A DNA stretch of 64,000 nucleotides, from positions 186,001 through 250,000 of the forward strand of contig NZ_JACHIR010000003.1 of NCBI RefSeq assembly GCF_014203355.1, given 5' to 3'. The notes below the pieces were generated by a model. The model saw only the letters and a program-made list of their open reading frames with translations. It ran no database searches and was not told the origin of the DNA. The stretch is from Kutzneria kofuensis. GTDB taxonomy: Bacteria; Actinomycetota; Actinomycetes; Mycobacteriales; Pseudonocardiaceae. The position numbers and the translations under genes are program-made. Positions 1-64,000 of this stretch are shown one piece after another (positions within the stretch are counted from its first letter, which is position 1; each line of letters starts with the position of its first letter).

Positions 1-788
1 GCGTCGACGACGTGCCGGGCGAACGGGCCGGCGGTGTCCTGCTCGTGCGAGATCGGCACGATGCCGTCGCCGTCGACCACGCCCAGAGTCGGCTTGATGC
101 CGACGATCCCGTTGACACCACCGGGACACACGATCGACCCGTCGGTCTCGGTGCCGATCGACACCTGCGCCAGCGACGCCGCCACCGCGACCGCCGACCC
201 CGACGAGGACCCGCACGGATTCCGGTCCAGCACATAGGGATTGTTGGTCTGGCCGCCCACACCCGACCAGCCCGACGTCGACTTCGTGGAGCGGAAGTTG
301 GCCCACTCGGACAGGTTCGTCTTGCCCAGGATCACCGCGCCCGCGTCCCGCAGCTTGTGCACCAGCGGTGCGTCCCGCCGTGGCTTGGCCGCCAGCAGCG
401 CCCGCGAACCGGCGGTCGTCGGCAGGTCCCGGGTGTCGATGTTGTCCTTGAGCAGTACCGGAATCCCGTCCAGGGGACCCAGCACGCGGCCGCTCCGCCG
501 CCGCTCGTCGCTGGCGCGTGCCTGGCTCAGCGCCGTCGGGTCGAGGAACACGATCGAGTGGACCTTCGGCTCCAGCTCGTGGATGCGCCCCAGGTACGCC
601 TCCGTCAGCCGCACCGCTGTCAGGCTGCCCTTCGCCATGCGCGCCTGCAGGTCGGGGATCGTCGCCGCGTCGAGCGTCACGGCGTTCAGGGTAGGGGCCG
701 GCGCGCCGTCGGCGCCGACGGGCGAGACAGCCACCGCAGCGGTCGCGGCCATCGCCAGGGTCAGTGTGGCAAGGCTCAGTCTTCGCAC
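1..788 (-). CDS. Secreted amidase, amidase-signature family (C-terminus outside window)
   Basis: The minus-strand frame opens at GTG 788 and is still open at base 1, so only about 263 N-terminal residues are visible. The first ~27 residues (two Arg, then an Ala/Leu-rich stretch ending near V-G-A-D-G) look like a Sec signal peptide. The Ser-cisSer-Lys triad of amidase-signature hydrolases is readable: Lys in LLKDNID (about residue 114), the cis-Ser in PCGSSSGSA (about 194-195) and the nucleophile in TETDGSIV (about 218). The family hydrolyses amide bonds; the substrate cannot be told. The GTG start is chosen because the signal peptide begins there. No strong ribosome-binding site is seen, only a G-rich run touching the start. 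Confidence 0.85.
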   Translation of the reverse strand, partial: MRRLSLATLTLAMAATAAVAVSPVGADGAPAPTLNAVTLDAATIPDLQARMAKGSLTAVRLTEAYLGRIHELEPKVHSIVFLDPTALSQARASDERRRSGRVLGPLDGIPVLLKDNIDTRDLPTTAGSRALLAAKPRRDAPLVHKLRDAGAVILGKTNLSEWANFRSTKSTSGWSGVGGQTNNPYVLDRNPCGSSSGSAVAVAASLAQVSIGTETDGSIVCPGGVNGIVGIKPTLGVVDGDGIVPISHEQDTAGPFARHVVD

Positions 789-838
789 GCCCCCACCGCA
801 CTCACCCCGGCCGCCGCAGTCAACCCCTCCAAAGTCGG

Positions 839-873
839 GTCCGGGCCGGCCGCGCGGAGCGACCGGCCCGGAC
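839..873 (-). terminator. Hairpin downstream of katG
   Basis: An 11-bp perfect stem (GTCCGGGCCGG / CCGGCCCGGAC) with a 13-nt loop lies 12 bp past the katG stop on the minus strand. There is no T-tract, as is common for actinomycete terminators. It may also insulate the downstream amidase gene. Confidence 0.6.
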
Positions 874-884
874 CACCAGCTGTC

Positions 885-3209
<2,325 letters not shown>

Positions 3210-3343
3210 TCACGCCCACGCGGGTCGGCCCTTCAAGATCGAGAACCGCTGCCGGACATGGTGCCAGACCCCACAAATCGGGCTCGCACCGTGGTGGCCG
3301 CGCACATGTTCAGCGGCGGCCGGGCTGCCTACGGTGGTCGTCC

Positions 3344-4090
3344 ATGCAGCCACTCGACGGGAGAACCGCCCTGGTCACGGGGGCGGGCAGCGGCATCGGC
3401 CGGGCCTGCGCGGAGGCGCTGGCGGCCGCCGGCGCGAAGGTGCTGGTCGTCGACATCGACGGGGACTCCGCCCGGGAGGTCGCCGGCCGGGTCGGCGGCA
3501 CCGCCCACGTCGTCGACCTGGCCGAACCCCGGCAGATCGAGGAGCTGCCGGCCGATGTCGACATCGTCGTGAACAATGCGGGAATTCAGACCGTCGCGCC
3601 GGTCCACGAGTTCCCGCCCGACCGGTTCGCGCTGATCCAGCAGGTGATGCTGACCGCCCCGTTCCTGCTGGCCCGACGCTGCCTGCCGCACATGTACGCC
3701 AACCGCTGGGGCCGGCTCGTGCACGTCTCCAGCGTGCACGGGGTGCGGGCGAGCCCGTTCAAGGCGGCGTACGTCGCGGCCAAGCACGGCATCGAGGGCC
3801 TGAGCAAGGTCATCGCCCTCGAGGCCGCGCCCTTCGGCGTGACCAGCAACTGCGTCGCCCCCGGCTACGTGCGCACGCCGCTGGTGGCCGGCCAGATCGA
3901 CGACCAGGCGGCCCGCCACGGCATCGACCCCGACCAGGTCGTCGCCGACGTGTTCCTGCAGCGCTCGGCGATCAAACGGCTGATCGAGCCGAGCGAGGTG
4001 GCCGCGCTGGTCACGTGGCTGTGCGGCGACGAGGCCGGCTACCTCACCGGCGCCAGCCTGCCGATCGACGGCGGCTGGACCGCGTCCTGA
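3344..4090 (+). CDS. SDR, 3-hydroxybutyrate dehydrogenase type
   Basis: A 248-residue classical short-chain dehydrogenase. The Rossmann motif TGAGSGIG is near the N-terminus, NNAG is in the middle, and the catalytic S-YxxxK is in SSVHGVRASPFKAAYVAAKHG. The stretch SPFKxAYVAAKHG followed by CVAPGYVRTPLV resembles bacterial 3-hydroxybutyrate dehydrogenases, which interconvert 3-hydroxybutyrate and acetoacetate with NAD. ATG 3344 fits the family N-terminus (LDGRTALVTG); the in-frame extension to 3194 has no SDR character. The permease gene starts 19 bp downstream and a PucR-type regulator follows, which suggests one transcript for uptake and use of a small hydroxy acid. The substrate is inferred. 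Confidence 0.85.
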   Translation: MQPLDGRTALVTGAGSGIGRACAEALAAAGAKVLVVDIDGDSAREVAGRVGGTAHVVDLAEPRQIEELPADVDIVVNNAGIQTVAPVHEFPPDRFALIQQVMLTAPFLLARRCLPHMYANRWGRLVHVSSVHGVRASPFKAAYVAAKHGIEGLSKVIALEAAPFGVTSNCVAPGYVRTPLVAGQIDDQAARHGIDPDQVVADVFLQRSAIKRLIEPSEVAALVTWLCGDEAGYLTGASLPIDGGWTAS

Positions 4091-4109
4091 TCCTCCAAGG
4101 GAGTCAACG

Positions 4110-5396
4110 ATGACCGAAACCCTGTCCCCGCGAAGAGAACGCATCGCCCGCGTCGTCACGGCCAGCCTGATCGGCACCACCGTGGAGTGGTACGACTTCT
4201 TCCTCTACGGCTCGGCCGCGGCCCTGGTGTTCAACAAGGTCTTCTTCCCGACGGCCGATCCGCTCACCGGCACGCTGCTGGCGTTCGCCACGTACGCGAT
4301 CGGCTTCGGCGCCCGGCCGCTGGGCGGCCTGGTGTTCGGCCACTTCGGCGATCGCCTGGGGCGCAAGCGACTTCTCGTGCTGAGCCTGCTGATGATGGGC
4401 GGCGCGACGTTCCTGATGGGCGTGCTGCCGAGCTACGCGTCGTTCGGCGTCGGCGCGCCGCTGTTGCTGACGGCACTGCGGCTGGTGCAGGGATTCGCGC
4501 TGGGCGGCGAGTGGGGCGGGTCGGTGCTGATCGTCGCCGAGCACGGCAGCGATCGGCACCGCGGCTTCTGGGCGTCGTGGCCGCAGGCCGGCGCGCCGGG
4601 CGGAAACCTGTTGGCCACGGCGGTGTTGGCGGTGCTCGCGGCCGTGCAGTCCGAACAGGACTTCGCGAGCTGGGGCTGGCGGATCCCGTTCCTGCTCTCG
4701 GGTCTGCTGGTGGCGATCGGGTTGTGGATCCGGGTGCGGATCGAGGAGACGCCGGTGTTCCAGGCGGTCGCCGACGAGCCGGAGCGGACGCCGGTGGTGA
4801 CGGTGCTGCGTACGCAGTGGCGCGAGGTGCTGGTGGCCATGGGCGCGCGGATGGGCGAGAACATCTCGTACTACGTGATCACGTCGTTCATCCTGGTCTA
4901 CGTCGTGGAGGCGCTGAAGCTGCCCAAGTCCACCGCGTTGAACGCCGTGCTGATCGGGTCGGCGGTGGAGCTGGTGGCGATTCCGTTGTGGGGCGCGCTG
5001 TCCGACCGGGTCGGGCGCCGTCCGGTGTACCTGTTCGGCGCGGTCGGCATGGCGCTGTGGGTGTTCGCGTTCTTCGCCATCCTCGACGTGCGGTCGACGT
5101 GGGCGATCGTGTCGGCGACGACCGTGGCACTCGTGCTGCACGGCGCGATGTACGGGCCGCAGGCGGCGTTCTTCTCGGAGCTGTTCGGGACGCGGGTGCG
5201 GTATTCGGGGTCGTCGATCGGCTACCAGCTGGCGTCGATCCTGGCCGGCGGGCTGGCCCCGCTGATCGCGACGGCGTTGCTGGCGGCGTTCGCGTCGGCC
5301 GTGCCGGTGGCGGTGTACGTCGCGGCCGGGGCGCTGATCTCGGTGCTGGCGGTGACCGTTTCGCGCGAGACGACGGGCAGGTCGCTGGATTCCTGA
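4110..5396 (+). CDS. MFS permease, metabolite:H+ symporter (MHS) family
   Basis: A 428-residue inner-membrane transporter with about 12 hydrophobic segments. The start GTTVEWYDFFLYGS and the first-loop signature FGHFGDRLGRKR are characteristic of the metabolite:H+ symporter branch (KgtP, ShiA, ProP relatives), which imports organic acids with protons. The second-half signature GALSDRVGRRP is also present. AAGGGAG is 7 nt before ATG 4110. It sits between a hydroxybutyrate-type dehydrogenase and a regulator that begins 5 bp after its stop, so it probably imports the substrate of that dehydrogenase; this is inference from context. Confidence 0.88.
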   Translation: MTETLSPRRERIARVVTASLIGTTVEWYDFFLYGSAAALVFNKVFFPTADPLTGTLLAFATYAIGFGARPLGGLVFGHFGDRLGRKRLLVLSLLMMGGATFLMGVLPSYASFGVGAPLLLTALRLVQGFALGGEWGGSVLIVAEHGSDRHRGFWASWPQAGAPGGNLLATAVLAVLAAVQSEQDFASWGWRIPFLLSGLLVAIGLWIRVRIEETPVFQAVADEPERTPVVTVLRTQWREVLVAMGARMGENISYYVITSFILVYVVEALKLPKSTALNAVLIGSAVELVAIPLWGALSDRVGRRPVYLFGAVGMALWVFAFFAILDVRSTWAIVSATTVALVLHGAMYGPQAAFFSELFGTRVRYSGSSIGYQLASILAGGLAPLIATALLAAFASAVPVAVYVAAGALISVLAVTVSRETTGRSLDS

Positions 5397-5400
5397 CATC

Positions 5401-7266
5401 ATGACCGGCGTGGACGGGGACCCCACGACACGGGCGTTGTGGTGCCTGCTGGAACTGCTCGACCGGGGCGGATCGGTCGAGCAGTTCGCGCATGTCGTGA
5501 CGTCCGCGAGCCGGGCCGGGGCGGGCGAGGAGGAACTGGCCGGGATCGAGCGGGCGGCCGACGCGGCGCTGCGGATCAGGGCGACGTTGACGCAGCACCG
5601 GCGGCGTGAGGCGGAACTGGCGGCGCTGTTCGACACGGCGAGCGATTTGGCGAAGTTGCGGGACACCGATGCGGTGTTGCGGGCGATCGTGCATCGGGCG
5701 CGGATGTTGTTGCAGACGGACGTCGCGTATCTGAGTTTGAACGACGTCGGCGCCGGGCGGACGTATATGCGGGTGACGGAGGGCTGCACGTCCGCCTTGT
5801 TCCAGCAGGTGATTCTCGGCATGGGCGAGGGGCTCGGCGGTCTTGTCGGGCAGACGGCGCGGCCGTATGCGACGACGAACTACCTGCCGGATCCGCGTTT
5901 CGACCACACGTCGACGATCGACGCCGCGGTGGTCGACGAGGGACTGGTGGCGATTCTCGGCGTGCCTTTGCAGCTGGGCGATCGGGTGCTGGGTGTGTTG
6001 TACGCGGCGGACCGGGTGACCCGGGAGTTCAGCACGGCCGAGGTGGCGCTGTTGGCGTCATTGGCGGATCACGCGGCGATCGCGTTGGACGCCGCTCAGC
6101 GGATGGAGGAGGCGAAGTCCGCGCACGAGACCATTCGCCGGCACAACGAGGCGATGCGGCGGGCCGAAGAGGCGCACGACCGGCTGTCGGATTTGGTGTT
6201 GCGGGGCGGGGATGTGACGCGGGTGGCCGCCGCTCTGGCGGAAATGCTGGGTGGCGGGATTGTCGTGCACGACGCGTCGGGCGGCGAGTTGGCCCGAGTG
6301 GGGACCGGGGCTTCGGGAGTGGCGGCCGAACTGGTCGAGGAGTCCCGGGTCGGCGGGCGGGCGGTTCTCGGCGCCGGAATGTGGGTTTCGGCAGTGGTGG
6401 CCGGGCCGACGTTGTTGGGCAGTCTGACGTTGGTGGGTGTGGGGGAGTTGGCCGACGCCGATCGGCGGTTGTTCGAGCGGGCGAGTGTGGTGACGGCGTT
6501 GCTGTTGTTGCTGCGGCAATCGGTGGCCGAGACCGAGGATCGGGTGCGCGGCGAGTTGCTGACCGATTTGTTGACGGCTCCCGAACGCGATCCGGCGGGG
6601 CTGATTGCCCGCGGCAAAAGGCTCGGCGTGGATCTGACCGCGCCGCATGCTGTTCTCGTCGCCTATGTGGAGCAGGAATCGCGGCATCGGCTCGCGGTGG
6701 CGGCGGGCAGCCGGGTGGCGCGGAACAGTTTGATCGGGACGGTCGGGGACCGGCTGGTGTTGGTCGTCCGCGATGAGGAACCGGGACGGCTGGCCGAGCG
6801 GCTCGCGCGTGAGTTGGGGTCCGTGGTGGGAAAGCCGGTGACCGTCGGAGCGGCCGGGCCGGGAGCCGGGGTTGGCGAGCTGGTGGCGGTGTACGGCCAG
6901 GCCGAGCGCTGTCTGCGGGCGTTGTCGGCGCTGGGCCGGGAGGGCAGCGGGGCTGATCTGGGCGGGCTGGGATTCGTGGGGGTTCTGCTCGGGGATCGGG
7001 CGGATGTCGATGGATATGTGCGGAGTGTGCTGGGGCCGGTGCTGGATTACGACGCCACGCGCGGGTCGGATCTGGTGGCCACGCTGCGGGCTTATTTCGA
7101 ATGCGGCGGCAATTTGAGTCGCGCCAAGGACGTGCTGCACGTCCATGTGAATACGGTGGTGCAGCGGTTGGAACGGGTGACGGTGTTGTTGGGGGACCGG
7201 TGGCGGGAACCCGATGAGGCGTTGGAGGTGCAGCTGGCGTTGCGGTTGATGGTGTTGTCGGGGTGA
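5401..7266 (+). CDS. GAF-domain PucR/CdaR-family transcriptional regulator
   Basis: A 621-residue regulator. After an N-terminal helical part, a GAF-type sensory domain spans about residues 80-225 (AIVHRARMLLQTDVAYLSL through LADHAAIALDAA). A middle region of unknown fold follows, and a C-terminal PucR-type helix-turn-helix lies in LSRAKDVLHVHVNTVVQRL. Such proteins usually activate or repress neighbouring catabolic genes in response to a small ligand. Only 4 bp separate it from the permease stop, so it is likely the last gene of that operon. ATG 5401 is taken; GTG 5410 is a possible alternative. Confidence 0.85.
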   Translation: MTGVDGDPTTRALWCLLELLDRGGSVEQFAHVVTSASRAGAGEEELAGIERAADAALRIRATLTQHRRREAELAALFDTASDLAKLRDTDAVLRAIVHRARMLLQTDVAYLSLNDVGAGRTYMRVTEGCTSALFQQVILGMGEGLGGLVGQTARPYATTNYLPDPRFDHTSTIDAAVVDEGLVAILGVPLQLGDRVLGVLYAADRVTREFSTAEVALLASLADHAAIALDAAQRMEEAKSAHETIRRHNEAMRRAEEAHDRLSDLVLRGGDVTRVAAALAEMLGGGIVVHDASGGELARVGTGASGVAAELVEESRVGGRAVLGAGMWVSAVVAGPTLLGSLTLVGVGELADADRRLFERASVVTALLLLLRQSVAETEDRVRGELLTDLLTAPERDPAGLIARGKRLGVDLTAPHAVLVAYVEQESRHRLAVAAGSRVARNSLIGTVGDRLVLVVRDEEPGRLAERLARELGSVVGKPVTVGAAGPGAGVGELVAVYGQAERCLRALSALGREGSGADLGGLGFVGVLLGDRADVDGYVRSVLGPVLDYDATRGSDLVATLRAYFECGGNLSRAKDVLHVHVNTVVQRLERVTVLLGDRWREPDEALEVQLALRLMVLSG

Positions 7267-7408
7267 GGGTGGGTTCGTCCCGTCATCCGATGAGCCGCCG
7301 CGACCGCACTTCCACCTTTTACTCCGTTCAGTGGGCTGCCCGCTCGCATCAATGCTATAGCCTCATCTCCGCAGTGCGACCGAATTGTCGCGCATTTCGG
7401 AGGCAATT

Positions 7409-8035
7409 ATGCGTGGTGCGTTGGCCGTTGCCGGCCTCGTCCTGTCGTTGTTCACACCCGTGACCGATTCGCAGACATCGTCGCCGCCGCCCGGAAAGAT
7501 CACGCTCGATATCAAGACCATCAACGGTTCCGGCTGCCCGGCCGGCACCGCGGACGCCACGGCGGTCGTCTCGCCGGACAACACCGCCTTCACCGTCACC
7601 TACAACAACTTCGTCGCCCGCGCCGGGGCCGGCGCCGCCGCCGTCGACCAGCGCAAGAACTGCCAGATCAACGTCCTGGTCCACGTTCCGCCGGGCTTCA
7701 CCTACGCCGTCGCGGAGGCCGACTACAGCGGCTTCGCCCACCTCGCCGCCGGCGCGACCGCCCTGGAGCAGGCCAACTACTACTTCACCGGCACCGCCCC
7801 CACCGCGCGGGTCCCGCACTCCCTCACCGGCCCGTTCGACGGCGAGTGGCAGACCCAGGACGTCGCCGACGTCCTCGTCTACGCCCCGTGCGGCGTCGAC
7901 CGGAACCTGAACATCAACGCCGAGCTCCGCGCCGGCGTCGGCAGCTCCAACTCCGCCAACGGCAGCTACATCGAGATGGACACCTCGCACGCCAGCGTCA
8001 GCACCGTCTACCAGTTCGCCTGGAAGCAGTGCTGA
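7409..8035 (+). CDS. Secreted DUF4360-type protein
   Basis: A 208-residue exported protein. ATG 7409 follows GGAGG by 5 nt and begins a signal peptide (about residues 1-22, MRGALAVAGLVLSLFTPVTD). The mature part contains the patterns NGSGCPAGT, FTVTYNNF and RKNCQINV, with four Cys placed as in DUF4360 proteins, which are widespread secreted proteins of unknown function in actinomycetes. The 142 bp upstream hold no gene and presumably its promoter. A GC-rich hairpin follows the stop. The family assignment is from pattern recall. Confidence 0.8.
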   Translation: MRGALAVAGLVLSLFTPVTDSQTSSPPPGKITLDIKTINGSGCPAGTADATAVVSPDNTAFTVTYNNFVARAGAGAAAVDQRKNCQINVLVHVPPGFTYAVAEADYSGFAHLAAGATALEQANYYFTGTAPTARVPHSLTGPFDGEWQTQDVADVLVYAPCGVDRNLNINAELRAGVGSSNSANGSYIEMDTSHASVSTVYQFAWKQC

Positions 8036-8054
8036 CACCCGAGTGAGCGGCCAC

Positions 8055-8094
8055 GGGGGCGGATTCCCGGTCGGGAGGTCGGGAGTCCGCCCCC
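8055..8094 (+). terminator. Hairpin after the DUF4360 gene
   Basis: A 9-bp perfect stem (GGGGGCGGA / TCCGCCCCC) starts 19 bp past the stop. There is no T-tract. It probably terminates the secreted-protein transcript. Confidence 0.45.
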
Positions 8095-8299
8095 ACCGGG
8101 TATCTCCGCCGCCGCGAGGAAAGAATCCCGGCGTGCCTGCCGTGGCCGGCGGGCTTGGTGATCGAGGTCTACGGCGTACTGCGGCGGCGCCACGCTGGCG
8201 GCGTTCGCCGACGAACTGCCGCCGGCCGTCGCGCTGTTCCTGACCACGCTGGTGCTGACGGCCGGAACCCTCCCGCGCGCCAAGCGCAACGCCCGCCGG

Positions 8300-9067
8300 T
8301 CACCCGCTCAGTAGCGGCAGGTATCCCAACCGCTGGCCGGCCTCGTTGGGATGGAAGGAACCATCGGTGTCCGGGGCCGTCACGCCGTTGATCCACGCGT
8401 CGGGGGCGCAGTAACCGTGCCCGGCGAACGCCGGCCGCGCGTCCAGGAACGCCGCCCCGGCCTTCGCCGCCCGGTCACGCGTCACCTCGGCGAGCTGGTC
8501 CGCGCCTTCGTTGAGCGCCTTGCGCTTGGCGACGCTCAGCGAACAAGGGCCGCTGTCCTCGACCACATGCGGGTACCCCAGCACGACCAGGTTGGCGTTG
8601 CGTGCTTTCGCACGGATCGCCTGGAACGTGCGTTCCAGGTTGTCACCGAGCGGCCCGTTCACGATCTTCTCCGCCTGGTGGACCTTGTCGATGCACGCCG
8701 CGTCGCCGCCGAGCACGCACGTCGACATCACGTCCGCGAAGCCGGCATCGGCGCCGCCGACGGTGATGCTCACGAGCGACGTCCCGCCGGTGAGGTCGCC
8801 GAGCTGGTCGTTGATCACGTCCGCGGTGCTGGCCCTGTTGCACGCCACCAGGTGCGTGTTGAACAGGTTGTGCTGCTCCGCGTACAGGCTGGGGTAGGCC
8901 TCCGGGCTCCGTCCACAGTGGCCGGTAGAGCCCGGTGTGCCCACCCCCGCCGCGTACGAGTCGCCGAGCGCCGCGTACTCCGGTGCGAACGTACCGGGAG
9001 CACCCGCGACGATCAGCGAACCGATCAGCAACGCCATGAGTCCAGGCATGAAATGTGAGTACCACAC
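8300..9067 (-). CDS. Secreted SGNH/GDSL-family hydrolase
   Basis: A 255-residue exported esterase/lipase-fold protein. After a hydrophobic leader (MPGLMALLIGSLIVAG), block I is YAALGDSYAAG with the nucleophilic Ser, block III is the variant VGGADAGF in place of GGND, and the Asp/His pair is in DGSFHPNEAGQ. Several Cys pairs suggest disulfides, as in the Streptomyces SGNH lipases. The likely reaction is acyl-ester hydrolysis outside the cell. The start is uncertain: GTG 9067 and ATG 9049 are both possible and neither has a good ribosome-binding site. The 264 bp beyond its stop, up to the DUF4360 gene, hold only a hairpin and a possible gene remnant. Confidence 0.85.
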   Translation of the reverse strand: MWYSHFMPGLMALLIGSLIVAGAPGTFAPEYAALGDSYAAGVGTPGSTGHCGRSPEAYPSLYAEQHNLFNTHLVACNRASTADVINDQLGDLTGGTSLVSITVGGADAGFADVMSTCVLGGDAACIDKVHQAEKIVNGPLGDNLERTFQAIRAKARNANLVVLGYPHVVEDSGPCSLSVAKRKALNEGADQLAEVTRDRAAKAGAAFLDARPAFAGHGYCAPDAWINGVTAPDTDGSFHPNEAGQRLGYLPLLSG

Positions 9068-9092
9068 ACCATGTCGACCTAGCCAGTGGTTC

Positions 9093-10442
9093 TCAGGCGT
9101 GAATTTGGCGGTCGAGGTCCCGCAACGCGTGCAGGAACGACTCCGAGAACGTGGGAAACGGCTGGATGACGTCCAACATGATGTCCAGCGGCACCCGTGC
9201 CCGAATTGCGACAGTGGCCTGCTGGAGCCACTCGCCGGCCTCGGGACCGAGGGCGTACGCGCCGGTGAGGACCGCGCCGTCGGAGACGAGGGTGAGGAAA
9301 CCGGGAGTGGTGTCGTAGGCCCGGGTGTAGGTGGCGGTCCGCGGTACCCCGGAGAGCTGGATGGTCGAGGTGTACGCGCCCTCGGCCGCGCCGACCGCGG
9401 CGGCCTGCGGATGGGTGAACACCACCCGCGGCACGGCGTCGTAGTCGACCGTCCGGGGGCGGCCGTGGATGTTCGACGCCACCACCCGCCCGTGGTACTC
9501 GCCGACGTGGGTCAGGTTCCACTGGCCGGTGACGTCACCGATGGCCCACAGCCCGTCACCGGCCGACATCCGGTCGTCGACGGCGATGCCGTGCGGGTCG
9601 GCCTCGACGCCGACCGTCTCCAGGCCGATGCCGTCGACCCGCGGCCGCCGGCCGGTGGCGACCAGCAGCTTGTCGCCGCGCAGCTGGGTGTCGTCGGGCA
9701 GGTCCAGCACGTACTCGTCGCCTTCGACACGGGCGGCGCTGGCGTGCTGGCCGAGCACGAGCTCGACGCCGTCGGCGGCCAGCGCCCCGGCCAGGGCCTC
9801 GCCGAGCGCCTTCGGCTCGCGGGGCAGCACCCGGTCGGCGCCGTCGACCAGCGTGACCTGCGAGCCGAACCGGTGGAACGCCTGGGCCAGCTCCACGCCG
9901 GTGGGGCCGCCGCCCAGCACGAGCAGCCGGCGCGGGATCTCCTTCGCCCCGGTGGCCTCGCGGTTCGTCCACACTCCGTGCAGTTCACGGAGCCCGGGGA
10001 CGGGCGGGATCACCGGGTCCGAACCGGTGGCGACGACGATATGGTCCGCCGTGTACGTGCGGTCACCGACCGCCACGGTGTGTGGGCCGGCCAGCCGGCC
10101 CGACCCACGCAGCACCTCGATGCCGGCGCCCTCGGCCCACTTCCGCTGGCCGGCGTCGTCGTAGGAGGAGACCATGAAGTCCCGCCAGGCCAACGCGGCG
10201 GCCGCGTCGACGGGACCGGTCACCGCCTCCCGCGCGCCCGGCACATCCCGCGCCCCGGCGACGGCTTCGCCGGGACGCATCAGCGTCTTGGACGGAATGC
10301 AGGCCCAGTACGAGCATTCGCCGCCGAGCAGCTCCCGCTCGACGATGGCGACCCGCAGGCCGCCCGCGGCGATCGCGGCCGCGCAGTGCTCGCCGGGCGC
10401 GCCGCCACCGAGCACGATGGCGTCGAAGCGATCGTTGGTCAT
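9093..10442 (-). CDS. Pyridine nucleotide-disulfide oxidoreductase (mercuric-reductase/LPD-like)
   Basis: A 449-residue flavoprotein of the class I disulfide reductase family. The N-terminal FAD dinucleotide motif is VLGGGAPGEHCA, the redox-active CxxxxC pair is in GGECSYWACIPSKT, the NAD(P)-binding GGGPTGVE lies mid-protein, and the FAD-contact motif WAIGDVTG precedes the dimerisation domain. The C-terminal His-Glu pair expected of lipoamide dehydrogenases is not evident, so the electron acceptor is open. ATG 10442 is chosen because AAAGG lies 9 nt upstream; the frame upstream of it is out-of-frame sequence of the neighbouring VOC gene. The VOC gene ends 19 bp upstream on the same strand, so the two are probably co-transcribed. 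Confidence 0.88.
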   Translation of the reverse strand: MTNDRFDAIVLGGGAPGEHCAAAIAAGGLRVAIVERELLGGECSYWACIPSKTLMRPGEAVAGARDVPGAREAVTGPVDAAAALAWRDFMVSSYDDAGQRKWAEGAGIEVLRGSGRLAGPHTVAVGDRTYTADHIVVATGSDPVIPPVPGLRELHGVWTNREATGAKEIPRRLLVLGGGPTGVELAQAFHRFGSQVTLVDGADRVLPREPKALGEALAGALAADGVELVLGQHASAARVEGDEYVLDLPDDTQLRGDKLLVATGRRPRVDGIGLETVGVEADPHGIAVDDRMSAGDGLWAIGDVTGQWNLTHVGEYHGRVVASNIHGRPRTVDYDAVPRVVFTHPQAAAVGAAEGAYTSTIQLSGVPRTATYTRAYDTTPGFLTLVSDGAVLTGAYALGPEAGEWLQQATVAIRARVPLDIMLDVIQPFPTFSESFLHALRDLDRQIHA

Positions 10443-10461
10443 CTCGGACACCCTTTCGTCT

Positions 10462-10905
10462 CTACCGTCCGGGCAGGCGGGTGGTGATCTCCTGCAGCAC
10501 CCACTCGTTGCCGTCCGGGTCGCTGAACCGGGCGAACGAGGAGTAGCTGCGGCGCTCCGGGTCCGGGCCGGTGACGTCCTTCTCCCCGTCGGCGTGGTGG
10601 AAGACGCCGTCGGCGTCGTGGAACACCTCACTGACCTCGATGCCCCGCTCCACCAGCTCGGCGCGGGCCTTCTCGACGTCGCTCACCACCAGGTGCAGGC
10701 CCTGCGCCGAGCCCGGCCGGGCGCCGCTCACCTTCGCGCCGAAGATCACCGACGCGGCCGACCCGGGCGGGGTCAGCTGGATCACCCGGAAGCCGTCCCT
10801 GCCGGGGAAGTCGGCGTCCTCGCGCCAGCCCAGCCGGGTGTAGAAGGCCTTGGCCCGGTCGACGTCGGAAACGGGCAGGACCACAACCTCGAGCTTCATG
10901 TCCAT
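10462..10905 (-). CDS. VOC-family (glyoxalase/bleomycin-resistance fold) protein
   Basis: A 147-residue single-domain protein of the vicinal-oxygen-chelate superfamily. It has two betaalphabetabetabeta modules: VVLPVSDVDRAKAFYTRLG at the N-terminus and LHLVVSDVEKARAEL later, ending with FSDPDGNEWVLQEI, in which the Glu is a typical metal ligand. Function within this superfamily (dioxygenase, isomerase, binding protein) cannot be read from sequence. ATG 10905 follows AGGGAG with a 7-nt gap. It is the first gene of a pair with the downstream flavoprotein. Confidence 0.85.
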   Translation of the reverse strand: MDMKLEVVVLPVSDVDRAKAFYTRLGWREDADFPGRDGFRVIQLTPPGSAASVIFGAKVSGARPGSAQGLHLVVSDVEKARAELVERGIEVSEVFHDADGVFHHADGEKDVTGPDPERRSYSSFARFSDPDGNEWVLQEITTRLPGR

Positions 10906-10990
10906 GATCGGACTCCCTGTTCCGGGGTCATCCCGTGATGACCGCTGGCCCAAGGTTGCTCCCGCGGCCGGGCTCTTCGAACCCGTGTAA

Positions 10991-11017
10991 CACCCTGGCC
11001 CCCGGGACCCCAGGGTG
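10991..11017 (-). terminator. Hairpin after the MarR gene
   Basis: An 8-bp stem CACCCTGG / CCAGGGTG with an 11-nt loop lies 8 bp past the MarR stop. No T-tract. Confidence 0.4.
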
Positions 11018-11025
11018 CGGGGACC

Positions 11026-11463
11026 CTAGCCGTCCAGGACGAGCTTGAGCAGGTCGCGGAGGGCTTGCCGCTGGCGGTCGGTCAGCGGGGCCAGGGGGTT
11101 GCCGGCAAAGGGCATGCGGGCGTCGAGGTCGGCGACGACGGCCAGCCCGGCCTCGGTGGCGGCGACGAGCTTGCCGCGACGGTCGTCGGGATTGGGGCGG
11201 CGTTCCAACAGCCCGTACTCGGCGAGCCGGTCCACGATCGGCGTCACGTTCGGCGGCTCCGTGTGCAGCACCTCGGCGATCCGGCGCATGGGCACCGGCG
11301 TCCGGGCCGCGCGCAGCGCCTTGGCCTGCATCGCCGTCAGGCCGTGCGGAGTGGCGGCGGCCTGGGCCTCGGCCGCGTACCTGCGGGTGATGGCGCCTAT
11401 GAGGTCCACCACCTCGGCGGTCATGTCCAGGGTCACGTCCTCGTCCGGCATGGTATAAAGCAT
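11026..11463 (-). CDS. MarR-family transcriptional regulator
   Basis: A 145-residue dimeric winged-helix repressor. The recognition region is PMRRIAEVLHTEPPNVTPIVDRL and the wing is RRPNPDDRRGKLV (DxR motif). It is divergent from an SDR gene, with a 19-bp palindrome beginning 3 bp beyond its first possible start codon. It therefore probably represses both itself and the SDR. The first ATG (11463) has no ribosome-binding site and virtually no leader if transcription begins in the operator; ATG 11451 is the alternative. The message may be leaderless. Confidence 0.88.
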   Translation of the reverse strand: MLYTMPDEDVTLDMTAEVVDLIGAITRRYAAEAQAAATPHGLTAMQAKALRAARTPVPMRRIAEVLHTEPPNVTPIVDRLAEYGLLERRPNPDDRRGKLVAATEAGLAVVADLDARMPFAGNPLAPLTDRQRQALRDLLKLVLDG

Positions 11464-11465
11464 AA

Positions 11466-11484
11466 TAGTTATGAACCATAACTA
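11466..11484. promoter_or_regulatory. Palindromic MarR operator
   Basis: TAGTTATG-AAC-CATAACTA is an 8-bp perfect inverted repeat with a 3-bp spacer, strikingly AT-rich in GC-rich DNA. It lies in the 37-bp gap between the divergent MarR and SDR genes. The size and placement fit a MarR dimer site overlapping both promoters. Confidence 0.75.
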
Positions 11485-11500
11485 GTGAGAGAGAGTCGAC

Positions 11501-12337
11501 ATGACCGACACCGTGCTCGTCACGGGCACCTCCACCGGCATCGGCCTGGCCACCGCCATCGCCGCCGCCAAGGCCGGCTGGCGGGTCGTGGCCACCATGC
11601 GTGACACCGCGAGGTCGTCCGCCCTGCTGGAGGCCGCCGCGACCGCCGGCGTCACCGACCTGATCGACGTCCGCGCGCTGGACGTCACCGACGCCGAGGC
11701 CGCGGCCGCCTGCGTGGACGAGGTCGTGCGGGACCACGGCCGGCTCGACGCCGTGATCAACAATGCCGGCGCCGGCCACCTCGGCACCCTGGAGCAGGAG
11801 TCGATCGACGAGGTCCGGGCCGTGTTCGAGGTCAACTTCTTCGGCATGCTCAACGTGACCAAGCCCGCCCTGCCGCACCTGCGCGCTTCCGGCGGCCGGC
11901 TGCTGGCCGTGACCAGTGTCGGCGGCGTTGTCGGCCAGCCGTTCAGCGAGTCCTACTGCGCGGCCAAGTTCGCCGTCGAGGGCTACCTGGAGTCCCTGGC
12001 TCCGGTCGTCGGCGCCCACGGCGTTCGCGTCACCGTCGTCGAACCCGGCGCGGTGGCCAGTGAGTTCGTCACCAACGTCGGCTTCGACCCCGCGCAGGTT
12101 GACGCCGCCGGCCCCTACGCCCCTCAGCTGCGTAACGTCCTGAACCACATCGGCGACGCCTTCTCCAGCGCCCAGTCCTCCGAGGACGCCGCCGCTGCCA
12201 TCGTCGACACCCTCACCGCCGACAAGCCGGCGTTCCGCGTGCAGACCTCCGAGGTCGCCCGCACCTTCAACGCCACCAAGCTCGCCGACATGGACGGCTC
12301 CGCCGTCCAGGCCATGACCACCGAGTGGGTCTCCTAG
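11501..12337 (+). CDS. SDR-family oxidoreductase
   Basis: A 278-residue classical short-chain dehydrogenase: cofactor motif TGTSTGIG, NNAGAG, then the catalytic Ser (AVTSVGG) and YxxxK in SYCAAKFAVEG. The C-terminal PGAVASEFV segment resembles uncharacterised actinobacterial retinol-dehydrogenase-like SDRs. The substrate is unknown. ATG 11501 follows GAGAGAG. It is divergent from a MarR repressor and probably induced when that repressor releases the shared operator, a common arrangement for detoxification of a small molecule. Confidence 0.87.
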   Translation: MTDTVLVTGTSTGIGLATAIAAAKAGWRVVATMRDTARSSALLEAAATAGVTDLIDVRALDVTDAEAAAACVDEVVRDHGRLDAVINNAGAGHLGTLEQESIDEVRAVFEVNFFGMLNVTKPALPHLRASGGRLLAVTSVGGVVGQPFSESYCAAKFAVEGYLESLAPVVGAHGVRVTVVEPGAVASEFVTNVGFDPAQVDAAGPYAPQLRNVLNHIGDAFSSAQSSEDAAAAIVDTLTADKPAFRVQTSEVARTFNATKLADMDGSAVQAMTTEWVS

Positions 12338-12358
12338 GCGTTGGGGCACAACGAGAGT

Positions 12359-12382
12359 GGGGGCCGCCGACCGGCGGCCCCC
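12359..12382. terminator. Bidirectional hairpin between convergent genes
   Basis: GGGGGCCGCC-GACC-GGCGGCCCCC is a perfect 10-bp stem with a 4-nt loop. It lies between the stops of the SDR (plus) and the chitosanase (minus) and can serve both. Confidence 0.65.
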
Positions 12383-12389
12383 GAGTGCG

Positions 12390-13196
12390 TCAGCTGTCGA
12401 TCTCGAAGGGCTCGCCGTAGACCTTCCACTTCAGCGGCGGGTTGAGGGCGAGGTTGCCGGCCTTCAGGAACACCCGCTGCTCGGTGTCGACGCGGCTGGT
12501 GTCGCTGTGGGCCTCCTCGGTGAGCATGGCGGCCTTGCGGGCGTCCAGGAAGGCGTTGAGGTACGTGGTCTCGTTGCCGCCCTGGGCCGGGGTCTTGGCC
12601 TTGCGCATGGCGGTGGCGCGGATGCCGCCGAAGGACGTGCCGTCGTCGCCGGGGCCGTGCATGACGATGGCGTCGTAGTAGATGAACTGGCCGAGCGCGC
12701 CGAGGCCGTCGGACTTGGCCTGGCTGACCGACGGGTTGAAGTAGACCCGGTCCCGCTCGTCGTTCTGGGCCTGCTGGAAGACGGAGTCCTTGGCGGCGGT
12801 GGCCCAGTCCTTCTTGAAGTTGGGGTCGAGGCCGCTGTGGGAGTCGGAGCCGTTGACCTTCTCCAGCGCCGGCAGGTACTTGGCCAGCACGTTGCTCGGC
12901 TTGCGATCAGTGTAGAGCTGGACGAGTTCCAGCATGTCGCCGGTGCCGGAGCAGAAGCCGATGATGCCGGCGGTGTAGCCGCGGCCGTCGTGGATGTCCT
13001 CGATGTAGGAGTACTGCGACTTCCAGTCCAGCGTGGAGTTCTCCGCGCTGGACACCAGCTCCATCGCGATCTCCTTCTTCTGGGGATCGTTCAGGTCGCC
13101 GCCGCTGGACGCGGAGGCGGCCGGTGCGAGCGTGGCGCACAGGGCAAGGACGGCGGCTGCGGACAGGACCGAGCGCCGGGTGTATGCGGTTGACAC
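12390..13196 (-). CDS. GH46 endo-chitosanase, secreted
   Basis: A 268-residue enzyme that hydrolyses beta-1,4 bonds in chitosan outside the cell. Residues 1-30 form a signal peptide with paired Arg (TRRSVLSAAAVLALC), possibly Tat-type. The mature part matches the well-studied Streptomyces N174 chitosanase closely. The general acid E52 is in SSAENSTLDWKSQYSYI, and D70 of YIEDIHDGRGYT is 18 residues later, the spacing of E22 and D40 in N174. GTG 13196 is chosen because GGAG lies 8 nt upstream and the signal peptide starts there. A candidate promoter with an operator-like palindrome lies about 60 bp upstream. Confidence 0.95.
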   Translation of the reverse strand: MSTAYTRRSVLSAAAVLALCATLAPAASASSGGDLNDPQKKEIAMELVSSAENSTLDWKSQYSYIEDIHDGRGYTAGIIGFCSGTGDMLELVQLYTDRKPSNVLAKYLPALEKVNGSDSHSGLDPNFKKDWATAAKDSVFQQAQNDERDRVYFNPSVSQAKSDGLGALGQFIYYDAIVMHGPGDDGTSFGGIRATAMRKAKTPAQGGNETTYLNAFLDARKAAMLTEEAHSDTSRVDTEQRVFLKAGNLALNPPLKWKVYGEPFEIDS

Positions 13197-13257
13197 CGAA
13201 GCATCTCCAGGGGGCAGGGTTTGGAGGATCTTCTTCGGCGGCGGAGCCTCATGTTCG

Positions 13258-13279
13258 TAAAGGAACCTTATGATGTCAA
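13258..13279 (-). promoter_or_regulatory. Candidate chitosanase promoter with operator-like palindrome
   Basis: On the minus strand TTGACA (13274-13279) could be a -35 box. About 17 nt on, GAACAT (13251-13256) is a weak -10. The spacer holds AAGG-TT-CCTT, an interrupted palindrome (13260-13269 on the plus strand AAGGAACCTT). Streptomyces chitosanase genes are controlled by an operator of this kind bound by a ROK repressor; that parallel is recall, not tested here. The -35 box would lie inside the last codons of the upstream MFS gene. Confidence 0.35.
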
Positions 13280-14500
13280 GGCCGAGCGGTCCTCGGAACT
13301 CCGGTGCCGGCCGAGCGCCCGCCAGCCCGCCGCCACGGTGAGCAGCAGCGGCACGCCCGACGCGGCGAAGCCGGTGCGCGGCCCGAGCCCCTCGGTGATG
13401 CCGGCGGCCACCAGGCTCGTGACCGGCAGCATTCCGGGCAGCGCCATGGTCCACACACCCATGACCCGGCCCCGCATCGCCGGGGCCGACTCCACCTGCA
13501 CCAGCGTGTTGGCCATCGCGATGAACCAGATGGACGCGAAGCCAGCGATGATCATGCCTGCGTACGCCACGATCGGATGTGGGGCGTAGCCGACAAGGAT
13601 CGCCGACAGGCCGGTGGCGACGGCAAGGACCCGGACCCGGCGTCCGGTCGGCCAGGTGGTCGCCGCGGCCATGCCGGCCCCGGGCAGCGCGCCGATGCCG
13701 AATGCCGCCATCAGCGATCCGAATCCCGCGCCGCCGAGATGCCACACGGTGGTCGCCAGCAGCGGCAACGCGACACCGAGATCGAACAGCATGCCCGTGG
13801 CGGCCGCCAGCAGGACACAGGCCAGGATCGCCGGCTGTCCCCTGACGTAACGGAGCCCGGCCCGGATCGCGCCGGGTTCCCGCGCGGGGCGGTCGATCCG
13901 ATCGGAGCGGGTGGCGGTCTGCCGCAACACGATCAGCGGGGCGACGAACGACAGCGCGTTGGCCACGAAACCCCACGTGACGCCCACGGTGGACAGCAGC
14001 ACGCCGCCGACCGCCGGCCCGAGCACCCGTGACACGTTGATCACGACCTCGTTGAGGCTGACCGCACTGGCCACGCCCGCGCCGCCGACGAGGTCCCGGA
14101 CGAACACCTGCCGCGCCGGCCCGTCCACCGCGCTGACCGCGCCGGTGGCCAGGGAGATGGCGAACAGCGACCAGAGTTGGATCGCGCCCGTCGCCGTCAG
14201 CACGCCGAGCAGCAGCGACAGCGCGGCGAGCAGGGTCTGCGTCAGCATCAGCAGCCGGCGGCGGTCCACGTGATCGACCAGCGAGCCCGCCCACGGGCCG
14301 AGCGGGATCAGCGGGGCCATGGTGCAGACCGTCACCAGCGCCAGGAAGATCGCGTTCGAGTTCAGCCGGAGCACCAGCCACGACACGGCGACCGACTGTG
14401 TGATGGTGCCGGACGCGGACAACACCTGGCTGCCGAACCACCACCGGAACTCCGACCTGGCCAAGGAACCGAACATCCTCGTGAACGCCGGCAAGGCCAC
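13268..14500 (-). CDS. MFS transporter (MFS_3/EntS-like exporter)
   Basis: A 410-residue membrane protein with about 11-12 hydrophobic segments. It begins MALPAFTRMFGSLARSEFRWWFGSQ (first segments), and loop 2-3 reads GPWAGSLVDHVDRRRLL, typical of the MFS_3 group that exports siderophores, macrolides or other small molecules. GTG 14500 is preceded by GGAGG about 8 nt upstream. The chitosanase begins 72 bp beyond its stop on the same strand. It could be co-expressed with the chitosanase, but the candidate promoter between them suggests separate control. The substrate is unknown. Confidence 0.85.
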   Translation of the reverse strand: MALPAFTRMFGSLARSEFRWWFGSQVLSASGTITQSVAVSWLVLRLNSNAIFLALVTVCTMAPLIPLGPWAGSLVDHVDRRRLLMLTQTLLAALSLLLGVLTATGAIQLWSLFAISLATGAVSAVDGPARQVFVRDLVGGAGVASAVSLNEVVINVSRVLGPAVGGVLLSTVGVTWGFVANALSFVAPLIVLRQTATRSDRIDRPAREPGAIRAGLRYVRGQPAILACVLLAAATGMLFDLGVALPLLATTVWHLGGAGFGSLMAAFGIGALPGAGMAAATTWPTGRRVRVLAVATGLSAILVGYAPHPIVAYAGMIIAGFASIWFIAMANTLVQVESAPAMRGRVMGVWTMALPGMLPVTSLVAAGITEGLGPRTGFAASGVPLLLTVAAGWRALGRHRSSEDRSALTS

Positions 14501-14647
14501 CCCGTCCCCCTCCCCAGTGAACTAAAAAGAGGCTATCAGGTGGGTCGAAGGGTTTTGGAATGAATGGAGGGGGTGGATGTTTGAGGTTGCTCGGCGGTGT
14601 GGGACGGTCGCGGTTGTCATTTGGGATGGGAGGTTTGCTTTGTTGGT
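14501..14647. other. Intergenic stretch, no gene
   Basis: No coding frame with actinomycete-like third-position bias was found. The stretch carries the ribosome-binding site and promoter region of the MFS gene and leads into the hairpin repeat. It is noticeably less GC-rich than its surroundings. Confidence 0.4.
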
Positions 14648-14767
14648 GGGCCGATTTGGTGTGGAGCCTCTGGACGATGGCCTACGAGGGGCATTTCCGG
14701 GGCAGGCTCCGCCTGCCCCTCGCGCGGAGAGCTTAGGCCATCGTCCACCTCCACACAAAATCGGCCC
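14648..14767 (+). repeat. ~118-bp hairpin repeat, left copy
   Basis: The copy is a nested palindrome. Outer arms: GGGCCGATTTGGTGTGGAG pairs with the far end (…AAATCGGCCC) with one mismatch. Next comes the perfect 14-bp pair TGGACGATGGCCTA / TAGGCCATCGTCCA, then an inner 9-bp hairpin GGGGCAGGC-TCC-GCCTGCCCC. CGAGGGGCA and TGCCCCTCG offer an alternative pairing. A near-identical copy in opposite orientation lies at 16113-16230. The two flank the DUF222-HNH gene. Confidence 0.9.
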
Positions 14768-14834
14768 AAGTGCATTGCTGGGGGTGGCGGGTTGGCGGTA
14801 GTCGGTCGCTGTGGAATTGTCAAAGAACCGGGGG

Positions 14835-15977
14835 TCAGTATTCGAAGGGGCGAGTCGTGTAGTGGCGGCCGGTGGGGGTGGTCCAGTGTGAGGTGCCGTC
14901 CGGGTCCCTGGTCGCGGTGTAGTTGTCGTGTTTGCGGTGGTGGTGCCAGGTGCAGAGGCCCTGAAGATTGGCGGGTGTGGTGTGGCCGGCTGGCCAGGGG
15001 GTGATGTGGTCCAGCTCTTGGATGGGGCTGGCGCAGCCGGGGGCGGTGCAGGTTCCGCCGGCGGACACGTGGGCGAATTCCTTCATCAGGGTGGTGGGGC
15101 GGTAGGTGTCGGTGGTGATGGCGGTGGCGTGGCGGTACTGGTCGAGCAGGATGCCTCGCCAGGGGCCGTGCATGGCCAGCTCGCGGGCGGTGTCGGCGGC
15201 GATGGGGCCGTAGCCGGCGAGGTGGCCGGGGTCGTTGGTCAGGCCCATCAGGGTTTCCATGGAGAGGGTGACGAAGGTCCGCACGTTCCAGTCCCGAGAC
15301 GTGCCCCGCAACCGGTCCAGGAGGGCGTCGGAGCGTTTCTGGTCGGTGGTGCGGTCGTCGGTGGGGAGGGCTTTGGCGTCTTTGCAGAGTTGTTGGAACA
15401 CGAGGTGGGCGTCGGTGGCGGGCAGGATCCAGGTCAGTTTGGCCATGCCGTCCGGTAGCGGGGAGAACTCGACCCGGCGGTCCTTGGTGGCCTTGCGGCA
15501 GCGGGTCTCATAACCGTCGGGGTCGGCGTGGGCGACCAGGGCGGTGGTCTTGCGGCACAGTTGGGTGCGGTTCAACCCGGCGGCCATGTCGACCAGGGCG
15601 TCTTCGACCTCGGCAACCAGGTCGGGGGACAGGTGCTGGACCCGTTCCCGCACGGCGTCGAGCCGGCGAAAGTCCAACTCACCACGCCTTAGCAGCTCGG
15701 CCAGCCGGGGCAGCGTCTCCAACACCTGGCTGGCTTCCTTGCGGCGGGCCACGGTCTGTTCGGGTTCGGTGAGGGCCATGGCGAGCTCGGTGGGGTCCTC
15801 GGTCCGGCGTAGTGCGGCCAGTTCGACCCATTCGCAGGCGGACTTCAGTTTGCGGGCGAGGATGGACACCGTCACCAACTGGTCGGTGTCCATCCTCGCC
15901 CAGTCCACACCCATGATCAGGTCGAACAGGTCCCCGCTGGGCGGTCTGTTCTCCATTTCGCGGGTGAGTTCTTCCAT
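14835..15977 (-). CDS. DUF222 / HNH-endonuclease protein (13E12 repeat family)
   Basis: A 380-residue protein with two parts. The mostly helical DUF222 domain spans about residues 20-290 (VDWARMDTDQLVTVS, ALVDMAAGLNRTQLCRKT). The C-terminal HNH nuclease has CTAPGCASPIQELDHITPW, then NLQGLCTWHHHRKH, which supplies the Cys, His-Asn-His and zinc or metal ligands. Such proteins are multicopy in mycobacteria and other actinomycetes. Their function is not established, but a DNA-cleaving role in repeat mobility is often suggested. ATG 15977 has GGAGG only 1 nt upstream; ATG 15956 is an alternative with more normal spacing. Two copies of a 15-bp motif precede it, and hairpin repeats lie on both sides. 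Confidence 0.85.
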   Translation of the reverse strand: MEELTREMENRPPSGDLFDLIMGVDWARMDTDQLVTVSILARKLKSACEWVELAALRRTEDPTELAMALTEPEQTVARRKEASQVLETLPRLAELLRRGELDFRRLDAVRERVQHLSPDLVAEVEDALVDMAAGLNRTQLCRKTTALVAHADPDGYETRCRKATKDRRVEFSPLPDGMAKLTWILPATDAHLVFQQLCKDAKALPTDDRTTDQKRSDALLDRLRGTSRDWNVRTFVTLSMETLMGLTNDPGHLAGYGPIAADTARELAMHGPWRGILLDQYRHATAITTDTYRPTTLMKEFAHVSAGGTCTAPGCASPIQELDHITPWPAGHTTPANLQGLCTWHHHRKHDNYTATRDPDGTSHWTTPTGRHYTTRPFEY

Positions 15978-16112
15978 ACCTCCAGAATACTCGCACGCAT
16001 GATCGAACTCGAATCACTAACGGGTGATTGTTTCATGCATAATCGGCGCACTCTGGGGTTTCATGCATAATCGCGCCGGCCGCCACCCCACCGTCGACAC
16101 CGAACACCTGAG
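15978..16112. other. Non-coding upstream region of the DUF222 gene
   Basis: The 135 bp between the DUF222 start and the right hairpin hold no gene. They carry the duplicated ATGCAT-containing motif annotated separately and presumably the promoter. Confidence 0.5.
16031..16073. repeat. Two direct copies of TTTCATGCATAATCG
   Basis: TTTCATGCATAATCG occurs exactly at 16031-16045 and 16059-16073, a 28-bp period. It contains the palindrome ATGCAT and is AT-rich in this setting. It lies 54-96 bp upstream of the DUF222-HNH start, where a regulator or the encoded nuclease itself could bind. Confidence 0.7.
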
Positions 16113-16230
16113 CGTGGATTTTGTGTGGAGGTGGACGATGGCCTAAGCTCTCCGCGCGAGGGGCAGGCGGAGCCTGTCCCGGAATTGCCCCTCGTAGGCC
16201 ATCGTCCAGAGGCTCCACACAAAATCCACG
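16113..16230 (-). repeat. ~118-bp hairpin repeat, right copy (inverted)
   Basis: This is the reverse complement of the left copy with very few differences in the central ~104 bp. The outermost arms differ from the left copy yet still pair with each other: CGTGGATTT with AAATCCACG here, GGGCCGATTT with AAATCGGCCC on the left. Complementary change in the terminal stem suggests that pairing is selected or that the unit inserts into palindromes. Confidence 0.9.
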
Positions 16231-16306
16231 CGACCCACGCGACCCAACACACGCAAACCCAACCCCCCTCAACCCATACCCCACCCCGCACCCCAAAACA
16301 AACGCC

Positions 16307-16353
16307 CCCAAAACAAAAAGCCTGCCCGGGAGCCGAACAGCCCCCGGGCAGGC
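16307..16353 (-). terminator. Intrinsic terminator of the carboxylase gene
   Basis: Read on the minus strand, an 11-bp stem GCCTGCCCGGG / CCCGGGCAGGC with a 12-nt loop is followed directly by TTTTTGTTTT. It sits 15 bp past the carboxylase stop. This is the clearest rho-independent terminator in the window. Confidence 0.85.
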
Positions 16354-16367
16354 CCACCAACCAAACC

Positions 16368-21809
<5,442 letters not shown>

Positions 21810-22037
21810 CGACCGAGCCTCCTACTAGACACGTGCGGGGCCGACAGACCCCACTCCCACCCTGAACACTCTCGTGTATCCGCCAGTGGCGAAATGCTGC
21901 AAGTAACGGTGCCGAGCACCAGAGTTTGTAGAGATCCCACAAAAGATGACGCCAGTCACAGAGGCCATGGCCGGCCGCCCGGCCGTCCCGGCGTGTCGCG
22001 CTGGACAACCCACGCTGTCGCGGTTCCGAACGCGCAT
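21810..22037. other. Carboxylase upstream region; left flank of the IS element
   Basis: No gene is seen. On the minus strand TTGCAG followed after 16 nt by GATACA (around 21880-21905) could be the carboxylase promoter. The sequence up to 22037 is the left half of the IS target site. Confidence 0.35.
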
Positions 22038-22078
22038 GACGTCCTTATCTTCTGAGTCGGGTCGGTTCTGGTCAGTCG

Positions 22079-22084
22079 TAAGAT
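22079..22084 (+). promoter_or_regulatory. Candidate -10 box for the bridge RNA
   Basis: TAAGAT fits TAnnnT and lies 6-12 nt before the expected 5' end of the structured RNA. No convincing -35 box was found at 17-19 nt. Confidence 0.35.
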
Positions 22085-22089
22085 CAGGA

Positions 22090-22245
22090 AGGCCCGGGGA
22101 CCTCGGGTGTGGCTGTCATGACGGAGCCGTTGGTGTGGCTGGGAAGGATTGGCCGCCCGGGGTCCTGCGACGACTCGGCCGCTGATTGGGATGAGCGAAA
22201 CAATCGCTGCATAAGGACGTGACGGCGAGGTCGTCTGCTGGGTGT
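22090..22245 (+). ncRNA. Candidate IS110 bridge RNA (target- and donor-binding loops)
   Basis: Two consecutive long stem-loops are present. Stem 1 is GGACCTCGGG (22098-22107) with CCCGGGGTCC (22156-22165), one G-U pair. Its loop carries CATGA (22117-22121), identical to the left target plus core, and GAAGGATT (22143-22150), complementary to AATCCTTC at 23519-23526. Stem 2 is GACGACTCG (22169-22177) with CGAGGTCGTC (22226-22235), one bulge. Its loop carries ATTGGGA (22185-22191), identical to the right end of the element, and ATAAGGACGT (22211-22220), complementary to ACGTCCTTAT at 22039-22048. A small hairpin AGCGA-AACAA-TCGCT sits inside loop 2. Order and spacing (21 and 19 nt between guides) agree with described IS110 bridge RNAs. 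Confidence 0.85.
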
Positions 22246-22273
22246 CTGGCACGAACGACGACGGGAGGTGGCC

Positions 22274-23473
22274 GTGCCGCAACTGTGGGCCGGTGTGGAC
22301 GCGGGCAAAGCCCACCACCACTGCGTGGTGATCAACGCCGAGGGCGACAAGATCCTGTCCCGGCGAGTGCCCAACAACGAGGCCGAACTGCTGGAGCTGA
22401 TCGCCGATGTCCGAGCGCTGTCGCCCGACGTGCTGTGGGCGATCGATCTCAACGCCGGCGGCGGCGCGCTGCTGATCGCCCTGTTGGTCAACCACGACCA
22501 GGCCCTGCTCTACATCCCCGGCCGCACCGTCCACCACGCCTCGGCCGGCTACCGAGGATCGGGCAAAAGTGACGCCAAGGACGCGTTCATCATCGCCGAC
22601 CAGGCCCGCATGCGCCGCGACCTGCACCCGATGACCGCCGGCGACGAGATCGCCGTGGACCTGCGGATCCTGACCGCCCGCCGCTACGACCTGACCGCCG
22701 ACCGCACGAGGGCGATCAACCGGCTGCGCGCCCAGATCCTGGAGTACTTCCCCGCCCTGGAACGAGCCTTTGACTACAGCTCCTCCAAAGCCGCGCTGGT
22801 GCTGTTGACCGGCTTTCAGACTCCCGCCGCGCTGCGGGAGTGCGGCCAGGCCGAGCTGGCCACCTGGCTGCGGGCCCGCAAGGTCCGCAACGGCGCCGCA
22901 ATCGCCGCGACCGCGATCGCCGCAGCCCGGGCCCAGCTCACCGCCGTTCCCGGACAGTCCACTGCCGCGGCCATGACGGCGCGGCTGGCCAAGGGGGTGA
23001 TGGCCCTGGATGAGGAGATCGCGGAGACCGACGCCCTGATCGAGGGCCGGTTTCGCCAGCACCGGCACGCCGCCGTGATCCTGAGCATGCCCGGCATCGG
23101 GCCGTTGCTCGGGGCCGAGATCATCGCTCTGACCGGCGGGGATCCGGCCGCGTTCGGCAGCGTTGACCGGCTGGCCGGTGTCGCCGGCCTGGCGCCGGTC
23201 CCGCGTGACTCCGGCCGGGTTCAGGGCAACCTGCGCCGTCCGCGCCGCTACAACCGGCGGCTGCTGCGGGCGTTCTACCTGTCCGCGCAGTACGCCATCG
23301 TCCGGTGTCCGGAGTCGAAGGCCTTCTACGAACGCAAACGGCACGAGGGCAAGGTCCACAAGCAGGCCGTACTGGCCCTGGCGCGTCGACGCCTCAACGT
23401 CGTGTGGGCGCTCGTCCGCGACGAACGAACGTTCCAGCCCCACGTGCCACGACCAGGCAGCGCAGCAGCCTGA
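22274..23473 (+). CDS. IS110-family transposase/recombinase
   Basis: A 399-residue enzyme with an N-terminal RuvC-like (DEDD) domain and a C-terminal Transposase_20 domain. Acidic residues are D9 (WAGVDAGKAHH), D58 (LWAIDLNAGGG, where many relatives have Glu), and D100 and D103 (GKSDAKDAFIIAD). The C-terminal domain has SMPGIGPLLGAEI and the presumed nucleophilic Ser S313 in LAPVPRDSGR. GTG 22274 is chosen: GGAGG is 5 nt upstream, while GTG 22268 would overlap it. There is no frameshift or stop, so the enzyme looks functional. It would recombine the GA cores using the RNA encoded just upstream. Confidence 0.95.
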   Translation: MPQLWAGVDAGKAHHHCVVINAEGDKILSRRVPNNEAELLELIADVRALSPDVLWAIDLNAGGGALLIALLVNHDQALLYIPGRTVHHASAGYRGSGKSDAKDAFIIADQARMRRDLHPMTAGDEIAVDLRILTARRYDLTADRTRAINRLRAQILEYFPALERAFDYSSSKAALVLLTGFQTPAALRECGQAELATWLRARKVRNGAAIAATAIAAARAQLTAVPGQSTAAAMTARLAKGVMALDEEIAETDALIEGRFRQHRHAAVILSMPGIGPLLGAEIIALTGGDPAAFGSVDRLAGVAGLAPVPRDSGRVQGNLRRPRRYNRRLLRAFYLSAQYAIVRCPESKAFYERKRHEGKVHKQAVLALARRRLNVVWALVRDERTFQPHVPRPGSAAA

Positions 23474-23619
23474 CAGGCTCACCGCCTATCACCGCTACCG
23501 CTTGACAACGTCATTGGGAATCCTTCTCGGCCGGGGAACGTTCCGTCTCGGCGCGTCGCCGCGCCCGGCGAGCAGTCTGCCCCGGGAACCTTTAGTGGAT
23601 CTCGCAGTTCGCCCAAGAA

Positions 23620-23655
23620 CGGCTGGGAACTGGATATAACGCCAGTTCCCAGCCG
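23620..23655 (-). terminator. Hairpin after the GH79 gene
   Basis: CGGCTGGGAACTGG / CCAGTTCCCAGCCG is a perfect 14-bp stem with an 8-nt loop, 22 bp past the GH79 stop. No T-tract follows on the minus strand. Confidence 0.65.
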
Positions 23656-23677
23656 GGAAATCAGGGGGCCGTAGGGG

Positions 23678-25015
23678 TCAGTGGGTGACGATCAGGGCCG
23701 CGCTGCCGGCCGGGAGGTCCAGCGTGACGGTCCCGCCGTGCACGGTGGCGTGCCGCGGCTTCGGCGTGAATTGTCCGTTCCTGCCGACGGTGGCGCCGGC
23801 GATGGCGATGGCCGTGGAGTCGAGTGACGGGGCCGTCAGCACGTACTCCTCGGCCTTGTGGGCGGTCGCGGCCAGCTTGACCGTGACGTGGATGGGGGAA
23901 GAGCCGGTGTTGTTCACGATCGCGTTGTCGCCGATGCCCCAGGCCGTCACGTTCGGCGCGCCGCTGACGGTCGCCGCCCGCAGCGAGCCGGCGCCGGCGA
24001 GTGCCCACAGCAGTTGGCCGTAGTAGACGCCCTGCACGCCGGTCGGCGTCAGGCCGTCGAACACGATCGGCGAGTACGCCAGCGGGAACTGGGACGAGGT
24101 GCCGCCGTGGAAGTTCACGCCGTCGCCGTGGTTGGCGGCGATGCCGTGCATGTAGTCCAGCGACCACAGCGCCGCCGCCTGCACGTTGCTCACGCCCGGC
24201 GCGCCGCCGTGGAAGTAGGAGTTGGACTCGGTGATCCGCCACCCCGGCAGGCCGTTGGCGGTCGTCGCCTTGGCCATCGCGGCCTCGTTGTTCGGCAGCC
24301 GGCCCGAGGAGTTGGACGCCAGCAGGCCGGGGATGGAGGCGGTGGTCTTGTTGCCGATGTAGAGGTGCGTGGACAGCAGGCGCAGGCCGTTGTTCTTCTC
24401 GTGCGCGGCGAACGTGCTCGCCCACGACGTCGAGTCGGCCTCGCCGGGGCCGTCGAAGACCGCGGTCGGCACCTTCGCCCGGATCGCGCGGGCGTAGGCG
24501 TCGAAGGCCGTCTCGTAGGCCGATTCGGTGGTGTAGACGTTCGGCTCGTTGCCGATCTCGAACGCGATCAGGCTGCCGCCCAGGGCATGTGCCGCGTACT
24601 CGGCCTCGGCAGCGGCGTTGTCCGGCGTGTTGGTCTTCAGGTTGACGCCGTAGATCACCTTCCAGCCGGTGGCCCGGACGAACGTCGCCAGCCTCGTGAC
24701 GTCGGCGGGCGCGATCTCCTTGTCGGAGCCGCCCTTGCCGGCGGGGTTCCAGTTGACCTGGTCGCCGAGGTTGCCGCCGAGGCGCAGCACGCTCGGGCCG
24801 AGCCGGCGGAACAGTTTCACCAGGTCGGTGTCGTGGGCGTCGAACATGCCGGCGCCGACGCGGTCCTTCTCGTAGCTGAAGCCGGCGAAGCCGCGGTCGA
24901 CATGGCCGCTGGCGGCCTTGGTGATCTCGACCGTCACCGGGGTCGGGGCGGCCGGGCCGGTGGCCAGCACCGTGAGTGAGGCGAGCGCGGCCACCAGGAT
25001 GTGGGCGGGTGCCAT
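23678..25015 (-). CDS. Secreted glycoside hydrolase, GH79-like (beta-glucuronidase/heparanase fold)
   Basis: A 445-residue exported enzyme. Residues 1-20 are a signal peptide (MAPAHILVAALASLTVLATG). A TIM-barrel follows with the acid/base Glu E157 in AFEIGNEPNVY and the nucleophile E263 in WRITESNSYFHGG, then a C-terminal beta-sandwich. This arrangement fits clan GH-A family 79, which removes uronic acids from glycans and proteoglycans. The exact substrate is unknown. ATG 25015 has GGGAG 5 nt upstream. It lies 129 bp from the stop of a large LuxR regulator on the same strand that may control it. Confidence 0.8.
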   Translation of the reverse strand: MAPAHILVAALASLTVLATGPAAPTPVTVEITKAASGHVDRGFAGFSYEKDRVGAGMFDAHDTDLVKLFRRLGPSVLRLGGNLGDQVNWNPAGKGGSDKEIAPADVTRLATFVRATGWKVIYGVNLKTNTPDNAAAEAEYAAHALGGSLIAFEIGNEPNVYTTESAYETAFDAYARAIRAKVPTAVFDGPGEADSTSWASTFAAHEKNNGLRLLSTHLYIGNKTTASIPGLLASNSSGRLPNNEAAMAKATTANGLPGWRITESNSYFHGGAPGVSNVQAAALWSLDYMHGIAANHGDGVNFHGGTSSQFPLAYSPIVFDGLTPTGVQGVYYGQLLWALAGAGSLRAATVSGAPNVTAWGIGDNAIVNNTGSSPIHVTVKLAATAHKAEEYVLTAPSLDSTAIAIAGATVGRNGQFTPKPRHATVHGGTVTLDLPAGSAALIVTH

Positions 25016-25144
25016 CGGGTCTCCCTTGGAGTCGGGGCAACCGGGCGGCACGGATACCGCGGGCGACTATAGATCCGATGTATTAACCCCGTAAAGCTTT
25101 GCAGTAGGGCGTGGACCCTCGAAACATCCGAGGGCCCGCGGCTT

Positions 25145-27931
25145 CTACATCCCGCTGGCGTGGCGCGCGAGGTGACTGGCGACCGCCGTCCGCGACGCGA
25201 CACCCAGCTTGGTGAAGATGCGGGACAGGTGGGCCTCGACGGTTTTCGGGCTCATGAACAGCTGGGTGGCGATCTGCCGGTTCGTGTAGCCGGTCGCCAC
25301 CAGCTCGGCGATCTCCAGCTCCCGTTGGGTCAACGGGCCGCCGTCCTTGCGGACCCGGGTCGACCTGGCCCCGAGCAGCCGCTGCTGCTGCACGACGGCG
25401 GCGTGCATGCCGGCGGCGCCGCAGTTGGCGAACAGCTCCTTGGCCCGGCCGAGCTGCTGCTGCGCCTCCTCGCGCCGGCCGAGGTCGGCCAGCGCGGCCC
25501 CCGCCAGGTGCCGAGCCTGCCCCTCGAACACCGGAAGGTGCACCTGCGCGAAGTTGTCGGCGGCCTTCCCCGCCAGCTCGGCCGCGGCCGTCGGGTCCTT
25601 GCCGGCCAGCTGGGCCCGCGCCGATGCCAGCCAGGCCTGGGCGGTCCGCCCGGGCAGATCGCCGCCCGCGACGGACTCCTCGGCGCGGCGGCCCCAGTCC
25701 AGCGCCGACTCGATGTGACCGAGCGCGATCTCCGCACGGACGAGCTCGTCGAACCAGAGCCGGCGCAGCGAAGGCGCGTAGCCGACGAGCGTCGGGTCGC
25801 CGCCGCGCAGCAGCTCCTGCAGGCAGCCCTGGGGATCCCCGTTGGCCAGCCGCGCCGCCGCGAGGGCGGCCGTGCCCTCGCCGGACCACCAGTAGGCGCC
25901 GGGCTGCGTCTTCTCGACGGCCTGTTCCGCGTACTGGAGGGCAGCCTTGAGATCGCCCCTCCACAGTGCGATCTCGGACTGCCGGGCATGGATGACCTCC
26001 AGCAGCTCCGTGCGGTCCATCAGCAACGCCGTCTCCAGCGTGGTCTCCGCGTGCTCCGCGGCCTGGGTCAGGTCGCCGAGCTGGCCGTAGACGTGGGTGA
26101 ACGTCAGCAGGATGTCCGGCTGCAGGTGGCTGTGACCGCCGCGCTCGGCCAGCGCGGCACAACGGCGGACATGGCGCAGCGCGTCGTAGAAACGCTCCAG
26201 CACGAGCTCCGACCAGGCGACCTCCAACGTGAGGTAGAGCCGCTCGCCCAGTTCGCCGTCGGACAGGCCGTCCAGCATCGCGGCCGCCCGGCGGACGTGC
26301 CCGACGGCCGAGTCGAAGCGGCCGGTGTAGGCGTCGGCGGTGGCCAGGATGCTCAGGCCGATCGTGGTCGTCAGCGGCCGCATCCGGTGCCGTGCCGGGG
26401 AATCCAGCGCCTCCGTCACCCAGCCGCGGGCGTCCTCGAACTTCGCGCACTGCAGCAGGCCGGCGGCGATGTCGATGCGCATGCCCAGCGCCGGTCGGTC
26501 GTGCCGGTCCGGCAGCCGCGCCAGCTCGCCGACCAGCAGCGCCTGCGCCTCGTCGTAGCGACCGAGCAGGCGCTCCACCGTGGCGCACATGGAGACCGCG
26601 GTGCTGCGTTGCTCGCTCGGTTCCGCCGGCAGCAGGGCGAGGACTTCCTGCAACGTCCCACGGCACTCGTGCAGCTGGCCGATCACCAGCATTGCCCTGG
26701 CCTGCAACAACATCAGGCCGCACAGCCGGGACCGCAGCTCGGGCGTGCGCGGCAGCAGGTCGATGGCGGTGCGCAGCCAGTCGATCGCCAGCGCGGGAAC
26801 GCTCGCCAGCACGGACTCGGCGGCCTCCACCAGCACGGCGACGGCCTTGTCGTCACCGGCGCGGGCGGCCCGCTCCACATGATGGGCGCGCGACGTTGCC
26901 GGTGCGCCACGGCGTTCCAGCCCGGCGGCCGCCCGCGCGTGCGCGTCCAGCCGCCAGGCCGCGCGGCCCGTCCGGTACGCCGCGCTGCGCACCAGCGGAT
27001 GCCGGTAGCGGAACCGGCGGGCGCTGTTCTCGGCCCGGATCAGGTCGCGGGCGACGAGTTCGTCCAGATCTGCCAGGGTTTCCGCCTCGGGCAGCTCGGC
27101 CACCTCGGCGACCAGTTCCGGGTCGAACGGATCGCCGGCCAGCGCCGCCGCCTGCGCCACCAGCAGGACCCTCGGTGTCAGCGCGGCGAATTCGGCCGAC
27201 AGCGCCACCTCCGGATCGCCGTCGGCGGCGACCCGGGTCAGCGCGTCGAGATAGAACGGGTTGCCGCCGCTGGAGTCGTGCAGCTGACGGGCCCGGGCCG
27301 CGTCCACGTCCGGCAGCAGCTGGCAGACCTGTTGCAGTGTCAACGGTTTCAGTTCGAGGCGGAGCCGCTCCGAGCCGGAGGCGTGCGACAGCGCGGCGAA
27401 CAGCCGCTCCGACGCCTGGCGCGGTCGGTAGCCGACGCCGAGCCGGAACCGGCCGGTCGGTGGGTGGCGGACCAGAAACTCCAGCAGCCCAACGGATCCC
27501 TCGTCGGCCCAGTGCATGTCGTCCAGCAGCAACGTGCCGCCCTCGACCGGGCTGACGACCTCCAGCAGGGTGCGGACGGCGCGGTAGAGCCGGTGCCGGC
27601 CGACGCCGTGCAGGTCGGCCTGGGTGGTGTCGGCGCCGTGGAAGACGGCGGTGAGCAGCTCCATCGACTGCTCGCCGATGCGGTCCCGCTCGCCGGCGTC
27701 GAGCCGGGCGACGCGGTCCGCGAGCGCGTCCAGGAAGACCCCGAACGGCACGTGCTGCTCGAACTCGGTGGCGCGGCCGGTGAACGCGCCGGCGCGGGCG
27801 AGCTCGCCCAGCAGGCTGGTCTTGCCGATGCCCGGGTCGCCGACGATCTCGATCAGCCGGGCCGGTCCCGGCTCGTGCAGCAGCGCGAGTTCGTGCTCCC
27901 GTCCGACGATCGGGCGGTTGGTCGTTCTCAA
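25145..27931 (-). CDS. LAL-type LuxR-family ATPase regulator
   Basis: A large ATP-binding regulator of about 928 residues. The N-terminus has RPIVGREHEL then the Walker A motif GDPGIGKTS. Walker B (LLLDDMHWAD) follows, then a long helical tetratricopeptide-like middle, and a C-terminal LuxR helix-turn-helix (LTQRELEIAELVATGYTNRQIATQLFMS, shown in part: GYTNRQIATQLF). Such proteins activate catabolic or secondary-metabolic genes when bound by an inducer. TTG 27931 is preferred because GAGGGG is 6 nt upstream and LRTTNRPIVGRE matches the usual beginning. GTG 27970 is in frame but has no ribosome-binding site. Confidence 0.9.
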   Translation of the reverse strand: MRTTNRPIVGREHELALLHEPGPARLIEIVGDPGIGKTSLLGELARAGAFTGRATEFEQHVPFGVFLDALADRVARLDAGERDRIGEQSMELLTAVFHGADTTQADLHGVGRHRLYRAVRTLLEVVSPVEGGTLLLDDMHWADEGSVGLLEFLVRHPPTGRFRLGVGYRPRQASERLFAALSHASGSERLRLELKPLTLQQVCQLLPDVDAARARQLHDSSGGNPFYLDALTRVAADGDPEVALSAEFAALTPRVLLVAQAAALAGDPFDPELVAEVAELPEAETLADLDELVARDLIRAENSARRFRYRHPLVRSAAYRTGRAAWRLDAHARAAAGLERRGAPATSRAHHVERAARAGDDKAVAVLVEAAESVLASVPALAIDWLRTAIDLLPRTPELRSRLCGLMLLQARAMLVIGQLHECRGTLQEVLALLPAEPSEQRSTAVSMCATVERLLGRYDEAQALLVGELARLPDRHDRPALGMRIDIAAGLLQCAKFEDARGWVTEALDSPARHRMRPLTTTIGLSILATADAYTGRFDSAVGHVRRAAAMLDGLSDGELGERLYLTLEVAWSELVLERFYDALRHVRRCAALAERGGHSHLQPDILLTFTHVYGQLGDLTQAAEHAETTLETALLMDRTELLEVIHARQSEIALWRGDLKAALQYAEQAVEKTQPGAYWWSGEGTAALAAARLANGDPQGCLQELLRGGDPTLVGYAPSLRRLWFDELVRAEIALGHIESALDWGRRAEESVAGGDLPGRTAQAWLASARAQLAGKDPTAAAELAGKAADNFAQVHLPVFEGQARHLAGAALADLGRREEAQQQLGRAKELFANCGAAGMHAAVVQQQRLLGARSTRVRKDGGPLTQRELEIAELVATGYTNRQIATQLFMSPKTVEAHLSRIFTKLGVASRTAVASHLARHASGM

Positions 27932-28029
27932 TTGTGTCCCCTCAGTACGGCTCGGCAGAACAATACGCACCGGGGGACCGATCGGTTAACCGAGAACTAA
28001 TGGTGGGATGGATCGGCGGCCGAACGAAG

Positions 28030-29145
28030 TCAGGGCCAGACCGACAGCTGGGTGAGGCCGGTGAGCTTGGACCCCTGGTTGCCGTGCACGCGGACATAGC
28101 GTGCCGTGACCGGGTCCGCGAGAGTGATTTTCTGGAATCGGCCCGAGTCGGTTGCATTGCCACGGGCGGTCCAGTTCTTCCCGTCGTCACTGGTTTCGAC
28201 GGTGAGGCCGCCGGCCGGGTTCGCGCGGGCGAAGACCGCGCCGACCGGCTCCGGTTTGCCCAGGTCGACGGACACCCAACCGTTCACCGAGCACTGCGCC
28301 TCGGGGCAGGAGGGTTCCGCCAGCGGATGGTCGAAGGAGCCGTCCGTGAGGGTGCAGGGGGATTGCTGGCCCTCGGCATAGCAGGGCTTGCCGCGGGATT
28401 CGGGCGCGCCGGCGGTGCCGCGGAATCCGATGCCCTGGCTCGTGTACCAGAGTTGGAACGTGGTGTCCGGGCCGGGTGCGCCGGCCGCCGCCGAGATGTG
28501 CACGACGCCGTTGGCGTCCTCGAACGCCCGTGCGTCCATTGTGGCCCCGGGTTCGGCCGTGTCCGTCCAGATTTCCTGGCCGTCGACCGCGAAATGCGCC
28601 GCGTATTCGTTCACGTTCTTGAAGGCCGACCAGTCGAGCGTGACGTTTTTCGCGTCGCCGCCGGCCGAGACGTGATCGGGTTCCCAGAACCGCAGCACCG
28701 GCACGGTGAGCTCGGTGCGCTGGATCTGGAAGCCGGCCCGCACGCTGGGACCGTCGACTTCGGAGCCGGTGCGCGGGAGTTGCGCGGTCAGGTCGAAGTT
28801 CGTGGCGGTGTTGAAGGTGCCCTGCACGTCCGACCCGGTCATGTGGACGGTGTACGTGCCGTTGGCGTCGGTTTCCGTGCGCTGCAACAGCTTGCACAGT
28901 GGGGGCGGGTCGTCGGCCAGGCAGGCCGTGCCCAGCGTCGCCGCCACCGGGATGCCCTGGAACGCCACCTCGCCGAGGTCCGGAATGCGGGTCAGCGCCA
29001 GCCGGAGGTTGCCGGCCGGCGTGCCGTCCTGCCGGTCGACCCGGCCGGTCAGCGTCACCTTGGCGTTCGTCGGCACCTTGCTCTGGGCGCAGCCGGCGGC
29101 CAGCGCCGCGACCACGAGGAGCGCCGCGGCCCTGGTCCTGTGCAT
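28030..29145 (-). CDS. Lipoprotein with C-terminal discoidin (F5/8 type C)-like domain
   Basis: A 371-residue cell-surface lipoprotein. The signal peptide ends in the lipobox LAAGC (Cys about 19). An N-terminal beta-rich region (VTLTGRVDRQDGTPAGNLRLAL) looks like a carboxypeptidase-regulatory-like fold. The last ~120 residues (NGWVSVDLGKPEPVGAVF, then WTARGN and YVRVHGNQ) match the F5/8-C carbohydrate-binding pattern. It probably binds glycans or cell-wall material. Function beyond binding is unknown. Its start faces the divergent luciferase-like gene. Confidence 0.7.
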   Translation of the reverse strand: MHRTRAAALLVVAALAAGCAQSKVPTNAKVTLTGRVDRQDGTPAGNLRLALTRIPDLGEVAFQGIPVAATLGTACLADDPPPLCKLLQRTETDANGTYTVHMTGSDVQGTFNTATNFDLTAQLPRTGSEVDGPSVRAGFQIQRTELTVPVLRFWEPDHVSAGGDAKNVTLDWSAFKNVNEYAAHFAVDGQEIWTDTAEPGATMDARAFEDANGVVHISAAAGAPGPDTTFQLWYTSQGIGFRGTAGAPESRGKPCYAEGQQSPCTLTDGSFDHPLAEPSCPEAQCSVNGWVSVDLGKPEPVGAVFARANPAGGLTVETSDDGKNWTARGNATDSGRFQKITLADPVTARYVRVHGNQGSKLTGLTQLSVWP

Positions 29146-29254
29146 GGCTCGGGATGCTAGGCCCCTCGTCCCTGGTCGGTCGGCGTTTCAGATCAGGTTC
29201 TAGAGTCCTATCACTTCAGTGGCGAGTGAAAATGACGGGAATGCGATGATGATG

Positions 29255-29268
29255 GTTCAACGTTCAAC
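29255..29268 (+). repeat. Tandem GTTCAAC heptamers
   Basis: GTTCAACGTTCAAC is two perfect 7-bp direct copies, 29 bp before the luciferase-like start. It may be an operator half-site pair or part of a promoter. No further support. Confidence 0.35.
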
Positions 29269-29297
29269 TGGTTGTCTCAAGCGCCAGGAGAGAAGGG

Positions 29298-30359
29298 ATG
29301 GGGATGACCACACCCGTCGAGTTCGGGCCCGTGGAGTTCGGGGTCGACACCTTCGGCGACGTCACCGTCGACGCCGAGGGCAACCGCAAGTCGTACGCGC
29401 AGGTCCTGCGTGATGTCGTCGACGAGGCGGTGCTGGCCGACCAGGTCGGCATCGACTACTTCGGCGTCGGCGAACACCACCGGGACGACTTCGCCGTCTC
29501 CGCCCCCGAGGTGGTGCTGGCCGCCATCGCCGGCCGCACCCAGCGCATCAAGCTCGGCACCGCCGTCACCGTGCTCAGCTCCGACGACCCGGTCCGCGTG
29601 TTCGAGCGGTTCGCCACGCTGGACGCGGTGTCGAACGGCCGGGCCGAGATCACCCTGGGCCGTGGCTCGTTCACCGAGTCGTTCCCGCTCTTCGGCTACG
29701 ACCTCGCCGACTACGAGAAGCTGTTCAGCGAGAAGATCGACCTGATGGCCCACCTGCTCACCGAGCAGCCCGTGACCTGGGAGGGCACCGTCCGGCCGCC
29801 GCTGGCCAACGCGAACGTGTTCCCGAAGACCGAGAGCGGCCGCATCACCACCTGGGTGGGCGTGGGCGGCAGTCCCGAGTCGGTGGTCCGCGCCGCCAGC
29901 TACGGCATGCCGCTGACGTTGGCCATCATCGGCGGCGACCCGGCGCGGTTCGCCCCGTACGTCGACCTGTACCACCGCGCGCTGGACCAGGTCGGCCTGG
30001 AGCGGCTGCCGGTGGCCGTGCACTCGCCCGGCTTCGTCGCGGACAGCGACCAGGAGGCGGCCGACCTGGTGTGGCCGCACAGCAAGGCGATGCACGACCG
30101 GATCGGGCGGGAGCGCGGCTGGCCGCCGATGACCCGGGCCCAGTTCGACGGCGAGATCGCCCACGGCTCGCAGTACATCGGCGCACCGGAGACGGTCGCG
30201 CGCAAGATCGCCCGCACCGTCAAGACGCTCGGCGTGCAGCGGTTCGACCTGAAGTACTCGAACGGGACCATCCCGCACGAGCACGCCATGCGGAACCTCG
30301 AGCTCTACGGCGCCAAGGTCATTCCTCTGGTTCGCGAGCTGCTCGCCGACGGGAACTGA
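29298..30359 (+). CDS. LLM-class flavin-dependent oxidoreductase
   Basis: A 353-residue bacterial-luciferase-like enzyme that uses FMN or F420. It has an (alpha/beta)8 barrel with the family patterns YFGVGEHHRDDFAVSAPEVVL, then RIKLGTAVTVLSSDDPVR and GRAEITLGRGSF. The acceptor is unknown; monooxygenation or reduction are both possible. ATG 29298 has GGAG 7 nt upstream, and ATG 29304 is equally well served by AAGGG. Its last 41 bp overlap a possible small gene on the opposite strand. Confidence 0.9.
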   Translation: MGMTTPVEFGPVEFGVDTFGDVTVDAEGNRKSYAQVLRDVVDEAVLADQVGIDYFGVGEHHRDDFAVSAPEVVLAAIAGRTQRIKLGTAVTVLSSDDPVRVFERFATLDAVSNGRAEITLGRGSFTESFPLFGYDLADYEKLFSEKIDLMAHLLTEQPVTWEGTVRPPLANANVFPKTESGRITTWVGVGGSPESVVRAASYGMPLTLAIIGGDPARFAPYVDLYHRALDQVGLERLPVAVHSPGFVADSDQEAADLVWPHSKAMHDRIGRERGWPPMTRAQFDGEIAHGSQYIGAPETVARKIARTVKTLGVQRFDLKYSNGTIPHEHAMRNLELYGAKVIPLVRELLADGN

Positions 30360-30492
30360 CCCGAAGGTCCGCCAGGACCCGGACGAGGTCGCGGTCCTCG
30401 ATGTCGCTGCTGCCGTACAGGCGGGGGTGCGGCATCGCGGGGCCGCGGCGGAAGGCGTTGCGGAGGCGCTGGGTGAAGTGGTTCATCGTCAT
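30319..30492 (-). CDS. Small protein of unknown function, 57 residues
   Basis: The frame ATG 30492 to TGA 30319 gives a basic N-terminus (MTMNHFTQRLRNAFRRGP) and then MPHPRLYGSSDIEDRDLVRV, a soluble amphipathic pattern. It runs antisense over the last 41 bp of the luciferase-like gene and is divergent from the AraC-type regulator. Repeats likely bound by that regulator lie just upstream. It is not recognised; support is the gene-like composition and placement only. Confidence 0.45.
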   Translation of the reverse strand: MTMNHFTQRLRNAFRRGPAMPHPRLYGSSDIEDRDLVRVLADLRVSSRRRAAREPEE

Positions 30493-30514
30493 GGCATGAA
30501 GTGTGCGCTGACGT

Positions 30515-30564
30515 AAATCCTGCCAACAGTGGCAGGAGAGACGTTGTTGCACAAAATCCTGCCA
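30515..30564. promoter_or_regulatory. Three-copy operator (TCCTGCCA) before the AraC-type regulator
   Basis: TCCTGCCA-ACAG-TGGCAGGA (30518-30537) is a perfect inverted repeat. The first arm recurs as a direct copy, AAATCCTGCCA at 30515-30525 and again at 30554-30564. Direct repeats separated by four helical turns are typical AraC-family sites. The site lies between the regulator start and the divergent small gene. Confidence 0.65.
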
Positions 30565-30579
30565 GGTAGGCTGGTGGTC

Positions 30580-31527
30580 GTGTTGAGATCCGTGGCCGCG
30601 CTGGTCGTCGACGGGGTCGCCCCGTTCGAGTTCGGCGTGGTCTGTGAGGTGTTCGGCATCGACCGGACCGACGACGGCGTGCCGCCCTTCGACTTCCGGG
30701 TGTGCGCCGAGCGGCCCGGCGAGCCCGTGCGGACCAGCGTCGGCGTGCAGCTGACGCCGGACCGCCCGCTGGCCGACCTGGTGTCGGCCGACCTGGTCGC
30801 CGTGCCGGCGTGCACGGTCCGGGCCGAATACCCACCGGCTGTGCTGGCGGCGCTGCGGGAGGCGGCGGACCACGGCGCGATGCTGCTCTCCGTGTGCAGC
30901 GGCGGTTTCGTGCTCGGCGCCGCCGGACTGCTCGACGACCGGGCCTGCACCGTGCACTGGCGGTATGCCGAGGAGTTCCAGCGCCGGTTCGGCAAGGCCC
31001 GCGTCGACGCCGACGTGCTCTACGTCGACGACGGCAACCTCATCACCAGTGCCGGCACCGCCGCCGGCATCGACGCCTGCCTGCACATCGTGCGCCGTGA
31101 ACTCGGCTCCCGCGTCGCCGCCCTCATCGCGCGGCGCATGGTCGTCGCCCCGCAGCGGGATGGCGGTCAGCGGCAGTTCGTCGAGATGCCCGTGCCGGAA
31201 TGCACTGCCGACAGCCTCCAGCCGGTGCTGTTGTGGATGCTGGAGACGCTGACCGAGGAGCACACGGTCGCCGAGCTGGCCGCCCGCGCCGCGATGTCCG
31301 AGCGGACGTTCGCGCGGCGCTTCGTCGCCGAGACCGGCACGACCCCGCACCGCTGGCTCACCACCCAGCGGGTGCTGCACGCGCGCACCCTACTGGAGCA
31401 GAGCACCCTCGGCGTCGACGAGATCTCCCGGCTGGCCGGCTTCGGCACGCCCGCCCTGCTGCGGCACCACTTCCAGCGCGTCATCGGCGTGACGCCGACG
31501 GACTACCGCCGCTCCTTCTCAGCGTGA
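30580..31527 (+). CDS. GATase1/DJ-1-AraC family transcriptional regulator (FtrA-like)
   Basis: A 315-residue regulator. The N-terminal ~175 residues form a DJ-1/PfpI-like domain (VAALVVDGVAPFEFGVVCEVFG, here VDGVAPFEFG, with the elbow MLLSVCSGGFVLGAAGLL). The C-terminal ~100 residues hold two AraC helix-turn-helix units (ELAARAAMSERTFARRF and EISRLAGFGTPALLRHHFQ). GTG 30580 is chosen because the domain begins there; the frame extends to 30529 but that would lie inside the operator repeats. It probably autoregulates and controls neighbouring genes. The effector is unknown. Confidence 0.9.
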   Translation: MLRSVAALVVDGVAPFEFGVVCEVFGIDRTDDGVPPFDFRVCAERPGEPVRTSVGVQLTPDRPLADLVSADLVAVPACTVRAEYPPAVLAALREAADHGAMLLSVCSGGFVLGAAGLLDDRACTVHWRYAEEFQRRFGKARVDADVLYVDDGNLITSAGTAAGIDACLHIVRRELGSRVAALIARRMVVAPQRDGGQRQFVEMPVPECTADSLQPVLLWMLETLTEEHTVAELAARAAMSERTFARRFVAETGTTPHRWLTTQRVLHARTLLEQSTLGVDEISRLAGFGTPALLRHHFQRVIGVTPTDYRRSFSA

Positions 31528-32457
31528 CCGCAGCCAGTCGCGGTAGTGGGTGGCCGCGAGGGGAGCGTCGGCGGGGGCGATCAGGGCGTCGTCTTTGACG
31601 ACAGCAAACCGGTAGAAGTCGGCCGCGCCGACAGCGTCGGGGACGCCGAGTTCGGCGGCCACCGCGGTGATGGCCTTCGCGCCAGTCGCGAGATCGGCCC
31701 GGCCGTCGGTGGTGTAGTGCGGCGCGATGAACGTCTTGTAGTGGGACTGGATCTCCTCGGCGGTGTGCCGGCCCAGGAACGTCCGCATGTGCTTGGTCGT
31801 GGTGCCGGGATCGTTGTGGATCACCTGCAACGCCCGTTGGTGGGCGCGGACGACGGCCTGCACGGCGGGATCGTCCGGCCGGATATGGGTCGGGTCGACG
31901 GCGACGCCCACGGTGGGAATCCGGAAGTGGTCGCCGACCCAGGCCAGCACCCGCAAGCCGGCCATGGCTTCCGGCGCCATGGTGCTGCCGACGTAGGCGG
32001 CGTCGATCGTGCCGTCCGCGAGTTGGCGCAGGTCCATGCCGTAGTCGCCGGGGGAGCGGACCACGCAGTCGACGTCGCGGTCCGGGTCGAGGCCGGCCTG
32101 GCGCAGCACGATCCGGGCGAAGCAGCCGGGCGCGGTGTGCGGGGCGTGCACGGCCAGCTTCTTCCCGGCCAGGTCGGCGAGCTCGGTCAGGCCGGGGCGG
32201 GCGAGGAACCAGAACAGCGGACGGTGGGTGTTGACGGTGAGCGCCACCCACGGGACGCCGCCGGTCAGCCGGGACAGCAGCGCCCGGCCGAGCCCGATGG
32301 TCGCGCCGCGGCGCAGGCGTTCCTCGTCCCAGGCGCAGCCGTCGCGCAGCGCGACGTGGACGTTCTCGGCTTCGTAGAAGCCTTCCTGGTCCGCGATGTG
32401 CGCGACCAGCTCCTCGTGCATGCCCCGCCCCACGTAGGCGAGATCGATGGTGTGCAT
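31519..32457 (-). CDS. NMT1/THI5-like substrate-binding-type protein without signal peptide
   Basis: A 312-residue protein with the periplasmic-binding-protein fold of the THI5/NMT1/SsuA group (DLRQLADGTIDAAYVG, LRVLAWVGDHF, then HPNDP-like features in VIHNDPG). It starts directly MHTIDLAYVGRGMHEEL with no signal peptide or lipobox and no permease or ATPase neighbours. It may therefore work in the cytoplasm as an enzyme or sensor rather than in import. ATG 32457 follows GAGGGG by 6 nt. It is 10 bp downstream of the SDR gene, in one operon with SDR and probably TetR, and its end overlaps the AraC-type gene by 9 bp. Confidence 0.75.
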   Translation of the reverse strand: MHTIDLAYVGRGMHEELVAHIADQEGFYEAENVHVALRDGCAWDEERLRRGATIGLGRALLSRLTGGVPWVALTVNTHRPLFWFLARPGLTELADLAGKKLAVHAPHTAPGCFARIVLRQAGLDPDRDVDCVVRSPGDYGMDLRQLADGTIDAAYVGSTMAPEAMAGLRVLAWVGDHFRIPTVGVAVDPTHIRPDDPAVQAVVRAHQRALQVIHNDPGTTTKHMRTFLGRHTAEEIQSHYKTFIAPHYTTDGRADLATGAKAITAVAAELGVPDAVGAADFYRFAVVKDDALIAPADAPLAATHYRDWLRSR

Positions 32458-32467
32458 GACCAACCCC

Positions 32468-33220
32468 TCAGTACATCGCCATGCCGCCGTTGACGGCGGC
32501 CGTCGTGCCGGTCATGAAGGTGTTGTCCGCGCTGGCGTAGAAGGCGACCGCCTGCGCGACGTCCTTGGGCAGCGCCAGGCGGCCCATCGGGGTCGCCGCG
32601 ATCTGCCGCTGCTTCTGTTCGTCGTCGAGGACGTTCGAGATCTTGGTCTCGGCCACCGGGCCGGGCTCCACGACGTTGACGGTGATGCCCAGCGGGCCCA
32701 GTTCCTGGGCCAGGTAGCGGGCGAACTGCGTCAGCGCGGCCTTGGCCGTGCCCAGTGCGATCATGCCGGCGCGGGGCCGGCGGCTCAGTCCCGTGCCGAG
32801 AAGGACGATCCGGCCGCCGTGATCGGTCATGTGCGGCAGGACGGCCTTGGTGACCGTGAACGCCGCCTTCATCTCGTCGTCGAGCTTGCCGCCCAGCTCG
32901 TCCCAGGTCATGTCCCGGAACGGCTTGATCGCGTACGGGGTGAGGGCGTTGTGCACGAGCACGTCGACGCCGCCCCAGCTGTCGTGGACCTGGTCGATCA
33001 TGGCGTCGACCGCTGCGTTGTCGCGTACATCGGCCTGCACGGCCATGGCCTGACCGCCCTCGGCCTCGATACCGGCCACCACCTCCTTGGCCGCGGTCTC
33101 GCTGTGCAGGTAGTTGACGACCACTCGCATCCCGCGTGCCGCCAGCAGGCGCGCGGTTGCCGCGCCGATTCCGCTGCTGGCTCCGGTGATCAACGCCACC
33201 CTGCCGGTGTCCCCAGTCAC
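32468..33220 (-). CDS. Atypical SDR-family protein lacking the catalytic Tyr
   Basis: A 250-residue Rossmann-fold SDR. The cofactor motif TGASSGIG is intact and the overall pattern fits FabG-like reductases (VNVVEPGPVAETKI, AVNGGMAMY). However, the YxxxK motif reads L-G-T-A-K (Leu156, Lys160), the Ser position about 13 residues earlier is Thr143, and NNAG is changed to HNAL. A normal keto-reduction is thus unlikely. GTG 33220 follows GGAGG by 4-5 nt. It sits between a TetR gene (14 bp upstream) and the THI5-like gene (10 bp downstream) in one operon. Confidence 0.85.
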   Translation of the reverse strand: MTGDTGRVALITGASSGIGAATARLLAARGMRVVVNYLHSETAAKEVVAGIEAEGGQAMAVQADVRDNAAVDAMIDQVHDSWGGVDVLVHNALTPYAIKPFRDMTWDELGGKLDDEMKAAFTVTKAVLPHMTDHGGRIVLLGTGLSRRPRAGMIALGTAKAALTQFARYLAQELGPLGITVNVVEPGPVAETKISNVLDDEQKQRQIAATPMGRLALPKDVAQAVAFYASADNTFMTGTTAAVNGGMAMY

Positions 33221-33234
33221 TTGTCCTCCAGTGG

Positions 33235-33837
33235 TCAGGAGTTGCCCTCGCGGATCGCTCCGTACAGCACTGTGTCCACGGTCGTCCGCAGCAGATCTGC
33301 CGCGGTGCAGTCGAGTTCGCGGGGCAGCTGCGAGTTCAGCAGCCGCTCCACCGCGCCCCGGGTGATCTCACCCAGCAGCTCCGGCGGCGCCGTCAGCAGT
33401 CCGCGCCGGTGGCCGTCCCGGAACAGCTCGTCCAGCCGCTGGTAGACCACCGCGTCGATCCGCTGCTCCACGTGTCGGCGGAGCATTGCGTCGCCGCGGC
33501 CCGTGGCCAGTTGCGCCGCCCCGATCCGCGCCAGCTCGCCGCCCGCCGCGATCAGGAACCGCTGCACCCGCTCGCTGAGCGGCCGCCCCTCGGTCTCCTG
33601 CTCCGCCGCTCGCACCGCGCGCTCGATCGCCCCGAACTGCCGGTCCAGCACCGCCGTCAGCAGGCTCTGCTTGTCCGGGAAGTGCCGGTAGATCGTCTTC
33701 TTGCTCATTCCCAGCTCACGGGCCAGGTCGTCCATGCTGACCCGGCCCGGCCCCAGGAACAGCCGGCTCGCCGCGTCGACGATGACCTCGGCCCGCCGGT
33801 CGTCGGTGGAAACGGAGGAAACTATTTTGGTTTCCAT
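33235..33837 (-). CDS. TetR-family transcriptional regulator
   Basis: A 200-residue regulator. The N-terminal helix-turn-helix is RVSMDDLARELGMSKKTIYRHF, and the C-terminal ligand-binding domain is helical and variable. An inverted repeat overlaps its start codon, so autoregulation is likely. ATG 33837 is taken; GTG 33846, which has AGGG 5 nt upstream, would add MET-like residues. It heads the operon with the atypical SDR and THI5-like protein and is divergent from the haloalkane dehalogenase. Confidence 0.9.
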   Translation of the reverse strand: METKIVSSVSTDDRRAEVIVDAASRLFLGPGRVSMDDLARELGMSKKTIYRHFPDKQSLLTAVLDRQFGAIERAVRAAEQETEGRPLSERVQRFLIAAGGELARIGAAQLATGRGDAMLRRHVEQRIDAVVYQRLDELFRDGHRRGLLTAPPELLGEITRGAVERLLNSQLPRELDCTAADLLRTTVDTVLYGAIREGNS

Positions 33838-33844
33838 AGTTTCC
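33817..33844. promoter_or_regulatory. Inverted repeat at the TetR start codon
   Basis: GGAAACTA and TAGTTTCC are perfect 8-bp arms with a 12-bp spacer containing a third GGAAAC-type element (GGTTTCC). The TetR ATG lies inside it. The layout fits a TetR-family operator controlling the TetR-SDR operon and perhaps the divergent dehalogenase. Confidence 0.65.
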
Positions 33845-33944
33845 ACGATGGCCCTGAGCCGGACCGCTGTCAAGGCGGCCCGATGTCACAGTCGCCCCTG
33901 GGATGTGTCCAACCTCGTGTAGGCGGTTCGACCAGGGAGGACAC

Positions 33945-34790
33945 GTGAAGACCATCGAGGTCGAGGACTCGTTCATGGCGTACCGGGAGGCCGGCGCGGG
34001 GGACACGACGATCGTGTTCCTGCACGGCAACCCGACGTCGTCGTATCTGTGGCGGAAGGTGATCCCGGAGCTGGCGGACCGGGCGCGGTGCCTGGCGCCG
34101 GACCTGATCGGCATGGGTGACTCGGGCAAGCCGGACATCGGCTACCGGCTCGCCGACCACGCCCGGTACCTGGACGCCTGGTTCGACGCGCTGGGACTGG
34201 ACGAGGTGGTGATCGTCGGACAGGACTGGGGCGGGGCGCTCGGCATGGACTGGGCTCGTCGCCACCCGGGGAGGGCGCGGGGGCTGGCGCTGGTGGAGAC
34301 GTTCCTGCGGCCGCTGGCGTGGGCGGAGCTGCCCGAGCTGGGGCAGCAGCTCTTCCGGCGCATGCGGTCGGCGGAGGGGGAACAGATGGTGTTGCGGGAC
34401 AACCAGTTCATCGAGTTCAACCTGCCGCACGGAGTGGCGTCCGGGCTGGCGCCGGCCGATCACGACGTGTACCGCGCGCCGTACCCGGACGAGCGGTCGC
34501 GGCGGCCGCTGCTGGCCTGGCCGCGGGAGATTCCGTTCGACGGGGAGCCGGCGGACGTGCATGATCGCGTGGTTGCCTACGGCCGGTGGATGGCCGAGAC
34601 CCCGGAGGTGCGCAAGCTCGTGATGACCGTGGAACCCGGGGTGGGCATGGGATCGCCGGAGACGGCCGCCTGGGCGAAGGAGACGTTCGCGGCGGTGACG
34701 CTGGTGTCGCTCGGTCCCGGCGGGCACCAGGCGCCGGAGGACCAGCCGGTGGCGATGGGCCGGGCGATCGCGTCCTGGCTGTGGTCGTGA
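33945..34790 (+). CDS. Haloalkane dehalogenase-like alpha/beta hydrolase
   Basis: A 281-residue alpha/beta hydrolase. The nucleophile D94 is in VGQDWGGALG, the acid E118 in LALVETFLRPLAW, and the base H261 in GPGGHQAPED. The halide-binding pair is N29 (FLHGNPTSSYLW) and W95. This is the HLD-II (DhaA/LinB) pattern for hydrolysing carbon-halogen bonds in the cytoplasm. GTG 33945 follows GGGAGG by 4 nt. Its stop overlaps the start of a sigma-factor gene by 4 bp, an unusual partner. A TetR operator lies in the divergent region. Confidence 0.85.
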   Translation: MKTIEVEDSFMAYREAGAGDTTIVFLHGNPTSSYLWRKVIPELADRARCLAPDLIGMGDSGKPDIGYRLADHARYLDAWFDALGLDEVVIVGQDWGGALGMDWARRHPGRARGLALVETFLRPLAWAELPELGQQLFRRMRSAEGEQMVLRDNQFIEFNLPHGVASGLAPADHDVYRAPYPDERSRRPLLAWPREIPFDGEPADVHDRVVAYGRWMAETPEVRKLVMTVEPGVGMGSPETAAWAKETFAAVTLVSLGPGGHQAPEDQPVAMGRAIASWLWS

Positions 34791-35602
34791 GCGACGTCGT
34801 CGCCCGTGCTGTCGACGGGGACCAGGACGCGCTGCGGGAGATCGTGCACGAGCTGCGGGATCCGCTGTACCGGTTGGCGCTGCGCATGGTGTGGCGGCCG
34901 GCCGACGCCGAGGACGCCACGCAGGAGATCCTGATCCAGGTGATCACCCGCCTCGCGTCGTTCCGCGGCGAGGCCAAGCTGCTCACGTGGGCGTACCGGA
35001 TCGGCGTGAACTACCTGCTGAACCTGCGCCGGAAGACGCCGCAGGAGGCGCGGGAGCTCAGCCTGGACGAGTTCCGCGCCGATCTGGCCGAGGGCCTGGC
35101 CGCCGAGGACTACGGCGGCCCGGACGCGGAGCTGCTGGCGCACGAGGTTCGGCTGTCGTGCACGCAGGCGGTGTTGCAGTGCCTGGAGCGGTCGGAGCGG
35201 ATCGCGTTCGTGCTCGGCGACATCTTCGAGCTGACGTCCACCGAGGCCGCCTGGGTGCTGGACATCTCGTCGGCGGCCTACCGCAAGCGGCTGGAGCGGG
35301 CCCGGGAACGGCTGCGGGCGTTCATGGGCTCGACCTGCGGGATCGTGACGCCCTCGGGCTTCTGTCGGTGCGCCCGGCGGGTGTCGACGGCCGTCTCGAT
35401 CGGCCGGATCGACGCCGCCGCGCCCGCGCTCGTCGGGCATGCCGTCAACGGTCGCGGCGTGCAGGAGGCCGCCGCACAGCTGCACCGGCTGCACGACGCC
35501 GCCGCTGTGCTGCGGGCACACCCCGACTACGCGGCCTCTCGGTCCCGCACCGACGCGATCTTGGGCCTGCTGCGCTCCGGCTCTTTCCCGCTCCTGGAGT
35601 GA
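34787..35602 (+). CDS. ECF-type sigma-70 family factor with Cys-containing C-terminal extension
   Basis: A 271-residue sigma factor. Region 2 is at about 8-75 (ALREIVHELRDPLYRLALRMV, YRIGVNYLLNLRRK, shown in part) and region 4 at about 120-185 (SERIAFVLGDIFELTSTEAA, RKRLERARERLR). About 85 further residues begin with CGIVTPSGFCRCARR, a Cys-rich motif of possible metal or redox sensing. No anti-sigma gene is adjacent. The GTGA overlap with the dehalogenase implies translational coupling. The next gene encodes a membrane protein that might be linked in function; this is conjecture. Confidence 0.85.
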   Translation: MSDVVARAVDGDQDALREIVHELRDPLYRLALRMVWRPADAEDATQEILIQVITRLASFRGEAKLLTWAYRIGVNYLLNLRRKTPQEARELSLDEFRADLAEGLAAEDYGGPDAELLAHEVRLSCTQAVLQCLERSERIAFVLGDIFELTSTEAAWVLDISSAAYRKRLERARERLRAFMGSTCGIVTPSGFCRCARRVSTAVSIGRIDAAAPALVGHAVNGRGVQEAAAQLHRLHDAAAVLRAHPDYAASRSRTDAILGLLRSGSFPLLE

Positions 35603-35662
35603 AACGATCACGGTTGGGCATCTCCGGACCCGTGACCGGTGACGCGCTGCTGTGATCACGGC

Positions 35663-36790
35663 ATGCGGGGCATGGTGTTGTGGGCGGCGCTCGGCGCGGC
35701 GGTCGTGTTTGCAGGGGCCTGGTTCCTGCCGTGGATGGGGGACACTCCGCCGTTTCCGCTCATCGGTCACGGCATGACCGGAGCCGGGTTCATCTTCGAC
35801 ACGCCCCCGGGCCCAGGGACCGGCCTGGAGATAGTGCTGTTCGGCCTGCTCGGGCTGGCGGCGTTCGTCGCCGCCTTCCTGACCGCGCCGGTGGGTTCGG
35901 TGATCATCGCGCTGCTGGCCGACATCACCGGAGTCCACCTGGCGCTTCGGGACCACCCCGGGCTGTCGTCGGGGCCGGGTACGGTGATCGCCATCATGGC
36001 GATCACCGTGCTGGCCGCGACCCAGGTGGTCGTGATCTGGCCGGCGGCCAGGAAGTCGGCGATCGTGGCCGTGGCGCTCGCGACGGTGGCGGGCGTGGGC
36101 GGATCGGTGCTCGTCACCGCACGGGATGTGGACGCCACGACGTCCACTGCGCTGAGCGCCGTCACGGTCAAGGAGCAGCACGGGCCGCTCAGCGGCATCA
36201 CCGCCGTCGACGCCAAGAACGGCGCGGAACGCTGGCACCACTGGGAACGCGACTGGACCGACGCCCAGGCCGGTCTCAGTCCGGACGGCGCCACCGCCTA
36301 TCTGGCAGTGGACAAGACCACCGGCCGGTACGCGCTGGCCTTCGCCGCCGCCACCGGCAAGCTGCTCTGGCAGAAGGAACTGCGTGCCGACCCCTGGTAC
36401 TGGCCGGCTTCGAGGCCCACCGCCCCCGGGGTGACCGATGAGGACCCGTGGCTGCTGATCGGGCCGGGCCTGGTCCACCACACTGGACTCAACCAGCTCC
36501 GGTACCTCGACGCCGACGGCCGGGAGGGGACGATTCGGCTGGACGCCCGCTGTGCCGGCGTGCTCGGCGCCGGCGGGGTGCGGCGGCTGTACCTGGTGGA
36601 GATGTGCGGCGATGCCGTCGGGGTGCTCGCCACCGACCGGAACGCCACCCAGCTGTGGTCCGCCATGCCGTTTCAGTCGGTGGCCGACGCTTTCCGGGCC
36701 ACAGTGGACGATCACGGCGACACGATCACCATTGGCGTCAACGATCGCACCGCGACGCTGGACGCCGGCACCGGACGGGTCACCGGGTGA
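35663..36790 (+). CDS. Membrane protein with extracytoplasmic PQQ-like beta-propeller
   Basis: A 375-residue protein. About four membrane helices occupy residues 1-150 (LWAALGAAVVFAGAWFLPW, IVLFGLLGLAAFVAAFL, VIAIMAITVLAATQVVVIW, then IVAVALATVAGVGGSVLV). The rest reads as repeated blades (ITAVDAKNGAERWHH, AATGKLLWQKEL, ATDRNATQLWSAMP) of a PQQ-type quinoprotein-like propeller facing outward. The function is unknown; such domains act as sensors or scaffolds. ATG 35663 is used for lack of a clear ribosome-binding site elsewhere. Confidence 0.75.
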   Translation: MRGMVLWAALGAAVVFAGAWFLPWMGDTPPFPLIGHGMTGAGFIFDTPPGPGTGLEIVLFGLLGLAAFVAAFLTAPVGSVIIALLADITGVHLALRDHPGLSSGPGTVIAIMAITVLAATQVVVIWPAARKSAIVAVALATVAGVGGSVLVTARDVDATTSTALSAVTVKEQHGPLSGITAVDAKNGAERWHHWERDWTDAQAGLSPDGATAYLAVDKTTGRYALAFAAATGKLLWQKELRADPWYWPASRPTAPGVTDEDPWLLIGPGLVHHTGLNQLRYLDADGREGTIRLDARCAGVLGAGGVRRLYLVEMCGDAVGVLATDRNATQLWSAMPFQSVADAFRATVDDHGDTITIGVNDRTATLDAGTGRVTG

Positions 36791-36880
36791 AGGGCTCGCC
36801 ACCCCACCGTACCGACGCGATCCTGCGGTTTGCTGCGGAACGGCTCGTTCCGCCGCCGGAGTGATGGCAGGATTGCCGGC

Positions 36881-37258
36881 GTGTCGAACAAGAGCGTCGT
36901 CGAGACGTACATCGAGGGCTTCCGCCGCACCGATCACGCCATGATCCTCGGCTGCCTGGCCGACGACGTGGAGTGGGTGCTGCACGGGTACAAGACGCTG
37001 CGGGGCAAGGCCGCCTTCGACGGCGAGATCGAGAACGACGCCGCCGAGGGCAGCCCGACCCTCGTGATCGACAAGCTCGTGGAGGAGGACGACACCGTCG
37101 TCGCCGTCGGCCACGGCACCTTCACCCTCAAGGCCGCCGGTCCGGTCGACTTCGTGTTCAGCGAGGTGTTCACGTTCGTGGACGGCCTGGTGTCGCGACT
37201 GGAGACCTACCACATCAACCTGGGCGGCGTCGGCAGCCTGGGTGAGACCGTGGTATGA
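36881..37258 (+). CDS. NTF2-like/SnoaL-type small protein
   Basis: A 125-residue single-domain protein of the NTF2-like (SnoaL/ketosteroid-isomerase) superfamily: YIEGFRRTDHAMILGCLADDVEWVLHG, cited in part, then KAAFDGEIEND and HGTFTLKAAG. The cone-shaped alpha+beta fold binds small hydrophobic ligands or acts as an isomerase. GTG 36881 has GGCAGGA 8 nt upstream. No partner is obvious. Confidence 0.8.
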   Translation: MSNKSVVETYIEGFRRTDHAMILGCLADDVEWVLHGYKTLRGKAAFDGEIENDAAEGSPTLVIDKLVEEDDTVVAVGHGTFTLKAAGPVDFVFSEVFTFVDGLVSRLETYHINLGGVGSLGETVV

Positions 37259-37308
37259 CGCCGGATCAGCTGCTGGGATGACGTCCGCGCAGGTCGAGGC
37301 TTCCTAGT

Positions 37309-37328
37309 CTTTCGGTATCGACCGAAAG
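37309..37328. promoter_or_regulatory. Palindrome upstream of the VanY-like gene
   Basis: CTTTCGGT-ATCG-ACCGAAAG has perfect 8-bp arms. It ends 10 bp before ATG 37339, with the AAAGAGG ribosome-binding site overlapping the right arm. It could be an operator or a translation-blocking hairpin. Confidence 0.55.
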
Positions 37329-37338
37329 AGGACCCACC

Positions 37339-37875
37339 ATGGACGTCTACCGGCTGGCCACGATCGGCCTGGCGGCGTTTCGGCTGCCGCTGGACGCGCT
37401 CGCCGGGCGGTGGCGTCCGTCGGAACGGGCCAGTGAATGGGCCCTGGGCCTTCGCTTCCCGCACGAGGACCTCTCCGGCTTGGACCTCGGCGCCCGGGTG
37501 GCCTTCGCCGCCGCCCGGTCCGAGGCCTTGTGGCGGCACGGCATCGTCATCGGCCTCACCTCCGGCGGGCGGTCCTTCGCCGAGCAGCAACGCCTCTTCG
37601 ACGAGGCCGTGTCGCAGTACGGCAGCGAATCCGCCGCGCGCCAATGGGTTCTCCCGCCCGCCGAGTCCCTCCACACCCAGGGCCGCGCCCTCGACATCCG
37701 CCCCCGTGAAGGCGCCCGCTGGCTCGAAACCCACGGCCACCGCTACGGCCTTTACCGCACCTACGCCAACGAGTGGTGGCACTTCGAACACTGGCCCGAG
37801 TACATCGGCACCAGCTCCCGCCCACCCCTGCGCGCCGACCCCCGCGAGTCCCGCCCAGCGTCACACCGAATGTAG
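37339..37875 (+). CDS. VanY-family D-Ala-D-Ala carboxypeptidase-like protein
   Basis: A 178-residue metallopeptidase domain. The zinc-binding SxHxxGxAxD motif is ESLHTQGRALDI and the catalytic EWWHFE follows, both complete. The family trims D-Ala-D-Ala or D-Ala-D-Lac from peptidoglycan precursors. The N-terminus has no clear signal peptide, so location is uncertain. A perfect palindrome overlapping its ribosome-binding site suggests regulated expression. Confidence 0.85.
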   Translation: MDVYRLATIGLAAFRLPLDALAGRWRPSERASEWALGLRFPHEDLSGLDLGARVAFAAARSEALWRHGIVIGLTSGGRSFAEQQRLFDEAVSQYGSESAARQWVLPPAESLHTQGRALDIRPREGARWLETHGHRYGLYRTYANEWWHFEHWPEYIGTSSRPPLRADPRESRPASHRM

Positions 37876-37913
37876 GTTCCGGGCGGCCGGGTGACTTGCC
37901 GACGTCAAGGCGA

Positions 37914-37943
37914 CGGCTCGCCATCCCGGAAGATGGCGAGCCG
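37914..37943. terminator. Bidirectional hairpin between convergent genes
   Basis: CGGCTCGCCATC / GATGGCGAGCCG is a perfect 12-bp stem with a 6-nt loop between the VanY-like and NPP1 genes. Confidence 0.7.
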
Positions 37944-37955
37944 CTCAGCAGCTGC

Positions 37956-38717
37956 TCAGCCGTTGGGGTTGAAGGGGATGCCGGTGGGCATCGAGTGTTC
38001 GAGGCCGTAGTGGAAGTTGGCGTCGTTGATCTTGATGGTGGCCTCGCCGAAGTTGGCGCTCATCAGCTTGTCCCGCAGGCCGGCGGGATAGCCGTTCCAG
38101 CCGACCAGCCGCGGGTAGAACCAGCCGTGGGTGTAGTTCTCCGGCGGTTCGTCGTTGCCGTTGGCCAGCCGGAAGAAGTGCGTGCTGGCGCCGTCCTTGT
38201 GGTAGACGACCTTGGGGTGCGAGCCGTCGAAGCGGACCTGGGACCGCGGGTACCACTTCCAGTCGCTGTGCTGCGAGGTGGACACGTACTCGACCTGGTT
38301 GCTGGCGATGTTGATCCACACCACCACGTGCTCCCAGTCATGGGTGTGGCCGATCGCGAGCGGGCCGAGAGTGGCCTGGTCCTTCTCGAAGTAGCTGGCG
38401 TACATGACCGCGCACCAGCCGTTGTTGCAGAGCTCACGGGAGTACGTGTTCGAGTTCTGTAACTGGGCCGGGTCGTGGCAGTGCCCGTTGACGTCGCCCC
38501 CGAGCTTGAGCCCGGGGTTGAGGGTGCCGTCCGATCCGATGGCGGCGGTCGCGTAGCAACCGTCGCCGTCGTAGTCGTAGGCGGGGGAGAAGGACTGTTC
38601 CCACCCGTCCGCGTTCTGCGGCAGCGGGCTGAGGATGGCGGCATCGGCAGGGCTTGGCAGGGACAAGGTCAGCACCGCGGCGCCGAACGCGGCCGCCAGT
38701 GCGGACAGTTTGCGCAC
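37956..38717 (-). CDS. Secreted NPP1/Nep1-like family protein
   Basis: A 253-residue exported protein. The first ~26 residues form a signal peptide (VRKLSALAAAFGAAVLTLSL). The mature part has the diagnostic GHTHDWEHVVVW, equivalent to the GHRHDWE heptapeptide of Nep1-like proteins, together with four Cys. In fungi, oomycetes and some bacteria these proteins bind plant sphingolipids and lyse cells. GTG 38717 has AAGGAG 5 nt upstream. Whether this actinomycete protein is cytolytic is unknown. Confidence 0.9.
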   Translation of the reverse strand: MRKLSALAAAFGAAVLTLSLPSPADAAILSPLPQNADGWEQSFSPAYDYDGDGCYATAAIGSDGTLNPGLKLGGDVNGHCHDPAQLQNSNTYSRELCNNGWCAVMYASYFEKDQATLGPLAIGHTHDWEHVVVWINIASNQVEYVSTSQHSDWKWYPRSQVRFDGSHPKVVYHKDGASTHFFRLANGNDEPPENYTHGWFYPRLVGWNGYPAGLRDKLMSANFGEATIKINDANFHYGLEHSMPTGIPFNPNG

Positions 38718-38792
38718 ATCCACTCCTTGGGTGTGTCGGGCGGCGGCGGGAGAACTATGGCCGAGATCGGCAGGGGCGATCAAGGCAACAGG

Positions 38793-38825
38793 CGTGAACT
38801 CCCTTGTGTTCCAAGGGAGTTCACG
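38793..38825 (-). terminator. Hairpin after the iron-sulfur oxidoreductase gene
   Basis: CGTGAACTCCCTTG / CAAGGGAGTTCACG is a perfect 14-bp stem with a 5-nt loop, 12 bp past the stop. Confidence 0.75.
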
Positions 38826-38837
38826 CAGCCGTCAGAA

Positions 38838-40931
38838 TCAGGCGGTGGTGTCCCGGGATCGGTGCACGGCGTCCAGCAGCAGCTGCGACACGTCCCGCAC
38901 GGACACGTTGCCGCCCACGTCCTCGCTCTGCCGCTGCACGAGACCGTCAGTGATCATCACCCGGCAGAACGGACACGCGGTGGCGATGGTCTCCGCGCCG
39001 GTGGCGATGGCCTCGTCGACCCGCTCCAGGTTGATGCGCTTGCCGATCCGCTCCTCCATCCACATCCGCGCACCGCCGGCGCCGCAGCACATGGACCGGT
39101 CGCCGTGCCGAGGCATCTCGGTCAGGGGAGCGCCGGCCGCGGCGGCGAGTTCGCGCGGCGGCTCGTAGACCTTGTTGTGCCGCCCCAGATAACACGGGTC
39201 GTGGAACGTGATCGGCTGCGCCGACCCGCCGGCCGGCTGGATCGGGGTGAGCTTCTTCTCGCGCACCAACCGGTTCAGCAGCTGGGTGTGGTGCACGACC
39301 TCGTAGTTGCCGTCCAACTGCGGGTATTCCCGGCCGAGGGTGTTCATGCAGTGCGGACAGGTGGTGACGATCTTGCGACGGCCGGGTTCACGCTCGCCGA
39401 AGGTCTCGTTGAGCAGCCCGGCGGTCTCCTGGGCCAGCATCTGGAACAGGAACTCGTTGCCGGAGCGGCGGGCCGGGTCGCCGGTGCAGCGCTCGCGGTT
39501 GCCCAGCACGCCGTAGTTCACGCCGGCGATGTGCAGCAGCTCGGCGGTCGCCTGCACGGTCCTGCGGGCCTGGTCGTCGAACGCGCCGGCGCAGCCGACC
39601 CAGAACAGGTACTCGACGTCGTCGGGCAGCTCTCCGGAGATCACCGGCACCTCGAAGTCGAGGTCCTTGGCCCAGTCCAGCCGCGCGGAGTTGTTCTGCC
39701 CCCAGGGGTTGCCCTTGTTCTCCAGGCCACGGAACAGCGCGCCCAGCTCGGTCGGGAACTCCGACTCGATCATCACCTGGTAGCGCCGCATGTCCACGAT
39801 GTGGTCGATGTGCTCGATGTCCACCGGGCACTGGTCGACGCACGCGCCGCAGGTGGTGCACGACCACAGCACGTCCGGCTCGATCACGCCGCCCTCGGCG
39901 ACCAGCTGGATGGGGTCGCTCTCCTGCTGCCCCAGCACGTACGGCGCGCGGTCGAACAGGTGGTCCCGCAGGTCCATGATGACCATCTTGGGGGACAACG
40001 GCTTCCCGGTGTTCCAGGCCGGGCACTGGGACTGGCAGCGCCCGCACTCGGTGCACGTGGCGAAGTCGAGCATGCCCTTCCAGGTGAAGTCCTCGATCTT
40101 GCCGCGGCCGAAGATGTCGTCGTCGCCGGGATCGGTGAAGTCCACCGGCTTGCCGCCGGACTCGACCGGCAGCAGCGGCCCGAGCGCGTTGGGCAGCCGC
40201 TTGGTCGACACGTTCAGCGGCGCCACGAAGATGTGCAGGTGCTTGGAATGCACCACCAGCACCAGGAAGCCCATGATCACGGCGATGTTGGCCAGCAGGA
40301 ACACCGTCTCGATCACGGCGTTCACAGTCGTGCCCAGGGGCGCCAGCGCGTGCGCGATGAGCCAGGTGGCGAACGGCCAACCGCTGTCGCCGAACGGGAA
40401 GTTGCCGGTGTTGTACTGCCCCGCCCGGTACAGCAGCAGCGTCACCATCACGCCGGCGATCATCGCCAGCACCAGCCACGCCGGGCCGGTGTGCGAGCCG
40501 TAGAACCGGGAGGCGCGCTCCTTGCGTTCGGGCGCGTTGCGCACGCGGATCACGGCGAAGGTGGCCAGCGCCACCAGCACGGCGACGGTGAAGAAGTCCT
40601 CCAGGAAGCCCAGCCAGGGTTGCCGGCCGATCCACCAGAACGCGAAGTCCCGCTCGAACAGCGCGCCCCACGCCTCGACGATGGTGAACAGCAGGATGAC
40701 GAAGCCCCAGAAGGTGAAGAAGTGGGCCAGGCCCGGCACCGACCACTTGAGCAGCTTGCGCTGGCCGAACACCTCACGCAGCTGGGCGCCGACGCGGGCG
40801 CCGAGCCGGTCGGTGCGGCCCGAGGCGGGCTGCCCGGACCGGATGAGGTTGGCCAGCCAGAGCACGCGGCGACCGGCGAGCGCCAGGCCGACCACCGTGA
40901 TCAGCAGACCGAGGACGAGACGAACGATCAC
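38838..40931 (-). CDS. Membrane iron-sulfur oxidoreductase (HdrD-like, Rv0338c family)
   Basis: A 697-residue protein. The first ~240 residues hold about six membrane helices. Then come two [4Fe-4S] ferredoxin motifs (CTECGRCQSQCP and CTTCGACVDQCP), and two CCG domains, the second ending in MCCGAGGARMW. This layout matches the heterodisulfide-reductase-like protein Rv0338c, essential in Mycobacterium tuberculosis, which passes electrons at the inner membrane face; the physiological partner is uncertain. A small Cys-rich gene ends 6 bp upstream and is probably co-transcribed. Confidence 0.9.
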   Translation of the reverse strand: MIVRLVLGLLITVVGLALAGRRVLWLANLIRSGQPASGRTDRLGARVGAQLREVFGQRKLLKWSVPGLAHFFTFWGFVILLFTIVEAWGALFERDFAFWWIGRQPWLGFLEDFFTVAVLVALATFAVIRVRNAPERKERASRFYGSHTGPAWLVLAMIAGVMVTLLLYRAGQYNTGNFPFGDSGWPFATWLIAHALAPLGTTVNAVIETVFLLANIAVIMGFLVLVVHSKHLHIFVAPLNVSTKRLPNALGPLLPVESGGKPVDFTDPGDDDIFGRGKIEDFTWKGMLDFATCTECGRCQSQCPAWNTGKPLSPKMVIMDLRDHLFDRAPYVLGQQESDPIQLVAEGGVIEPDVLWSCTTCGACVDQCPVDIEHIDHIVDMRRYQVMIESEFPTELGALFRGLENKGNPWGQNNSARLDWAKDLDFEVPVISGELPDDVEYLFWVGCAGAFDDQARRTVQATAELLHIAGVNYGVLGNRERCTGDPARRSGNEFLFQMLAQETAGLLNETFGEREPGRRKIVTTCPHCMNTLGREYPQLDGNYEVVHHTQLLNRLVREKKLTPIQPAGGSAQPITFHDPCYLGRHNKVYEPPRELAAAAGAPLTEMPRHGDRSMCCGAGGARMWMEERIGKRINLERVDEAIATGAETIATACPFCRVMITDGLVQRQSEDVGGNVSVRDVSQLLLDAVHRSRDTTA

Positions 40932-40937
40932 CAGGGC

Positions 40938-41363
40938 TCAGCTCCACTCCGGTCGGAACCAGCCGGCGTAGTACCGGCATGCCTTGCACGCGTAGCGCAT
41001 CTTCCGCACCCGCCAGTGCCGCTGGTACAGCTCGAAGCCGCGCCAGGGCGCGCTGTGCAGGCCGAGCTGGTCGTAGTGCCGCAACGACGAGCTCGTGTCG
41101 CCCTCGAACTGCTCGGTGGCCCAGCCCAGGTGGGCCCGGCGCAGCGCGACGCCGCAGTCGGGCAGCAGGTGCTGGTTGCAAAACCGGTGCAACAGCACCA
41201 GGTCGGGCAGGCCGCGGCCGGACGGGCTGTTGTCGAGGTAGTCGACGACGACGTGGCCGGGATGGAACTCGGCGACGTCGTCGACGAGCACGGGTAGTCC
41301 ACAGTAGACGCACGGGTGCCGAAAGCCCCGCTGAGCCGCAGACGCCGTTGTGATCAAGGCCAC
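40938..41363 (-). CDS. Cys-rich protein of unknown function, 141 residues
   Basis: It carries three potential metal-ligand pairs: C18/C21 (HPCVYCGLPV), C62/H65/C70 (LHRFCNQHLLPDC) and C126/C129 (YACKACRYY), so a zinc-binding HNH-like or ribbon fold is plausible. There are no membrane segments. GTG 41363 is the likely start, without a good ribosome-binding site. It lies 6 bp upstream of the iron-sulfur oxidoreductase, in the same operon, which may hint at a role in its assembly or regulation. Not recognised. Confidence 0.65.
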   Translation of the reverse strand: MALITTASAAQRGFRHPCVYCGLPVLVDDVAEFHPGHVVVDYLDNSPSGRGLPDLVLLHRFCNQHLLPDCGVALRRAHLGWATEQFEGDTSSSLRHYDQLGLHSAPWRGFELYQRHWRVRKMRYACKACRYYAGWFRPEWS

Positions 41364-41427
41364 AGACCGGAGGTTACTGGTGAGTTGTGACCGGCGCTAC
41401 TCCCATCCGTATGGCGATGATCGAGAA

Positions 41428-41451
41428 CGGAGCGGCCGTCCGGCCGCTCCG
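41428..41451 (-). terminator. Hairpin after the peroxiredoxin gene
   Basis: CGGAGCGGCC-GTCC-GGCCGCTCCG is a perfect 10-bp stem, 28 bp past the stop. Confidence 0.65.
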
Positions 41452-41479
41452 ATTGCTCCGTAAGGGTCAACCTGCCTGC

Positions 41480-41929
41480 TCAGAGGGCGCGCAGGGCCTC
41501 CAGCGCCTTGTCGGCGTGTACGGCCATCCGCAGCTCGCTCTTGATGGACGTGATCAGCCGGCCGTCGGCGCCGATGACAAAGGTCTGCCGGCGGGTCAGC
41601 AGCGGCCCGAACTTGCGCCGCACCCCGAACTGCGTCGCGACCACGCCGTCCGGGTCGGACAGCAGGGGATAGTCGAACGAGTTGATCGCCGAGAACTCGC
41701 GCTGCTTGCCCACGGCGTCGGGGGAGATGCCGACGCGCTGCGCGCCGACGGCCTCGAACTCCGCGCCGAGGTCCCGGAAGTGGCAGCTCTCGGCCGTGCA
41801 GCCGCCGGTCATCGCGGCCGGGTAGAAGAACAGCACGACCGGCCCCTTGGCCAGGAACTCGGACAGTCGCCGGGGCTCGCCGTGGTCGTCGAGCAGCTCG
41901 AAGTCCGCGACCACGTCGCCGTTGTTCAT
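41480..41929 (-). CDS. BCP/PrxQ-type peroxiredoxin
   Basis: A 149-residue thiol peroxidase reducing hydroperoxides, including lipid peroxides. The peroxidatic Cys and a resolving Cys five residues later are in MTGGCTAESCHFRD, the PrxQ/BCP spacing. FVIGADGRL and the final helix are typical. ATG 41929 overlaps the stop of the DUF1295 gene by 4 bp (ATGA) and has GGAGGGA 5 nt upstream. It is the last gene of the lipid-methyltransferase operon and may protect modified lipids. Confidence 0.92.
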   Translation of the reverse strand: MNNGDVVADFELLDDHGEPRRLSEFLAKGPVVLFFYPAAMTGGCTAESCHFRDLGAEFEAVGAQRVGISPDAVGKQREFSAINSFDYPLLSDPDGVVATQFGVRRKFGPLLTRRQTFVIGADGRLITSIKSELRMAVHADKALEALRAL

Positions 41930-42705
41930 CGGGTTCCCTCCGGTTTCGGCGGCAGCGGGAAGAACCCGCTGGTCCGCTGCACGTACTCGGCGTAGCCGGG
42001 CCTGCCGGCCATGGCCCGCTCGGTCATCGCCTTGCCGGTGCCCCTGGTCAGGAAGAACGTCATGACCAGCGGCGACAGCACGGTCAGCGCGCCGATCCAG
42101 TGCTGGCAGGCCACGAGGTAGAGACCCCACCACACGCAGGCGTCGCCGAAATAGTTGGGGTGGCGGGTGTAGCGCCACAGGCCGCGGTCCATGATCCGAC
42201 CCTTGTTCGCGGGGTCGGCCTTGAACCGGGACAGCTGCCAGTCGCCCACCGACTCGAACCCGATGCCGACGGCCCACACGACCACGCCGAGCCAGGTCAG
42301 CGGCCCCGGCGAGGTCTCGTACTGGGCCGCCTGCACCGGCCAGGACACGAACCACATGATCACGCCCTGGACCAGGTAGATCTTCCGGAAGGCGTACCAG
42401 TGCGGGTTGCCGGTGACCCGCTTCATCAGCGCCACGTACCGCGGATCCTCGGGCCGGCGGCCGTTGCGCAGCTGGATGTAGACGGCCAGCCGCACTCCCC
42501 AGGCCACGGTCAGCGCCGTCACCAGCCAGCCCGAGCCGGAGACGATCAGGCCGACCACGGCGATCACCGCGAAGCCCAGGCCCCACACGGTGTCGACGCC
42601 GTCGTGTCGACCTCGGGCGATGGCCACGCCCAGCGCGATCAGCATCACCACCAGCACGGCACCGGCGGTGATGCGCAGGTTGACGAGCAGCCCGGCCAGG
42701 TTCAC
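41926..42705 (-). CDS. DUF1295 (steroid 5-alpha-reductase-like) membrane protein
   Basis: A 259-residue multi-pass protein, about seven helices. The C-terminal signature is GLWRYTRHPNYFGDACVWWG, diagnostic for DUF1295/isoprenylcysteine-methyltransferase-like enzymes that reduce or methylate lipids using NADPH or SAM. GTG 42705 has GGGAGG 7 nt upstream and overlaps the methyltransferase stop by 4 bp; its own stop overlaps the peroxiredoxin start. Tight coupling with a CFA-type methyltransferase suggests it acts on the same methylated or methylene lipid. Confidence 0.87.
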   Translation of the reverse strand: MNLAGLLVNLRITAGAVLVVMLIALGVAIARGRHDGVDTVWGLGFAVIAVVGLIVSGSGWLVTALTVAWGVRLAVYIQLRNGRRPEDPRYVALMKRVTGNPHWYAFRKIYLVQGVIMWFVSWPVQAAQYETSPGPLTWLGVVVWAVGIGFESVGDWQLSRFKADPANKGRIMDRGLWRYTRHPNYFGDACVWWGLYLVACQHWIGALTVLSPLVMTFFLTRGTGKAMTERAMAGRPGYAEYVQRTSGFFPLPPKPEGTR

Positions 42706-43988
42706 GCGGCGACCTCCCAGTTGCGGCGGGTCCGGGGCATGCCGCTGCGGCCGGACGTCGTGGGCCGGACGGCGAGGATCTGGTCCACACCCATCCGGTT
42801 CTCCTGGAACGCCAGCGCGCCGCCGGCCAGGTACAGCCGCCACACCCGCAGCTGCCCCTCGCCGACCAGCGCCGTCAGCTCCGCGGCTCGCTCCTCCAGC
42901 GTCCGCGCCCAGGCGTCGACGGTCCAGACGTAGTGCTCCCGCATCGCCTCGACGTCCCGAACCTCGAGACCGGCCCGCTCCAGCATGGCGATGGTCTCGC
43001 CGACCGGTCGCATGTGCATGTCGGGGGCCACGTAGCGCTCGATGAACGCGCCGCCGCCGGGCGCCTTCGGGGCGCTCGCGACCCGTGACATCTGCTGGAG
43101 CAACAGCCGCCCCTCGGGCTTGAGCAGCCGGAACAGCTGCGCCGCGTACGTGGGGTAGTTGCCGAGGCCGACGTGCTCGCCCATCTCCACGGTCCCGATG
43201 GCGTCGAACCCGTCGTCCCGGACGTCGCGGTAGTCCTGCAGCCGCACCTCGACGCGGTCGGCCAGGCCGCGCTCGGCGATCCGCGCCTGGATGAACTCCC
43301 GCTGCTGCGCCGCCAGCGTCACCCCGGTGGCGTGCACGCCGTAGTGGGAGGCGGCGTGCAGGATCAGCGAGCCCCAGCCGCAGCCGACGTCCAGCAGCCG
43401 CATCCCGGGCTTCAGGTCGAGCTTCCGGCAGATCAGGTCCAGCTTGTCCCGCTGCGCGTCGGCGACGGTGTAGTCCGGCGCATCGGACGTCCAGTACCCG
43501 CAGGAGTAGGCCATGCTCGGGTCGAGCAGCGTCCGGTAGAAGTCGTTGGACAGGTCGTAGTGGTGGGCGATGGCGGCCCGGTCCCGGGCCCTGGTGTGCT
43601 CGGTCCCGGCCAGCCGCGCCTCCTCGGGCGGCGGCGCCGGCCGGGGGCCGATCACGCCCAGCCGCAGCGCCTGGCCGACGGCCGTCAGGCGGTCGCCCGG
43701 TGTAAGTTTCACCCTGCCGAGGCCCTCGCGGCGGGCCAATCCCCAGAACCTCGACAGCCCGTCCCGGAGATCGCCCTCGACGTCGAGGTCACCGGACACG
43801 TAGGCGCGGGCCAGGCCCAGCTCGTCGGGGTCCCAGAGCAGGCGGCGCAGCGCCCGCCGGGAGCGGATCACGACCACGGGGGCGTCGGCGGGGCCGGCCA
43901 CGCTGCCGTCCCACGCCCGCAGCCGCACCGGCAGCTCGACGCCGAGGAACCGGCGCACCAGCGCCGCCAGGGTCTGGGCGATCGTCAC
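42702..43988 (-). CDS. Cyclopropane-fatty-acyl-phospholipid synthase family methyltransferase
   Basis: A 428-residue SAM-dependent enzyme. The N-terminal lipid-binding part is followed by AIAHHYDLSNDFYRTLLDPS, the SAM motif LLDVGCGWGSLI, and active-site segments VEMGEHVGLGNY and HYVWTVDAWARTLE. The family adds a methylene or methyl group to double bonds of phospholipid acyl chains. GTG 43988 has AAGGGG 6 nt upstream. A stop overlap with the DUF1295 gene marks an operon; the MarR gene upstream is 63 bp away. Confidence 0.92.
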   Translation of the reverse strand: MTIAQTLAALVRRFLGVELPVRLRAWDGSVAGPADAPVVVIRSRRALRRLLWDPDELGLARAYVSGDLDVEGDLRDGLSRFWGLARREGLGRVKLTPGDRLTAVGQALRLGVIGPRPAPPPEEARLAGTEHTRARDRAAIAHHYDLSNDFYRTLLDPSMAYSCGYWTSDAPDYTVADAQRDKLDLICRKLDLKPGMRLLDVGCGWGSLILHAASHYGVHATGVTLAAQQREFIQARIAERGLADRVEVRLQDYRDVRDDGFDAIGTVEMGEHVGLGNYPTYAAQLFRLLKPEGRLLLQQMSRVASAPKAPGGGAFIERYVAPDMHMRPVGETIAMLERAGLEVRDVEAMREHYVWTVDAWARTLEERAAELTALVGEGQLRVWRLYLAGGALAFQENRMGVDQILAVRPTTSGRSGMPRTRRNWEVAA

Positions 43989-44051
43989 TTCAGGCCCCTT
44001 CCGCACAACCGTCACGTCGCGTGTTCGCGCGGGACCGACCGCCCGGTTCGA

Positions 44052-44525
44052 TCAGGGCGTGACGAGGTGGTCCACCAGCAGGTTCAGCGCCGGCAGCGCG
44101 TCGGCGACGGCCGCCCGGGCCTGCGGCGGGAGCTTGTCCAGCGCGGCCGAGATCCGGCGCTCGTGGGCCTGCTGCCACTCGGCCAGCTGCTTGCGGCCGG
44201 CGTCGGTGAGCGACACGCGGGCCACCCGGCGGTCGGACGGGTCGCTGTCCCGGATCGCCAGCCCGCCCTCGACCAGCTGCTGGACCAGGCCGCTGACGGT
44301 GTTCGGGGCGAGCCGCTGCAGCGAGGCCAGCTGGCCGATCTTGGCGGGGGCGTGGTCGGCGAGCGCCATCAGCAGCTCGACCTGCGCCATCGGCAGCGCT
44401 TCCCACGGGTAGTCGGTCCGGATGCTGGTGCGCAGGGCGCGGCGCAGTCTGGTGACCACCTCGGTCAGGGTTCGGGCGTCGTTCGCGCTCGACGGGGCCT
44501 CGTGCTCGGGCGTGACCTGCGACAT
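44052..44525 (-). CDS. MarR-family transcriptional regulator
   Basis: A 157-residue winged-helix regulator: helix-turn-helix KIGQLASLQRLAPNTVSGLV and wing RDSDPSDRRVARVSL. Divergent from an MFS drug-exporter gene with two imperfect palindromes in the 80-bp gap, the usual setting for a repressor lifted by the pump's substrate. ATG 44525 is taken from the conserved length. It may also read on into the methyltransferase operon. Confidence 0.9.
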   Translation of the reverse strand: MSQVTPEHEAPSSANDARTLTEVVTRLRRALRTSIRTDYPWEALPMAQVELLMALADHAPAKIGQLASLQRLAPNTVSGLVQQLVEGGLAIRDSDPSDRRVARVSLTDAGRKQLAEWQQAHERRISAALDKLPPQARAAVADALPALNLLVDHLVTP

Positions 44526-44559
44526 CCCCCAAGCGTATCGAGGTGGTGACACTTCCCAT

Positions 44560-44595
44560 ATCTGTCGGTCCCAGATTATGTCGGTGACCGAGATA
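44560..44595. promoter_or_regulatory. Twin MarR operator sites
   Basis: Two adjacent related elements: ATCTGTCGGTCCCAGAT (44560-44576; ATCTG/CAGAT arms) and TATGTCGGTGACCGAGATA (44577-44595; core TCGGT-G-ACCGA). They share TGTCGGT and lie between the MarR and MFS starts. Confidence 0.65.
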
Positions 44596-44605
44596 AAATG
44601 GGCCG

Positions 44606-45961
44606 GTGGACACCGCGCTGCTGCGCCGCCTGGGCGTCGAACCGGCTCGTCCCCGCGTCGTCGCCCGCTGGCCGCACGCGCACTGGCTGGCCGTCGCCGC
44701 CGTCTGCCTCGGCGCCTTCATGGGGCAGCTCGACGCCAGCATCGTCACGCTCACGTTCCCGGCCCTGAGCAGGGAGTTCGGCGCCTCGCTGGCCGGCGTT
44801 CAGTGGGTGTCGCTGAGCTACCTGCTCACGCTGGTCGCCCTGCTGCTGCCGGTCGGCCGACTCGCCGACGCCGTCGGCCGCAAGCTGCTCTACCTCTACG
44901 GCTTCGCCGTGTTCACGGTCGCCTCCGCGGCCTGCGGGTTCGCCGACTCGCTGCCGCTGCTGGTCGGGCTGCGCGTGGTGCAGGCCGTCGGCGCGGCCAT
45001 GCTGCAGGCCAACAGCGTCGCCCTGGTGACGACGAGCTCGCCGCGGCAGTCGATGCGGGCGGCGCTCGGCGTGCAGGCGGCGGCCCAGGCCGTTGGGCTG
45101 GCGCTGGGGCCGACCTTGGGTGGCGTTCTGGTGGCGAGCGTCGGGTGGCAGTGGGTGTTCTGGGTGAACGTCCCCATCGGACTGGTCGCGATCGCGGCCG
45201 GCCGGTATTTGTTGCCGCGCACCCGGCAGCGCACCGCGATGCGGTCGGTCGACTGGCCGGGCGTCGCCCTTTTGGGCAGTTCCTCGACCGGCCTGTTGCT
45301 CGGCCTCTCGGCTCTGTCCGGTTTGGACGCCCCGGTCTGGGCTGTAGTAATGCTTTTCATCGTTGCCGCCGCAACAGGTGTCGGCTTCGTGCTCCGGCAG
45401 CGCCGCGCGGCCGAGCCGTTGGTCGACCTGAATTTGTTGCGGGACGGCGTGATCGCCAGTGGTCTGGTCGCGGCGATGCTCGGCTACCTGGTCCTGTTCG
45501 GCCCGCTCGTGCTCGTACCGGTACTTGGCGGTTCCGTTGTCCGGGCGGGCTTCGTGCTGACCAGCCTGCCGGTCGGCTTCGCCCTGGCCGCGACCTTCGG
45601 CGGCAGCCGCTGGCCGGACCGGCTGCGGGCGCTGGCCGGCGGTCTGGTCTGCGTCGCGGCGCTGATCCCGTTGTGTCTGCTGCCTTTGACGGATCCGGTG
45701 CTGGCGATCTCGTTGGCGGCGCTGGGGATCGGGCTGGGCCTGTTCACCCCGGCGAACAACGCCACCGTGATGGCGGCGATCCCGGCCGCCTGCTCCGGCG
45801 TCGGCGGTGGCCTGGTGAACATGGCGCGGGGCCTGGGCACCACGCTCGGTGTCGCGTCCGTGACACTGGCGTTGCATGGCCACGGCCCGCGCGCCGCCAT
45901 GATCGTGTTACTTGTCGCCGCATTCGGACTGGTCGTTGTTTCCCGGCGACAGCCAGCTTGA
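44606..45961 (+). CDS. MFS multidrug transporter, DHA2/EmrB-like
   Basis: A 451-residue membrane exporter with about 14 hydrophobic segments. CLGAFMGQLDASIVTLTFPAL is the motif D1 of DHA2 pumps, GRLADAVGRK is motif A, and GPTLGGVLV is motif C. It would export drugs or toxic metabolites using the proton gradient. GTG 44606 is the start; no strong ribosome-binding site is present. Likely repressed by the divergent MarR protein. Confidence 0.9.
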   Translation: MDTALLRRLGVEPARPRVVARWPHAHWLAVAAVCLGAFMGQLDASIVTLTFPALSREFGASLAGVQWVSLSYLLTLVALLLPVGRLADAVGRKLLYLYGFAVFTVASAACGFADSLPLLVGLRVVQAVGAAMLQANSVALVTTSSPRQSMRAALGVQAAAQAVGLALGPTLGGVLVASVGWQWVFWVNVPIGLVAIAAGRYLLPRTRQRTAMRSVDWPGVALLGSSSTGLLLGLSALSGLDAPVWAVVMLFIVAAATGVGFVLRQRRAAEPLVDLNLLRDGVIASGLVAAMLGYLVLFGPLVLVPVLGGSVVRAGFVLTSLPVGFALAATFGGSRWPDRLRALAGGLVCVAALIPLCLLPLTDPVLAISLAALGIGLGLFTPANNATVMAAIPAACSGVGGGLVNMARGLGTTLGVASVTLALHGHGPRAAMIVLLVAAFGLVVVSRRQPA

Positions 45962-46022
45962 CGGGCGTAAGGCTGAGGGGGTGAACTACCGCATCTCAGC
46001 CAACGTAGTGGAGGCATAACGG

Positions 46023-47126
46023 ATGCGCACCGTCGTCGCCGTAGCCGGTTGTGCACTCGTGCTTGTCGCCTCCGCCTGCGGCAGCACCGGTTCCAACAGC
46101 GCTGCCACCGGACCCGCGACAAACACCCCCAAGCCCAAGGTGGGCGTGATCCTGCCGGACACGGCCTCGTCAGCCCGTTGGGAGGACTCGGACAAGCCAC
46201 TGCTCACATCCCAGCTCAGCTTCGCCGGCATCGACCCTGACATCCAGAACGCGCAGGGCGACGAGAAGCGGTTCGCCGAGCTGGCCGACAAGATGATCGC
46301 CGAGAAGGTGAACGTGCTCATGATCACGCCGCTGTCCACCGACGGCGGCGCGGCCGTGGAGCGCAAGGCGAAGGCGGCCGGAATTCCGGTCATCGACTAC
46401 GACCGGATCAGTCTCGGCGGCACCGCCGAGTACTACGTCTCCTTCAACAACATCGCGGTCGGCCAGCTCCAGGCCGACGGCCTGCTGCAGTGCCTGGGCA
46501 ACAAGTCCGGCGCGTCCATCATCGAGATCGAGGGCGCGTCCACCGACAACAACGCCACCCAGTTCCACGAGGGGCACGAGCAGGTGCTCAAGCCGCGCTA
46601 CGACTCCGGCAGCCTGCGCCTGGTCGCCAGCAAGTCGATCGACAAGTGGTCGCCGGACATCGCGGCCGCCACCTTCACACAGGTGCTGGACGCCAACGGC
46701 GGCCACGTCGACGGCGTGCTGTCGGCCAACGACGGCATGGCCGCGAGCATCGAGGCCGTGCTCAAGCAGCGCAACATCACCGTGCCGGTCACCGGTCAGG
46801 ACGCCACCCTCGGCGGCCTGCAGGCGGTGCTGCGCGGCACCCAGTGCATGACCGTCTACAAGCCGATCGACATCGAGGCGGAGGCCGCCTCGCGGCTGGC
46901 CATCGCCCTCGCGACCGGTCGGCACGGCGACGCGGACGACCTCGCCACGGGCAACACCAAGGACCCGAAGGGCAACCGGGACGTCAAGTCCGTCCTGCTG
47001 GGACCACAGTCCATCAGCAAGTTCGACGTGCAGGGCCTGGTCGCCAAGGGCGTGGTCAAGACCAGCGAGCTGTGCGCCGGCGACATGGCCGGTTTCTGCT
47101 CTAACGCGGGCATTCCCGTCCAGTAG
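46023..47126 (+). CDS. XylF-like sugar-binding lipoprotein (ABC importer)
   Basis: A 367-residue lipoprotein. The signal peptide ends in the lipobox VASAC. The mature part is a type I periplasmic-binding fold: VGVILPDTASSARWE, VNVLMITPLSTDGGAAV, then ANDGMAASIEAVLKQ and GQDATLGGLQAVLRG, as in D-xylose-binding XylF proteins. GGAGG lies 8 nt before ATG 46023. No permease or ATPase gene is adjacent, so it is an orphan that must pair with a distant transporter or act as a sensor. Confidence 0.88.
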   Translation: MRTVVAVAGCALVLVASACGSTGSNSAATGPATNTPKPKVGVILPDTASSARWEDSDKPLLTSQLSFAGIDPDIQNAQGDEKRFAELADKMIAEKVNVLMITPLSTDGGAAVERKAKAAGIPVIDYDRISLGGTAEYYVSFNNIAVGQLQADGLLQCLGNKSGASIIEIEGASTDNNATQFHEGHEQVLKPRYDSGSLRLVASKSIDKWSPDIAAATFTQVLDANGGHVDGVLSANDGMAASIEAVLKQRNITVPVTGQDATLGGLQAVLRGTQCMTVYKPIDIEAEAASRLAIALATGRHGDADDLATGNTKDPKGNRDVKSVLLGPQSISKFDVQGLVAKGVVKTSELCAGDMAGFCSNAGIPVQ

Positions 47127-48219
47127 CGGCGTTGTCGTGACCACGTGAGTGGCTCACTTGGCTTCCGTGGCCAAGTGAGCCACTCACGTGCATCGGGGCG
47201 TGAATGGGGCCGGAGCCTCCCGTGAGCGCCAGTCCGCTGCCGCCCCGGCCCAGCGCGACGATCTCCGCGGCGATGGCGACCGCGGTCTCCTCGGGCGTGC
47301 TGGCGCCCAGGTCGAGCCCGATCGGGGCGCGGAGCGAGGCCAGCTCACGGTCGGTCAGCCCGACCTCACGCAGGCGTGACAGGCGTTGTGCGTTCGTCCG
47401 CCGGGAACCCAGCGCGCCGACGAACGCCAGCGGCCGCCGCAGCGCGTCCGCCAGCAACGGCACGTCGAACTTCTCGTCGTGGGTGAGGACGCAGACCACG
47501 GTCCGGCGATCGGTCGGCGTTCGAGCCAGGTACCGGTGCGGCCAGTCCACCACGACCTCGTCGGCGTCGGGGAAGCGGGCTGCCGTGGCGAAGACCGGCC
47601 GCGCGTCGCAGACCGTCACGTGATAGCCGAGGAACTTGCCCATGCGCGCCAGCGCGGCCGCGTAGTCGATGGCCCCGAAAACCAGCATCCGCGGCGGCCG
47701 CGACCACGGTTCGACGAACAGCTCCAGGCCGCCGTACCCCGGACTTCGGTGATACTGCCGGCCGGTCGTGGTCGCGTGCCTGACCAGCTCGGGGTCGATC
47801 ACCAGGTCACCGACGATCCGGTCGGCGAACACGGCCATGCCCTTGCCCAGCAACGACTCAGGGCCGCCGATCACCCGGACCAGCACCACCGGCTCCGGAT
47901 CGGCCAGGGCGGCTTCGATCGCCGGGGTTGCCGGCTGCACGAACACCTCCAACTCGCCGCCGCAGGTGAGGCCGACGGCGAACGCGTCGGCGTCGGAGTA
48001 GCCGAAACGTTGCCGCTGCGGCAATCCGGTCGACAGCACCTCCCGCGCCAGCTCGTACACGGCGCCTTCCACGCACCCGCCGGAGACGCTGCCGAACGCC
48101 TCGCCGTCCGCGGTGACCGCGAGCGCCGAGCCGAGCCCGCGCGGCGCGCTGCCGCTGACGTCGACCACGCTGGCCACGGCGTACGTGCGCCCGGACAGCG
48201 CCTCCGACAGGTCTCTCAT
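47101..48219 (-). CDS. xdhC: XdhC-family xanthine dehydrogenase maturation protein
   Basis: A 372-residue protein that loads or sulfurates the molybdenum cofactor for xanthine dehydrogenase. The N-terminal XdhC/CoxI domain has VDVSGSAPRGLGSALAV and GSVSGGCVEGAV. The Rossmann domain has MLVFGAIDYAAALARMGKFLG and ALGSRRTNAQRL. ATG 48219 overlaps the permease stop by 4 bp. The last ~30 codons run through a perfect 21-bp hairpin and overlap the convergent lipoprotein gene by 26 bp. They look like a readthrough extension beyond the usual end near GRGGSGLALTGG. Confidence 0.9.
   Translation of the reverse strand: MRDLSEALSGRTYAVASVVDVSGSAPRGLGSALAVTADGEAFGSVSGGCVEGAVYELAREVLSTGLPQRQRFGYSDADAFAVGLTCGGELEVFVQPATPAIEAALADPEPVVLVRVIGGPESLLGKGMAVFADRIVGDLVIDPELVRHATTTGRQYHRSPGYGGLELFVEPWSRPPRMLVFGAIDYAAALARMGKFLGYHVTVCDARPVFATAARFPDADEVVVDWPHRYLARTPTDRRTVVCVLTHDEKFDVPLLADALRRPLAFVGALGSRRTNAQRLSRLREVGLTDRELASLRAPIGLDLGASTPEETAVAIAAEIVALGRGGSGLALTGGSGPIHAPMHVSGSLGHGSQVSHSRGHDNAATGRECPR
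47142..47190. repeat. Perfect 21-bp inverted repeat (hairpin) in the xdhC 3' end
   Basis: CACGTGAGTGGCTCACTTGGC pairs perfectly with the right arm at 47170-47190 around a 7-nt loop (47163-47169). It stands between convergent genes, where a bidirectional terminator would be expected. The xdhC frame passes through it. Confidence 0.85.
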
Positions 48220-49637
48220 CGGGCCAGGGCCTCGATCCCGGCAATGCCGAAGTAGGCGACGAAGATCGCCGCGATGACCGCCACCAGCCAGTGCACCTCG
48301 CGCCACTGGCCCTTGCCCAGCTTCACCACCACGTAGCTGACGATGCCCGCGCCGACCCCGTTGGTGATCGAGTACGTGAACGGCACGATCGCCATGGTCA
48401 GGAACACCGGGATGGTGAAGTCGCTGTCCTGGAACGGGATCCGCCGGCACTGCGCCATCATGATGCCGCCGATCACCACCAGCGCCGGGGCGGCCGCCTG
48501 CGCCGGCACGATGGACGCGATCGGCGTGACGAGCATGGTCGCGCCCAGCAGCGCGCCGGTGACGACGCTGGCCAGCCCGGTGCGGGCGCCCTCGCCGACG
48601 CCGGCCGCCGACTCCAGGAACACGGTGTTCGGGGCGGAACCCGTGCCACCGCCGACGACCGCGCCGATGCCGTCGACCAGCAGGATCCGGCCCATGCCGG
48701 TGACCTTGCCGTCCTTGGTCATGCCGGCCTCGTGGCAGACGCTGGTGATGGTGCCCATCGCGTCGAAGAACCCCGACAGCACCAGCGTGAACAGGAACAC
48801 CGTGGCGGTGATCGCCCCGGCGGAGGCGAAGCCGCCGAACAGGTCGACGTGTCCGAACAGGGCGAAGTCGGGCGCGGCGACGAGGGTGGTGGGCAGCTTC
48901 GGGGTGACCAGGCCCCAGTCCTGGCCCGGCCACAGCGCGTTGGCGATCACGGCGACGACCGTGGCGACGACGATGCTGATCAGCACCGCCCCGGGCACCG
49001 CCCGGGCCATCAGCACGATCATCAGCAGCAGGCCGATCGCGAAGACCACCATCGGCCAGCCGACGAGATGCCCGCCCTCGCCCATCCGCACCGGCACGGC
49101 GGAATGGGCGGAATCCGGTGTCCTGGTGACGAACCCGGCGCTGACCAGGCCCACCAGCGCGATGTAGAGGCCGATGCCGACCGAGATCGCCGTCTTCAGC
49201 GCCGCCGGGATCGCGTTCATGATGCGTTCCCGGATGCCGGAGACGGCCAGCACGACGATGCAGAGCCCCTCCAGCACGACCAGCCCGAAGGCCTGCGCCC
49301 ACGTCATGGTCGGGGCCAGCTGGAACGCGACGATGCCGTTCACGCCGAGACCGGCGGCCAGCGCGAGGGGAGCGTTGCCGACCAGTCCCATGAGGACGGT
49401 CATGACACCGGCGGCGAGGGCGGTCGCCGTGGTGACCTCGGTGATGGTGAGCCGGGCGCCGGTGATGTCGGCCGAAGCCCCTAATATCAACGGGTTGAGC
49501 AACACGATGTAGGCCATCGCGACGAACGTGGTGATGCCGCCGCGAACCTCGCGGGCGACCGTGGTTCCTCGTTCCTTCAGGCGGAAACGTCGGTCCAACA
49601 GGGCAGTCGTGGGGCGGCGGTCGCGCAACTGGGTCAT
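48216..49637 (-). CDS. AzgA-type (NCS2) guanine/hypoxanthine permease
   Basis: A 473-residue purine transporter with about 12-13 hydrophobic segments. Patterns include GGITTFVAMAYIVLLNP, NAPLALAAGLGVNGIVAF, SGFFDAMGTITSV and GSAPNTVFLESAAGVGEG, all characteristic of the AzgA branch of the xanthine-uracil permease superfamily. ATG 49637 follows GGGAG. It is followed by xdhC with a 4-bp overlap. It likely imports guanine or hypoxanthine for the deaminase and dehydrogenase upstream. Confidence 0.92.
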   Translation of the reverse strand: MTQLRDRRPTTALLDRRFRLKERGTTVAREVRGGITTFVAMAYIVLLNPLILGASADITGARLTITEVTTATALAAGVMTVLMGLVGNAPLALAAGLGVNGIVAFQLAPTMTWAQAFGLVVLEGLCIVVLAVSGIRERIMNAIPAALKTAISVGIGLYIALVGLVSAGFVTRTPDSAHSAVPVRMGEGGHLVGWPMVVFAIGLLLMIVLMARAVPGAVLISIVVATVVAVIANALWPGQDWGLVTPKLPTTLVAAPDFALFGHVDLFGGFASAGAITATVFLFTLVLSGFFDAMGTITSVCHEAGMTKDGKVTGMGRILLVDGIGAVVGGGTGSAPNTVFLESAAGVGEGARTGLASVVTGALLGATMLVTPIASIVPAQAAAPALVVIGGIMMAQCRRIPFQDSDFTIPVFLTMAIVPFTYSITNGVGAGIVSYVVVKLGKGQWREVHWLVAVIAAIFVAYFGIAGIEALAR

Positions 49638-49665
49638 GACGTACTCCCATGCCGGTGGGCGCGCG

Positions 49666-49697
49666 GAATCAGGCCGTCCTCGATGACGGCCTGATTC
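49666..49697 (-). terminator. Hairpin between the deaminase and permease genes
   Basis: GAATCAGGCCGTC / GACGGCCTGATTC is a perfect 13-bp stem with a 6-nt loop, 47 bp past the guanine deaminase stop. It may attenuate transcription into permease-xdhC. Confidence 0.65.
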
Positions 49698-49743
49698 GCG
49701 AACGTTTAAGCGGGGGTGCTCCGGTCAGCACGCGCGGCGAGGA

Positions 49744-50226
49744 TCAGTACTCGACGCGGTCGGTGCGGGAAAGCCACGCGGAGAACGGGGTGGTGTTGTC
49801 CGCGGTGGACACTTGCAGCACGGGGACGGGCCAGGTGACCCGGGGCTGCTCGAACAGGTCGTAGAAGGCGCGGTCGTCGAAGCCGGCCGCGGCGGCGTCG
49901 TCGCGGTCGGCCGCGAAGACCACCCGGTCCAGCCGGGCCCACAGCGAGGCGGCCAGGCACAGCGGGCACGGCTCGCACGAGGAGAACAGGACGCAGCCGG
50001 TCAGCCGGAAGTCACCGACCTGTTGGCACGCCTCGCGAATCGCCACGACTTCGGCGTGCGCGGTCGGGTCCAGCGTCGGCACGACGCGGTTGACGCCGGT
50101 GGCGATCAGTTCGTCGCCGCGCACGATGACGGCGCCGAACGGCCCGCCTCCGGTGGCGACGTTGGCGGCCGCCAGCCGAACGGCCTCGTCGAGCCACGCC
50201 TGGTCGGTGGTCGCAGCGGTGGTCAT
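49744..50226 (-). CDS. Guanine deaminase-like nucleoside/base deaminase
   Basis: A 160-residue zinc enzyme of the cytidine-deaminase fold. Ligands are H57 in TAHAEVVAIREA (with the proton-shuttling E59), and C87 and C90 in SSCEPCPLC. The length and the C-terminal tail resemble Bacillus guanine deaminase GuaD, which converts guanine to xanthine. Its place behind the xanthine dehydrogenase genes supports that role. ATG 50226 is 43 bp after the Mo-subunit stop. Confidence 0.9.
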   Translation of the reverse strand: MTTAATTDQAWLDEAVRLAAANVATGGGPFGAVIVRGDELIATGVNRVVPTLDPTAHAEVVAIREACQQVGDFRLTGCVLFSSCEPCPLCLAASLWARLDRVVFAADRDDAAAAGFDDRAFYDLFEQPRVTWPVPVLQVSTADNTTPFSAWLSRTDRVEY

Positions 50227-50269
50227 CGGGAAGTCTCCTGGGTGTTGGCCATGTTGTGAGGTGGGTGGG

Positions 50270-52537
50270 TCAGGATCGAACCTGTGTCGTCAGGTGTTCC
50301 GGCCGGACCGGAACCCGGGTGAGCGCGAGGCCGGTGGCGGCGCGGATGGCCGCGACGACCGCCGGCGTCGACGAGATCGTGGGCGGCTCGCCCACCCCGC
50401 GCAGCCCGTACGGGGCGTGCGGGTCGGCCAGTTCGAGCACGTCCACCGGCATCGGCGGGGTGTCGAGCACGGTCGGGATCAGGTAGTCGGTGAACGACGG
50501 GTTGCGGACCTTGCCCTGCGAGACCTGGATTTCCTCCATCACCGCCAGGCCGAGGCCCTGGGTGCTGCCGCCGTGGATCTGGCCGACCACCGCCTGCGGG
50601 TTCATCGCCTTGCCCACGTCCTGCGCGCACGCCAGCTCGACGACCTTGACCAGGCCGAGGTCGACGTCCACGTCGACGACCGCCCGGTGCGCCGCGAAGC
50701 CGTACTGGACGTGGGCGAAGCCCTGGCCGGTGTCGGGATCCAGCGCGGTGGTCGGCCGGTGCCGCCACTCCACGGTCTCCTCGATCACGTCATCGCCCAG
50801 CACCGCGACGATGTCCTCGGCGGTGAGCTCCGAGCGTGGCTCGCCGAACCGGGACACCGCCAGCTTGAGCAGCTTCTCCCGGACGGCCTCGCAGACGGCC
50901 TTCACCGCGCCGCCGGTGACGTAGGTCTGGCGGGAGGCCGAGGTGGAGCCGCCGTTGCCGACGGTGGTGTCCGCCGGGTGCACGGTCACCTGGTCGATGC
51001 CCAGCTCGGTGCGGACGATCTGCTGCTGGATGGTGACGAGGCCCTGGCCGACCTCGGCGGCGGCGGTGTGGATCACGGCGGCCGGCTCGCCGTTGATGAC
51101 TTCGAGGCGCAGCCGGGCCGTCGAGTAGTCGTCGAAGCCTTCGGAGAAGCAGATGTTCTTGATGCCGACGGCGTAGCCGACGCCCCGGACCACACCTTCG
51201 CCGTGGGTGGTGTTGGAGACGCCGCCCGGCATGGCCGTGAGGTCCAGGGGGCCGTCGTGGGCTTCCGGCAGCGGGCGTTCCTTGACCAGCCGGAGCAGTT
51301 CGGCGACGGGTGCGGCGGAGTCGACGACCTGCCCGGTCGGCATGACGCTGCCTTCGCTCATGGCATTGCGTACTCGCACCTCGACCGGGTCCAGGCCGAG
51401 TGCCGCGGCGAGTTTGTCCATCTGCGACTCGTACGCGAAACCCGCCTGCACTGCGCCGAATCCGCGCATCGCCCCGCAGGGCGGGTTGTTCGTGTACGCG
51501 CCCCAGCAGTCGATGGTCACATTGTCCACATTGTACGGACCGATGCCCAGCGTCGCGGCGTTCGCCACCACCGCCGGGGTGCTCGACGCGTACGCGCCGC
51601 CGTCGAGGTAGATCCGGCTGCGGACGTAGACCAGCTTGCCGTCCCGGTCCGCCCCGTGCTCGTAGTACAGCTTGGCCGGGTGGCGGTGCACGTGGCCGTA
51701 GAACGATTCCTCGCGGTTGTAGACCATCTTCACCGGCTTGCCGGTGTGCAGGGCCAGCAGGCACGCGTGCACCTGGATGGACAGGTCCTCGCGGCCGCCG
51801 AACGCGCCGCCGACCCCGGCCAGCGTCAGCCGCACCTTGTCGGTCGGCAGGTCCAGCGCGAAGCAGATCTGCTTCTGGTCCACGTGCAGCCATTGCGTGG
51901 CGACGTACAGGTCGACGCCGCCGTCCTCGGCCGGGACGGCCAGGCCGGACTCGGGGCCGAGGAAGGCCTGGTCCTGCATGCCGACCTCGTACACGCCGCT
52001 GACCACGACGTCGGCGGTGGCGTGTTGGTCGCCGCGCTCGATGTGCACCTTGCGCACGATGTTGCCGCCGTGGTGCAGCAGCGGCGCATCCGGACCGACC
52101 GCCTCCTCGGCGTCCACGATCGGCGTCAGCACGTCGTAGTCGACCTTGATCTTCTTGATCGCCCGCCGGGCCGTCTCCGGATGGTCGGCGGCGACCAGCG
52201 CGATCGCCTCCCCGTGGTAGCGGACGACATCCACCGCCAGCACCGGCTGATCGGGGTGTTCGAGGCCGTACAGGTTCGTGCCGGGGACGTCGGTGTGGGT
52301 GAGAACCGCCGACACGCCAGGGACTTTCAGCGCCTCGCCGATGTCCACCGACCGGATCCGGGCGTACGGGTGCGGGCTGCGCAGGGTCGCGCCCCACAGC
52401 ATGTCCTCGTGCCACAGGTCCGACGAGTACGCGAACTCGCCGCGCACCTTGAGCGTGCCGTCCGGGCGGAGCGGGCTGTCGCCCACGCCCCCTGCGGATC
52501 GAGTCGATACCGGGGATTCCCTGGTGGGGGAGGTCAT
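50270..52537 (-). CDS. Xanthine dehydrogenase molybdopterin-binding subunit
   Basis: A 755-residue subunit binding the molybdopterin cofactor. N-terminal domain: KVRGEFAYSSDLWHEDMLWG and HPYARIRSVDIGEAL (in part). Cofactor region: GGVGGAFGGREDLS-like pattern, here GVGGAFGGREDL, CGAMRGFGAVQAGFAYE and GGSTSASRQTYVTGGA. The oxidation of hypoxanthine/xanthine to urate occurs here. It overlaps the deaminase stop by 4 bp. The organisation as separate FAD, FeS and Mo subunits matches bacterial pucCDE/xdhABC systems. Confidence 0.93.
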   Translation of the reverse strand: MTSPTRESPVSTRSAGGVGDSPLRPDGTLKVRGEFAYSSDLWHEDMLWGATLRSPHPYARIRSVDIGEALKVPGVSAVLTHTDVPGTNLYGLEHPDQPVLAVDVVRYHGEAIALVAADHPETARRAIKKIKVDYDVLTPIVDAEEAVGPDAPLLHHGGNIVRKVHIERGDQHATADVVVSGVYEVGMQDQAFLGPESGLAVPAEDGGVDLYVATQWLHVDQKQICFALDLPTDKVRLTLAGVGGAFGGREDLSIQVHACLLALHTGKPVKMVYNREESFYGHVHRHPAKLYYEHGADRDGKLVYVRSRIYLDGGAYASSTPAVVANAATLGIGPYNVDNVTIDCWGAYTNNPPCGAMRGFGAVQAGFAYESQMDKLAAALGLDPVEVRVRNAMSEGSVMPTGQVVDSAAPVAELLRLVKERPLPEAHDGPLDLTAMPGGVSNTTHGEGVVRGVGYAVGIKNICFSEGFDDYSTARLRLEVINGEPAAVIHTAAAEVGQGLVTIQQQIVRTELGIDQVTVHPADTTVGNGGSTSASRQTYVTGGAVKAVCEAVREKLLKLAVSRFGEPRSELTAEDIVAVLGDDVIEETVEWRHRPTTALDPDTGQGFAHVQYGFAAHRAVVDVDVDLGLVKVVELACAQDVGKAMNPQAVVGQIHGGSTQGLGLAVMEEIQVSQGKVRNPSFTDYLIPTVLDTPPMPVDVLELADPHAPYGLRGVGEPPTISSTPAVVAAIRAATGLALTRVPVRPEHLTTQVRS

Positions 52538-53880
52538 CGCAGCACCTCCGCGGCGTTGGCGAGGTCACGGGTGATGGAGTCGAGGTCGGCGGTGCGCAGC
52601 TCACCGTCGGCGACGACGCTGCGGCCGCCGACCAGCAGCCGGTCCACCTCCGGCGCGGTGCTGAGCACCAGCGCCGCCACCGGGTCGGCGATGCCGGCGT
52701 GCGCGAGGTCGTCCATCCGCCACACGGCGAGGTCGGCGACCTTGCCCGGCTCGATGGAGCCGATCTCGTGCTCCCGGCCGAGGCAGCGGGCGCCACCCAT
52801 GGTGCCCATCCGCAACGCCTCCCGTACGGTCAAAGCCGTGGGGCCGCCGCGGAAACGGGCCACCAGCAACGCCTGCCGGAGCTCCTCGCCGAGGCCGCCG
52901 GACTCGCTGGACGCGGCGCCGTCGACGCCGAGCCCGACCGGCGCGCCGGCGTCCAGCAGCTGCCGCACCGGGGCCATGCCGGCGGCCACGCGGCCGTTGG
53001 AACTGGGGCAGTGCGCGCAGCCCGTGCCGGTCTGGCCGAAGCGCTTGATCGCCTCGTCGGAGAGGTGGATCGTGTGTGCCAGCCACACGTCGTCGCCGAG
53101 CCAGCCCAACTGCTCGGCGTACTGTGCCGGCGTGCAGCCGTTCTCGGCCAGGCACTGCTCTTCCTCGTCGGTGGTTTCGGCGAGGTGCGTGTGCAGCCGG
53201 ACGCCGTGGCGACGGGCCAGGACCGCCGCCTGTTCCATCAGCTCGCGGCTGACGGAGAATGGCGAGCACGGGCCTACGGCGATGCGGATCAGGCCGAGCG
53301 GATCCGGGTCGTGGAAGTCGGCGATGGCCTTTTCCGTGCCCAGCAACGCCTCTTCGAGATCCTCGACGATGTTGTCCGGCGGCAGGCCGCCCTGCGACTG
53401 GCCCCGGTCCATGGAGCCGCGCACGGCGTGCAGCCGCACGCCGAGCCGTTTCGCTTCTCCCACCAACGCACCGATCTGGTCGCCGCCGTTGTCGGGGAAC
53501 ACGTAGTGGTGGTCGGCGATCGTGGTGCAGCCGGTCAGCGCCAGCTTGGCCATGCCGGCGGCGCCGGCCGCCCGGGTGACCTCCTCGGTCAGCCGGCCCC
53601 ACACCGGGTACAGCGTGGTCAGCCACTGGAACAACGTGGAATCCTGCGCGTAGCCGCGGGTTGCCCACTGGTAGAGGTGGTGGTGCGTGTTGACCAGACC
53701 GGGCGTCACCAGGCGGCCGCTGGCGTCGATGTAGTCGTGGTCCTCGGTGGGGCGCTCCGCCTTACCGGCGCCGACGGCCTCGATCATGCCGTCGCGGATG
53801 ACGATGTGGCCGCCGGAGTGCTCGGTGCCGTTCGCGTCGACGGTGGCGATCGCCGCGTTGTCGATGACGACAAGGCTCAT
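52534..53880 (-). CDS. 8-oxoguanine deaminase-like amidohydrolase
   Basis: A 448-residue metal-dependent amidohydrolase. The metal motif is LVTPGLVNTHHHLYQWATRGY, then HTHLAETTDEEE, a later His in WLAHTIHLSD and the Asp in GLGVDGAASSE. NTHHHLYQ is typical of 8-oxoguanine and guanine/hydroxypurine deaminases of the AtzA/TrzN group. It lies between two xanthine dehydrogenase subunit genes with ATGA overlaps on both sides. Together with GuaD the operon would encode two separate base deaminases. Confidence 0.88.
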   Translation of the reverse strand: MSLVVIDNAAIATVDANGTEHSGGHIVIRDGMIEAVGAGKAERPTEDHDYIDASGRLVTPGLVNTHHHLYQWATRGYAQDSTLFQWLTTLYPVWGRLTEEVTRAAGAAGMAKLALTGCTTIADHHYVFPDNGGDQIGALVGEAKRLGVRLHAVRGSMDRGQSQGGLPPDNIVEDLEEALLGTEKAIADFHDPDPLGLIRIAVGPCSPFSVSRELMEQAAVLARRHGVRLHTHLAETTDEEEQCLAENGCTPAQYAEQLGWLGDDVWLAHTIHLSDEAIKRFGQTGTGCAHCPSSNGRVAAGMAPVRQLLDAGAPVGLGVDGAASSESGGLGEELRQALLVARFRGGPTALTVREALRMGTMGGARCLGREHEIGSIEPGKVADLAVWRMDDLAHAGIADPVAALVLSTAPEVDRLLVGGRSVVADGELRTADLDSITRDLANAAEVLR

Positions 53881-54335
53881 CGGGTGGCCGCCAATCGCAC
53901 GGCGTCCAGGATCTTCTCGTACCCGGTGCAGCGACAGAGATTCCCGGCCAGCGCCTCCCGGATCTCCGGATCCGACGGGTTCGGCACGCGCTTGAGCAGG
54001 TCGTGCGCGGCGACGACCAGGCCCGGCGTGCAGAAGCCGCACTGCACCGCGCCGGCGTCCACAAAGGACTGCTGCACCCGGTCCAGCTGGTCGCCCTCGG
54101 CCAGCCCCTCCACGGTGCGGACCTCGCGGCCCTCCGCCTGCCCGGCCGCGACCAGGCAGGCGCACACCGGCGTGCCGTCGAGGTACACCGTGCAGGATCC
54201 GCACTCACCCTGCTCGCAGGCGTTCTTCGAGCCCGGCAGGCCGAGCCGCTCGCGCAGCACGTAGAGCAGGCTCTCGCCCTCCCACACGTCGTCGGCCTGC
54301 CTGGCCTCCCCGTTGACCGTGACGTTCAGGCGCAT
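53877..54335 (-). CDS. Xanthine dehydrogenase [2Fe-2S] subunit
   Basis: A 152-residue electron-transfer subunit. The first cluster uses C40, C45, C48 and C60 (KNACEQGECGSC … CAC). The second, all-helical domain has GAVQCGFCTPG and GNLCRCTGY. It passes electrons from the molybdenum centre to FAD. ATG 54335 lies within the last codons of the FAD-subunit gene, a 10-bp overlap. Confidence 0.94.
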   Translation of the reverse strand: MRLNVTVNGEARQADDVWEGESLLYVLRERLGLPGSKNACEQGECGSCTVYLDGTPVCACLVAAGQAEGREVRTVEGLAEGDQLDRVQQSFVDAGAVQCGFCTPGLVVAAHDLLKRVPNPSDPEIREALAGNLCRCTGYEKILDAVRLAATR

Positions 54336-55183
54336 CGCGCGTAGTCCTTCCATGCCCAGGTGAGCGTGCGGCGGGCCAGCACGGACAGCGCGTGCCGGCG
54401 GTAGGCGGCGGTGCCGCGGACGTCGTCGATCGGCGTGGCCGCCGTGGCGACGAGCTCGCCGAAGCGCCGGGCCACCGCGTCGGCCAGCGGCTTCGGCGAA
54501 TCCCACGAAAGCTCCTCGGCGGCGAACCGCTCCGCCTCGACCGCGCGGATCGGCGTCGGCCCGGCCGACCCGATGCCCGCGCCGACCCGGTTGCCGTCCG
54601 GATGCAGCGCCAGCCCGAACGAGCAGACCGCGATCACCATGGCGTTGCGCGTTCCCACCTTGCTGAACTGCTGCGGCCCGGTGCCCTCGGGCAGGTGGAC
54701 CGCGGTGATCAGTTCGTCCGGCTCCAGCGCGTTCCGCTTCACGCCCCGGTAGAACTCGCCGATCGGGATCTCCCGCGTGCCCCGCACCGACGCCACCTCC
54801 ACGGTGGCGTCCGTGGCCAGCAGCACCGGGTGCGTGTCGCCTGCGGGGGAGGAGGCGCCGAGGTTGCCGCCGACCGTGCCGCGGTTGCGGATCTGCGGCG
54901 AGCCGACCGTGCGGGAGGCCATCGCCAACCCCGGCAGCCGGTCGCCCAGCTCGGCGATGATCCGGGTGTACGGCACGCACGCGCCGAGCCGGGTGCCGTC
55001 CGGCGTGGCCGTCCACTCGGCCAGCTCGCCGACCCGGTTCAGGTCCAGCAGCGCGGCCGGCCGGCGGTGGTCGAAGTTCAGCTCCACCATCACGTCGGTG
55101 CCGCCGGCGATGGGCACCGCGTCCGGGTGCTCCGCCTTGGCGGCCAGGGCGTCGGCCAGCGAGGTCGGTCGTAGGAATTCCAC
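54326..55183 (-). CDS. Xanthine dehydrogenase FAD-binding subunit
   Basis: A 285-residue flavoprotein of the CoxM/PCMH fold. FAD contacts are PIAGGTDVMVEL and the segment SPQIRNRGTVGGNLGASSPAGD. It delivers electrons to NAD+. It is the first gene of the purine operon. GTG 55183 is the start, about 80 bp from the palindromic operator and divergent from pucR. Confidence 0.93.
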   Translation of the reverse strand: MEFLRPTSLADALAAKAEHPDAVPIAGGTDVMVELNFDHRRPAALLDLNRVGELAEWTATPDGTRLGACVPYTRIIAELGDRLPGLAMASRTVGSPQIRNRGTVGGNLGASSPAGDTHPVLLATDATVEVASVRGTREIPIGEFYRGVKRNALEPDELITAVHLPEGTGPQQFSKVGTRNAMVIAVCSFGLALHPDGNRVGAGIGSAGPTPIRAVEAERFAAEELSWDSPKPLADAVARRFGELVATAATPIDDVRGTAAYRRHALSVLARRTLTWAWKDYARCA

Positions 55184-55261
55184 GTGACGTAGTACACAGT
55201 CCGGCCGCGACGGCTGCTAGCGGCGAAGACGACGAAACGCCGACCCGATCGGGCGGGTCTT

Positions 55262-55277
55262 TTGGAGGATCCTCCAA
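55262..55277. promoter_or_regulatory. Perfect palindrome between pucR and the xanthine dehydrogenase operon
   Basis: TTGGAGGATCCTCCAA is a 16-bp perfect palindrome, 15 bp before the pucR GTG and 79 bp upstream of the FAD-subunit start. The most likely ligand is the adjacent PucR regulator. It may control both directions. Confidence 0.75.
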
Positions 55278-55291
55278 GTACCCTGCTCGGC

Positions 55292-56785
55292 GTGCGCCTG
55301 GGCGAACTGCTGGCCGACCCCGGGCTCGGGCTCCGGCTGCTGGTCGGGGACGTCGAGCCGGACCCGGAGTTCCGCTGGATCTACATCACCGACCTGCGCG
55401 ATCCGCGCCGCTACCTGGGCGGCGGCGAGGTCGTGCTGACCGGCATGCTCTGGTACCACGACCCGCGCGACGCCGAGGCGTTCGTGTCCGCGATCGCCGA
55501 GATGGGCGTGGTCGCGCTGGGCGTCGGCACCGCCGAGATCGGGCCGGTCACCTTCGACGTGGTGATGGACGCCTGCCGGCGGCACGGCGTCCGGCTGTTC
55601 ACCGTGCCGCTGGACGTGTCGTTCACGTCGATCACGCAGCGTGTCGTCTCCGCGCTGGCGGCCGAACATGTTCGCCGGTCGAGCGCCGTGTTGGAGCACC
55701 ACCGGCGGCTCGTCGCCGCGCTCGGCGCCGGCGGCGGCCTGGACGGCCTGGTCGCCGCCGGCGCCGTCGAGCTGGGCGTGCCGTGCTGGGTGATCACACC
55801 GACCGGCCGGGTCGTGGCCGGCGCGACGCCGCTGCCGGACAGCGCTTCGATCGCCGCCGGCTTCGTGTCGGCCGCGCGGCTGCCGGGCCAGGTCGGGTCG
55901 TACCGGGTGCTGCCCGTCGGCACCGGTCACCGGCTCGCCGGCTGGGCCCTCGTCGTCGCCGACTGGACCGCCGACCAGCACGACGTCGCCGTCGAGCTGG
56001 CCACGCTGATCGGCTTGGAGCGGTCCGCGCTGGCCGCCGGGCGGGTGGTCGAGCGCCGGGCCGCCACGCAGCTGCTGTCCCTGCTGGCCGACGAGTCGAC
56101 TCCGGCGGCCGACATCAGCGCCCGCTTGACCGCCGCCGGCTTCGGGGCCGAGGACCGGCTGTGCGTGGTGTCGATGACCATCACCGGCGAGCCCGGCCTG
56201 GCCCTCGACGTCCTGGACGAGCTGGTCGACGGCCTCGTGGCCGAAGTGGACGGTGAAGCCGTCGCGATCACCTTGTTCGGCAACGATCTGCTGGAGTCGC
56301 TGCGTTCCGGCGTCCGGGCCATCGAGCCCGGCCTCGGCCCGTGCCGGCTGGCCCTCGGGGTCAGCGGTCCCGGCCCGGGATCACGCCTGCGGGCGTCGAT
56401 CGACGAGGCCCGCTACGCCAGGGGAGTGGCCGGGCACAACGCCAACGGCAATGGGGGAGTTCGGGCCGCCGTCGTCGCCGGCTCCGAGCTCGCCTCGCAC
56501 CAGCTGCTCTTCGGCGCCCTGCCCGACGAGCTTCGCCAGTCCTTCTGCCGGCGGCTGCTCGGTCCCGTCCGGGCCTACGACCGGGAGCACCACTCCGAGC
56601 TGCTGGAGTCGCTGCGGGTGTTCCTCGACTGCTCCGGCTCGTGGAGCCAGGCCGCCGCCCGGCTGCACCTGCACGTCAACACCCTGCGTTACCGCATCGG
56701 CCGGGTCGAGGAGCTCACCGGCCGTGACCTCTCCCGCTTCTCCGACCGCGTCGACCTGTTCCTGGCCCTGGAGTTGTCCCGCTAG
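55292..56785 (+). CDS. PucR-family regulator of purine catabolism
   Basis: A 497-residue regulator. The N-terminal PucR domain (LLVGDVEPDPEFRWIYITD, RYLGGGEVVLTG) is followed by a GGDEF-like central region and the C-terminal PucR helix-turn-helix (SWSQAAARLHLHVNTLRYRI). In Bacillus, PucR controls purine-degradation genes. GTG 55292 is chosen; starting earlier would place the palindrome inside the gene. Its stop overlaps the next, convergent gene by 4 bp. Confidence 0.92.
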   Translation: MRLGELLADPGLGLRLLVGDVEPDPEFRWIYITDLRDPRRYLGGGEVVLTGMLWYHDPRDAEAFVSAIAEMGVVALGVGTAEIGPVTFDVVMDACRRHGVRLFTVPLDVSFTSITQRVVSALAAEHVRRSSAVLEHHRRLVAALGAGGGLDGLVAAGAVELGVPCWVITPTGRVVAGATPLPDSASIAAGFVSAARLPGQVGSYRVLPVGTGHRLAGWALVVADWTADQHDVAVELATLIGLERSALAAGRVVERRAATQLLSLLADESTPAADISARLTAAGFGAEDRLCVVSMTITGEPGLALDVLDELVDGLVAEVDGEAVAITLFGNDLLESLRSGVRAIEPGLGPCRLALGVSGPGPGSRLRASIDEARYARGVAGHNANGNGGVRAAVVAGSELASHQLLFGALPDELRQSFCRRLLGPVRAYDREHHSELLESLRVFLDCSGSWSQAAARLHLHVNTLRYRIGRVEELTGRDLSRFSDRVDLFLALELSR

Positions 56786-57018
56786 AGGACGCCGGTCAGG
56801 TCCAGCGCCGCCCACACCGCCAACGCCACGATGATCACCGCGCCGACGACGATGGCGATGACCGAGGCCATCGGCAGCATCCTGGGCGGATCCGGCTCGT
56901 GGAACGAGACGGCCTGGGTCGCGCTGGCGGAGTCGGGCGGCGTCTCACCCGGCGGGACGCCACCGCCGGCTTCGAGGCCCGGGGTGCGGTCGGGTTGGGG
57001 GTCGGGCGGAACGGTCAT
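56782..57018 (-). CDS. Small single-span membrane protein
   Basis: A 78-residue protein with a Pro/acid-rich N-terminal half and one C-terminal helix (ASVIAIVVGAVIIVALAVWAAL) of 22 residues, cited in part: IAIVVGAVIIVALAVWAAL. It is likely tail-anchored with its N-terminus in the cytoplasm. It follows the kinase gene by 48 bp on the same strand and may be co-expressed. Function unknown. Confidence 0.65.
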   Translation of the reverse strand: MTVPPDPQPDRTPGLEAGGGVPPGETPPDSASATQAVSFHEPDPPRMLPMASVIAIVVGAVIIVALAVWAALDLTGVL

Positions 57019-57065
57019 GGCGGTGGGCTACCCGGTTGACGGGGCGCGAACCGCCGGGCCCGCGC

Positions 57066-58529
57066 TCAGGTGCCGACCACCGAGGAGGCGATCTTCCAGA
57101 TGCCGTCCTCCTGGACCAGGCCGAACGTGGTCCGCTCGACCGGATTGGTGCCGTTCTTGTAGTGGTAGCTGATCGTCACCACGACGGTGCCGGGCGGCGT
57201 CGCCGACATGTTGCTCAGGTCGACACTGGCGATCTGGCCCCAGAACTGCTGGTAGCCGGCGAAGCCACCGGCGGTCCGCTGCTGGTAGGCGGCGGTGAGG
57301 CGGCGCCAGCCCTCGGTCAGGTTGCCCGGCATCAGCTTGTAGTAGTCGGTGATCGCGCTGGTCAGCTGGGTGGCGACGTCCGGTGGCGGTGGAGCGGCGC
57401 TCGTGGCCGTGGTGGTCGTCGTGGTGGTGGTCGTCGCCGAGGGGGTGGTGCTGGTGGGGGCCGGCGTCGTGGTCGAGGTCCTGGCGGTCGTCGAAGCCGC
57501 CGTCGAGGAGGTCGACGGCCCCCCGGCGGTGACGGACGGCTGGGGCTGGTTCAGGGCGTACACGACAACCGCGATGGCGACGACGACCGCGCCGACGACC
57601 AGCGCGACGGCGACGAACCGCCGCCGGTCGGGCGGTTCCGGGGAGGCGACGACCGTGGGCTCGTCGACGGGCACGGGCGCGGGGGCCGGCATCTCGGCGG
57701 GCATGGTCTCGGCCAGCGCCCCGAGCGCGTCCTGGACCTCCTTGGCCTCGGGGCGGTGCTTGGGATCCCGGCGCAGCATCCACACCAGCGTGGCGGTCAG
57801 CGGCACGGCGTGCTCGGGCGGCGGCACCTCCTCGGTGGCGATGCGGTGCAGAAGCGCGACGGCGTTGTCGTTGGTGCCGAAGGGCGGCTGCCCCTCGACG
57901 GCGGCGTACAGCATCGCGCCGAGGGAGTAGACGTCGCTGGCGAAGGTGGCGTCCTCGCCCTGCGCCACCTCGGGCGGCAGGTACGCGGGCGTGCCGGCGA
58001 GCAGGCCGGCGGCGGTCACGGTCGCGTCGCCGTCGGCGCGGGAAATGCCGAAGTCGGTCAGCTTGGCCACGTTGTCGCCGGTCAGCAGCACGTTCGCCGG
58101 CTTGACGTCACGGTGCACGATGCCGGCGGTGTGCGCGGCGGCCAGCGCGGAGGCGATCTGCGCGCCGATCCGGGCGACGGTGCCGACCGGCAGCACGCCG
58201 TGCTCGGCGATCAGGTCGGCCAGGCTCTTCGACGGCAGGTACTCCATGATCAGGCACGGCCGGCCCTCGTACTCGACCACGTCGTAGATGGAGATGACGT
58301 TGGGGTGGTGCAGCCGGGCCGCCAGCCGCGCCTCCCGCATCGCGCGGTTGCGCCCCTCGTCGGTCTCCAGCTCGGTCATGCCGGTGCGGACGAGCAGCTC
58401 CTTGACCGCGACGTCCCGCCGCAACAGCTGGTCACGGGCCTGCCAGACGGTGCCCATCGCGCCACTGCCGACCTTCCTGACCAGCTTGTAGCGCTCGGCG
58501 ATGAGGTCACCCTCGGTGGCCACAGCCAT
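57066..58529 (-). CDS. PknB-type Ser/Thr protein kinase with extracellular domain
   Basis: A 487-residue receptor-like kinase. The Gly-rich loop is KVGSGAMGTVWQA, the ATP Lys is in RDVAVKELL, the catalytic loop is IVHRDVKPANVLL and DFG is in KLTDFGISRA. One membrane helix (FVAVALVVGAVVVAIAVVVY, cited as VALVVGAVVVAIAVVVYAL) is followed by a long Thr/Ser-rich linker and a C-terminal NTF2-like domain of about 110 residues outside the membrane. ATG 58529 touches the GGAGGA sequence, so GTG 58523 is a good alternative. The signal it senses is unknown. Confidence 0.92.
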   Translation of the reverse strand: MAVATEGDLIAERYKLVRKVGSGAMGTVWQARDQLLRRDVAVKELLVRTGMTELETDEGRNRAMREARLAARLHHPNVISIYDVVEYEGRPCLIMEYLPSKSLADLIAEHGVLPVGTVARIGAQIASALAAAHTAGIVHRDVKPANVLLTGDNVAKLTDFGISRADGDATVTAAGLLAGTPAYLPPEVAQGEDATFASDVYSLGAMLYAAVEGQPPFGTNDNAVALLHRIATEEVPPPEHAVPLTATLVWMLRRDPKHRPEAKEVQDALGALAETMPAEMPAPAPVPVDEPTVVASPEPPDRRRFVAVALVVGAVVVAIAVVVYALNQPQPSVTAGGPSTSSTAASTTARTSTTTPAPTSTTPSATTTTTTTTTATSAAPPPPDVATQLTSAITDYYKLMPGNLTEGWRRLTAAYQQRTAGGFAGYQQFWGQIASVDLSNMSATPPGTVVVTISYHYKNGTNPVERTTFGLVQEDGIWKIASSVVGT

Positions 58530-58564
58530 TCCTCCACTATGCAGACGACGTCGCGGTGTGGCTC

Positions 58565-59632
58565 CTATCTTTCCAGCCGCGCCCTGACGTACTGGATCGG
58601 CCACTCGATGTCGCCGCCGAGCACGCGGGCGGCGTTGAGCGGCCAGTGCGGGTCACGCAGCAGGGCCCGGGCCAGGAACACGACGTCGGCGGCGCCGGTC
58701 GCGACGATCTGCTCGGCCTGCCGCGGCTCGGTGATCAGGCCGACGGCGGCGGTCGGCACCTTCGCCTCGGCCCGGACCCACTGCGCGAACGGCACCTGGT
58801 AGCCGGGGACGAGCGGGATCCGCTGCGCCGTGGACACGCCACCGGAGGAGACGTCGATCAGGTCCACGCCGTGGTCGGCGAGCAGCCGGGACAGCCGGAC
58901 GGTGTCGTCACCGGTCCAGCCGCCGTCGGCCCAGTCGGTGGCGGAGAGGCGGGTGAACAGCGGCACCTCGTCGCCGATCGCGGCCCGGACGGCCGTCGCC
59001 ACCTCCAGCAGGAAGCGGACGCGGCCGTCGAAGTCGCCGCCGTAGCCGTCGGTACGGAAATTGGACAGCGGCGAGTAGAACTGGTGGATCAGGTATCCGT
59101 GCGCGGCATGCACCTCGATGGCGTCCACGCCGGCCTGAAGCGCCCGTTTCGCTGCGGCGGCGAAGTCGGTCACGACGCCCTGGATCTCAGCCTCGGTCAG
59201 TTCCCGCGGCGTGGCGTAGTCGCCGAATGCCACCGCGCTCGGGGCCACGGACTGCCAGCCGCCCTCGGACGACGGCACGCTGGCGCGGCCGAGCCACGGC
59301 GGCCGCGTGGAGGCCTTGCGTCCGGCGTGCCCGAGCTGCATCCCCATCTTCGCGCCCTGACCGTGAACGAAGTCGACGATCCGCCGCCACGCCCGCACCT
59401 GCTCGTCGTTCCAGATGCCGGCGTCACGCGGGCTGATCCGGCCCTCCGGCGACACCGCCGCCGCTTCCGTCATCACCAGGCCCGCGCCGCCGGTCGCGAA
59501 CTGTCCGAGATGCACGAAATGCCAGTCGTCGGGCACGCCATCGGTGGCGGAGTACTGGCACATCGGCGATACCCAGATGCGGTTGCGCGCGGTCAGGCCG
59601 CGGACCGCGAACGGCGACAGGAGTGTGCTCAT
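58565..59632 (-). CDS. YqjM-like NADH:flavin oxidoreductase (Old Yellow Enzyme)
   Basis: A 355-residue FMN ene-reductase. It starts LLSPFAVRGLTARNRIWVSPMCQYSA (in part: NRIWVSPMCQYSA), has GMQLGHAGRKAS, the substrate-binding HAAHGYLIHQF, NFRTDGYGGDFDGR and the phosphate-binding AVGLITEPRQAE. The MCQYSA start and Cys mark the thermophilic-like YqjM class that reduces activated C=C bonds. ATG 59632 overlaps the MOSC stop by 4 bp. Coupled translation suggests linked function. Confidence 0.93.
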   Translation of the reverse strand: MSTLLSPFAVRGLTARNRIWVSPMCQYSATDGVPDDWHFVHLGQFATGGAGLVMTEAAAVSPEGRISPRDAGIWNDEQVRAWRRIVDFVHGQGAKMGMQLGHAGRKASTRPPWLGRASVPSSEGGWQSVAPSAVAFGDYATPRELTEAEIQGVVTDFAAAAKRALQAGVDAIEVHAAHGYLIHQFYSPLSNFRTDGYGGDFDGRVRFLLEVATAVRAAIGDEVPLFTRLSATDWADGGWTGDDTVRLSRLLADHGVDLIDVSSGGVSTAQRIPLVPGYQVPFAQWVRAEAKVPTAAVGLITEPRQAEQIVATGAADVVFLARALLRDPHWPLNAARVLGGDIEWPIQYVRARLER

Positions 59633-60141
59633 GCCTTGGCCAACACGCGTTCCGTCGACGATGTTTCCAGCACCGCCGGGCCCAGCCTGAGCACGCCGTC
59701 GTCCAGCGGCACGCAGCGCACGCCGCCGTGCCCACGCAGGCCGCGGAACGCGCCAGGTGCGACCACCACGTCCATCCACTTGCACGGGTTCGCCGGCCGG
59801 TGGCCCTGGAACCGGATCCCGTCGAGGGTGAACTCCTGCCCGACCAGCTCGTCCACGGGAAAGCCACGCAGCACGATGTTGCGGCGCACGGCATGCGGAT
59901 CCACCGGCTGGGCCAAGTGCAAGGCGTCCAACGATTCCGCCGCGAACAGCGTGACGGCGGCGTTGCGATGCGCGCGGTGGTCGAAGTAGCGGTCGCCGAC
60001 CAGCCCGAGGCCCGCTCGCACCTCCACGTGATCACGCTCCGCCGGCACCGGGTCCGGCCGCGGCCCGTCCTGCGGACGACCCTCGAAGGCGTGCGTGGGC
60101 GAGACGAGCAGAGCGATGATCTCCACCTCGTGCCTGCTCAT
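59629..60141 (-). CDS. MOSC-domain protein
   Basis: A 170-residue beta-rich domain of the MOSC family (molybdenum cofactor sulfurase C-terminal-like): VGDRYFDHRAHRNAAVTLFA, then RRNIVLRGFPVDELVGQEF and the conserved Cys in PANPCKWMD. MOSC proteins handle sulfur for molybdoenzymes or act as N-oxide reductases. It may serve the same small molecules as the coupled ene-reductase. ATG 60141 is the start. Confidence 0.85.
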   Translation of the reverse strand: MSRHEVEIIALLVSPTHAFEGRPQDGPRPDPVPAERDHVEVRAGLGLVGDRYFDHRAHRNAAVTLFAAESLDALHLAQPVDPHAVRRNIVLRGFPVDELVGQEFTLDGIRFQGHRPANPCKWMDVVVAPGAFRGLRGHGGVRCVPLDDGVLRLGPAVLETSSTERVLAKA

Positions 60142-60437
60142 CAGTCCAGTGTAGGGGAACAGCCGTTCGCCGACGATGTTCGAGCCGAGATCGATGCTGG
60201 AGCAACTCCTTGCGCACCAACGGGCACCCGGCCTCGAGCCGAACGGTCGGGCCGGAGAATTTCGTGGGCGTGACTCTTCCCGGGGGACGGTCGCTGATCG
60301 ATTAAGGTCGGAAGCGACGGAGGGGAGGCCGTTTCATGGGGCGACGTGAGGGCGTTGCGGCTGACGCCGTGCGCCACGGCCGGCTGTTCGGCCGTACCTA
60401 ACAGGCGTTTCTGGACTACCGCGACCGAACCGGGTCG

Positions 60438-61622
60438 TTGCGTGAACTGCAACGTGAGCGGTTGTCGGCGCTGTTGGGCCGGATTCTGCTGACGGTGCCG
60501 GTGTTGCGGGCTCAGGGCCTGGAGCCGGCCGATGATCCGTTCGACACGCTGGCGCGGCTGCCGATCGTGACCAAGCAGCAGATCCGGGACGACTACCGCG
60601 GGCACTTCGCCGAGGACATCGACCCGTCCGACTGTGCCTCGGTGGTCACCTCGGGGACCACCGGCGTGCCGCTGAAGATCGTGCACAATTCCGAGCACTT
60701 CGTCCATGTGAACGCCCTCGCGCTGCGGCGCGCCTTCGACTACGGGCTGCCGCTGGACCGGAAGATGCTGCGCCCCTTCAAGTCCGAGTCCGACGACTGG
60801 TTCGAGTACACGCTGCCGTCCGCGGGCTTCCTGCGGTTCGCCGAATTCGGGTTCGTGACCGACGAGGCCGAGATCGCCCGCCGCTGCCGAGAGTTCGCCC
60901 CCGACGCGGTGTTCACCCACCCCTCACGGGCGTTGGCCTTGCGGGACATGGTTCCCGGCCTGCGGCCGCGGATCGTGCAGACGTTCGGCGAACAGCTCAC
61001 CGACGGCGGCCGCGCGGCGATCGAGGAGCACTTCCAGGCCCCGGTCCGCGACTGCTACGGGACCAACGAGGCCGGCACCATCGCCGCCCAGTGCCCGGAA
61101 TTCGGTTCGTACCACATCGAAGGCGAGCGGCTGTGCGTCGAGATCGTCGACGCGGACGGCCGGCCGCTGCCGGACGGCGCCGAGGGCGACATCGTCGTGA
61201 CCAACATGTTCAACACCGTGATGCCGTTCGTCCGCTACAACACCGGCGACGTCGGCGCCCTGTCGTCCGGGCGGTGTCCGTGCGGGCGGGACCAGAAGGT
61301 GTTGCGGCTCATCGCCGGCCGCCAGTACGGCGCCATCACGCTGCCCGACGGAACCCGGATCGACGTGCTGCGGCTGGTGAAGCAGCTCGACCGGTTCCCG
61401 CTGGAGCGGCTCCAGGTGGTGCAAGCCGACACCACCGAGCTCACCGTGCTCGTGGTGCCCGCCGCGGGCTGCACGGACGACGACCTGCGCCGGGCGACCG
61501 ACGCGGCCAACGCCGCGCTGCACCACCGGCTGCCCGTGCGCCTACGCCGCGCCGCGGCGGAGGAGTTCGCGGAGTCCAGTGCCGGCAAGCACCTGAACTT
61601 CGTGAACCTGCTGGAGAACTGA
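60438..61622 (+). CDS. PaaK-like adenylate-forming enzyme, likely start separated by an in-frame TAA
   Basis: A 394-residue CoA-ligase-type enzyme (phenylacetate-CoA ligase/F390-synthetase family). ATP motifs are TSGTTGVPLKI, YGTNEAGT and YNTGDVG, with a C-terminal Lys in SAGKHLNF. The only well-placed start is ATG 60336 with GGAGGGGAGG 7 nt upstream. That frame meets TAA at 60399-60401 after 21 codons (…RLFGRT-stop-QAFLDYRD) and then continues as the enzyme. Tyr at the stop would fit the family, so a nonsense change is suspected. TTG 60438 is the next internal start, without a ribosome-binding site. The activated acid is unknown. Confidence 0.8.
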   Translation: MRELQRERLSALLGRILLTVPVLRAQGLEPADDPFDTLARLPIVTKQQIRDDYRGHFAEDIDPSDCASVVTSGTTGVPLKIVHNSEHFVHVNALALRRAFDYGLPLDRKMLRPFKSESDDWFEYTLPSAGFLRFAEFGFVTDEAEIARRCREFAPDAVFTHPSRALALRDMVPGLRPRIVQTFGEQLTDGGRAAIEEHFQAPVRDCYGTNEAGTIAAQCPEFGSYHIEGERLCVEIVDADGRPLPDGAEGDIVVTNMFNTVMPFVRYNTGDVGALSSGRCPCGRDQKVLRLIAGRQYGAITLPDGTRIDVLRLVKQLDRFPLERLQVVQADTTELTVLVVPAAGCTDDDLRRATDAANAALHHRLPVRLRRAAAEEFAESSAGKHLNFVNLLEN

Positions 61623-61640
61623 CCAAGGAAGGAGGGACGG

Positions 61641-61712
61641 ATGTCCATCGAGGACTGGACCAAGATGATCGACGAGATCGACTCGGCCGAGGCCAACGGC
61701 GACGCGAGCTGA
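61641..61712 (+). CDS. 23-residue acidic peptide gene behind a strong ribosome-binding site
   Basis: ATG 61641 follows GGAAGGAGGG by 4 nt, one of the strongest ribosome-binding sites in the window, and encodes MSIEDWTKMIDEIDSAEANG-DAS then TGA. It begins 18 bp after the adenylating-enzyme stop. A hairpin terminator follows 8 bp later, so it is the last gene of that unit. The peptide is acidic with a single Trp and no signal. Not recognised; it could be a substrate, partner or regulator of the enzyme. Confidence 0.6.
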   Translation: MSIEDWTKMIDEIDSAEANGDAS

Positions 61713-61720
61713 GCTCGGCG

Positions 61721-61754
61721 GTGAACCGGGGCGGGAGCGCCCGCCCCGGTTCAC
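61721..61754. terminator. Bidirectional hairpin between convergent genes
   Basis: GTGAACCGGGGCGGG / CCCGCCCCGGTTCAC is a perfect 15-bp stem with loop AGCG. It follows the small peptide gene and overlaps the stop of the M1 peptidase gene. Confidence 0.75.
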
Positions 61755-63061
61755 TCGAAGCCGCGGGGAAGCGCCGTGTCCTGCAGCCAGGAGCGGAAGA
61801 ACCGGTCCAGCGGCTTGAGCGAGTGCTCCTGGGCGACGGCGATGAACTTGTCCGTGGTCACCGTCGAGTGCCGGTGCTTCTCGGTCCATTCCCGCAGCAC
61901 GGCGAAGAACGCGTCGTCACCGAGCCGGACACGCAAGGCGTGCAGGGTGAGAGCACCGCGCTGGTAGACGCGATCGTCGAACATGCGGCGCACGCCCGGG
62001 TCGCCGATGCGGATGTCCTGACGCTGGCGGGCCATCTCGGCGTGGGACCGCGCGGCGAGCACAGCGGCGGACAGGCCGCCGGACGCCTCGGACCAGAGCC
62101 ACTCGGCGTAGGTGGCGAAACCCTCGTTGAGCCAGATGTGCCGCCAGTCGGCGATGGTCAGGCTGTTGCCGAACCACTGGTGCGCCAGCTCGTGCGCGAC
62201 GAGATGCTCGCAGCCGCGATGCCCGTCCACGTGGTTGGCGCCGAAGATGGACAGCCCCTGCGCCTCCACCGGCACGTCGAGGATCTCGTCGGCGACGACG
62301 ACGTGGTACTCGGCGAACGGGTAGGCGCCGAACATCGACACGAAGGCGGCCATGATCTGCGGCTGCCGGCCGAAGTCGTGCCCGAACACGCCGACCAGCC
62401 GCGGCGGCACGGCGGCTCGCTGCCCGGCGGACACCTCGACTTCGGCGTAGAGCCCGATCTGCACGGTCGCGAGATACGTGGCCATCGGCGCGAGCTGTTC
62501 GAACACCCAGGTGGTGCTGCTGCCGCCGACCCGCCGCGACACCAGCGAGCCGTTGGCCACCACGGTGTACGGCGACGGCGTGGTCACCGCGATCCGGTAG
62601 GTGGCCTTGTCTCCGGGCTGGTCGTTGCACGGGAACCAGGACGGCGCCCCGATCGGCTGGCTGGCCACCAGCGCGCCGTCCTCCAGCTGCTCCCAGCCGA
62701 TCTCGCCCCAGTGCGGGCTGCGCACCGGCTTGGGCGTGCCGACGTAGCGGACCTCGACGGTGAACGCCGCCCCGACCGTGACCGGGCGGGCCGGCGTGAC
62801 GCGCAGCTTGTTGCCGCGATGGCTGTAGCGGGCCGACTTGCCGTTGACCAGTACCCGGTCCACCCGCATGCCGTGCAGGTCGAGGCTGAATCCGGCGAGG
62901 TCGGCCCGGGCCTGCGCGGTGATCCGGGCCCGGCCGGCGAGGCGGCCGGGACCCGGCTTGTAGTCCAGTTCCAGGTCGTAGTGCGTGACCCGGTAGCCCC
63001 CGTTGCCGTGCTGGGGCAGGTACGAGTCGGCGGACCGGTCCGCGCCGATCGTGCCCCTCAC
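61751..63061 (-). CDS. M1-family zinc aminopeptidase (single-domain form)
   Basis: A 436-residue metallopeptidase. Zinc and catalysis: HELAHQWFGN with the third ligand Glu in WLNEGFATY 18 residues on. The exopeptidase GxMEN motif is altered to VEAQGLSIFG, so specificity may differ. The N-terminal beta-domain (YDLELDYKPGPGRLAGRARI) is complete, and the C-terminal helical domain of large aminopeptidases is missing. GTG 63061 overlaps the stop of the Pls/PosA-type gene by 4 bp, indicating coupled translation. Such peptidases commonly accompany Pls-like synthetases. Confidence 0.9.
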   Translation of the reverse strand: MRGTIGADRSADSYLPQHGNGGYRVTHYDLELDYKPGPGRLAGRARITAQARADLAGFSLDLHGMRVDRVLVNGKSARYSHRGNKLRVTPARPVTVGAAFTVEVRYVGTPKPVRSPHWGEIGWEQLEDGALVASQPIGAPSWFPCNDQPGDKATYRIAVTTPSPYTVVANGSLVSRRVGGSSTTWVFEQLAPMATYLATVQIGLYAEVEVSAGQRAAVPPRLVGVFGHDFGRQPQIMAAFVSMFGAYPFAEYHVVVADEILDVPVEAQGLSIFGANHVDGHRGCEHLVAHELAHQWFGNSLTIADWRHIWLNEGFATYAEWLWSEASGGLSAAVLAARSHAEMARQRQDIRIGDPGVRRMFDDRVYQRGALTLHALRVRLGDDAFFAVLREWTEKHRHSTVTTDKFIAVAQEHSLKPLDRFFRSWLQDTALPRGFE

Positions 63062-64000
63062 CCGCGCTTGCTCCACGCGGCGATCGGGTTGCCCAGCCAG
63101 CGGGTGTTGGCCGGCACGCTCTCGCCGCGCATCACCAGCGAGGCCGGGCCGACGGTGGTGCCCGCGCCGATGGTCGCCCCCGGCAGCACGATGCCGTGCG
63201 GGCCGAGCGTCGCGCCCTCGGCCAACGTCACCTCGTCCATGCGCATGATTCGATCATGGAACAGGTGGGTCTGCACCACGCACCCCCGGTTCACGGTCGC
63301 ACCCACGCCGACGCTCACCAGGTCGGCCTCCGGCAACCAGTATGTCTCCACCCACGCGCCACGGCCGATCCGGGCCCCGAGACCGCGCAGCCAGGCGTTC
63401 ATCACCGGCGTGCCGGCGACCGAGCCGGCCAGCCACGGCACCGCCAGCACCTCGACGAACGTGTCGGCGAGCTCGTTGCGCCAGACGAAGGAGCTCCACA
63501 GCGGGTGCTCGACCGCCTTGAACCGGCCCACGAGCAGCCACTTCGCGGCCACGGCGACGGTCGCGGCGACCAGCCCGCAGGCGATCAGCACGACGCCGCT
63601 GAGCAGCGCGGCGACGCCGAACCCGCCGAACCCGGCGACGCCGGCGATGGCGAACAGCGCCAGCACGCCCAGCGCCACGGAGGCCATCACCGGCAGCACG
63701 CGGCAGATCTCCACCAGGCCGCGGGCGACGACCAGCTTGGTCGGCGGGTCGAAGGTGCGGCTCTGGTCGCCGTCCTCGACCGCCCGCGGCAGCTTGATCG
63801 GCGGCATGCCCAGGTAGGAGCTGCCGGCCTTGGCGCCCTTCGGGGTGGACGACAGCACGCCGACCAGGCCCCGCTTCGGCACCGCCCGGCCCGGCGCGGT
63901 CATGCCGGAGTTGCCCAGGAAGGCCCGCTTGCCGATACGCGCGTTGGCGATGCGCAGCCAACCGCCGCCCAGCTCGTAGCTGCCGACCATGGTGTCGTCG
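63058..64000 (-). CDS. C-terminal part of a Pls/PosA-type NRPS-like protein (5' end outside window)
   Basis: The frame is open to the window end, so only the last ~314 residues are visible. It shows membrane helices (VMASVALGVLALFAIAGVAG, then LIACGLVAATVAVAA) between left-handed-beta-helix hexapeptide regions (IANARIGKRAFLGNSG at the N side; ATLGPHGIVLPGATIGAGTT at the C side). This is the tandem C-terminal layout of epsilon-poly-lysine-synthetase-like (Pls/PosA) proteins, which condense amino acids on a carrier. The adenylation and carrier domains are not in the window, so the substrate is unknown. Confidence 0.75.
   Translation of the reverse strand, partial: DDTMVGSYELGGGWLRIANARIGKRAFLGNSGMTAPGRAVPKRGLVGVLSSTPKGAKAGSSYLGMPPIKLPRAVEDGDQSRTFDPPTKLVVARGLVEICRVLPVMASVALGVLALFAIAGVAGFGGFGVAALLSGVVLIACGLVAATVAVAAKWLLVGRFKAVEHPLWSSFVWRNELADTFVEVLAVPWLAGSVAGTPVMNAWLRGLGARIGRGAWVETYWLPEADLVSVGVGATVNRGCVVQTHLFHDRIMRMDEVTLAEGATLGPHGIVLPGATIGAGTTVGPASLVMRGESVPANTRWLGNPIAAWSKRG

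Follow-up and report, generated by a model that had tools for sequence, protein, structure and literature searches.

An IS110-Family Element of Kutzneria kofuensis Whose Bridge RNA Very Probably Directs It between Shine-Dalgarno Sequence and Start Codon

Introduction

RNA-guided integration has been described for insertion sequences of the IS110 group. According to two reports, the RNA of IS621 from Escherichia coli is encoded in the left end (LE) and comprises a 5′ stem-loop, a target loop and a donor loop, with left guides that match the top strand and right guides that complement it, and the system further includes a dinucleotide core, a promoter formed across the right end (RE) and LE, a handshake position in the target loop and a recombinase (PMC11208160; PMC11208158). 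The handshake guides of IS621 occupy the positions right after the right guides (PMC11208158). ISEc21, also of IS110 type, relies on an upstream non-coding seekRNA that guides insertion and on a joined-end promoter, and its target lies within the transposase genes of some IS3 elements (PMC11187229). IS900 of Mycobacterium avium subsp. paratuberculosis, another IS110-family member, is described as inserting at the motif CATGNNNNNNTCTCCTT without target duplication (PMC8141618).

Here we analyze an insertion sequence in a 64,000-nucleotide stretch of the Kutzneria kofuensis genome, hereafter the window, in which all coordinates are given. It resembles IS621 in the features listed above, the RE/LE promoter being a predicted one and the recombinase homologous, but the core of IS621 is CT, whereas that of the window element and its relatives is TC, GT or GC; in addition, the left target guide of the window element excludes the core and lies at a variable distance from it, and its target is a ribosome-binding site with a start codon, whereas IS110 elements are described at sites such as REP elements (PMC11208160; PMC11208158). 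The upstream guiding RNA and the predicted joined-end promoter are likewise shared with ISEc21, the target of which differs (PMC11187229), and the likeness to IS900 extends to the absence of target duplication, this comparison being made by the published motif (PMC8141618). The mechanism is already known from IS621 and ISEc21; the element itself is new to the IS110 family. Among the matches listed in a search of titles and abstracts of the open-licence literature, none joins IS900 or Shine-Dalgarno targets with bridge RNA, and within the same scope no description was found of a guide RNA encoding a Shine-Dalgarno/start-codon target or of a slack left register. We consider it highly probable that this is an IS110 element whose bridge RNA directs it, via a TC core, between a Shine-Dalgarno sequence and a start codon.

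Recombinase and Element Boundaries

The element carries a gene for an IS110-family recombinase of 401 aa with a GTG start (22268..23473, + strand). Both recombinase domains score above their cut-offs (PF01548, E 1.2e-47; PF02371, E 3.1e-18), as does the NCBIfam model for IS110 RNA-guided transposases (NF033542, 223 bits against a cut-off of 140), and profile comparison indicates homology with the IS621 structure 8wt6 (E 1.4e-13). The candidate DEDD residues D11, D102 and D105 and the candidate catalytic serine S315 are invariant in 15 of 15 proteins, namely that of the window (22268-23470) and 14 relatives. In the alignment to IS621 the serine region aligns, the D102/D105 region aligns weakly and residue 60 is unaligned; this residue, the putative counterpart of the E in the DEDD motif of IS621, is D in all 15 proteins. 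Together with the RNA described below, assignment to the IS110 type with a bridge RNA and two guide loops is supported.

A search of the host's own genome found eight near-identical copies, the window copy included, and these, together with empty sites, place the insertion sequence at 22042..23520 (+ strand; 1,479 bp including one TC core), with non-coding ends of 226 nt on the left and 47 nt on the right. When the eight copies are aligned, the 1,479 bp block has no mismatch in seven and a single mismatch in L008. The block runs from TCCTTATC, beginning at T22042, to ATTGGGAA, ending at A23520, and TC follows; on the right side TCCTTC comes next in 8/8 copies and one more C in 7/8. Positions 22038-22041 read GACG, CGCG, ACGT, AGGA, GTCA, AATC, ATGA and ACGT in the eight copies and are host DNA, because these bases vary from copy to copy.

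Uninterrupted sites of the form left flank-TC-right flank were found in congeneric genomes for four of the eight copies (L001-L004). L001 has four such sites (two with gaps slightly upstream), L002 likewise four, L003 five (gapped at the site itself in three cases) and L004 a single one, which reads GCTCATGAGGATCCTTCCTCCG in the related genome. One of the four empty sites of the window copy, at locus L122, reads CATGACGTCCTTTTCGG, where the initial annotation of this DNA had predicted CATGAATCCTTC. No empty site was found for L005-L008 in related genomes, L008 having been missing from an earlier query. A split of the L005 site over 34 kb elsewhere in the genome was set aside, as by eye the neighbors look like diverged paralogs and not like the sign of another insertion. 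Scarless insertion at a common dinucleotide core is seen in eight copies, four of which have a matching empty site. Neither a circle nor a tandem junction turned up in the assembly.

From the window copy alone, the core position could be anywhere in TCCTT. Inspection by eye of seven relatives (L036, L039, L040, L042, L052, L085 and L087), whose right targets do not begin with CTT, leaves exactly TC in common between donor and target and thereby narrows the core to TC, at 22042..22043 on the left and 23521..23522 on the right.

Bridge RNA, Donor Guides and Core

The aligned part of the bridge RNA, comprising the 5′ stem-loop, target loop and donor loop, occupies 22066..22238 (+ strand). An alignment that took 29 of 35 sequences contains 39 pairs, with 97.8% of cells paired and 11 pairs changed on both sides, each value being reached in 0 of 500 shuffles; over five measures, the fold exceeded all 500 shuffles in four and all but 17 in the fifth. 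Folded alone, the window RNA is slightly better than its shuffles (z -1.76), and a search of 21900-23700 against the 4,227 families of Rfam gave no match up to E 1. A promoter is expected on circularization, with a -35 TTGACA at the right end (23502..23507) and a -10 TATCTT at the left end (22046..22051), spaced by 17 nt in the circle. Across the joined ends of the relatives, TTGAC(A/T), 17 or 18 nt and then TANNNT occur in 29 of 30 loci, TTGACT being seen once.

Guides were compared with flanking DNA across a set drawn from 70 relative loci, of which 40 relatives with the recombinase reading frame were considered and the remaining 30 loci lay outside the parse. Five truncated or odd loci (L049, L068, L073, L074 and L081) were excluded at the outset, and L041 and the own-genome L103 were skipped by the pattern, giving 34 relatives plus the window; four had no right end in reach (L038, L047, L055 and L089), which left 31 loci (the window and 30 relatives). 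Left-side counts are for 30 loci, as the left junction is absent in L056. The parsed relatives share about 64-84% protein identity. L103 (G000:C1:8503700-8508100), in the host's own genome and 69% identical, reads ATTGAGA at the right end as well as in the left donor guide; by eye, its left guide matches 8 of 9 letters including the core, its right guide matches the core plus 2 nt only, and it sits at an apparent start codon of a gene. A diverged IS110-like locus, L104 (G000:C1:3423500-3427400; 65%), adjoins genes that by eye resemble serine recombinases.

In the window copy, the four guide matches drawn by the initial annotation hold letter for letter. ATTGGGA at RNA positions 22185-22191 recurs at the right end (23513-23519), and CATGA at 22117-22121 recurs at 22035-22039; the other two segments of the RNA, ATAAGGACGT (22211-22220) and GAAGGATT (22143-22150), are reverse complements of 22039-22048 and 23519-23526, respectively. 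The guide spacings of 21 and 19 nt are also correct, as is the rule that in both loops the left guide has the letters of the top strand and the right guide is complementary to that strand.

The left donor guide ATTGGGA (22185..22191) matches the left donor, which is the right end of the element (23513..23519), and 30 of 31 loci show such a match over 7 nt or more; L044 and L048 have ATGGGGA in both guide and right end. The right donor guide ATAAGGA (22211..22217), the last GA of which would pair with the core, matches the right donor CTTAT at the left end (22044..22048) together with the core, and all seven letters (right-end core plus five) are matched in 28 of 30 loci, a count that is partly circular because the left ends of the relatives were located with right-donor motifs. 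Both donor guides are broken in L035 (ATGGGGA against ATTGGGA on the left, four letters matched on the right), and the right one also in L095 (four letters).

The right target guide of the window is GGAAGGA (22142..22148), again with its last GA placed to pair with the core. In 31 of 31 loci, the right target guide agrees with the core of that locus and with a further 4-6 nt of the right flank there. The 31 loci hold 20 distinct right guides, and the 222 matched letters compare with a mean of 49.7 and a maximum of 109 when guides are reassigned among loci (0 of 20,000 as high; kinship of the relatives uncorrected), so that the earlier claim of matching beyond chance is borne out. By eye, the right guide is also matched in L038, L041, L049, L073 and L089, outside the 31. 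The cores TC, GT and GC switch jointly in the RNA and the element ends, the right target guide agreeing with the right end in 31/31 loci and the two ends with each other in 28/30. The two exceptions, L069 and L102, show a difference at the second core base between junctions (GT/GC and GC/GT), with guides that agree with the right core, as would be expected if a mismatched target core had segregated after the exchange.

Directly behind the right target guide, TT at 22149..22150 would form a target-loop handshake guide pairing with donor AA (23519-23520). Across the parsed loci, the first letter at this place pairs with the donor next to the core in 30/31 cases and the second in 31/31, with a joint change in two cases (AT with AT) and a single break in L033. 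This explains why GAAGGATT runs two letters into the element. By analogy with IS621, the letters by which the initially drawn matches exceed our guides are likely handshake positions, TT with donor AA in one loop and CG (22218..22219) with the left target of this copy in the other. Support across relatives is good for TT with donor AA and lacking for CG with the left target: the possible donor-loop guide pairs with target position -1 in 13 of 30 loci, a number reached in 2,349 of 20,000 shuffles and hence not significant.

The Left Target Guide and Its Register

The left target guide CATGACG (22117..22123) corresponds to the left target CATGACG in host DNA (22035..22041), the CAT of which complements a start codon. 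The place of the guide word in the RNA is nearly fixed, and the distance on the DNA from CAT to the core ranges from 3 to 7 nt. Among copies of this one element it is 4 nt in L001, 5 nt in L003, L004 and L008, and 6 nt in L002; CAC stands in place of CAT in L006 and L007, and the CAT of L005 overlaps the core. The match is poor in four of the eight copies (five nt in L002 and L005, four nt in L006 and L007), so that the weight of the left guide is uncertain. This variable spacing and these poor matches are what would be seen if the right guide, reading the Shine-Dalgarno sequence, alone picked the site and the left CAT were simply the start codon that is always there.

Three lines of evidence nevertheless make such a passive role unlikely. 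First, the letters beyond CAT track the locus's own guide: for 18 loci with distinct left guides that contain CAT, 35 letters are matched after CAT, against a shuffled mean of 17.2 and a highest shuffle of 34 (0 of 20,000), and over 30 loci the longest words common to a left guide and its flank sum to 189, compared with a shuffled mean of 132.9 (0 of 20,000). Second, left guides that match without CAT near the 5′ end also occur, with CGGTGG in L037, AAAAGG in L036 and TCAAG in L039. Third, CATGACG sites are preferred in the host's own genome. All three CATGACG sites located 0-3 nt before TCCTTC are occupied, and among sites of the form CAT-N4..6-TCCTTC the word CATGACG is present in 3 of 5 filled and 0 of 112 empty ones (Fisher p 4e-5), a count for which spacings were picked post hoc, empty sites were unscreened for gene starts and the eight element right ends were removed.

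By eye, the left guide extends through the core in L036, L037, L042, L046, L052 and L085, which is an IS621-like arrangement. Five of these six loci are not at a start codon with a 50-codon ORF, the exception being L037.

Shine-Dalgarno and Start-Codon Targets

Taken together, the target guides spell a Shine-Dalgarno sequence (GGAAGGA) and a start-codon complement (CATGACG), a target that goes beyond the initial reading of this DNA. On the right, host CTTC (23523..23526) with the core complements the Shine-Dalgarno GAAGGA, as judged from copies, empty sites and relatives. All eight copies adjoin a start codon, GTG in L006 and L007 and ATG in the others, which lies 1-9 nt from the core's far edge and opens a reading frame of 58-488 codons. 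The gap from core to start is 4-7 nt, in one orientation, in 7/8 copies; in L005 the ATG overlaps the core, and this is therefore not a normally spaced Shine-Dalgarno/start site.

A different purpose has been proposed for the siting of IS900, namely that the host Shine-Dalgarno sequence drives an antisense element gene (hed). The window element does have a minus-strand ORF of 508 aa that spans nearly its whole length. GC-rich codon use, however, tends to open that antisense frame anyway, and the codon-aligned antisense frame is stop-free in no more than 17 of 40 relatives, truncated ORFs among these 17, so that a hed-like ORF was rejected as the purpose of the target and we regard this explanation as very improbable.

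Among 29 relatives, a nearby start codon opens an ORF of 50 or more codons in 18 of 19 loci with AGG in the right guide and in 1 of 10 (L051) without it, compared with 24% of random places in the same flanks (p 1e-5, with the AGG grouping made by hand afterwards). L033 and L076 have a Shine-Dalgarno-like or near-Shine-Dalgarno guide, yet no start-codon ORF of 50 codons. A clade from Streptomyces and Kitasatospora (L038, L039, L040, L041, L042, L052, L087 and L089) has both guides and targets shifted to approximately CAAGT-TC-AGTAG: the guide of the re-targeted Streptomyces members is TTCTACTGA, the target reads CAAGT-TC-AGTAG in most, and none of the five parsed members is at a start-codon ORF. 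Several left flanks in this clade are alike and the right flanks are unrelated. In the left flank of L042, a minus-strand open frame that starts no more than ~200 nt from the junction resembles a further IS110-type protein, which suggests neighboring IS110 insertions.

That most parsed relatives, at about 64-84% protein identity, have one target class could also be expected if the recombinase protein, or some property of gene starts, picked the target and the RNA resemblance were a by-product. This is likewise very improbable, as each of 20 distinct right guides fits the target of its own locus and nine of the ten loci whose right guide is without AGG have no 50-codon start-codon ORF. Finally, the initially annotated GA core in an element from 22038 to 23519, with target CAT-GA-ATCCTTC, matches the letters of the window copy but is almost certainly wrong, for in the comparison with other copies and empty sites that the annotation itself had put forward, 22038-22041 vary and so 22039-22041 are not element, the constant block continues past 23519 to A23520, empty sites are without the predicted sequence, and copies, empty sites and relatives together give TC.

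Discussion

On the observed boundaries, TC core, target class and covariation of both target guides and the core with the DNA, a mechanism can be built whose circle, transcription, pairing and chemistry would be those of IS621. The element would be excised as a circle with the junction ATTGGGAA-TC-CTTATC, in which the right-end -35 TTGACA and the left-end -10 TATCTT would join into a promoter that transcribes the bridge RNA from the left end. The donor loop would pair with the joined ends, ATTGGGA A-TC-CTTAT, and in the target loop the right guide GGAAGGA would pair with TC-CTTCC, the Shine-Dalgarno complement, and the left guide, CATGACG, with the side of the start codon. Strand exchange by the recombinase would then take place at the common TC, with insertion expected at CATGACGT-TC-CTTCC. 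As the guides would pair with the Shine-Dalgarno and start-codon sides, the element would land between both in one orientation.

The left end of the element reads ATAAGGA on the gene strand (22042..22048, - strand), a Shine-Dalgarno-like sequence placed before the target gene. Because the left end carries this word, insertion leaves a Shine-Dalgarno-like sequence in place, with AAGGA at the same distance from the start codon. We propose that the element's own AAGGA keeps the target gene translated.

The siting of IS900 bears on this target class. According to Doran in 1997, IS900 reportedly inserts between ribosome-binding site and start codon. In our reading, the published motif CATGNNNNNNTCTCCTT can be taken as a start codon with a Shine-Dalgarno complement, which would be the same kind of target (PMC8141618). 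A broader view would be that of an IS110 lineage whose bridge RNA reads translation-initiation regions through a Shine-Dalgarno right guide and a slack anti-start left guide, whose own Shine-Dalgarno sequence swaps the ribosome-binding site and spares the gene, whose sisters were re-programmed through both guides, and whose existence explains the IS900 motif; we hold the chances for and against this whole picture to be about even.

For practice, placing the core needs more than the guide matches of one copy, since here other copies shifted the core by several bases. The slack left register, if real, is not predicted by the fixed register of IS621 and would matter for the programming of such recombinases. 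The 20 distinct right guides with their targets, together with three cores, form a natural set in actinomycetes, and, if the proposed reading is true, siting of the IS900 type between ribosome-binding site and start codon would be tied to RNA-guided recombination.
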